Positions 1-34,733 of a DNA stretch of 34,733 bases are shown piece after piece. Made by a program: the position numbers and the translations under genes. Below the pieces are notes generated by a model that was not told where the DNA came from, did no database searches, and worked only from the letters and a program-made list of their open reading frames with translations. The DNA lies in NCBI GenBank assembly GCA_015062925.1, contig SUTL01000012.1, forward strand, positions 1-34,733. The letters are read 5' to 3'. How positions within the stretch are numbered: the first letter of the stretch is position 1; every line of letters begins with the position of its first letter. Source of the stretch: Methanobrevibacter thaueri. Its GTDB lineage: Archaea; Methanobacteriota; Methanobacteria; Methanobacteriales; Methanobacteriaceae.

Positions 1-111
1 ATATATATGTCGTTTCATGTTTTATAATAAATTAGAAGTAAAGTAGGTTAAAAGTTACTTTTATTAATATTAAAAATCATAATAATTACTAATAAATTGC
101 GAGATGATATA

Positions 112-1104
112 ATGAAAATGTATTATGACGATGATGTAAATACTGATGCTTTAAAAGGTAAAACAATTGCTGTAATAGGTTATGGTTCTCAAGGAAGAGC
201 TCAATCAAGAAACATGGCTGATAGTGGAGCTAATGTTATTGTTGGATTAAGAGAAAATGGTAGTTCATGGAATGCTGCAAAAGAAGATGGAATGAATGTT
301 AAAACCATAGAAGATGCAGCTAAAGAAGCAGATATTATTCACATATTGCTTCCAGATGAAATTCAGGAAAAAGTATACAATGAACAAATCGCACAATATA
401 TTGAAGCTGGAAATACAATCTCATTCTCCCATGGATACAACATCCACTTCGGATTAATCAAACCAGATGAAAACGTAAACATAGTAATGTTCGCACCAAA
501 AGGACCAGGATCCATGGTAAGAAGAACCTACAAAGAAGGATTTGGAATTCCAGGTTTAGTAGCAGTTCAACAAGACGCAACCGGCGACGCATTACAATTA
601 GCATTAGGAATGGCTAAAGCATGTGGTCTAACCAAAGCAGGAGTACTAGAAACCACTTTCAAAGAAGAAACCGAAACAGATTTATTCGGTGAACAAACAG
701 TATTATGTGGAGGAATAACAGAATTAATCAACGCAGGATTCACCACATTAGTTGAAGCAGGTTACCAACCTGAAATCGCATACTTTGAAACATGTCACGA
801 AGTAAAACTCATTGTTGATTTAATCTACGAAAAAGGTTTTGCCGGAATGTGGCATGATGTAAGTAACACAGCTGAATACGGAGGATTAACCAGAGGTAAA
901 AAAATCATCACAGATGAAGCAAAAGAAGGTATGAAAACAACATTAAAACAAATCCAAGATGGAACCTTCAAAAAACAATGGGCTGAAGAAAACGCAACCG
1001 ACGGTGCAAACTTAAAAGAAATGAGAGCAGCTGAAAGCCAAAAAGAAATAGAAATTGTTGGTGAAAGACTCAGAAAAGCTTGCGGATTACAAAAAGACGA
1101 TTAA
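112..1104 (+). CDS. ilvC: Ketol-acid reductoisomerase
   Basis: Cytoplasmic NADPH-dependent enzyme of valine, leucine and isoleucine synthesis; it isomerises and reduces 2-acetolactate or 2-aceto-2-hydroxybutyrate to the dihydroxy acid. The 330 residues match the short class I form. The Rossmann nucleotide-binding loop GYGSQG is at residues 23-28, and the metal-binding acidic pair lies in DLFGE (D190, E194). I chose ATG 112 because GAGATGAT at 101-108 is a good Shine-Dalgarno; the frame also opens at TTG 97, which has no such site. Codon use changes inside the gene: T-ending codons dominate before about 420 and C-ending codons are common after. The stop codon sits in the loop of a terminator hairpin. 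No acetolactate synthase gene is visible, but the left edge is close. Identification is secure. Confidence 0.97.
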
Positions 1105-1135
1105 ACCGTCTTTTTATTTTTTTTACTTTTTTTTT
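1091..1135 (+). terminator. Hairpin terminator after ilvC
   Basis: Perfect 9-bp stem AAAAAGACG / CGTCTTTTT (1091-1099 and 1107-1115) with a 7-nt loop that contains the ilvC stop codon, followed by a nearly pure T tract to 1135. Confidence 0.8.
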
Positions 1136-1165
1136 AAAATTTTATTCATAATAATAGTGATATTA

Positions 1166-2173
1166 ATGGTATTTATTGGAATGGATCACGGCACTACCGG
1201 GATTTCTTTTTGCATAATGTCTGATGACGGAGAAATAAATGAAGTTTTCAAAATAGGAAGAGAAGAATCAAAAAAAGGAATTATCTCCGCATCTGAAGAA
1301 TTAAAAAAACGTATAAACTTAGAAGATGTTAAATTAATGGCTATTACTTATGCAATGGGTGATGGTATAAATCAAATCCTTCCAACATCTAAAGTAAAAG
1401 ACAGAGGAATACTATCAATTAATGGAGCCGGTAAAGTAACCGGTGGTGGAACATCAGTATTCAGTGAACTGGAAAAATTAAACATTCCATCAATAATGAT
1501 TCCCGGACTTCATAAAAACTCCACCTCCTTAAATAAACTCTTCCGAGCAGCTTATTCTCATCAGGCAAGCCCTGAAAAAGTAAGTATTTCATATAATGCA
1601 TTGAAAGAAACAGGATGGAGTAATTTTATCGTAGCAGACATATCATCAAACAGTGTTAATATTCTAGTTGAAAATGGTAAAATCAAAGGAGCAATTGACG
1701 CATGTCTTGGTGCAATGGGTGTTGTTCACGGACCACTTGATTTGGAAATGATTCGTGACATTGATGAAAACAATGCCTCTGCAAATAATTGTTTTTCACA
1801 TGCAGGTGCTGTTAAAATTGCTGAAATAGATGATAAAGTAGCAAATATGAAAAATGTGCTTTTAGATAATTATTCTAATGGTGATGTTAAAGCTAAATTA
1901 GCTATTGATACTTTAATCATGACAGTGGCTATGGAAATTGCCGGTTTGGATGTTGTATGTGAAAATGAACTTGATGGTATTGTTCTTACAGGTTCAATTG
2001 GAAGTGCCACAGAACCTTTTGATTTTAAAAACGAAATCAACAAATATTTTAAGGATAAATATCAGTTAAAAGTAATATCTCATGAATCAGGTGCTATTGG
2101 TGCGGCTCAAATAGCAATGGATGTTTATAGTGGTGTTGAAGAAATATTGGGTGTTGAAGTTAATATTTCTTAA
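1166..2173 (+). CDS. Methanogenesis marker protein 12-like ASKHA-fold protein
   Basis: A 335-residue protein opening with a phosphate-binding loop of the acetate kinase/Hsp70/actin superfamily (GMDHGTTG, residues 5-12). A glycine-rich segment near residue 105 (INGAGKVTGGG) and a C-terminal SGAIGAAQIA stretch fit the same fold. I assign it by recall to the methanogen-restricted family 'methanogenesis marker 12', whose biochemical role is unknown. The frame is open from 1055, but the first 37 codons would overlap ilvC and its terminator and encode an implausible Phe/Lys stretch. ATG 1166 has GTGAT at 1157-1161. ATG 1181 just before the phosphate loop is a less likely alternative. The gene stands alone between ilvC and a convergent LSm gene. 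Confidence 0.75.
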   Translation: MVFIGMDHGTTGISFCIMSDDGEINEVFKIGREESKKGIISASEELKKRINLEDVKLMAITYAMGDGINQILPTSKVKDRGILSINGAGKVTGGGTSVFSELEKLNIPSIMIPGLHKNSTSLNKLFRAAYSHQASPEKVSISYNALKETGWSNFIVADISSNSVNILVENGKIKGAIDACLGAMGVVHGPLDLEMIRDIDENNASANNCFSHAGAVKIAEIDDKVANMKNVLLDNYSNGDVKAKLAIDTLIMTVAMEIAGLDVVCENELDGIVLTGSIGSATEPFDFKNEINKYFKDKYQLKVISHESGAIGAAQIAMDVYSGVEEILGVEVNIS

Positions 2174-2179
2174 ATATAT

Positions 2180-2371
2180 TCATTCTTTAATGCTTATTAG
2201 AATTATATTTCCACCTTTAATGGTTTCAAGACCATTATCATTTTCTAAAACAATATTTAAGTAATTATCAATAGCTACTACTTTACCTTCGGTTTGATAA
2301 TCTCCTCTTAAATCTACAATTACATCTTTATTTTTAAATTGGGTAAAAAGTTTATTAACATCATCTTTCAT
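2180..2371 (-). CDS. LSm (Sm-like) RNA-binding protein
   Basis: A 63-residue archaeal Sm-like protein. These form heptameric or hexameric rings that bind U-rich RNA. The Sm1 motif covers about residues 14-45 (KDVIVDLRGDYQTEGKV, then the NIVLEN strand), and the short Sm2 motif is IKGGNIILISI near the C terminus. Start ATG 2371 has AAAGGAT upstream at suitable distance; the in-frame TTG at 2380 would lie almost on top of that site. Convergent with the marker-12 gene, 6 nt away, and divergent from the 47-codon ORF at 2458. The length is short for the family but both motifs are complete. Confidence 0.9.
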   Translation of the reverse strand: MKDDVNKLFTQFKNKDVIVDLRGDYQTEGKVVAIDNYLNIVLENDNGLETIKGGNIILISIKE

Positions 2372-2426
2372 TATTTTCAAATCCTTTTTGAATAATTTTT
2401 ATATTCTATACATTTAGTCTTTCAAC

Positions 2427-2434
2427 TTTAAATA
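2427..2434 (+). promoter_or_regulatory. TATA box for the 47-codon ORF
   Basis: TTTAAATA lies about 27 bp upstream of ATG 2458. Archaeal transcription starts about 25 bp downstream of the box, so the transcript would begin at or a few bases before the start codon. No Shine-Dalgarno is present, so a leaderless mRNA is inferred. Confidence 0.5.
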
Positions 2435-2457
2435 CTTTAATGTTTATATTATATATT

Positions 2458-2601
2458 ATGGCAATTAATCAATTAGAAAGTAATTTAGAAGCTATTACAC
2501 GTACAATAGCTCAACTGAAAAAAGATGGATGTACTGATGAGAAAATTTTAGGTGAACTTAGACAAGAAAGAGAAAAAATACTTAAAGATTTAAACTTATA
2601 A
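2458..2601 (+). CDS. Small helical protein of unknown function (47 aa)
   Basis: A short ORF, ATG 2458 to TAA 2599-2601, not recognised from any named family. The product starts MAINQLESNLEAI and ends with a charged helix (KILGELRQEREKILKDL). Heptad-like Leu/Ile spacing suggests two amphipathic helices, perhaps a hairpin or coiled coil, with one cysteine between them. It fills the gap between the divergent LSm gene and convergent surE (7 nt between stops). Support is its own TATA box, codon use like its neighbours, and a plausible helical composition. There is no Shine-Dalgarno, so it would be translated leaderless. Function unknown. Confidence 0.65.
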   Translation: MAINQLESNLEAITRTIAQLKKDGCTDEKILGELRQEREKILKDLNL

Positions 2602-2608
2602 AAGTATT

Positions 2609-3385
2609 TTATTTAAACCATTCGCGTAACATTTCCATATCACTTGTTAAATCAATTTTCAATGGTGTTACTGTGGTTTTTTGTAGTTTACGTAATACGT
2701 AACCATCACTTCCAATTTCATTGGATTCATATGGTTCACCACCAATCCAGTAATAGGCTTTGTTTCTTGGATCCATACGTTTTTCAATAACTGGTGTGTA
2801 CATTCTTTTTGATAGTTTTACAACTTCAAATTCTTCATCACTGGGGTTGGCTGGAATATTAACATTTAATAAATCTATTCCTTCCGGTAATCCTTTTTTC
2901 AATACTATTTTTGTTAATTTGTTAAGCATTTTCCCTGCGAATGAGAAGTCAATTTCTACTTCTCCGTTTTCAAATTTAATATCGTCACGTGTTACTTCTA
3001 GGGATATTGCTATTGTTGGAATTCCAAAGCTGGCGGCTTCAAGTGCTGCTCCTAGTGTTCCGGATGTTGTGAGTTCTGATTTACCAATATTATATCCTGT
3101 GTTTACACCTGAAATCATTATATCTGGTTTTTCATCCATTATTTCAAATAATGCAAGTGTAACTGCATCGGTTGGGGTTCCACTAACACCATAACCTACA
3201 CTACCATCTTTTAAAGCGTGTTTGTTTATTCTTAATGGTTCATATAATGTTAATGCATGTCCAATTCCACTTTGTTGTCTTTCAGGAGCAACAACATATG
3301 TTTCACATAAATCTTCCACTGCTTTTTTACAGGCTAGTATTCCTGTTGCTGTTATTCCATCATCATTACTTATTAATGCTTTCAT
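2609..3385 (-). CDS. surE: 5'/3'-nucleotidase SurE
   Basis: Metal-dependent phosphatase that removes phosphate from nucleoside 5'- and 3'-monophosphates. The N-terminal signature SNDDG (residues 6-10) supplies the metal-binding aspartates D8 and D9, and SGVNTGYN further on completes the active site. The 258 residues match the family length. The start is ATG 3385 (MKALISNDDG); a TTG three codons upstream (3394) also fits the frame. The Shine-Dalgarno is weak. The gene stands alone, transcribed away from the cyclophilin gene's 3' end. Some family members also act on polyphosphate; the sequence does not decide this. Confidence 0.95.
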   Translation of the reverse strand: MKALISNDDGITATGILACKKAVEDLCETYVVAPERQQSGIGHALTLYEPLRINKHALKDGSVGYGVSGTPTDAVTLALFEIMDEKPDIMISGVNTGYNIGKSELTTSGTLGAALEAASFGIPTIAISLEVTRDDIKFENGEVEIDFSFAGKMLNKLTKIVLKKGLPEGIDLLNVNIPANPSDEEFEVVKLSKRMYTPVIEKRMDPRNKAYYWIGGEPYESNEIGSDGYVLRKLQKTTVTPLKIDLTSDMEMLREWFK

Positions 3386-3480
3386 AATAATCAAATGTAA
3401 ATTTGTGTTTTTAAAATTAATTTTTTTTTTATAATGGTGGTGGTGTTTTAAAAAATTATGTGGTGGATAAATTAAATGTT

Positions 3481-3912
3481 TTATCTTTCTTCAATGGTGA
3501 CTCTGTTCATTTTGTCACCTTGTTGAATTTTATTAACCACGTCTTGGCCTTTAATTACTTGGCCGAATACGGTGTGAACACCATCTAAATGTGGTTGTGG
3601 TGAGTGTGTGATGAAGAATTGGCTTCCACCAGTATCTTTACCTGCATGAGCCATTGATAATGCTCCGGTTCCATGTCTATGTGGGTTTCCTTCGGTTTCA
3701 CATTTTATTGTGTAACCTGGTCCGCCAGTACCGTCACCGTTAGGACATCCACCTTGAATCACGAAATCTGGTATTACTCTGTGGAATGTTAATCCATCAT
3801 AGAATCCTTCGTTGATTAATTTTTCAAAGTTAGCTACTGTTCCTGGTGCTTCATTTGGGAACAATTCAAGTTCAATGTTACCTTTATCAGTTTCAATTAT
3901 TGCGACTTTCAT
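3481..3912 (-). CDS. Cyclophilin-type peptidyl-prolyl cis-trans isomerase
   Basis: A 143-residue single-domain cyclophilin that speeds rotation about X-Pro bonds during protein folding. It has no signal peptide, so it is cytoplasmic. Active-site motifs are [13 protein letters not shown] (catalytic Arg, residues 43-55), GSQFFIT and [10 protein letters not shown]. It is the compact prokaryotic form. ATG 3912 is preceded by a clear GGTGAT. It diverges from argD across a 73-bp AT-rich spacer. Confidence 0.95.
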
Positions 3913-3985
3913 TAAATCACCTATATATATTATATAATATTACTTATATAGTTATTAATAGTTAAAATATTTTATGGAGGACATG

Positions 3986-5146
3986 ATGAATACTCAAGAT
4001 TTGATTAAAATTGAAGATGATTATTTCATTAACACTTTCACAAGACAACCAGTAATTCTTGATCATGGTGAAGGTGTTAAAGTTACAGATATTGATGGAA
4101 ATGAATATTTAGATATGTTTGCTGGAATTGCAGTTAACTGTTTAGGTCATAATCACCCAAAACTTGTTAGTGCTATTCAAAATCAGGCTTCTAAATTAAT
4201 TCATATTTCAAGTATTTACTATAATGAACCAGCATTAACCTATGCTAAAAAATTAGTGGATAAAACCAGTTTTGACAGAATATTTTATGCAAACAGTGGT
4301 GCTGAGGCAAATGAAGGTGCTATTAAATTAGCTATTAAATACACTGGAAAAAGTGAAGTTATATCTACAATCGAATCGTTCCACGGAAGAACATCAATGA
4401 CTCTTGCAGCAACAGGTCATGAGGATTATCAGGAACCTTTTAAAGCAATATTGCCAAATGGTTTTATTAATGTTGAATATAATAATATTGATGCTTTAAA
4501 AGAAGCTGTTAATGAAAATACTGCTGCTATTATTGTTGAACCTATTCAGGGTGAAGGTGGAGTGAATGTTCCTGATATTGAATATTTAAAGGAAATTGAA
4601 AAAATCTGTCATGAGAAAAATATTGTATTCATTGTTGATGAAGTACAAACAGGTTTTGGAAGATGCGGAACATTATTTGCACATGAATTATTTGATGTGA
4701 AACCAGATATAATGACAATGGCTAAAGGAATAGGTGGAGGAGTACCTATGGGCGCTATTCTTGCAACTGAAAAAGTAGCCAGTGCTTTTGTACCTGGAGA
4801 TCATGGAACCACTTTCGGTGGAGGACCATTAGTATGTGCAGCGGCAAATGCAGTATTGGACGTGTTTGATGAAGATAATATTTTAGATAATGTTAATGAA
4901 GTTGGAGAGTACTTTATATCTGAACTTAAAAAATTAGATAAGGATATTATTGCTGATGTACGTGGTAAAGGTTTAATGGTTGGTTTAGAATTAACCAAAC
5001 CTGGTGCTGAATATGTTGATAAACTTCGCCAAGCAGGATTTTTAATTAACTGTACAGCAGGTAATGTTTTAAGATTCGTACCACCATTAATAATTACTAA
5101 ATCTGAAATTGATGAATTTATTAAAGCTTTAGATGAAATACTCTAA
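3986..5146 (+). CDS. argD: Acetylornithine aminotransferase
   Basis: PLP-dependent class III aminotransferase that makes N-acetylornithine from the semialdehyde in arginine synthesis. In organisms using succinylated lysine intermediates the same family also serves lysine synthesis. PLP-site features are NSGAEANEGAIKLA, IVDEVQTGFGR and the Schiff-base lysine in TMAKGIGGG (K247). The 386 residues are typical. Three starts are possible (3974, 3983, 3986). GGAGG at 3976-3980 includes the last base of the first ATG and is best spaced for 3986. The stop overlaps the convergent Nudix gene by 4 nt. Ornithine and related aminotransferases are close relatives, so the substrate is inferred. Confidence 0.9.
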   Translation: MNTQDLIKIEDDYFINTFTRQPVILDHGEGVKVTDIDGNEYLDMFAGIAVNCLGHNHPKLVSAIQNQASKLIHISSIYYNEPALTYAKKLVDKTSFDRIFYANSGAEANEGAIKLAIKYTGKSEVISTIESFHGRTSMTLAATGHEDYQEPFKAILPNGFINVEYNNIDALKEAVNENTAAIIVEPIQGEGGVNVPDIEYLKEIEKICHEKNIVFIVDEVQTGFGRCGTLFAHELFDVKPDIMTMAKGIGGGVPMGAILATEKVASAFVPGDHGTTFGGGPLVCAAANAVLDVFDEDNILDNVNEVGEYFISELKKLDKDIIADVRGKGLMVGLELTKPGAEYVDKLRQAGFLINCTAGNVLRFVPPLIITKSEIDEFIKALDEIL

Positions 5147-5544
5147 AGCACTTTTTTTTCTTTTAGAACTTTTTCAAGACAACCTGATAATTTCAATGTC
5201 TTGATTTCATCAATTGAAGCATATTTTCCATCAGTATGCTCATTACTAATTTTAAATTCACCTTCAATATTATCTAAATACATTATCATTTGAACGGTTC
5301 TTTTGTAAGGATAGTCATGTTGTATTGCTGTTGCAAAATCTCCTACTTCACAGTCAAGATTTGTTTCTTCTTTAATTTCACGCACTAATGCATCATCAAA
5401 GAATTCTCCTCCTTCAACTTTACCTCCGGGCAGTTCCCATGTATCTGGGTCTGTTCTGCTTTTAGGATGTCTTTTCAAGATTAGTATTTCACCATTATTA
5501 TTTTTAATTATTCCTCGCATTGTCAGTCCGTAATTTCGTTTCAT
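5143..5544 (-). CDS. Nudix hydrolase
   Basis: A 133-residue pyrophosphohydrolase. The Nudix box GX5EX7REUXEE is complete: G41, E47, R55, E56, E59, E60, which coordinate Mg2+. It resembles the MutT/ADP-ribose pyrophosphatase group (WELPGGKVEGGE), but the substrate cannot be read from the sequence. The gene overlaps argD tail-to-tail by 4 nt and diverges from lysA. No strong Shine-Dalgarno precedes ATG 5544. Confidence 0.9.
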   Translation of the reverse strand: MKRNYGLTMRGIIKNNNGEILILKRHPKSRTDPDTWELPGGKVEGGEFFDDALVREIKEETNLDCEVGDFATAIQHDYPYKRTVQMIMYLDNIEGEFKISNEHTDGKYASIDEIKTLKLSGCLEKVLKEKKVL

Positions 5545-5594
5545 ATTATTATAATTAATATTTGATTTTTTTTAAACATTTTCTCTTTTTTAAC

Positions 5595-5628
5595 GGAAAA
5601 TCGATTTCCTACAAAATATTTAAATATT
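5595..5628 (+). promoter_or_regulatory. lysA promoter with upstream palindrome
   Basis: GGAAAATCGATTTCC at 5595-5609 is a near-perfect palindrome centred on AAATCGATTT. It lies about 10 bp upstream of a TATA element inside TATTTAAATATT (5617-5628). Predicted start of transcription is near 5647, giving a leader of about 34 nt with the AAGGAG Shine-Dalgarno. The position suits an operator or activator site; the regulator is unknown. Confidence 0.45.
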
Positions 5629-5680
5629 AGCTTAAAGATAAGTGAGTTTATAATGTAACTTTTTTCAAGGAGTTTTAATT

Positions 5681-6964
5681 ATGGATTTAAATATAAAAAT
5701 AAACGATAAAAACCACTTAGATATTGGTGGAGCAGATGCAATTGATATTGCACAGGAATTCGGAACTCCAACCTATGTAATTGACGAAGCAAGAATAAGA
5801 GATAATTATAACAGATTCTATTCTGCTTTCACAAAATATTATTCTGATTTCAAAGTATTCTATGCATGTAAAGCTAACACTAACCTGTCCGTAATGAAAA
5901 TATTGGAAAGTGAAGGTTGCTGTATTGATGCAGTTTCACCTGGTGAAGTTCACATTTCAAAAATGCTAGGATTTTCAGGTGACAGAATACTATTCACTGG
6001 TAATAACATTACTAATGATGAATTAAAATATGTGCATGATGAAGGTGCAGTTTTAAATATTGACTCAGTATCCGCACTTAAAAGATTAGCTAATGTAGTT
6101 GACCCTGAAGGTTTAAAAATATCATTCAGGGTAAACCCGATGGTGGGTGCAGGACACCATGATCACTGTATCACTGGTGGTGTAATGAGTAAATTTGGTA
6201 TAATGGATAATGAAGCTGTTGAAGTATATGAAATGGCTAAAGAATTAGGTTTCAATCCTATTGGTATGCACTCTCATATTGGTTCAGGAATCCTTGATCC
6301 GGAACCTTTCAAATTAGCTATTGAATCCACAATGGATATTGCAGGTAAAGTACATCAGGAAGCTGGAATTGACTTTGAATTTGTTGATTTCGGTGGAGGT
6401 GTTGGAATACCATACACTCCTGAAGAAAATATTGTGGATCTGGATAAATTTGCTGAAGTTAACATTGGATTATTTAAAGAAAAATTAGAACAGTATGATA
6501 TGGGTAATCCTACAATGTATCTTGAACCGGGCAGATATCTTGTTGGAGATGCAAGTGTGCTTTTAGTAACAGTTAACAGTATTAAACAAAGTTACAGGAA
6601 ATTCATTGGTGTGGATGCAGGTTTCCATACTCTTTTAAGACCTGCAATGTATGAATCATATCATCATATTGTAGATGCAAGCAGAATGGATGCTGAAAAC
6701 ACTCAGGAAGTAGATATTGCAGGTAATGTATGTGAATCTGGTGATTTATTCGCACGTGACAGACCAATGCCTGATGTTGAAGAGGGAGATGTTTTAGGAA
6801 TTTTGAATGCCGGAGCATATGGTTTTACAATGTCATCCAACTACAATTCAAGACCTTTAACCAGTGAAGTATTAGTTAATAATGGTGAATGTTTCTTGGT
6901 TAGAGAAAGAGAAACCTTTGAAGATTTATATGCTAAACAAAGTATTCCACCACATTTAAAATAA
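5681..6964 (+). CDS. lysA: Diaminopimelate decarboxylase
   Basis: PLP-dependent fold-III decarboxylase catalysing the last step of lysine synthesis, meso-diaminopimelate to L-lysine. The PLP lysine is K64 in FYACKANTN; other signatures are HSHIGSGI, the phosphate-binding [11 protein letters not shown], and [10 protein letters not shown]. The [11 protein letters not shown] segment contributes across the dimer. The 427 residues are typical. AAGGAG lies about 10 nt before ATG 5681. dapF follows 15 nt after the stop, so the two are one operon. Methanobacteriales have pseudomurein rather than DAP-containing murein, so the pathway here feeds lysine only. Confidence 0.97.
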
Positions 6965-6979
6965 AAAGGTTGGTATTAT

Positions 6980-7840
6980 ATGGTTAATTTAAAAGGATTA
7001 AAATTTTCAAAAATGCATGGTATTGGTAATGACTTTCCAATAATTGATGAAAGTAAAGGTGAAGTCATACCTGAAGCTGACAAACCAGAAGCATGCAGAA
7101 TATTATGTCACAGAAATTTTGGTGTAGGTGGAGATGGAGTATTATTTGTAGAACCATCTGATGTTGCTGATATTGGATATAGAATGTTTAATCCTGATGG
7201 AAGCGAAGCTGAAATGTGTGGTAATGGTATCAGATGCTTTGGAGATTTTGTTTATAGAAAAGGTATTTTAAAACAGGAAAAAATGACTGTTGAAACACGT
7301 GCAGGAATTAAAACAATTGAAATTACCTTAGAGGGTGATGAACCTGTATTGTTTAAAGTGGATATGGGTTTATCTACTTTTAAAACTCAGGATATTCCGA
7401 TGACTGCTGATGAAGAGGAGTTTTTAGATGGTGAATTGGATGTTCTTGATACTAAATTCAATTTAACTGCAATTAGTGTTGGTAATCCTCATGCAATAAT
7501 CTTTGTTGATAGTGTGGATGATGTTGATATTAATAAATATGGTCCTGCTATTGAGGCTCATGAAGTTTTTCCTGAAAAAATTAATGTTCATTTTGTTGAA
7601 GTTATCAGTAAAAATGAGGGTCGTATGATTACTTGGGAGCGTGGTGCTGGTGTTACACTTGCCTGTGGTACTGGTGCAACTTCAACTGCAATTTCAGGGT
7701 TTAAACTTGGTTTGTTTGATGAGGATATTTTATTGCATTTGCCTGGTGGGGATTTGAAATTCCAGGTTTATGAAAAAGAAAATTCTTTAGGAGCTTTCAT
7801 GGAAGGTCCTGCAGAACTTGTTTTTGATGGGGAATTTTAA
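6980..7840 (+). CDS. dapF: Diaminopimelate epimerase
   Basis: Cofactor-independent epimerase converting LL- to meso-diaminopimelate, the substrate of the LysA encoded just upstream. The two catalytic cysteines are C80 in MCGNGIRC and C229 in LACGTGATS; GNPHA and the ERGAG loop are also present. The 286 residues are usual. Needing this epimerase fits the LL-DAP aminotransferase route of methanogens (family knowledge; that gene is not in this window). A purine-rich AAAAAGGTTGGT precedes ATG 6980. Codons near the 3' end lean strongly to T and G in third position. Confidence 0.96.
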   Translation: MVNLKGLKFSKMHGIGNDFPIIDESKGEVIPEADKPEACRILCHRNFGVGGDGVLFVEPSDVADIGYRMFNPDGSEAEMCGNGIRCFGDFVYRKGILKQEKMTVETRAGIKTIEITLEGDEPVLFKVDMGLSTFKTQDIPMTADEEEFLDGELDVLDTKFNLTAISVGNPHAIIFVDSVDDVDINKYGPAIEAHEVFPEKINVHFVEVISKNEGRMITWERGAGVTLACGTGATSTAISGFKLGLFDEDILLHLPGGDLKFQVYEKENSLGAFMEGPAELVFDGEF

Positions 7841-7854
7841 TTTTTATTTTCCCC
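7829..7854. terminator. Possible bidirectional terminator between dapF and the small membrane ORF
   Basis: GGGGAA / TTCCCC arms (7829-7834, 7849-7854) enclose an AT-only loop containing the dapF stop codon, followed by a T-rich tract. It lies between two convergent genes and is weak because the stem is only 6 bp. Confidence 0.4.
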
Positions 7855-7856
7855 TT

Positions 7857-8015
7857 CTATTTTTTCAATTTATATATTCCGTAGCTTAAGTCGAATATTG
7901 AAAGGATGATTAATAGTATTGTCCATATGCTTAATTGTTTTGATGTTATGTAGAATATCATTGCTATGGCCAGAAATACTATTCCTAGTATTATCATTTT
8001 TTTTCCTTCTTCCAT
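7857..8015 (-). CDS. Small two-helix membrane protein (52 aa)
   Basis: A short ORF, ATG 8015 to TAG 7857, with a strong Shine-Dalgarno (GGAGGTG, plus-strand 8022-8028). It begins 15 nt after the hemK stop and so looks like the last gene of the DUF655-ksgA-hemK operon. The product starts MEEGKK, has a first hydrophobic segment at about residues 8-23, a polar turn (TSKQ), a second at about 30-42, and ends YKLKK. The basic C-terminal tail suggests both ends face the cytoplasm. I recognise no family. The good ribosome site, operon position and clean hydrophobic pattern make it a likely real gene. Confidence 0.75.
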   Translation of the reverse strand: MEEGKKMIILGIVFLAIAMIFYITSKQLSIWTILLIILSIFDLSYGIYKLKK

Positions 8016-8030
8016 GTTTTTCACCTCCTG

Positions 8031-8612
8031 TTATATTTTGTATGCATTGATTAGTGTTATGTCTTCGAAAAAGAAGTGTTCTGTTGCTTTTATTTCTGCT
8101 ATGAATCCTTTTTCATCTAGTTTTTGTAGGGTTTTTTCGTTATCTGATAGTGAGGACTGTATCATCTGGACTTTCCCACCATCATTTAAATGATTTTTCA
8201 CTTCATTTAAGAAAAGATCAATAACTTTCCTACCATTTAATCCACCGTCGAATGCATAATTTATAGTATCATCAATAACTTCGTCTTCTTCAGTAGGTAG
8301 ATATGGAGTATTAAATAAAATTACATCAAACTTTCTATCTTCCACAACATCAAACAAATTACCAAACAAAATCTCAACACCATCAATACCATTCAACTCA
8401 AAATTCCTACGCGCAAGCTCACAAGCATCAAAATTAACATCAGTAACCGTAATCTTATCAGTAAACCTTGAAGCATACATAGCAACAATGCCAGACCCAG
8501 TACCAATCTCCAAAACACTCTCACCAGGTTTAATCTCCAAATTCTCAGCCAACAAATAACTATCCTCAGCCGGAACATACACATTATCATCAGTATCAAT
8601 AACAAAATCCAT
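8031..8612 (-). CDS. HemK/PrmC-related protein methyltransferase
   Basis: S-adenosylmethionine-dependent Rossmann methyltransferase of 193 residues. The SAM loop is VLEIGTGSGI, followed by an acidic TVTDVNFDA strand end. The catalytic NPPY-type motif appears as NTPYLPT, with Thr replacing the first Pro. Short single-domain archaeal members without the bacterial N-terminal domain resemble the eukaryotic Mtq2/N6AMT1 enzyme that methylates the Gln of the release factor GGQ motif; that role is inferred. ATG 8612 is best placed behind GTGAT; GTG 8624 and ATG 8621 are alternatives. The upstream part overlaps the end of ksgA, indicating translational coupling. Third-position codon choice switches sharply inside the gene. 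Confidence 0.88.
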   Translation of the reverse strand: MDFVIDTDDNVYVPAEDSYLLAENLEIKPGESVLEIGTGSGIVAMYASRFTDKITVTDVNFDACELARRNFELNGIDGVEILFGNLFDVVEDRKFDVILFNTPYLPTEEDEVIDDTINYAFDGGLNGRKVIDLFLNEVKNHLNDGGKVQMIQSSLSDNEKTLQKLDEKGFIAEIKATEHFFFEDITLINAYKI

Positions 8613-8620
8613 AAAAAACA

Positions 8621-9493
8621 TCACTCAACAAAAAGATAATTCAACTCACGAGACAACAACAAAATCTCCTCAGGCTTCAAAACAACAACTCTCTTTTTAA
8701 GAAAATCAACCAAAATCTCATCCTCAACACTATTAAGGCGGTTTTTCAAAACCTTCTTATCAAGATTACAGAAAACATGCCTAGAATCAATTAAAGCATT
8801 TTTAATCTTCTTGTTACGATGCTGAAAAAGAGCCTTTGTAAACTTAGAATAATTATTAAACTCCTCAATTGTCAAATCATGCTCCTTAGGAGTTAACATA
8901 ACAACACTGGAATCAATTTTAGGTTTCGGAATAAAACTCTCACAACTAACATCAGTTAACTTCTCAACACTACATTTAAAATAAAGCATTGCAGATAAAC
9001 GGGAATAATTTTTACTTCCAACTTTACCATTCATTCGCTGTGCAAATTCCTTCTGATACATTAAAACAGCTAAATCAAAATCATAATCTAAAAATTTAAA
9101 AGTAATTGGTGATGAAATCTGATAAGGTAAATTAGAAATAATCTTATTAAATTCTGGAAAATCAATTTTCAATGCATCATCATTAATCAACTCAACATTA
9201 TCGATTTTCTCTTCCCTAAGTCGTTCAGCGAGAATTTCACAAATCCTCTTATCCTGTTCAATGGATATTACTTTCTTTGCTCTTTTGGCAATTTCAATAG
9301 TTAATGTTCCAATTCCACTTCCAATTTCCAAAACAACATCATCTTTACTAATATTTCCAAAGCTGATAATCTGGTCTCTTTTATTCTTATCAATTAAATA
9401 ATTCTGACCAAGATTTTTATTCAACTTTATCCCATATTTGTTTAAAACATCTTTTGTTGTTTTAGATAAAGAAGGGGAATTTTCACTAATCAA
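8621..9493 (-). CDS. ksgA: Dimethyladenosine transferase (16S rRNA A1518/A1519)
   Basis: Universally conserved RsmA/KsgA/Dim1 enzyme that dimethylates two adjacent adenosines in the small-subunit rRNA 3' hairpin, late in ribosome assembly. Visible features are NLGQNYLID, SAM motif I LEIGSGIGTLT, and the catalytic NLPYQISSP. The 290 residues fit. The start is TTG 9493: no ATG fits near the conserved N terminus, and AGTGAT lies just upstream, overlapping the end of DUF655. It sits in the widely conserved archaeal order rpl21e-rpoF-DUF655-ksgA-hemK. The 3' third uses almost only G- and T-ending codons. Confidence 0.95.
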   Translation of the reverse strand: MISENSPSLSKTTKDVLNKYGIKLNKNLGQNYLIDKNKRDQIISFGNISKDDVVLEIGSGIGTLTIEIAKRAKKVISIEQDKRICEILAERLREEKIDNVELINDDALKIDFPEFNKIISNLPYQISSPITFKFLDYDFDLAVLMYQKEFAQRMNGKVGSKNYSRLSAMLYFKCSVEKLTDVSCESFIPKPKIDSSVVMLTPKEHDLTIEEFNNYSKFTKALFQHRNKKIKNALIDSRHVFCNLDKKVLKNRLNSVEDEILVDFLKKRVVVLKPEEILLLSRELNYLFVE

Positions 9494-9502
9494 TTTATCA
9501 CT

Positions 9503-10135
9503 TTATCTTTTTCTAGATGATCTAGGAGGTTGGGTAAATATATAATATTTATTTTTTCCTCTTCTTGGAGTTGTAGTGTCTAATTCTTGTTTAACTCTGT
9601 TAACAATCATTCCTGCAGGATCAGCTAGTGTTGGTAATCTTTCAGCGATATCTTCAAAACTTTCAAATGGTTTTTGTTCACGAGCTTTGATAATATCCCA
9701 CATGTATTTTTTACCAATACCTGGTATTAATTCAAGTGAATGAAGTCTTGTACTTACTGAATCTGTTTCATTGAAGAATTTAACATATTTTTCTTCATGA
9801 GCCTCTACAATATCCCTTATAGCATAATCCAATTCGATTCTACTTGTTGCTGTGAGGTTTTCATAATTCAATTTTCCAAGAACTCTGAATATTTTATCCC
9901 TTTTTTCTTTTTCTTTACCGATAAATACAGTGTCCTGTATTTCTAAATCAACTCCATTTTTCGGAGCTAACTCTAGTAAAGTGAATTGTTCTGTACCAAT
10001 AGCTTGAGCAATAGGTTTACCACCAAATTTGGACATATCGGATTTTACATAACCACGACTTAGGTAATCAAGTACAACAGCATTTTCTTCTTTTTTGACT
10101 GTTGGTTTTTTTCCATTTTTATTTTTATTATCCAT
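9503..10135 (-). CDS. DUF655 family protein (HhH nucleic-acid-binding)
   Basis: A 210-residue archaeal protein with a basic N terminus (KNKNGKKPTVKK), a small beta-rich middle, and a helix-hairpin-helix near residues 133-165 (LELIPGIGKKYMWDIIKARE). It ends in a basic tail, PPRSSRKR. The family has no established activity. Its invariant place between rpoF and ksgA and its nucleic-acid-binding motif suggest a role in rRNA or translation, which is inference. GAGGGGAT just before ATG 10135 is a strong ribosome site. A TATA-like TTATAAAT at 10180-10187 gives it its own promoter. Confidence 0.92.
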   Translation of the reverse strand: MDNKNKNGKKPTVKKEENAVVLDYLSRGYVKSDMSKFGGKPIAQAIGTEQFTLLELAPKNGVDLEIQDTVFIGKEKEKRDKIFRVLGKLNYENLTATSRIELDYAIRDIVEAHEEKYVKFFNETDSVSTRLHSLELIPGIGKKYMWDIIKAREQKPFESFEDIAERLPTLADPAGMIVNRVKQELDTTTPRRGKNKYYIFTQPPRSSRKR

Positions 10136-10179
10136 ATTATCCCCTCACTATTGTTTTTTAAAATAATAATTTAAAGCTT

Positions 10180-10187
10180 ATTTATAA
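10180..10187 (-). promoter_or_regulatory. TATA box for DUF655-ksgA-hemK
   Basis: Minus-strand TTATAAAT followed by AAGC, about 45 bp before ATG 10135. Predicted transcription start is near 10158, leaving a leader of about 22 nt with GAGGGGAT. It fits a second promoter after the rpoF terminator. Confidence 0.5.
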
Positions 10188-10260
10188 CTTATGATTGTTA
10201 AGTATAATAAAGATATCTAAAAATTTATGTTTCATGGTGATTATGTTTAAGGTGTTTTTT

Positions 10261-10301
10261 AAAAATAAGAAAAAAATGAATAGTTAAATTGGTACTATTC
10301 A
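10261..10301 (-). terminator. Hairpin terminator at the end of rpoF
   Basis: On the minus strand, an 8-bp stem TGAATAGT / ACTATTCA (plus-strand 10277-10284 and 10294-10301) is followed by a 16-nt tract of T with only two other bases (10276-10261). The rpoF stop codon lies inside the stem. Confidence 0.75.
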
Positions 10302-10639
10302 ATATAGTCATATTGTTCTAATATTTCGAGGATTTTTTCCATATCCTCTTTAGTTGTGTTTCCAGGTTCTTTTGCAAAAATTAATCTCATGTCTGCTAAA
10401 TCTTCTGGAACTAAGTCAACAATATGAGCTGCTACTCTTGATCTTAAACCAAGTTCGTCTTGTAGTTTTTCAAATATTTCTTTTGCATCTTCTGCACTGT
10501 ATCTTTTGAATCTTGCAAGATGATTGAATGTTAAGTTTTGCACATAGTTTAATTCATTATTTTCAGCAAATTCCTCAAGTACTTCTTTTACTTCTGAACT
10601 TGGTATTGGTTCGCTTTCAATAACGTTTTTTCCAATCAT
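10295..10639 (-). CDS. rpoF: DNA-directed RNA polymerase subunit F (Rpo4)
   Basis: The 114-residue archaeal counterpart of eukaryotic Rpb4. It pairs with subunit E (Rpo7) to form the polymerase stalk that binds nascent RNA and helps initiation and termination. Length and all-helical composition fit, as do the NHLARFKRYSAEDA and VAAHIVDLVPED segments. It starts 5 nt after the rpl21e stop with no strong Shine-Dalgarno, so translation is probably coupled. The identity rests partly on this conserved neighbourhood. Confidence 0.93.
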   Translation of the reverse strand: MIGKNVIESEPIPSSEVKEVLEEFAENNELNYVQNLTFNHLARFKRYSAEDAKEIFEKLQDELGLRSRVAAHIVDLVPEDLADMRLIFAKEPGNTTKEDMEKILEILEQYDYIE

Positions 10640-10644
10640 AGAAA

Positions 10645-10935
10645 TCAGTTTTGTAATTTTAAGTGGTCAGGTCTTACTATTAACTCTTTTGCTTTGTTTC
10701 CATCTTTTAATGATATAAGGTATGCTTTTCCTTTTTTACCTGTGATTTTTCCGGTTTTTCCGTGAAATCTTGGAGCAGGTTGTCCTTTTTGGATGGATGG
10801 GTTAATAGTAATGTGAACTAAATCTCCTTCTTCAAATCTTTGGAGTCTGTTTGTAATTGGGTTTGTTCTCCCTGGTCTTTGTACTTTAGTCATTTTTTTT
10901 CTTGATCTACTTTTTAATCCTCTTGATCTTTGCAT
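10645..10935 (-). CDS. rpl21e: Large ribosomal subunit protein L21e
   Basis: A 96-residue archaeal/eukaryotic-type ribosomal protein. It begins [17 protein letters not shown], is rich in Arg and Lys, and has an SH3-like barrel core ([14 protein letters not shown], then [19 protein letters not shown]). AGAGGTTAT upstream of ATG 10935 is the ribosome site. It is the first gene of the rpl21e-rpoF unit. Identification is secure from sequence and position. Confidence 0.96.
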
Positions 10936-10971
10936 TATATAACCTCTAATCAGTTCTGTCTGGGTATAAAT

Positions 10972-11023
10972 CTATGTTATCAGCGATCTAGTATTAAAAA
11001 GCCCATAAATACTAGTAACATAG
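10972..11023. repeat. Bipartite inverted repeat upstream of rpl21e
   Basis: Outer arms CTATGTTA / TAACATAG (10972-10979, 11016-11023) and inner arms CTAGTATT / AATACTAG (10988-10995, 11008-11015) are both perfect 8-bp matches. On one side the arms are contiguous; on the other they are separated by 8 nt. A TATA-like ATTTATGG on the minus strand lies in the centre. It could be an operator or a leader-RNA stem. The rest of 10936-11176 shows nothing I can name. Confidence 0.5.
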
Positions 11024-11166
11024 AATGTGAAAATAACTATTATCATCAGTGATGTGATAATATTATAATTTTAGTTTAATGCTATTAATATACTTTTAGT
11101 ATTTTGATGATGATTTTTGAATTATTTATGTTTTGATGGTTTTTGTTTGTAAAATGGTGTGAAAGG

Positions 11167-11188
11167 GAAGATAACCTTAGTTATCTTC
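11167..11188 (-). terminator. Stop-codon hairpin of nrdD
   Basis: Perfect 9-bp stem GAAGATAAC / GTTATCTTC with a 4-nt loop; the nrdD TAA stop starts the loop. No good T tract follows on the minus strand, so it may act in mRNA 3'-end stability rather than termination. Confidence 0.5.
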
Positions 11189-13495
11189 AAATCTTCTTCT
11201 GTCAATTAATTCTTGACGTTTTCCTGGGTTCCATCCTCCAGATGCAGATTTTGCACGTCCTACTTGTTGAACGTATCCGGTAATTCTATCATACCATTCT
11301 ACATCTTCTTTTTCACCGCAGGTTGGACAGGTATTGTTTAATCCTTTCATTAATGTTTTACATTTTAAACAGAAACTTAATGCTGAGCTGTAAGCCCAGA
11401 ATCCAATATCGGATTTTCTTGCGATTTTATCTGTTAGGCTCATTAATGAATCTGGATCAGAATAGGATTCTCCCATGAATGCATGGAAGATATGTCCACC
11501 AGGAGTTAGACTGTGGTATTGTTCTTCAATTTTTATTTTTTCAATTAATGATAATCCTGTGTCTACTGGTACGTGTGATGAGTTGGTGTAGTAGTTTGCA
11601 TTTCCATCACCTTGTACGATTGCTTGGTCTCCGAATTGTTTTTTATCGAGTGTTGCGAATCTGTATGCAGTAGATTCTGCAGGTGTTTGTAGAACAGACC
11701 ATCTGAGTCCGGTTTCTTCCTGTAATTTTTTAGCTCTTTGACTTACATATTCAAGGCATTTTACTCCGAATTTGTTTGCATCTGGGTTTTCTATACCTTC
11801 TCCAAATAAGGATAGTAACATTTCATTTAATCCTACAAATCCAAAGGATAGTGTTGAGTTTTGGATTCTGTAGTAGGAGTCTTCTGCGACTTGTTGTTTT
11901 AGGAATGGTAGTATGTGGAAATCATTTAGGCATTTTAATCCTTGTTCTCTTCTGAGAAGTAGTGTTTCAACTGCTAAGTCCATATATTCGTCTAGGTATT
12001 CGAATACTTGTGTTTCGTCTTTGGATTGGTATCCGATTCTTGGGAAGTTTAAGGTTACGTATGCGAGGTTTCCTGTTCTTAAACAGTCTTGGTCCCAGTC
12101 TCCGGTCCAGGTGTCTTGTAGACAAGTTCTGCATCCCATGTAGTTTGCCATGTTTCCTCTGTATTTTGGGAACATGTTTACGAAGTAGGATGATCCGTAT
12201 TTTGCGGATAGTTCATGGACTAGTCTTATGTCTTCTTCGTATTCACTGGTCATTGTTTCTTCACGAAGTGTGTATATGGTATTTGGGAATAAATGAGGTT
12301 TACCTTCGTTGTCTCCTTCGAGTAATGTTTCAGTGAATGCTCTTTGAATTAAACGGGTTTCTTCTTCGAAGTCTCCGTATGTTCCTACTACTTGTCCTTT
12401 TGGTCCGTATGCTGTTTCGTCTTTTAGGAAGTTTGGAACTCCGAATTCTAGTGCCATACTTGTGAATGGTACTTGTGATCCTCTTGCTGCATATGCCATG
12501 TTGAGGTTGTATATTAGCATTTGTACGGATTGTTTGATTTCTTCGTAGGTTCTGCCTCTTGCGAATGGTGCGACGAATACGTTCCAGAGTGACATTCCTT
12601 GTCCTCCGGACATGTTTTGTTGTGCTGCTAGCATGATTTCTCCGGTGTGGTTCATTAGGGTTTCCATGTGGTTTGGTGCACCTGCTATTGATGTGTGGTC
12701 ACCGGTTCCGTCTACTTTGAGTCCGTATTTTATGAATGTTCTTATGTCGTGTTGCATGCAGTTTAGTGGTCTTCCTGCGAAGAATTCGAGGTCGTGTATG
12801 TGTATGTCTCCTGCCATGTGTGCGTCTGCTAGGTTTGATGGTAGCATTTGTAGGAGTGCGTATTGTTTTAGTGCTTCGTCTGCTACGTGTTTGTGGATAC
12901 TTTCTGGGTTGTGTATCATGTTTGCGTTGTCTCTGTTTCCGTTTTCTATTAGGGATGTTATGTTGTATACTGGTATTCCGAGACGTGTGTATCTGCTTCT
13001 TAGGTCTTCTAGGCCGTATTCTACTAGTTTTGTGTTGACCATTTCCCTTATCATTGGGGCGGTAAGGTAGTCAACGTTTAGTTTTTTGAGTTCTTTCCAG
13101 GTTTCTGTTGCTATTTGGAATGCGGTTTCTTGGCTTGCTCCGGTTTCTTCGATTAGTGTGTTTGCTATTTTTGAGAGGTCGAATGCTTCTATTGTGTCTC
13201 TTGATGTTCTTACTTTTAGTTGTGTGCTTGCGAGGTATTTGTTTGCTATTTCGCTGTCTATGTTTTCAAGGCATTCGTATACGATTTTTTTTATTTCTTT
13301 TGTTTTTATTCCGTCGTATAGTTGGGATACGACTTTTGCTATGATTTTGTCGGATTCAAAGAAGGGGGTTTCGACCATGATTAGTGATTTCATTAGTTTT
13401 TCATAGCTGAATCTTTCTCTGATTCCGTTGTTTTTTTCCACGTTTATTTTTGCGGATTCTTGTAGGTTATTTCCTAATTCTGATAGTTTTTCCAT
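11177..13495 (-). CDS. nrdD: Anaerobic ribonucleoside-triphosphate reductase
   Basis: Class III glycyl-radical ribonucleotide reductase making dNTPs without oxygen. The 772 residues hold an N-terminal ATP-cone-like regulatory domain (about 15-100, NNGIRERFSYEKL), the radical barrel with NCMQHDIR and NYMGCRTC cysteines, a zinc site (C709, C712, C723, C726) and the glycyl-radical site RITGY with radical Gly740. It needs a radical-SAM activase (NrdG), which is not in this window. GGTG precedes ATG 13495. Two palindromic operators flank its TATA box, so transcription is probably tightly controlled. The 5' part uses mostly A- and C-ending codons, unlike the adjacent polC 3' end. Confidence 0.96.
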   Translation of the reverse strand: MEKLSELGNNLQESAKINVEKNNGIRERFSYEKLMKSLIMVETPFFESDKIIAKVVSQLYDGIKTKEIKKIVYECLENIDSEIANKYLASTQLKVRTSRDTIEAFDLSKIANTLIEETGASQETAFQIATETWKELKKLNVDYLTAPMIREMVNTKLVEYGLEDLRSRYTRLGIPVYNITSLIENGNRDNANMIHNPESIHKHVADEALKQYALLQMLPSNLADAHMAGDIHIHDLEFFAGRPLNCMQHDIRTFIKYGLKVDGTGDHTSIAGAPNHMETLMNHTGEIMLAAQQNMSGGQGMSLWNVFVAPFARGRTYEEIKQSVQMLIYNLNMAYAARGSQVPFTSMALEFGVPNFLKDETAYGPKGQVVGTYGDFEEETRLIQRAFTETLLEGDNEGKPHLFPNTIYTLREETMTSEYEEDIRLVHELSAKYGSSYFVNMFPKYRGNMANYMGCRTCLQDTWTGDWDQDCLRTGNLAYVTLNFPRIGYQSKDETQVFEYLDEYMDLAVETLLLRREQGLKCLNDFHILPFLKQQVAEDSYYRIQNSTLSFGFVGLNEMLLSLFGEGIENPDANKFGVKCLEYVSQRAKKLQEETGLRWSVLQTPAESTAYRFATLDKKQFGDQAIVQGDGNANYYTNSSHVPVDTGLSLIEKIKIEEQYHSLTPGGHIFHAFMGESYSDPDSLMSLTDKIARKSDIGFWAYSSALSFCLKCKTLMKGLNNTCPTCGEKEDVEWYDRITGYVQQVGRAKSASGGWNPGKRQELIDRRRFEDN

Positions 13496-13553
13496 TTTTC
13501 ACACCATTGTTCCTATTCTTATTTGTATATTTTGTTGTCACTTGTATAATTAT

Positions 13554-13573
13554 TGTTCGTATACTTACGAACA
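13554..13573. promoter_or_regulatory. nrdD operator 1 (20-bp palindrome)
   Basis: TGTTCGTATACTTACGAACA has perfect 8-bp arms TGTTCGTA / TACGAACA around a 4-nt centre. It lies close to or just downstream of the predicted nrdD transcription start (near 13577), a repressor-like position. Confidence 0.7.
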
Positions 13574-13598
13574 TATTCTTATCTTATGAATTTTATCA

Positions 13599-13606
13599 TA
13601 TATAAA
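13599..13606 (-). promoter_or_regulatory. nrdD TATA box
   Basis: Minus-strand TTTATATA, a consensus archaeal box, lies between the two operators. Predicted start of transcription is near 13577, giving a leader of about 80 nt. Confidence 0.65.
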
Positions 13607-13608
13607 TC

Positions 13609-13628
13609 TGTTCGTATAACAACGAACA
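13609..13628. promoter_or_regulatory. nrdD operator 2 (20-bp palindrome)
   Basis: TGTTCGTATAACAACGAACA matches operator 1 with one arm mismatch. It abuts the upstream side of the TATA box, where TFB would bind the BRE. Centres of the two operators are 55 bp apart, about five helical turns. Confidence 0.68.
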
Positions 13629-13708
13629 AATATTCATATAATCATCTAAAATATAATTATAATAAATAAATAAAAAATTATTAATCCAAGAGAGCACATG
13701 AAATCTGA

Positions 13709-16700
13709 TTAAAAAAACACATCCAAAGAACTCTGCTTAGACTTATCACTTTCAAACAAAGAATTAATACCGAACTCCTGAATCTCCAAACGTTGCTCTA
13801 AATAATGAGAAACAGGATAACGATTAACCAAATCCCTTGAAATCTCAAGATACTTAGTAACAGACCCCTTTGAAACAGATAAAATCAAGTTATCTCCACA
13901 CTTACACTTACCTGTAAGAGGCATCCTACGATACTTAGCACCACAACTGGTACACCTAACCTTCTGCTTGGAAAAAGCACGAGAATTACCCATAATATCA
14001 GGTAAAAAATGAGAAGACAAAACTTTCTCCACAACACCACGCTGATCAACAGCCCTAATACTCTCAGCAAGAGAAATCTGAGCCTCAACCTTCTCTTTCA
14101 TAGAAGGCAATCTCTTATAAAGACAAACAGTAGGACCAGCATGAATATTAGAAGTATGATGAGAAAACATCAAACCCTCATACTGCTCAGGAGTACCCAA
14201 ATGCATCTCAACATTATCAATATACTTCAAAACATCCGCAGGCTTATGAGGAGTAAAAGTTTCCTCATAAAACTCAACCGGAAACCTCTCAAAAATATCT
14301 AAATTATGAGACTCATCATCTATTTCCTCAGGATCAATTCTTGAAGATAAAACCAAAGGAGCATCCATACTACCTCCCCTGGTATTTGGTAAATATGACT
14401 TTGAAAAATTAATCAAAGCATCCAATAATAACATAACAGCATCCTCATCACTATCACAATTTCTACGTTTAGCAGAATGGAAATAAGGATGAGCATAACA
14501 ACCCAAAGCCTTAGTAAATCCAACAATCCTACCTAAAACACCAGCAGAAGTGTGAGGAGCAAGACCAGCCACCAAATGGCCAATCAAATCACTTTTCTCC
14601 TTAACATTATAAAAAGGATCCATATCATAATATCTGGTAAGCTCATCATCAATAAACTGAGCAGTTCTAAGTAAATACTCACCACAATTATCAGAAATCA
14701 CAATATCCTGCACTCTAAGCTCAATAATCTGATCAATACTTTCAATAGGCTCACCATAACAATCCTTCTCATAACCCATCTCAAGCAACTTCTCAACACT
14801 AACACCAATTTCTCTTGGAATAAAATGAGTTAACGGCAAATCAGTAGAATCATGACGAATAGTACCATCCTTAAAAGTAAAAACACCATGCTTAGCCCTA
14901 AGAATACCCTTCTCAAGAGGTTCAGGTAACTTAGACTCAGAAATCATACCAATAACACCCTTAACCTCATCAACACGTCTAACCTTAACATTATCAGAAG
15001 CCTTCTTAAGCATAGAACCTAAAGGAATATTCTTTAAAGAAGGTTTACCCATCTCAGTAGGATGACCACACTTAGGACACAAAGCACCAAAAGAACTGAT
15101 ACCACACTCAGGATTAGTACATTTCTTTCTTGAAATATCAATTTTAATACTGCCCTTTTTAGCAGCAGTAGCAACCAATCTTCTACTACCACCATTATTA
15201 CCGATAGGAATCAGACCATGAGGAGCAGGTTTCATCAACCTCTCCTTAGACTTCTCAGGCCTACCAACACGAGTACCAATATACGCAGGAGCTTTATCCT
15301 TAATCTCTACAGGACAAATACTATTAATAGCCTCCAAAGTAGTATTCATATCAGGCAACTTCTCAGGTAAAGTATTTAATAAACTAAAAGAATGATCCTT
15401 ATCAATAATTATCTTACCATCACGCACAATATGAGGAACACCAATAACCTCCAAAACCCTTTTAGGATAAGATAACTCAAGTTCAATACCCTCATCTGGA
15501 TTATAACTGGACTTGGATTTTTCAATCAAATCAATTAATGCATTCAAATCACTAATGGTCACATCATTATAACAGTAAGTGTATTTCGGATGAAGCGGAA
15601 TATTATACTTCCTGGATAACTCAAAAGCCTCACTGGAAGGTAAATAATCATATTCCAACTTATGGAAATCCAGATTATCATCAACATTTTCACATTGCAT
15701 TAACAACTGAATCCACCATTCCTCACACCATCCAGAAGGATATAAAGGCTGGTTATTCCTTAAAAACTCACCAAATGCAACAAGCATGTCTCCTAAAAAT
15801 AAAATCTCAACAACATCCTTTTTAACCCTACGAGCATCCTTCACATTATCAAGAACTAAAACATCACCATTCTTAAGCTTAACAATAGGACCCTCAATAG
15901 AATCCACAGGAACAACACAATTACCTTTACCAGGATATTCAATTTTAAGCTGAGTACCAACAGCTAAAAACTCAAGTAAAGCCATAGTTGCAGGATGAAC
16001 ACCCATAGTAGCAAGACCAGTATTCCTGGACCTACCATATCTTAATCTGAAACCACCTTTTTCTGAAGGATAACCAAGAACAGGTCTGCCACCAATAATA
16101 TCCTGAATATACTTAGGTTCACTAACAATATCAGAATCATCACTGTCATCTGAAGAATCAGTTTTTTTAGGTTTAGAATACTCTTCAAGCCAATCCCAGT
16201 CAAGACCTAGTTTATTGGAAATCTTTTTTATCTTTTTAGATTTTTGAATAACACCTTCAACCATAGCCAATAATGCTCCACCACGAATATTATTGGTTTC
16301 AACACGCTCCAAATCCCTATGTGAAACTTCAACCTTATCAGTTTGTTCACCTGAAACCTCAACAGGAATATGATTAGCAGCGAACCTTACTTCTTCAGGT
16401 GTAGGGGAATATTGTAAATTAGTAACTTCAGATTCATAAAGTTCAACTTCCTCCACATATCTTTCAATTTCATCATCAATTGGTTTAAATGCATCAATAT
16501 TAATAGCTCTTCGAATTTTATCTCCTAAAAGCACAGCAAGAGCTGCAGCAGTACCACCTGCACTTCTGATAGGGCCTGCAAAATAAACACCAATATATTT
16601 TGTTCCATCAAAATTATTTTTAATTTTCACTTGTGAAATACCTTCTAAAGGTGCAGCTACCACCCCTTCTGTTAAAATAGCAAGAGCGGTTCTAAGTCCC

Positions 16701-16996
16701 TGGTCGCATCTTTGTTCTTCATCCCATTCGGCTTTTTCACCTGTTAATTTGAATTTTCCAGATGCAATTTCAGCAGCAATTTCAAAAGCAACAGATTCCC
16801 TGTCCATATCACTCTCTAATTCTTTGATTCTTTGTGCTACTCCTTCAGGACCAACTAGCCCTTCAACTCTTTCAGCTAAATCCTTTGCAAGAGGAACTTC
16901 AGTTTCTATTTCAACATCTAATCCTCTAGATCTTGCCTTATTAGCTATTTCGTATAGGTGATTGGTTTCTTGTTCTAATCTATCAAAATAATCCAT
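13709..16996 (-). CDS. polC: DNA polymerase D large (catalytic) subunit DP2
   Basis: Catalytic subunit of the euryarchaeal replicative polymerase D. It works with the small exonuclease subunit DP1, which is not in the window. The 1095 residues match intein-free DP2. A zinc-finger cluster (CTNPECG...CPKCG) lies about two thirds along, and a C-terminal zinc module (CTSCGAKYRRM...CKCG) near residue 1035. The catalytic loop reads NCDSDED, with aspartates D848 and D850 kept and Ser849 between them; from memory the usual motif is NCDGDED. That loop is a frequent intein site and is uninterrupted here. GGAGAT precedes ATG 16996. Third-position codon use drifts from mixed at the 5' end to strongly G/T at the 3' end. 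Confidence 0.96.
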   Translation of the reverse strand: MDYFDRLEQETNHLYEIANKARSRGLDVEIETEVPLAKDLAERVEGLVGPEGVAQRIKELESDMDRESVAFEIAAEIASGKFKLTGEKAEWDEEQRCDQGLRTALAILTEGVVAAPLEGISQVKIKNNFDGTKYIGVYFAGPIRSAGGTAAALAVLLGDKIRRAINIDAFKPIDDEIERYVEEVELYESEVTNLQYSPTPEEVRFAANHIPVEVSGEQTDKVEVSHRDLERVETNNIRGGALLAMVEGVIQKSKKIKKISNKLGLDWDWLEEYSKPKKTDSSDDSDDSDIVSEPKYIQDIIGGRPVLGYPSEKGGFRLRYGRSRNTGLATMGVHPATMALLEFLAVGTQLKIEYPGKGNCVVPVDSIEGPIVKLKNGDVLVLDNVKDARRVKKDVVEILFLGDMLVAFGEFLRNNQPLYPSGWCEEWWIQLLMQCENVDDNLDFHKLEYDYLPSSEAFELSRKYNIPLHPKYTYCYNDVTISDLNALIDLIEKSKSSYNPDEGIELELSYPKRVLEVIGVPHIVRDGKIIIDKDHSFSLLNTLPEKLPDMNTTLEAINSICPVEIKDKAPAYIGTRVGRPEKSKERLMKPAPHGLIPIGNNGGSRRLVATAAKKGSIKIDISRKKCTNPECGISSFGALCPKCGHPTEMGKPSLKNIPLGSMLKKASDNVKVRRVDEVKGVIGMISESKLPEPLEKGILRAKHGVFTFKDGTIRHDSTDLPLTHFIPREIGVSVEKLLEMGYEKDCYGEPIESIDQIIELRVQDIVISDNCGEYLLRTAQFIDDELTRYYDMDPFYNVKEKSDLIGHLVAGLAPHTSAGVLGRIVGFTKALGCYAHPYFHSAKRRNCDSDEDAVMLLLDALINFSKSYLPNTRGGSMDAPLVLSSRIDPEEIDDESHNLDIFERFPVEFYEETFTPHKPADVLKYIDNVEMHLGTPEQYEGLMFSHHTSNIHAGPTVCLYKRLPSMKEKVEAQISLAESIRAVDQRGVVEKVLSSHFLPDIMGNSRAFSKQKVRCTSCGAKYRRMPLTGKCKCGDNLILSVSKGSVTKYLEISRDLVNRYPVSHYLEQRLEIQEFGINSLFESDKSKQSSLDVFF

Positions 16997-17353
16997 GGTA
17001 TCTCCACAAGTTAAAAAAATTAATTAAGTAATAATACTATTGTTTTTCATGATTTATTAATGTTATTTTGTAAACTATATCTAACAAAAAAACTCCATAA
17101 TATCTAATAATTATCACAATATTCTTCTATATTTCAATATTTAGCTTATATTAATATTCAATCCAATATTTAACAGTCTTAAAAACAATTTCATAAAAAT
17201 TAATGATAAATTAACCTATACTTAAAAAAATTACCAATTCAACCATTATTATAATAATATTTTAAAAATACTTAAATAGGTCAAAATATTAATGTATATA
17301 ATGTATATCGTAGTTGAATTTATATAATTAATATTGCTATTATGGTGATTTTA
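16997..17353. other. Divergent AT-rich promoter region
   Basis: A 357-bp spacer between polC (minus) and the coiled-coil gene (plus). I see no ORF with a ribosome site and no RNA gene. It is extremely AT-rich, with repeated CAATATT words around 17,120-17,180. There are several TATA candidates for the plus-strand gene: TTAAATAG near 17,272, TGTATATAAT near 17,294 and TTTATATAAT at 17319-17328. Confidence 0.5.
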
Positions 17354-18355
17354 ATGTCTGATGATAAATCAATAAATGCAATGTATGGTCAAAAAATGAA
17401 ACTAGACTTAGATAAGTTAAAAAACAAATCTAACGAAGAAGAAAAGGTAGAAGAAACAGTTACTGAACCAGTAATTGAAGAAACTGCTAATGAAACTAGT
17501 GCTGATGAAAACAAACAGGAAATTGAGGAAACTAGTGAACCGGATACTCAGGAAGTAGAAGAAGAAACTAGTGAACCAGTTCAAGAAGAAACAACAAAAG
17601 AAGAAGTTTCAACCGAACCTGCTAAAGAAACTAAAAAACCATCAAAAGAAGAAGGTTTAAAAAACAAATTAGCAGAAAAAGACAAAAAATTATCAAATCA
17701 ATCTAACGAACTTAATTACTTAACTAACACAGTCATTCCTAAACTCAAAAAAGAAAACTCAGAGTTAAAATCTGTTAAACATGAATTAACCCAAGCTCTT
17801 GAAAAAACATCAAGAAAATACTTTGATCAATTAGATATCAACGCTGACTTAAGCACTAACATAGGAAAACTAGGTGCAGATGCAGCAGTTCACAAAGTAA
17901 GAGCTGATAAATTAGAATCAGAAGTTAACTCTATAAAAGATGATTTAGAAGCTAAAATATCAGAATTAGAAGCTAAACTTTCAAATAATAATGCTGATAA
18001 ATTCAAAAAAGATAATGATAAATTAGTTAAAGAAGTTGAAGATTTAAAAGATAAATTAGCTGATTCAAGAAAAGAAAACATTTCACTTTCAGAAGAAGTT
18101 GATAAACTTAGAGCTGAAATCATTGAATTTGGAACATACAAAGAAGATGTTGAAGCCCAAAATAAAAAAGAAATGGACGGATACAAACAGGAAATTTCAT
18201 CTCTCAAAACTCAACTTAAAGTTAAAGAAAGTAGTTATGATAAACTTTCCAATGAAACAGGTAAAACTATTTCTGATTTAAGAAAACAAATTAAAAAACT
18301 TGAAGAAGAAGTAGAAAAACAATCCAATAAAGGATTATTTAACAGATTTAAATAG
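17354..18355 (+). CDS. Acidic coiled-coil protein of unknown function
   Basis: A 333-residue protein I cannot assign. Residues 1-25 are polar/basic. About 27-100 is a Glu/Thr/Pro-rich, probably disordered acidic segment with an imprecise repeat (EETSEP twice, then QEETTKEEVSTEP). About 105-325 is a long Leu/Lys/Glu/Asp coiled coil, with a possible break at KLGADAAVHKVRAD. The C terminus is basic and aromatic, GLFNRFK. It has no signal peptide or membrane segment, so a cytoplasmic scaffold, nucleoid or cytoskeleton-like role is possible but unproven. The frame opens at ATG 17342, but GGTGAT at 17344-17349 serves ATG 17354. It is transcribed alone and ends in a hairpin terminator. Confidence 0.85.
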   Translation: MSDDKSINAMYGQKMKLDLDKLKNKSNEEEKVEETVTEPVIEETANETSADENKQEIEETSEPDTQEVEEETSEPVQEETTKEEVSTEPAKETKKPSKEEGLKNKLAEKDKKLSNQSNELNYLTNTVIPKLKKENSELKSVKHELTQALEKTSRKYFDQLDINADLSTNIGKLGADAAVHKVRADKLESEVNSIKDDLEAKISELEAKLSNNNADKFKKDNDKLVKEVEDLKDKLADSRKENISLSEEVDKLRAEIIEFGTYKEDVEAQNKKEMDGYKQEISSLKTQLKVKESSYDKLSNETGKTISDLRKQIKKLEEEVEKQSNKGLFNRFK

Positions 18356-18392
18356 ATAGATTTTTCAATCTATCTAAAAACCTTATTTTTTT
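18354..18392 (+). terminator. Hairpin terminator after the coiled-coil gene
   Basis: Perfect 9-bp stem AGATAGATT / AATCTATCT (18354-18362, 18367-18375) with loop TTTC. It starts within the TAG stop codon and is followed by a T8 tract at 18385-18392. Confidence 0.7.
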
Positions 18393-18402
18393 TAATAATA
18401 TA

Positions 18403-18891
18403 ATGAATTCTGATAATTATTTCATTAATGAAGCTATTAAAGAAGCTGAAAAATCTTTACAGGAAGGTGGAATTCCAATAGGAGCCGTCCTTGTTAAAGA
18501 TGATGAAATCATATCCAGAGGTCATAACAGATTAATACAGAACGATTCTGTTATTTTACATGCTGAAATGGATGTAATTGAAAATGCAGGGCGTTTAAAT
18601 TATGGGGATTACAGGAAATGTTGTTTATACACTACATTATCTCCATGTCCAATGTGTTCGGGAGCAATAATTTTATATAATATTCCTCGTGTTGTAATTG
18701 GAGAAAACACAACATTAATGGGTGCTGAAAACCTATTAAAATCTAATGATGTTGAAGTGGTAGTGTTGGATAACCTGAAATGCAAGGAATTATTCTCTAA
18801 ATTCACATGTAATTCTGGAATATGGGATGATGAACTTAAAAAAGTAGGAAATACAACAGAGGTTAAAAATGGAGATTATTGTAACAAATGA
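18403..18891 (+). CDS. Cytosine deaminase-like zinc hydrolase
   Basis: A 162-residue cytidine/deoxycytidylate-deaminase-fold enzyme. The zinc and proton-shuttle motif is HAE (H53, E55), with C82 and C85 in SPCPMCSGAI. Of the families I know it looks most like yeast cytosine deaminase Fcy1: GGIPIGAVLV, RGHNRLIQ, NAGRL, LYTTLSPC, IPRVVIGEN and a C-terminal Trp-Asp segment (IWDDE) correspond. Deamination of cytosine to uracil for pyrimidine salvage is therefore the best guess; guanine deaminase or tRNA adenosine deaminase are alternatives. No Shine-Dalgarno precedes ATG 18403. The 3' end overlaps the next gene by 23 nt, so the two form one operon. Confidence 0.85.
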   Translation: MNSDNYFINEAIKEAEKSLQEGGIPIGAVLVKDDEIISRGHNRLIQNDSVILHAEMDVIENAGRLNYGDYRKCCLYTTLSPCPMCSGAIILYNIPRVVIGENTTLMGAENLLKSNDVEVVVLDNLKCKELFSKFTCNSGIWDDELKKVGNTTEVKNGDYCNK

Positions 18892-19246
18892 ACAGGATGA
18901 GAGATTTATAAATTTATGCAAATCTTTCGGATGCACTATTGAAGAACCTCAAGTGGTTTTACTTTTAAATAATTATAAAAAAACTGTTGGTTGTGCAAGT
19001 TTTAAAGTTTATGATTCTCAATATGCTGAGATTACAACATTATTTTTAAATTCATATGAGAATCGTGAAAAAATTGCTTATAAATTAATAAGACAGCTTG
19101 AAAAAATAGCAATTGATTATGAATTTCTAGGTTTTATTGTTAGTTTTGATTCAAGGGAAGATATTTTAATTGAGTTTTTTGAAAAATTAGATTACTCTTT
19201 TTGTGATGATTTGCTTATGAAAAAAGAGTTTAATATTATTATTTAA
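18869..19246 (+). CDS. Small protein, possible GNAT-like acetyltransferase
   Basis: A 125-residue protein starting inside the deaminase gene at ATG 18869, with AGAGGTTAAAA as ribosome site. The alternating pattern (VVLLLNNYKKTVGCASFKVYD, strands, then a helix NREKIAYKLIRQLEKIA and FFEKLDYSF near the end) resembles the GNAT fold: beta strands, acetyl-CoA-binding helix, terminal loop. The canonical Q/RxxGxG/A motif is not clear, so the enzyme call is tentative. Overlap with the deaminase implies co-translation. It converges on lysS with 20 nt between stops. Confidence 0.75.
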   Translation: MEIIVTNEQDERFINLCKSFGCTIEEPQVVLLLNNYKKTVGCASFKVYDSQYAEITTLFLNSYENREKIAYKLIRQLEKIAIDYEFLGFIVSFDSREDILIEFFEKLDYSFCDDLLMKKEFNIII

Positions 19247-19262
19247 AAAAAATATTAGGGTG

Positions 19263-19288
19263 AAGATTAAGCTTCTTGTCTTAATCTT
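19263..19288 (-). terminator. Hairpin at the lysS stop codon
   Basis: Stem AAGATTAAG / CTTAATCTT (19263-19271, 19280-19288), 9 bp with an 8-nt loop, covering the lysS stop. On the minus strand a T8 tract follows after about 11 nt. Confidence 0.45.
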
Positions 19289-20849
19289 TTCACAACAAAG
19301 TCTTTATCTAAGCTTAATAAGAATGATGCTGCTCTTGGGCCTTGTTTTTGACCAAGGATCATTTTATAGATTGCTTGGAATCCTTTTTGTGGTTTTAATC
19401 CTTGAGCTTCCAGGATTTCATACATTGCATCGTGTAAGGTGGTTGCATCATTGAACTCATTATTTTCAATTAGATTAGCTAAATCATTTAGGAATTTATT
19501 TTGCTCATCAGTTAATGGTAATTTAGGTACTTTTTTAGTTTGCACTTGGAATTTAACAAATTTAGGTGCATAGTTATCTAACCAGTAAATTACATTATCA
19601 ACTCTTTGACGGTATTGTGCTAATTCTAATTCGGTTAAGTCATTGAATTGTTTGTTTTCAAAGCTTTTGGTTAATTGTGAGTTTTTCTTAAGAATTGCAT
19701 AGATTTTTTCCAAGTCATTTCCTGCAATTTGATATGCGTTTACCAGGAATCTGAATGGTGGTCTGAATGGTAGTGGGCTACCTTCATTGATTTGAACTAT
19801 TTCATAGATTTCTTTGAATTTTCTTTCTTCTTTTTCAGATGGTGCTTCTATTTCATCATAGAATACTTTTTCAACTGTGTCGAATTGATCGATAAAGTCT
19901 AAGTATGGCATTTTTGGTGAGAAGTCTTTTGCTTTCATTGGTTTTGATCTGAATAGGTAGTAATTTAGACTTTCAGCAGGTCCGATTTTCAACCATTCTT
20001 CTGGTGCGAAGAATACTCCATGGGATTTACTCATTGCTTCTCCGTTTAATGTAATCCATTCGTATGGAACTGGGTATGGTGCTGGGTAGTTGAAGATTTT
20101 TTCTGATATTACACTACTTACATCATATGATCCTCCGCTTGCTGCGTGGTCTTTTCCGAATGGTTCGCAGGTTGTGTTGAATATTTTCCATCTTGCTGCC
20201 CATTCAACTCTCCATGTGAGTTTTCCGTTTCCGGATTTAATATCCATTTCTCCGTCGTGTCCGCATTCACATCTGTATTTGATTATGTCTCCGTCATAGT
20301 CGTATGCGTAGGTTGTGTTTACTCTTCCACATTCGTACATATTGGATTGTATGGTAACCAGTCATCGGCTAATGGTTCTCTTCTGTATTCGTTGAAGATT
20401 TCTTTTATTTCTTCAACTCTTTCAAGGGATGTTCTGATGTAGTCAATATAATCTCCGTTTTTGTACATTTCAAATCCGGATTTGGTTTCCATTTCTATTC
20501 CATAATCGTCCATTACTGTTAGTAGTGGTTTTTCAAAGTGTTCTACGAAGTTTGCGCAGCATCCGTCTGGGCATGGTATCATTGAATATGGCATTCCAAG
20601 GTATTTATCATAGTCTTCTGGTAGTGGGTATGGGACTTTTCTAAGTGGGTCATGGTCATCTGCAATCCATATTGTTTTTGCTTGTTTTCCTAGTTCTCTT
20701 AATTTTTTTCCGATTGCATTTGCTATGAAAATATCGCATGAATTTCCTATGTGGATGGAACCGGATATTGAGGTTCCGCTTGCTATAATATGTTCTTCTG
20801 TATCTCTTTTAGCTAGTTCTCTAGCTATGTTTTCAATCCAATGTGTCAT
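19267..20849 (-). pseudogene. lysS: Class I lysyl-tRNA synthetase, frameshifted
   Basis: Archaeal-type (class I) lysyl-tRNA synthetase that charges tRNA-Lys, here split into two frames: codons 1-176 at 20849-20319 and the rest at 20340-19267. The class I signatures are in different pieces: HIGN (residues 33-36) in the first, AMSKSHG in the second. At the junction the first frame reads PICTN then VEE-stop, while the second continues [15 protein letters not shown]. One extra base near 20330-20333 (AATTGTGG instead of AATGTGG) would restore PICTNCGRV and a protein of about 527 residues, usual for the family, including the first Cys of a zinc-ribbon-like pair (the second is YRCECG). GGTGAAT precedes ATG 20849. 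Everything else looks intact, so a sequencing or assembly error is quite possible. Confidence 0.88.
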
Positions 20850-21069
20850 TTTATATTCACCATAATAATAATTAAAGAATAAGTTTTATATTATGATTAT
20901 TTTGTTTTTGTTAGTATAAAAAAGTATTTAGTTATTTCCTATTTTATAGAAAATTTCCTGCGAAATTTTTCAGATTTGCAAATTAAAAAAAGTATTAAAA
21001 TATTGGGTGTTTAATTAAAAAATTAAAAATAGGAAAAAATTTTAATTTTTTTCCATGATTTTAAATCAT
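20850..21069. other. AT-rich spacer with a hairpin
   Basis: A spacer between lysS and the secreted-protein gene, both on the minus strand. It holds an 8-bp perfect stem AAAATTTC / GAAATTTT (20950-20957, 20962-20969, loop CTGC) and the terminator at 21032-21054. I see no ORF. Confidence 0.4.
21032..21054 (-). terminator. Terminator after the secreted-protein gene
   Basis: 8-bp stem GGAAAAAA / TTTTTTCC (21032-21039, 21047-21054). On the minus strand it is followed by a T-rich run (TATTTTTAATTTTTTAATT). Confidence 0.6.
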
Positions 21070-21831
21070 TTAATTTTTAATATAATATAATTTTACTTTC
21101 ACTAATCTATATTTCTTTGAAAAGTCTTTATCTGGTAATTCCCATTTTCCATCATCAAATTCACATAAATCAGTAACAGTAATGCTTTTGCCGGTGGTTT
21201 TCTTTTTAAGATAGAATTTTGCTTTGGTTATTATTGTTTTTTTAGGTTTTTTTACAAAAACAACTTTAGCTTCTATTTCATCATCATCATTTTTTAATTT
21301 AACTTTTACAATATCTTTTGTTTTTAACTTTTTATTTTTGTTAATTTTTAGTTTTGATGAGTATTCTTTACCAATATATATTTTTGATTTTCCGGATATT
21401 TCATATTTATTGTCTTCAGAACTTATAATTACTTTGTGTGTTCCTTTACCTAATATTTTTGTGTTAAACTTGGCTATGCCGTGTGAATTTGTTTTGACAG
21501 TGTAGGTTTTATATTCTGATCCGGTGTAGATTTTTAATTTAAGTTTTATGTTTTTGATTGGTATGTCATCATCATATCTGTCTTCAACTTTTATTTTAAA
21601 GTAATTTGATTTTTTGTGTTTAAAAGCAACTTGTGGTGCTTCAATTTTGGTTTTAATTTTTGGTTGTGATGTTTCTGTATTGGTGATTTGGGTGTTTTCA
21701 GTGTTGTTTGTAATTGATGTATTTTGGGATTCCTTGGTATTTTCAGTTATGTTTTCGGCAGAAATTACACTAACTGTTAACAATAATGTTAATAGGATAA
21801 GTAAAATGAATGAAATTTTTTTATAATTCAT
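21070..21831 (-). CDS. Secreted adhesin-like protein with Ig-like domain
   Basis: A 253-residue exported protein. It has a Sec signal peptide (MNYKK, hydrophobic core ISFILLILLTLLLTVSV, probable cleavage after ISA at about residue 25). A linker rich in Asn, Thr, Glu and Ser (about 26-60) follows, then a Lys-rich beta-sandwich region (about 65-160) with the TVKTNSHGIAKFNTKILGKG pattern typical of Ig-like repeats in methanogen adhesin-like proteins, and a second Lys-rich beta region to the end. There is no C-terminal membrane anchor, so it may be released or bound to the pseudomurein wall by charge; the N-linked sequons in the linker are likely glycosylated. GGAGGG precedes ATG 21831. Function inferred from architecture only. 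Confidence 0.8.
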   Translation of the reverse strand: MNYKKISFILLILLTLLLTVSVISAENITENTKESQNTSITNNTENTQITNTETSQPKIKTKIEAPQVAFKHKKSNYFKIKVEDRYDDDIPIKNIKLKLKIYTGSEYKTYTVKTNSHGIAKFNTKILGKGTHKVIISSEDNKYEISGKSKIYIGKEYSSKLKINKNKKLKTKDIVKVKLKNDDDEIEAKVVFVKKPKKTIITKAKFYLKKKTTGKSITVTDLCEFDDGKWELPDKDFSKKYRLVKVKLYYIKN

Positions 21832-21849
21832 AGTTTTTTCCCTCCATTT

Positions 21850-21870
21850 AAAATATGAAATTCATATTTT
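21850..21870. promoter_or_regulatory. 21-bp palindrome in the secreted-protein leader
   Basis: Arms AAAATATGAA / TTCATATTTT (21850-21859, 21861-21870) are a perfect 10-bp match around one base. It lies directly upstream of the ribosome site, so it could be a DNA operator or an mRNA hairpin. Confidence 0.5.
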
Positions 21871-21872
21871 GT

Positions 21873-21887
21873 ATAGATATTATCTAT
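21873..21887. promoter_or_regulatory. 15-bp palindrome near the secreted-protein transcription start
   Basis: ATAGATATTATCTAT has 7-bp perfect arms. The TATA-like element on the minus strand (TTTAAATATAATATA, plus-strand about 21,890-21,905) predicts a start near 21,876, inside this palindrome. Confidence 0.5.
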
Positions 21888-21987
21888 GAATATATTATAT
21901 TTAAATAATTTTCTACAATTTTGGCATATGGTTGTATTAAGTAGTATATATTTAATATATGTTTTTTCATTATATTTTTAGATAATT

Positions 21988-22010
21988 AATTAACATAATA
22001 TGTGTTAATT
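21988..22010. repeat. Inverted repeat between thiC and the secreted-protein gene
   Basis: Perfect 8-bp arms AATTAACA / TGTTAATT (21988-21995, 22003-22010) with a 7-nt centre. It lies more than 80 bp upstream of the secreted-protein TATA region and about 75 bp past the thiC stop. Role unknown. Confidence 0.4.
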
Positions 22011-22083
22011 TTTAATTGTTTATGATGATTTTTTGGTGATGTTTGGTGGTGTTATGTTTGTGAAAATTTTTTTTGGGATATCA

Positions 22084-23382
22084 TCATTTGATGATATCAC
22101 TGTCTGATTGGTCTAACCATTCGTTTACGATTTTTACTGCGCAGTAGTTTCCGCACATTGTACATGTGTCTTCTTCTTCTGGTGGTCTTTGATCTCTTTT
22201 TGCTCTTGCTGCTTCTGGGAACATTGCGCATTCGTATTGTGCTTCCCAGTCTAGTTTTTTACGTGCTTCTGCCATTGCAAGGTCTTGTGATCCGTCGATT
22301 TGTCCTGATGCTAGGTCTCCTGCGTATGCTCCTATTTTTGTTGCTATGACTCCTTCTTTCACGTCTTCTGGGTTTGGTAGTGCTAGGTGTTCTGCTGGGG
22401 TTACATAGCATATGAAGTCTGCTCCTGCTTTTGCAGATGATGCCGCTCCTATTGCTGATACTATGTGGTCGTATCCTGGTGCTACGTCACATACTATTGG
22501 TCCTAGCATGTAGAATGGTGCGTTGGAACACATTTTCTTTTGTATCATTACGTTTGTTGGGATTTCGTTGATTGGTATGTGTCCTGGTCCTTCTATCATA
22601 CATTGTACTCCAGCTTCACGTGATCTGTCGATTAGTTCTCCTAGGATGATTAGTTCTTGTATTTGTGCTCTGTCGGTTGAGTCTGCTATTGATCCTGCTC
22701 TCATTCCGTTTGCAAGTGAGAGTACTACGTCGTGTTCTTTTGCTATTTCCAGTACGTAGTCGAAGTTTTCGTATAGTGGGTTTTCTTTTTCGTTTTCTAC
22801 TATCCATCCGGACATGAATGATCCTCCTCTGGATACGAGTCCGGTTACTCTTCCTTGTCTTTTGAGTCTGGTTAGTGTTTCGATGTTGATGCTGCTGTGT
22901 ACTGCCATGAAGTCGATTCCATCTTTTGCTTGTTTTTCTATGGTGTTGAATAGTTTGTCTTCGTCCATGTATACCACTGAGCCTTCTTCACGGATTGTTT
23001 CGATTGCTGCTTGATATACTGGTACTGATCCTACTGGTAGGGGTGACATGTCTAGTACTCTGTTTCTTATTTCATCTAGGTTTCCACCTATGCTTAGTTC
23101 CATTAGGCAGTCTGCTCCGTTTTTGATTGCGATTTTTGCTTTTTGTACTTCTTCGTCGAAGTTGACGATGTCGGTTGATGTTCCTACTGTTGCGTTTACT
23201 TTGGTTTTTAGTCCTGCTCCTATTCCTGTTGCTTTTATTTTTCTGTTGACATTGCTTGGTATTACTATTGTTCCTTGTGCTACTGATTTTAGTATGAAGT
23301 CTTCTGTTACACCTTCTATTTTTGCTACGTGTTTCATTTCTTCGGTTAGTATTCCTTTTTTTGCATCGCTTATTTGGGTCAT
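22084..23382 (-). CDS. thiC: Phosphomethylpyrimidine synthase
   Basis: Radical-SAM enzyme converting aminoimidazole ribotide to hydroxymethylpyrimidine phosphate for thiamine synthesis. The 432 residues lack the N-terminal extension of many bacterial forms, as usual in archaea. Signatures are [33 protein letters not shown] and the C-terminal CTMCGNYC cluster motif (CX2CX4C) that binds the 4Fe-4S. GGAG precedes ATG 23382. The end reads IIK followed by tandem TGA stops within a 10-bp palindrome (22077-22098). Codons are strongly A/C-ending. The promoter has a 10-bp inverted repeat but no recognisable TPP riboswitch. Confidence 0.97.
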
Positions 23383-23410
23383 TGTATTTTTTCTCCATTA
23401 AATTTTATAT

Positions 23411-23452
23411 TTATCAAATTTATTTTATAAATTTATCATTTGAATTTGATAA
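23411..23452. promoter_or_regulatory. thiC promoter with TATA-flanking inverted repeat
   Basis: Arms TTATCAAATT (23411-23420) and AATTTGATAA (23443-23452) are a perfect 10-bp match. Between them lies the minus-strand TATA ATTTATAA (23425-23432), with predicted start near 23403. A third, inexact copy (TTATCATTTG) is at 23433-23442. The layout suggests an operator controlling thiC. Confidence 0.55.
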
Positions 23453-23599
23453 TTTCTTATTTTTAATTAATAGTATTTAAATTAATAGGATTAAAGCTAA
23501 TTCAAAATTAATTGATATAACTCAATATATTTTTAAAAAACAGAACGAAATAATTAAAATAAAATAAAGAAATTTTGACAAAAATAAAGTAAAGTTTAA

Positions 23600-23625
23600 A
23601 AAAAATAAGGGATTTAATAAAATCC
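23600..23625 (-). terminator. Stop-codon hairpin and T tract after the PfkB kinase gene
   Basis: On the minus strand, GGATTT / AAATCC (6 bp, loop TATT containing part of the TAA stop) is followed by CTTATTTTTTTT. Plus-strand arms are 23610-23615 and 23620-23625. Confidence 0.6.
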
Positions 23626-24528
23626 ACTCATTCTTTCAAAAGCATCATCAAAACTAGGCATATTAGTCTGACAACCTTGATGCTCAACAATAAATGATGA
23701 AACAGATGATGCGAACTTAGCAGATTCTTCTAAAGACTCACCATTCAAGAATCTTGATAAAAATCCGGCTCTATAAGAATCTCCAGCACCAGTTGGATCA
23801 ACAGCTTCTCTTTTAATAGCATCAATAACAATTTTATCCTCACTGGAATAAATTTCACTACCTTTAGCACCACATGTTTTAACAATTATCTTAGGTCCAA
23901 TTTCTCTTAAACCATCTAAATCAACATTAAGTGCATTAAGGATTCTTTCAATTTCATGATGATTTCCAAAAAGAATTGTTGTATTTTCAATAACATCAGT
24001 TAATTTTTTAGTATCATACATTCCAAGGTCTTGACCAGGGTCAAATGAAACAAGTAAATCCTCATTTTTAGCTTCTTCTGAACATTTCCAATTGAAATCA
24101 GGATCTCCTGTTGCAAGGTGAATTGCCTGTACATCTTTAATTGCTTTAATTGGTACTTTGCTTTCTGCAAATTCACGTGCTGCACCCCAGTAGAAATAAC
24201 TGATTTGATCTTCATTATCATCAGTTAATACGAATGCGGTTGGAGTTGCTTCTCCTGGTACTATGATTAATGATTCAGTGTCGATTCCTAAATCTTGCAT
24301 GTGTTCATAGTATTCAGTTTTTTTAAAATCTCCGCCAACAGCTGAGACAAGTGAAGTTTTTAAACCTAATTTTGCTCCAACACAAGCTACATTCGCAGCT
24401 GCACCACCATTAAAAGTTTTCATATTGGTTATAGGAGCTGAAAAATTCGCTTTTGGAAATTCCGGTACTCTTATGATATAATCATGAGCAGAGTGACCAA
24501 TCGCTAGTAAATCTCTGTTTTTTACCAT
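23614..24528 (-). CDS. PfkB-family carbohydrate/nucleoside kinase
   Basis: A 304-residue ribokinase-fold kinase. The N-terminal GHSAHDYI and the sugar-site [17 protein letters not shown] (about residues 40-56) are clear. The C-terminal [13 protein letters not shown] holds the anion hole and catalytic Asp of GAGD. A related archaeal protein, Methanocaldococcus jannaschii MJ0406, is a nucleoside kinase with broad substrate range, so nucleoside phosphorylation is plausible; the sequence alone does not fix the substrate. GGCGAT lies close before ATG 24528. A 12-bp inverted repeat lies just upstream of its TATA-like box. Confidence 0.9.
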
Positions 24529-24587
24529 AATAATCGCCTTTTTTATTCGTCAATCTTATATTGTGTTTCATCATTATTTAATGTTTT

Positions 24588-24620
24588 GAAAGTGCATATA
24601 GGTCATTAATATGAACTTTC
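24588..24620. promoter_or_regulatory. Inverted repeat upstream of the PfkB kinase promoter
   Basis: Arms GAAAGTGCATAT (24588-24599) and ATATGAACTTTC (24609-24620) match at 11 of 12 positions around a 9-nt centre. The likely TATA (minus-strand TTAAATAA, 24574-24581) lies about 7 bp away on the gene side, so a regulator here would touch the BRE. Confidence 0.5.
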
Positions 24621-24712
24621 ATAAAAACACAATTTTTTTGTAATTATGAGTGTATGTAACAGTATATATTATATTTAATATTTGTTTTTACCAAGAGCAT
24701 TTGAAAACTGAA

Positions 24713-25582
24713 TCAGAGCATAGGTTTAAAACCCTGATTTTCAATGTCTTTTTGAGCATTATTAATTAAAAATTTAATAAATTCGTCAACCTCACTTTTA
24801 TCATCATTCACTTTAACAATACTAATCACATGCTGAGTATCATACTTTAAAAGATCATTTCCTTTAAAATAACTGGCATTTAAGAATGTATATAAATTCT
24901 TGGAATTGCGAACAATCTTAAAAGCGTCAAATTGAGAATTAACACTATCTTTAATATTATATTCAATATCATAATGATTCAAACTGTTCCATGCAAGTCT
25001 TTGAGCTGAACCATTAACATTTATAAAATCAAGTCCTTCCAAATCAGAAATACTGTCGATTTTTTTGGATTGGGGGCTTGACACTAAAACAAGATAATCA
25101 TAAGCTATTGGCATGAAGTTAATGTCACGTTCATATGCAATTAACGGATCATCCAGTGTAAGTATATCTACAGCTCCTCTTTTTGCAAGTTCAAATGCAT
25201 CTTCATCTGAACTGCTGTATATGTTAATATCAAATGGTGTGGATATGCTTTCTATTAATCCGGTGCTTATGTGACCTCCTACAATATTGATTTTTGGGGT
25301 TTTTTCAATTTGTATTAGGTATTTTTTGAATTCTTCAAGTAATTTTATTCCAGTTTCTGTTAATTCAGTACCGTTCCCTACTTTTTTTGTGATTTTTTCC
25401 CCTAATTTTTCTTCTGCTTTAAGTATTCTTTTGTTGAATACTGTGTGAGATATGTTTAGTTTTTTTGCTGATTTTCTTTGGGATTTGGTTTGTGATAGTG
25501 AATTTAGACTTTGATATAGTTTATAATCGTATATTTCATTATTTATTTTTAAACTGATTAGTCCTTTACTTTGAAATTTCAT
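24713..25582 (-). CDS. ModE/LysR-like regulator with substrate-binding domain
   Basis: A 289-residue DNA-binding protein. Residues about 20-75 form a ModE/LysR-type winged helix-turn-helix (SQRKSAKKLNISHTVFNKRI, then the wing GNGTELTETGIKLLEEF). About 95-285 resembles a type 2 periplasmic-binding fold used as a ligand sensor (INIVGGHIST, AKRGAVDILTLDDPL, LVLVSSPQSKKI). Such archaeal proteins are usually linked with molybdate or tungstate, but the ligand here is inferred from the fdh, moaA, mobB and fwd neighbours. No Shine-Dalgarno precedes ATG 25582. A TATA-like sequence about 29 bp upstream predicts a leaderless message. It diverges from the hexuloisomerase gene across 49 bp. Confidence 0.8.
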   Translation of the reverse strand: MKFQSKGLISLKINNEIYDYKLYQSLNSLSQTKSQRKSAKKLNISHTVFNKRILKAEEKLGEKITKKVGNGTELTETGIKLLEEFKKYLIQIEKTPKINIVGGHISTGLIESISTPFDINIYSSSDEDAFELAKRGAVDILTLDDPLIAYERDINFMPIAYDYLVLVSSPQSKKIDSISDLEGLDFINVNGSAQRLAWNSLNHYDIEYNIKDSVNSQFDAFKIVRNSKNLYTFLNASYFKGNDLLKYDTQHVISIVKVNDDKSEVDEFIKFLINNAQKDIENQGFKPML

Positions 25583-25631
25583 TAATTATATATAAAATTG
25601 TAATCATATATTAAATATTGATATTTGATTT
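25583..25631. promoter_or_regulatory. Shared divergent promoter
   Basis: This 49-bp spacer serves both genes. TTATATATAAAA (about 25,586-25,596) and TATATTAAATATT (about 25,606-25,618) can each act as TATA boxes, in either direction. TGTAATCAT at about 25,600 equals half of the palindrome found before fwdH. Confidence 0.45.
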
Positions 25632-26237
25632 ATGGGTTTAGATAATATGGAAATAATGAAAACCTCTATTAGGGCTATAATGGATAATATTGAAAGTGCT
25701 GAAGAATTATTAGATGAAGATATTATTAATGAATTTGAGAATATTATTATTGAATCTGAAAATGTATTTGTTACTGGTGCGGGAAGATCCGGTCTTGCTG
25801 CTAAGGCTTTTGCTATGAGATTGATGCATTTAGGTTTAAGTGCTTATGTTGTTGGGGAAACTATTTCTCCTGCTATTAATGCTGAGGATTGTATTATTGC
25901 TATTTCAGGTTCTGGTGAAACTAATACTATTGTTTCTGCTGCTAAGATTGCTAAAAAAAGAGGTTCTAAAGTTTTGGCTGTTACTTCTTATCCTGAGTCT
26001 AGTTTAGGTCAGTTGTGTGATGGTTATCTTCTTGTTAAGGGGAGGATGCAGCAGGAGAAGGATGATAAGAATTATATGAAGCGTCAGATTAATGGTAATT
26101 ATACTTCTTTAACTCCTTTGGGGACTGCTTTTGAACTTACTACTTTGGTGTTTTTGGATGCTATTGTTTCTGAGTTGATGGAGAAGATGCATCAGACTGA
26201 GAGTGATTTGAAGGCTAGACACACTGTTTTGGAATAG
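25632..26237 (+). CDS. hxlB: 6-phospho-3-hexuloisomerase
   Basis: SIS-domain sugar isomerase of 201 residues that interconverts hexulose 6-phosphate (3-keto) and fructose 6-phosphate. In archaea lacking the oxidative pentose phosphate pathway the ribulose monophosphate route runs backwards to make ribulose 5-phosphate, which is its likely role here. The SIS core is VFVTGAGRSGLAAKAFAMRL and IAISGSGETNT; a C-terminal RHTVLE ends the helix. The partner hexulose-phosphate synthase is not in the window. The start is uncertain: ATG 25632, 25647 and 25656 all fit and none has a strong ribosome site. Codons become almost all G- or T-ending toward the 3' end. Confidence 0.92.
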   Translation: MGLDNMEIMKTSIRAIMDNIESAEELLDEDIINEFENIIIESENVFVTGAGRSGLAAKAFAMRLMHLGLSAYVVGETISPAINAEDCIIAISGSGETNTIVSAAKIAKKRGSKVLAVTSYPESSLGQLCDGYLLVKGRMQQEKDDKNYMKRQINGNYTSLTPLGTAFELTTLVFLDAIVSELMEKMHQTESDLKARHTVLE

Positions 26238-26253
26238 TATTATTTTTTGTGTG

Positions 26254-26281
26254 TGGGATTTTTCCCATATTATTTTTTTTG
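26254..26281 (+). terminator. Hairpin terminator after hxlB
   Basis: TGGGA / TCCCA stem (26254-26258, 26263-26267), loop TTTT, followed by a T9 tract (26273-26281). The plus strand stays exceptionally T-rich to about 26,365. Confidence 0.7.
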
Positions 26282-26479
26282 TTTTTACATTGTTCACTTT
26301 TTTTTATTTTTGCTTGTTTTTTGTCATGTTATTTTTTTTTATTTTGCATTTTTTTGTTTTATTCTATTAAAACAAATCGATTTAAACTATTTTACATATT
26401 GATACTTTTTTTAAGCATTAAATCAATAACAAATTTTAATTAAGTTTACTTAAAATTAAGGATTATAAAAATTTTTTAG
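26282..26479. other. Gene-free T-rich tract upstream of fdhC
   Basis: The first part of the roughly 500-bp gap before fdhC. From 26,282 to about 26,365 the plus strand is mostly T with sparse A, G and C. After that it is AT-rich, with TATA-like words near 26,378 and 26,462. I see no ORF with a ribosome site. The hairpins that follow are listed separately. Confidence 0.4.
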
Positions 26480-26511
26480 ACCATAATGGGCTAAATTATG
26501 GTTTGATTTTT
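26480..26511 (+). terminator. Orphan hairpin with T tract upstream of fdhC
   Basis: Perfect 8-bp stem ACCATAAT / ATTATGGT (26480-26487, 26495-26502), loop GGGCTAA, followed by TTGATTTTTT. It looks like a terminator but lies more than 200 bp after the hxlB terminator and 226 bp before fdhC. It may end a small RNA, attenuate a long fdh leader, or be a DNA operator. Confidence 0.45.
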
Positions 26512-26526
26512 TAAAAAAAAGAAAAT

Positions 26527-26553
26527 TCATGATACATGCTATATCCATCATGA
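26527..26553. repeat. Inverted repeat upstream of the fdhC promoter
   Basis: TCATGAT / ATCATGA arms (26527-26533, 26547-26553) with a 13-nt centre. It is followed closely by ATCATTACAT (26557-26566), which resembles half of the fwdH operator. A strong TATA-like TATTTAAATATT begins at about 26,586. Confidence 0.4.
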
Positions 26554-26653
26554 TTTATCATTACATGAAATATTACTAAATCTTAGTATTTAAATATTTC
26601 TTTTTAATTCTAATGATAAATCCTTTTTATATAAAAAAACAATATATAAAACC

Positions 26654-26697
26654 ATAATACTCTTTGAACTAAAATTGTGGGTTTCATTTAGTATTAT
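26654..26697 (+). repeat. Inverted repeat in the fdhC leader
   Basis: 8-bp arms ATAATACT (26654-26661) and AGTATTAT (26690-26697). If transcription starts from the TATATAAAA element near 26,630 (start about 26,657), this would be the 5' end hairpin of the fdhC mRNA. The preceding CCATAAT repeats the word in the hairpin at 26480. Confidence 0.4.
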
Positions 26698-26736
26698 AAT
26701 AAAAATTAAATTTAAGTGAATAAAGAGGTTGATAAA

Positions 26737-27543
26737 ATGAGTTCATCTTTTAAAAGTCCTGTAGAAACAGCAAAAGCAATATCTGCTACAGCTGGAGCTA
26801 AAAATTCTGCAGGCGTAGTAAATGTGGTATTACTCTCCTTCTTAGCAGGAGCATACATCGCATTTGGTGGTTTATTAGCTGTAGTCGCAAGTGCAGGTAT
26901 GTTAAACGCCGGAGCACCAATAGGTTTAGAAAAATTCGTATTCGGTGCAGTGTTCCCTGTAGGATTAATAATCGTAGTCCTCGCAGGATCAGAACTGTTC
27001 ACAGGAAACGTAATGTTCATGACTTTAGGTGTATTAGATGGTAATGCATCAGTCGGTGGACTTGCAAAAAATTGGATAATAAGTTGGATATTCAACTTTG
27101 TAGGTGCACTATTCGTAGCATATGTATTAGCATTCATGGGAGGAATCACTCCTACAGACCCAACCGCACCAGCTTATGCAATTTCCGCAAAAGCAGTAGC
27201 AGTTGCTGAAGCAAAAGTAACAATGCCATTCGAAGTAGCAATGATAAAAGCTATCGGTTGTAACTGGCTTGTATGTTTAGCTGTATGGTTAGCTAACGCA
27301 TCAGACGATATCATCGGTAAAATCGTAGGTATCTGGTTCCCAATCATGGCTTTCGTTACCATCGGATTTGAGCACAGTGTTGCAAACATGTTCTTCATAC
27401 CATTAGGTATGTTCTTAGGTGCAGAAGGTGTAAACTGGAGTACCATTATCATTAACAACTTAGTACCTGTAACAATTGGTAACATTATTGGTGGGGCAAT
27501 ATTCGTTGCATGTATCTACTGGTACACATACTTAAAAGAATAA
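26737..27543 (+). CDS. fdhC: Formate channel/transporter (FNT family)
   Basis: Polytopic membrane protein of 268 residues, about six transmembrane helices, of the formate/nitrite transporter family that forms pentameric channels. Visible signatures are [19 protein letters not shown] in helix 1, [23 protein letters not shown] (the P1-type FTGN motif) and [16 protein letters not shown]; the last helix ends at IYWYTYLKE. Position directly before fdhA and fdhB identifies formate as substrate. ATG 26737 follows GAGGTTGAT at 26725-26733; GTG 26716 in the same frame lies before that site. A strong hairpin separates fdhC from fdhA. Confidence 0.96.
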
Positions 27544-27573
27544 GACTAATAAAAAAAACTAAAATAATAAAAC

Positions 27574-27605
27574 AAAAGAAGCTAAAAAGCTTCTTTTAAT
27601 TATTT
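27574..27605 (+). terminator. Intercistronic hairpin between fdhC and fdhA
   Basis: Perfect 10-bp stem AAAAGAAGCT / AGCTTCTTTT (27574-27583, 27588-27597), loop AAAA, then AATTATTTTTAT. It could partly terminate transcription after fdhC or protect the fdhC 3' end after processing. There is no convincing promoter other than a weak AT run before fdhA. Confidence 0.65.
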
Positions 27606-27644
27606 TTATATAATAAAAAAATAATATTTTTTGGAGATTATAAA

Positions 27645-29810
27645 ATGGTTGAGATAAAATATGTCCCAACAATTTGCCCATACTGTGGAACAGGATGCGG
27701 ACTTAACTTCGTTGTGAAAGACGGAAAAATTGTTGGTGTAGAACCTTTAAAAAGACACCCTGTAAATGAGGGTAAAGTATGTCCAAAAGGAAACTTTGGA
27801 TACCAATTTATTAATAGGGAAGACAGATTAACTACTCCTTTAATAAAAGAAAATGGTGAATTTAGAGAAGCTTCCTGGGATGAAGCATTAGACCTTGTTG
27901 CTAACAAACTCAAAGAAGTATCAGATGAAGATCCAAACAAAGTAGGATTCTACGCATGTGCTCGTTCACCAAATGAAAATATTTACATTACACAAAAATT
28001 AGCAAGAGTAGCATGTGGAACACAAAACGTAGACCACTGTGCACGTATTTGTCACGGACCTACTGTTGCAGGTTTAGCTAACACTTTCGGATCAGGTGCT
28101 ATGACCAACGGATTCGACAGTATTAAAGAAGCTGATTATATTTTCTGTATTGGATCAAACAACATGGAAGCACACCCATTGTTTGGACGTAAAATGATTC
28201 AAGCAAAACAAAACGGTGCAAAATTAGTTGTATTAGACCCAAGATTCACTCCTACTGCTAAAATAGCAGATGAATATGTTCAATTTGAAACCGGTACTGA
28301 CGTAGCATTAATGAATGCAATGATTAAAGTCATCATCGACAAAGACTTACAAGATGATGAATTCATCAAAAACAGAACCAAAGGTTACGAAGAAATGAAA
28401 GAAACCGTACAAAAATACACATTAGATATGGCTTCTGAAATCACCGGTATTAAACCTGAAGTAATTGAACACTTAGCTGTAGAATACGCATCTGCTGATA
28501 AAGCAGCAATTGTATACTCATTAGGTATTACTGAACACTCTCATGGTGCAGACAACGTTATGTCCACTGCAAACCTTGCAATGTTAACAGGTAACATTGG
28601 AAGACAAGGTACTGGTGTAAACCCATTAAGAGGACAAAACAACGTACAAGGTGCATGTGATATGGGTGCATTACCTTCTGACTACGTAGGTTACAGAAAA
28701 GTTAAAGACCCAGAAACCACAGCATGGTTCAACGACTACTACAGTGGAGAAGGTTATGAAGTAAATCTACCAACCACTCCTGGTTTAACATTAGTTGAAA
28801 TGATGAACGCTGCTCACGCTGGTGATTTAAAAGTATTATACATTCACGGAGAAGACCCAGTGCTTTCCGATGCAGATGTACAACACACCAAAGAAGCACT
28901 TGCTAACTTAGAAATGTTAGTTGTACAAGAATGTTTCTTAACCGACACTGCACAATGTGCTGATGTAGTACTTCCTGCAGCAGGTTGGGGTGAACAAGAA
29001 GGTACTTTCACCAGTGGTGAAAGAAGAGTACAATGCTTACACAAAGCACAAGAACCTCCTGAAGGCGCACGCTTAGACTGGAAGATTATGGAAGAAATCG
29101 CAGTTAGAATGGGCGTACCAAGAAAATTATTCCACTATGAAACTGCTGAAGATATCTTCAATGAAATCAGAGAATGTGCTCCTATCATGGCAGGTATGAA
29201 CCGTGAAAGATTAGACACTCCTGAAGCACTTCACTGGCCTTGTCCTTCTGAAGATGATCCATGTCAACCATTAATGCACAAAGAAAAATTCGCACACCCA
29301 GATGGTTTAGGAATTTTCCAAGCATTAGAACACAAAGGTCCTGTTGAAACTGTAGATGAAGATTATCCATTATTATTAACTACTACTAGGGTATTATTCC
29401 ACTATCACGCAGCAATGACTAGAAGATGTGAAACATTATCCAATGAAGTTAAAACCGGATTTATTGAAATCAACACTAAAGATGCTGAGAAAAGAGGAAT
29501 TATTAACGGCGAAGTAGTTAAAGCTTTCTCAAGAAGAGGAGAAATCGCAATTCCTGCACGTGTAACTGATGATATCAGAGAAGGAATTGTTAACATTCCA
29601 ATGCACTTTGTAGAATGTGCAGCTAACGTATTAACCAACTCCGATTCTTTCGACCCTAAATCCAAAATGGTTGAATTAAAAGCTTGTGCTATTGAAGTAG
29701 AAAAACTCCCAGAAAAACTTGAAATGAGAGGAGAAGTCTACAAAGATGGTACTGACACTGAAATTAAAGCTGAAAAAATGTCAACTACTACAATACCAGT
29801 AGGAAAATAA
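27645..29810 (+). CDS. fdhA: Formate dehydrogenase alpha (catalytic) subunit
   Basis: Molybdopterin-dependent oxidoreductase of 721 residues that oxidises formate to CO2. An N-terminal 4Fe-4S site uses C11, C14, C18 and C46 ([14 protein letters not shown]). The metal ligand is Cys136 in [10 protein letters not shown], at the position held by selenocysteine in E. coli FdhF, followed by the conserved His137. Cofactor-binding domains follow, with [21 protein letters not shown] and [10 protein letters not shown]-like segments. It is cytoplasmic: no twin-arginine signal. GGAGATTATAAA precedes ATG 27645. Electrons pass to FdhB, which starts 17 nt after the stop. Mo or W is not decided by sequence. 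Confidence 0.97.
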
Positions 29811-29827
29811 ATGAGGAGTAGATTTAA

Positions 29828-31033
29828 ATGAGCGCAAAAATTAACGATATGTACTACGCATACTCTGCTATTGATGATATTAAACAAAAAGGAGAGTACG
29901 GTGGAGTTGTAACTACTATCATGAAATACCTATTAGAAGAAGGTATTGTTGATGGTGTTGTAGGTGTCACAGAAGGTCACGATATTTATGACGGTGTACC
30001 AACCCTCATAACTGACCCTGCTGATGTAATTAAAACTGCAGGTTCCATACACTGTGGTACTTTAAACATTGCTAAATTCGTATCCAAATACTTAGATGGT
30101 GCAAGAGACATGAAACTTGCTGTTGCATGTAAACCTTGTGATGCAATGACCATCCGTGAATTAATGAAAAAAGGAAAAATCATCGAAGATAATGTCATTA
30201 TGATTGGTGTTAACTGTGGTGGAACTATGTCACCTGTTCCAACCATGAATATGATTAGAGATGTATATGAGCTTGATCCTAAAGATGTTATTAAAGAAGA
30301 AATTTCTAAAGGAAAACTCATTATGGAAACCGCTGATGGTGAAAAAGGAATTGCAATCGGTGATTTGGAAGAACAAGGAATGGGTAGAAGAGAAAACTGT
30401 CAAAGATGTAATCTTAAAATCCCATCCAATGCTGATTTAGCTTTAGGTAACTGGGGAGTTATCGGTCCTTTAACTGGAAAAGCTACTTTTGTAGAAGTAT
30501 TCTCAGATAAAGGTGCTGAAGTATTAGGTAAAGTTATTGATTCAGGTTTAATTAAAACAGAAGCACCTGAAGAAAAAGGTATTAAAATCAGGGAAAACAT
30601 TAACAACTTCATGCTTAAAGAATCTGCTGAGAAAAAAGAAGTTGATTATGCAGGTACTACCGGAGACATTATTGATGTGTTCTATCAATATGAAGATGAA
30701 TTCTCCAAATGTATGAAATGTTATGGTTGTCGTGAAGCATGTCCATTATGTTTCTGTGAAGACTGCTGTCTTGAAGCTGAAGGTCCTGAATGGGTACCTG
30801 GTGGATACACTCCTGCTGCTCCATTTTTCCATTTAACACGTTTAGTGCACATGGTTGATGCATGTACTAACTGTGGTCAATGTTCTGAAGTTTGTCCATG
30901 TGAAATTCCTGTAGCTAAAGTATGGAGTACTGTTAACAATAAAGTAAGAGAAATTTACGGATACATTCCAGGTATGGGTAGTGATGAACCACTTCCATTC
31001 ACTGATCATGTATCTAAAGCTAAATGGTTATAA
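29828..31033 (+). CDS. fdhB: Formate dehydrogenase beta subunit (F420-reducing)
   Basis: A 401-residue FrhB/FdhB-family flavo-iron-sulfur protein that passes electrons from FdhA to coenzyme F420, and in methanogens can also feed heterodisulfide reductase complexes. The N-terminal F420/FAD-binding region (AVACKPCDAMTIRELMKKGK, IGVNCGGTMSP) is followed by ENCQRCNLKIPSNADLALGNWG. Two cysteine clusters start at C295 (CMKCYGCREACPLC) and C346 (CTNCGQCSEVCPC). GAGGAGTAG precedes ATG 29828. It is the last gene of fdhCAB and ends in a hairpin terminator that converges on moaA. Confidence 0.96.
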   Translation: MSAKINDMYYAYSAIDDIKQKGEYGGVVTTIMKYLLEEGIVDGVVGVTEGHDIYDGVPTLITDPADVIKTAGSIHCGTLNIAKFVSKYLDGARDMKLAVACKPCDAMTIRELMKKGKIIEDNVIMIGVNCGGTMSPVPTMNMIRDVYELDPKDVIKEEISKGKLIMETADGEKGIAIGDLEEQGMGRRENCQRCNLKIPSNADLALGNWGVIGPLTGKATFVEVFSDKGAEVLGKVIDSGLIKTEAPEEKGIKIRENINNFMLKESAEKKEVDYAGTTGDIIDVFYQYEDEFSKCMKCYGCREACPLCFCEDCCLEAEGPEWVPGGYTPAAPFFHLTRLVHMVDACTNCGQCSEVCPCEIPVAKVWSTVNNKVREIYGYIPGMGSDEPLPFTDHVSKAKWL

Positions 31034-31072
31034 AAAAAGGGTTATTACCTTTTTTACCTTTTCTTTTTTTTT
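31033..31072 (+). terminator. Hairpin terminator after fdhB
   Basis: 8-bp stem AAAAAAGG / CCTTTTTT (31033-31040, 31048-31055) with a 7-nt loop. It starts at the last base of the stop codon and is followed by pyrimidine-rich sequence with T9-10 runs. Confidence 0.75.
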
Positions 31073-31087
31073 AAAATAAGTTTTTTT

Positions 31088-32017
31088 TTAGGAATTATAT
31101 GGTTCTCGTTTATTAATTCCTGTGATGAATATTTTTTCCAGTTCTTCTTCACTAACACCGTTTCTTACATGTGATATTAGTTCGACTAGATTATCGTTTC
31201 TTAAAAGGCATGGTTTGATTTTTCCGTCAGGTGTTATTCTTAATCTGGAGCAATTTGCACAGAAGGTAGCATTGTCAACTGGTTTAACTACTTCGATTTC
31301 TCCACCGTCAATGTAATATTTTTTACGTCCCTGCATAAACTTACGTTCACGCACATCACTAGCTATATCACTTAATCTTTCTTCAACCATATCTAACTTA
31401 TAATGATAATCCTTACTGAACTTGTCATTATCACAGTTTTCACTTTCAATTAATTCAATAAGCTGAAGAACAATATCATTATCCCTGCAGAATTCGAACA
31501 TGTCTTTAATTTCGTTTTGATTAATGTCTTTCATTATAACCATATTAATTTTAACTGGGTATAATCCGACTTCTACTGCTTTTAATATTCCTTTTTTTGC
31601 ATCTTCAAGATAATCTTTTTTTGCGATGAATTCATATGTTTTCCTGTTTAGTGTGTCTAAACTTACATTAACACGGTCGAGACCGGCTTCTTTTAGGGGT
31701 TTTGCATATTTTTCCAGTAGTATTCCGTTTGTTGTCATGGATATGTCTTTAAAATCTAGTGAGTTTATTTTTTCTACTATTTCAACTATGTCTTTTTTTA
31801 GTAGTGGTTCTCCTCCGGATAATCTTATTTTTTTAACTCCATTTTTTTTGGCGATTTTGCAGATTGTGTATAGTTCTTCTGCGTTCATTTCGTCTTTGGA
31901 TTGTACCATTCCGTCGTGATGGCAGTATAGGCAGTTTACATTACATCTGTTTGTTAGGGTTATTCTTAGTGAAAGTATTGGTCTTTCAAATTTGTCTTTA
32001 ACTACTCCTTCTAACAT
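31088..32017 (-). CDS. moaA: GTP 3',8-cyclase (molybdenum cofactor biosynthesis)
   Basis: Radical-SAM enzyme of 309 residues that starts molybdopterin synthesis from GTP. The SAM cluster motif is CNVNCLYC (C25, C29, C32), with the SGGEPLL SAM-binding segment. The C-terminal second cluster uses [19 protein letters not shown]. The end lacks the di-glycine of bacterial MoaA, as usual in archaea. ATG 32017 overlaps the mobB stop by 7 nt, so the genes are co-translated. Its product is needed by both FdhA, encoded next door, and the molybdopterin subunit of formylmethanofuran dehydrogenase. Confidence 0.96.
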
Positions 32018-33060
32018 ATGATATCATCTTCTACGGTTATTTTTATTTGTTTTATTTCATCATCGGTTTTTAATGTGTTTATTATGGAGTAGGTTGTTTC
32101 TTTTAATATTTTTGATGTGAATTCGTTTATTTCTAGGTTTGTTTTGTTGGTTTTTAGTGTGATTTTTGCATTTTTTAGGTTGTTGTTGTTTATGTTTGTT
32201 ATTTCCAGTTCTATTTGTTTTGTTTTGTCTGGTGTTTTAAGGGAGTTTATCATTCCGGTTATTGTGTTTGCTATTAGGTTTTTTGTGAATTTGTTGGTTA
32301 TTAGGTTTTTGTTGTTTATTTCTATTGTGCAGTTGTTGTTTTCTTGTTTTTGTGGTGTTTTTTCGTTTGGTATTATTAGTTCTATTTTTCCGATTTCTGT
32401 GATTCCGTAGTCTTTTAGGTTTAGTGTGTTTATTATTCCGAGGAGGTTTTGTTTTATGTAGTTGCTTACGAATTGGTTTAGTCCTATTACTTTTTCATCA
32501 ATTGACAGGTATGTGTGGATGTGGTCCAGGTCGTTTTGTGTGAGGGTTCCGTTTCTTATTTCTTGGGCTATTGTTTCGCCGTTGTTATATCCGCAGGTGT
32601 GAGTGTATAGGGTGTTGGTTATGTCGTGTGCATGTTTTTCTATTAGGTCTGCCAGTTCTTTTATGTCTTCGGGGGTTGTGTTTAGTGCGTTTATTTCTTT
32701 GATTGTATATTTGTCTTTTAGTTCGGGGGAGGTTGTTATTTTTGGGTAGTTGTAGTTTTTGTATCCTTCGATGATTATGTAGTCGTAGTTGTCGAAGTGT
32801 TTTAGTAGGTATAGTATTCTGTTTAGGTTGTGTTCTTGTGTTGTGTTGTAGAATGTTGTTGATCCTACGCCGACTACGAGGTTTGCTCCTGCTTGTTTGT
32901 GTTTCCATGTGTCGGTGTTTTCTTTATCCATTTCTATTGTGTGGTGGGAGTGTTTTATTGATGCTGTGTTGTATCCTCTTTTTGTCAGTTCTTGGATTAT
33001 TTTTGTGGTTAGTGTTGTTTTCCCGGTGTTTTTTTTCCCTACTATTGATATTATTTTCAT
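32011..33060 (-). CDS. mobB: MobB with C-terminal three-repeat extension
   Basis: P-loop GTPase linked to conversion of molybdopterin to its guanine dinucleotide form. Residues 1-150 are the MobB domain: Walker [10 protein letters not shown] (8-16), KHSHH, then [10 protein letters not shown]. Residues 150-190 form a linker, and about 190-345 hold three related units, each a helix followed by a strand: [39 protein letters not shown] and [20 protein letters not shown], the last two each followed by KQI-L/K-ITV/EIT strands. The extension makes it about twice the usual MobB length. Codons are strongly A/C-ending and rich in Asn, Thr, Lys and Ile. GGAG lies 11 nt before ATG 33060. It is the first gene of mobB-moaA. 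Confidence 0.9.
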
Positions 33061-33143
33061 TTTGTTTTTTTCTCCAATGTTTTTATATTATTATGTATTG
33101 TTATTTTTGTTTTTCTTTGTTTATAATGGTTTTTTTTATTTTG

Positions 33144-33162
33144 ATGTGTAGTTACTACACAT
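33144..33162. promoter_or_regulatory. 19-bp palindromic operator upstream of mobB
   Basis: ATGTGTAGTTACTACACAT: perfect 9-bp arms around one base, 82 bp upstream of the mobB start codon and just upstream of a TATA-like ATTATAAA. It shares ATGTGTA-N5-TACACAT with the fwdH site. Confidence 0.7.
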
Positions 33163-33450
33163 ATTTTGTTTTACCTAATTTTTTTTCTTTAAATTCTTTA
33201 TTTTTTATTACTTTTCAATGATTTTTTATTAACTTTTCTGTAATTTTCATCACTATCACTTAGTGGTACTGTGCTTTAACATTATTTGATTTTACTGATT
33301 CGATGGAACTGTTTTTTATTTTATCTATATTGTTTTTTTCTTTATTTTTTTTGATTTTTATTGTTTGTAATTGGGTTTTACGAAAGAGTTTAGTGTAGTA
33401 TTCCCACAGTAATATATAAAGCTTGTGTCTTAATTCTAGTAGGCAAATAT

Positions 33451-33460
33451 ATTTATATAA
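33451..33460 (+). promoter_or_regulatory. fwdH TATA box
   Basis: ATTTATATAA, near the archaeal consensus. It predicts transcription start near 33,480, inside the palindrome at 33469-33487. Confidence 0.65.
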
Positions 33461-33468
33461 GAAAACAT

Positions 33469-33487
33469 ATGTGTAATCATTACACAT
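33469..33487. promoter_or_regulatory. 19-bp palindromic operator at the fwdH transcription start
   Basis: ATGTGTAATCATTACACAT: perfect 9-bp arms around one base, between the TATA box and the GGTGGT ribosome site (33488-33493). A protein bound here would block initiation. Confidence 0.72.
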
Positions 33488-33499
33488 GGTGGTTATTAA

Positions 33500-33958
33500 A
33501 TGCCAAAACATATTGCATCTGGTCTAAAATATTTGGCTGCGGTCAAGTTAAAAGATGCAGGCAAAAGTCACCAGGCAATAGCAAAAGAGTTAAACGTCGA
33601 TAGATCAACGATATCACACTATCTAAACGGCAGAAATCTATCATGGAACTCAATAGACGTTGCCCGAACAATAATAGACCTTTGCCCACGAGACTTCTTA
33701 AAAATGACCGAAGCAATATTTGACGAACCAGAACAGAGTCGAAAAATTGTGAATATTTGCAGAGAAAGAAATTTCGAAGTAATTATAGAAGATTCCTGTA
33801 TTGGTTGCGGCTTATGTGTAAATGCATGTACAATGAACGCTATTAACTTAGAATCATTAAAAGCCCATGCAGACTCCATACAATGTTGTGGGTGCGAGCT
33901 ATGCAGCGATGACTGCCCAACGGATTCTATAAAAATTTTGGAGATTGAATATGATTAG
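33500..33958 (+). CDS. fwdH: Helix-turn-helix ferredoxin protein, FwdH-like
   Basis: A 152-residue fusion. Residues about 10-60 form a DNA-binding helix-turn-helix (AGKSHQAIAKELNVDRSTIS, then HYLNGRNLSW). Residues about 95-150 form a ferredoxin with two 4Fe-4S motifs: C100, C103, C106, C110 (CIGCGLCVNAC) and C129, C132, C135, C139 (CCGCELCSDDC, with an extra Cys130). It heads the polyferredoxin gene fwdF and overlaps its start by 8 nt. This matches the fwdH-fwdF order of tungsten formylmethanofuran dehydrogenase operons as I know them from Methanothermobacter. A role in electron transfer is the family view; redox-dependent regulation of its own operon is my inference from the HTH and the operator. 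GGTGGT precedes ATG 33500. Confidence 0.85.
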   Translation: MPKHIASGLKYLAAVKLKDAGKSHQAIAKELNVDRSTISHYLNGRNLSWNSIDVARTIIDLCPRDFLKMTEAIFDEPEQSRKIVNICRERNFEVIIEDSCIGCGLCVNACTMNAINLESLKAHADSIQCCGCELCSDDCPTDSIKILEIEYD

Positions 33959-34733
33959 AAATTTAAAAGAGGTTAAAGACAACAACTTTGACATCACAAG
34001 ATCAGCAGAAGAAGTTAGAAACTTGTCCTTCAATGATCACACATGTCTCGGATGTGGAATTTGTGAATCAACTTGTCCAGTCGAAGCAATTACATTAAAC
34101 GCAATTGCAATCGACGCACGTCACAGATTATCCAACGACATCTACTTCAGTGGTCATGAAAAGATAGCACAAAACTTCAAACAAGACTTTGATGTTCAAA
34201 GAATAAGCATTGACGAAAGTAAATGTGTATTATGTGGTATGTGCAGTGGTTTATGTCCTGTTGATGCATTAGTATTAACAATCGACGGCGTACCAATAAA
34301 AGAAATAGACGCATATCCTCATTACAACGCTTTCTCACAAATTGATGATGATGAATGTGTTTACTGTAAAAGATGTGAAATCGCATGTCCACGTGACGCA
34401 ATAGTCATTGAAAGAATTTTACCACAACGCTCAGACTTAGTAACCGGTGAAATCGAAGTAAACGATGACGAATGTATCTACTGTGGAGTATGTGAAGAAT
34501 TATGTCCTGCAGAAGCAATCGTTGTTGATAAAGAAACTGGTAAAGAATCCATTGTCATAGACAAAGATAAATGTGTATACTGTTTAGTATGTAAAAAATC
34601 CTGTCCTACCAGTGCTATCAAAGCAATCTGTAGAGCATGTAACTATGGTGAATACGAATTAGACCCAGCAAAAGCAGTTGTTAAAGGAAACTCAGTTATT
34701 GACTCAGAACTTTGTGTATACTGTGGCTGGTGT
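33951..34733 (+). CDS. fwdF: Formylmethanofuran dehydrogenase polyferredoxin subunit (partial, 5' part)
   Basis: An ORF open to the right edge, 261 codons present. ATG 33951 overlaps the end of fwdH and has GGAG nine nt upstream. It contains five complete CX2CX2CX3CP clusters: CLGCGICESTCP (C32-C42), CVLCGMCSGLCP, CVYCKRCEIACP, CIYCGVCEELCP and CVYCLVCKKSCP. A sixth is cut at CVYCGWC, the last codons of the window. Such polyferredoxins wire the formylmethanofuran dehydrogenase complex, which reduces CO2 to formylmethanofuran in the first step of methanogenesis. Pairing with fwdH supports FwdF rather than another polyferredoxin such as MvhB. Catalytic subunits should follow beyond the edge. 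Confidence 0.88.
   Translation, partial: MIRNLKEVKDNNFDITRSAEEVRNLSFNDHTCLGCGICESTCPVEAITLNAIAIDARHRLSNDIYFSGHEKIAQNFKQDFDVQRISIDESKCVLCGMCSGLCPVDALVLTIDGVPIKEIDAYPHYNAFSQIDDDECVYCKRCEIACPRDAIVIERILPQRSDLVTGEIEVNDDECIYCGVCEELCPAEAIVVDKETGKESIVIDKDKCVYCLVCKKSCPTSAIKAICRACNYGEYELDPAKAVVKGNSVIDSELCVYCGWC

Follow-up and report, generated by a model that had tools for sequence, protein, structure and literature searches.

Cluster-bearing DNA-binding proteins that act on palindromes are well known, e.g., FNR, IscR, NsrR and SoxR. Formylmethanofuran dehydrogenase (Fwd) is the point of entry of CO2 into methanogenesis, i.e., the first step of methane formation. In the literature found, no regulator is described for Fwd; its tungsten form is reported to be constitutive, a label that concerns molybdenum and tungsten only, and molybdenum control of fmd runs through Tfx (PMC3087415). 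The Fwd complex that has been crystallised is FwdABCDFG (PMC13397495). The operon considered here starts with a further gene, fwdH. In the open-access literature, from which the original operon papers stand apart, no earlier account was found of the sites described below, or of FwdH as a regulator.

The window is the whole stretch of DNA that was analysed (34,733 nucleotides). The operon order read from it is fwdHFG..., the full operon being fwdH(FGDACB). The features on which the argument draws are the following:

24713 to 25582, minus strand: LysR-type helix-turn-helix (HTH) protein, earlier called ModE-like; HTH_1 26.0 bits, cutoff 26.6; judged not to be the binder
31088 to 32017, minus strand: moaA (GTP 3',8-cyclase); NCBIfam NF001199, 442.6 bits, cutoff 231
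32011 to 33060, minus strand: mobB-like gene, divergent from fwdH; Pfam PF03205, E 6.8e-32
33144 to 33162, no strand: site A, putative distal operator, ATGTGTAGTTACTACACAT; exact palindrome about 84 bp upstream of the mobB start
33391 to 33409, no strand: site C, imperfect copy TAGTGTAGTATTCCCACAG; conserved column block directly upstream of TATA1
33411 to 33419, plus strand: TATA1-like element, AATATATAA; conserved in the alignment of 26 regions and in Methanothermobacter, predicted promoter role
33445 to 33461, plus strand: TATA2-like element, AAATATATTTATATAAG; conserved in the genus alignment, before site B, predicted promoter role
33469 to 33487, no strand: site B, putative proximal operator, ATGTGTAATCATTACACAT; exact palindrome at -31 from the fwdH ATG
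33500 to 33958, plus strand: fwdH; Cro/CI-type HTH (residues about 3-47) and 2[4Fe-4S] ferredoxin domain (about 93-147), proposed regulator
33951 to 34733, plus strand: fwdF, 8[4Fe-4S] polyferredoxin with ferredoxin motifs, start MIRNLKE as in locus L377; incomplete at the window end

Sites A and B are perfect 19-bp palindromes with the core ATGTGTA-N5-TACACAT, just as the earlier note had described them, and they are the only two exact matches to this core in the 2,155,220-bp assembly to which the window belongs, where 0.02-0.03 would be expected by chance. Site C is a third copy, which that note had overlooked. Looser matches (3 mismatches) are no commoner in the window than the chance rate. 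The half-like copies that had also been pointed out, TGTAATCAT at 25599 and ATCATTACAT at 26557, do exist but are unremarkable, because there is no full site (three mismatches or fewer) at either position. A match with one mismatch in C11 of the same genome was rejected as a target, as it falls within the open reading frame of a repeat protein.

In the genus of the window, 60 of 67 genomes carry matches with one mismatch or none, nearly all of these matches lying between mobB and fwdH, usually in pairs about 324 bp apart. Outside this intergenic region, the match rate in the genus genomes is near that of a reversed control pattern. When 26 mobB-fwdH intergenic regions of the genus were aligned, A and B stood out as blocks of conservation, with a mean identity of 94% in the columns of site A, and C came to light as well. 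A further 100 sequences from upstream of fwdH, drawn from 14 genera, were compared, and the A/B/C array recurred in about 100 genomes of these genera; C is perfect in some of them (L149, L150, L152) and near-perfect in others (G015, G035, G043). In the fwdH upstream regions of the 14 genera, the start of site B is 28-32 bp ahead of the fwdH ATG. The distance from B up to C was scored at 86 loci and is 77-79 bp in 85 of them. For A, the position relative to fwdH is -351 to -366 in the genus and its relatives, even where mobB has been displaced. In genus g9, the A sites form a tandem pair (about -387/-411, 23-24 bp apart), and in L169 there are three, spaced by 23 bp. The motif has drifted to TGTGTG-N5-CACACA in Methanothermobacter and family f2, which have B at -28 and C at -106/-108; the counterpart of B occurs at -28 in all eight Methanothermobacter genomes, seven of which read ATGTGTGATTAACACACAT. 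Every exact match to the relaxed motif in four complete Methanothermobacter genomes is at the fwdH promoter (control 0), and G144 has one match with one mismatch away from it. The motif might have turned out to be common at random places or unconserved in relatives, either of which the earlier note would have held against it; elsewhere it occurs at or near the control rate, and it is kept upstream of fwdH. Judged by comparison of sequences, the palindromes are conserved regulatory sites, and the array marks the predicted fwdH promoter across nearly the whole class Methanobacteria.

Further elements lie around site A. A second palindrome, TTTAGGTNNACCTAAA, adjoins A in most genus members (L015-L043) and is degenerate in the window (33163-33185), and a similar TTAGGTNNNCCTAA is found upstream of an inserted ferredoxin operon. 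An inverted repeat, GTAATAC...TATTAC, is conserved farther from A (about 33195-33240 in the window; L015-L043), and a subset of species has CGATAT...ATATCG within the otherwise unconserved spacer. In seven other genomes, an insert of 190 bp brings an additional A site.

The palindromes had been read as a link between the molybdopterin genes and the fwd operon. This holds for the genus of the window, where mobB-moaA is a target, and fails in several other genera, where mobB has no motif. An operon for a 63-amino-acid ferredoxin and a polyferredoxin lies between mobB and fwdH at ten loci (L075, L078, L079, L084, L089, L099, L105, L112, L119, L124). In these roughly ten genomes, A is still at about -354 of fwdH, and in most of them the displaced mobB has its own copy of the motif; thus, the motif is truly common to mobB in this genus. 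Several other genera have mobB elsewhere and without a site, while retaining the array at fwdH, and therefore the core target is fwdH. The palindromes are putative operators of the fwdHFGDACB operon, and the array is tied to fwdH, not to the molybdopterin genes. A wider regulon of mo, mod and fdh genes, as had been proposed, did not emerge from searches of the same genome, the genus and other genomes, in which matches beyond fwdH and mobB occur at or near the control rate. The idea that such a regulon responds to metal is also weakened: with a tungsten enzyme that is reported to be constitutive and a molybdenum isoenzyme under Tfx at fmd (PMC3087415), control by molybdate or tungstate becomes less likely.

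Other genes were considered in passing. hdrA was rejected as a core target, since its upstream near-palindrome in the genus is weaker and is absent in most other genera. In the hdrA leader (L276-L305, 60-120 bp upstream), this near-palindrome, GTGTATTTACTACAT, follows a TATA box; an inverted repeat, ATATCTAATA...TATTAGATAT, is also conserved in this leader in the genus and may form a hairpin. In genus g15 (L340:1750, L342:1570), a conserved site, TGTGTGTTCACTACACA, is located about 110-130 bp upstream of a gene for a 228-amino-acid methyltransferase-like protein, and may be a local, lineage-specific extra target.

FwdH had been named as one possible regulator, and has become a serious candidate: it combines an HTH_3-class HTH with a ferredoxin domain, and the array is at its own promoter. 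The domains found are Pfam HTH_3/HTH_31 and Fer4; FwdH of the window scores 24.4 bits for HTH_3 (above the Pfam cutoff of 23), and all 20 FwdH members of alignment A2 match HTH_3 with E 0.01 or better. By Pfam score, the predicted DNA-binding domain belongs to the CI/Cro class; the structural comparison did not reach significance, the Foldseek top matches of this domain (six helices at pLDDT 90) including C.Esp1396I and HigA, none of them below E 0.001. The AF2 model of the whole protein (pLDDT 91) comprises six helices and the ferredoxin. The recognition helix is nearly invariant, though the proteins share just about 50% identity: R35, S36, T37, S39, H40, Y41, L42, G44, R45 and N46 are invariant among the 20 aligned members. 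Eight cysteines (C100, C103, C106, C110, C129, C132, C135 and C139) are also invariant, in the same chain as the HTH. Residue 34 of FwdH is N in all 12 genomes with a G/C-type site B and D in the 47 with an A/T-type site B, a covariation with exceptions (L144, L174, L326), in which clade and GC content are confounding factors. FwdH with an HTH domain occurs in 112 of the 152 genomes of the class. It does not behave as a structural subunit of the Fwd enzyme: it is absent from the solved Fwd complexes, and a search of the PDB found FwdF and FwdG chains and no FwdH chain. A protein of Candidatus Methanomethyliaceae (L230) was rejected as a relative, being an unrelated hydrogenase-linked ferredoxin.

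Genus g12, probably Methanosphaera, is the sole clean case of joint loss of fwdH and the sites. There, fwdD, B, A and C and the LysR gene are retained, whereas fwdH and fwdF are gone; none of the eight fwd upstream regions checked contains the motif, and ten g12 genomes have no match at one mismatch or fewer. Within the genus of the window, the co-occurrence of motif and fwdH is partly trivial, because the motif sits at fwdH itself, and the loss of the motif in genus-1 genomes without fwdH was dropped as evidence, as it probably reflects assembly gaps.

The spacing of the sites is more regular than the sequence between them. In genomes with mobB adjacent, A and C are 244-250 bp apart (sd 1.1 over 246 bp), while the central 120 bp between them have a mean pairwise identity of 45%, vs 40% when shuffled; the distance from A to mobB in such genomes is 25-84 bp with an sd of 9.1, though it is shorter. 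When the spacing jumps were placed on a tree built from FwdH and MobB, those of +10/+11 bp proved to have arisen separately in at least four lineages of the genus (L107, L114, L076/L077, L112), and the spacings of L143 and L147 differ by 10. Such independent jumps suggest looping on one helix face; a drift of 1-2 bases within a spacing class and turn-sized jumps between classes would fit a looped complex. The phasing argument involves about five events, picked after the data were seen, and depends on these because the A positions of g9 misfit whole turns, being a non-integral number of turns from the A sites of g1. A periodicity statistic on the pooled spacings was uninformative, and only the tree-based jumps were used.

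The reading preferred here, with moderate confidence, is that FwdH, the predicted binder, autoregulates fwdHFGDACB at A, B and C, probably by looping and repression that depend on its iron-sulfur clusters. A homodimer of FwdH, as the palindromic sites imply, would bind the operators through its Cro/CI-type HTH. C, next to the first TATA box, contacts the TATA1/BRE region; B lies over the fwdH leader and start region. Binding at these sites should therefore hamper initiation. Site A, about 250 bp upstream of C and on a fixed helix face, would strengthen the interference: FwdH at A would contact FwdH at C or B, forming a promoter loop that probably represses the operon. The two [4Fe-4S] clusters may make binding respond to iron, redox state or reduced ferredoxin (the electron donor of the Fwd enzyme); the ferredoxin domain suggests that one of these pools sets occupancy. 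In the genus of the window, mobB-moaA would join this control, because A or a separate copy is also at the mobB promoter. If this is true, redox or iron state would feed back directly on the first enzyme of the pathway in methanogens of the rumen and gut, and FwdH would be reclassified from enzyme subunit to transcription factor.

The binder could be another protein. The earlier note had put forward the LysR-type protein as one possible regulator; on this reading, molybdate or tungstate would govern its binding to the palindromes. Its gene is near fdh in the window and present in 143 of the 152 class genomes. However, it persists in 20 of 20 g12 genomes, which lack both fwdH and the sites, and it adjoins a g12 fwd operon without any site; a domain search found no molybdate-binding (TOBE/MOP) domain in it, so that it does not qualify as a ModE; its own promoter and fdhC lack a full site; and the tungsten enzyme is reported to be constitutive. 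This protein is therefore very unlikely to be the regulator. As an observation on the locus, the LysR-type gene and a divergent SIS-domain gene (24713-26237 in the window) are also found as a pair close to the fwd operon of g12, in two loci read among L368-L375, which suggests that control was rewired after the loss of FwdH. Alternatively, some unlinked regulator may bind the fwd operators while the HTH of FwdH has another role: conservation is proof of a site but does not say what binds it, and co-distribution was examined for part of the other regulators of the class. Against this stand the specificity of the motif for the fwdH promoter region, its disappearance along with fwdH in g12, and the invariant recognition helix of an HTH of the type that binds palindromes, all of which make an unlinked regulator unlikely.

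The sign of control could also be the opposite, with A, B and C as activator sites, FwdH at C recruiting TBP/TFB to the adjacent TATA and A serving as a distal enhancer. In archaea, upstream activators, e.g., Ptr2, work from a position abutting the TATA box, as C abuts TATA1, and A is also upstream of a TATA-like element of mobB. B, however, is downstream of the TATA boxes and upstream of the ATG, where repressors typically bind, and either sign is feasible for a strongly expressed essential operon; activation is rather doubtful, yet deserves consideration. Perhaps B acts instead as a hairpin in the mRNA leader, for control of translation or stability, with A and C unrelated to it. B could form an 8-bp stem directly before the Shine-Dalgarno sequence, and conservation is stronger in its right half. 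In several genomes just this half of B, next to the ribosome-binding site, survives, which tells against the preferred reading. But A and C have the same sequence and yet lie upstream of promoters, the left halves of B have been lost in many genomes, and an Rfam scan of the window gave no match, which leaves the hairpin hardly credible.

Autoregulation by FwdH can be set beside several known systems. FwdH and Tfx are both HTH proteins that head an operon for a formylmethanofuran dehydrogenase, fmdECB of Methanothermobacter in the case of Tfx, which binds near the promoter (PMC3087415). Tfx acts on the molybdenum isoenzyme and is a different protein, without a ferredoxin domain; TGTGTR-N5-YACACA has no site at tfx-fmd of G149, the best match having 3 mismatches and being inside a coding region. 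Thus, the predicted fwdH array is not the Tfx system. Compared with repressors of the lambda CI/Cro type (XRE, HTH_3) and C.Esp1396I, FwdH likewise has an HTH of the HTH_3 class, and the palindromic operators are 17-19 bp on both sides. Tandem operators are 23-24 bp apart here, and the lambda OR operators are similarly spaced. Autoregulation and loops between distant operators are likely to be shared with CI/Cro, as far as sequence can indicate. The effector part differs, being a 2[4Fe-4S] ferredoxin domain in FwdH instead of the CI C-terminal domain, and, unlike CI/Cro, FwdH belongs to an archaeon with TATA/BRE promoters, where its gene heads a core methanogenesis operon. As in FNR, IscR, NsrR and SoxR, cluster-binding cysteines and a DNA-binding domain are in one chain; none of these four is known to join a Cro/CI-type HTH to a bacterial-type 2[4Fe-4S] ferredoxin. 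It is a tentative possibility that FwdH is a class-wide ferredoxin-HTH redox sensor, coupled to the ferredoxin pool, which autoregulates entry into methanogenesis with helically phased looping between operators about 325 bp apart, i.e., an archaeal switch resembling that of CI.
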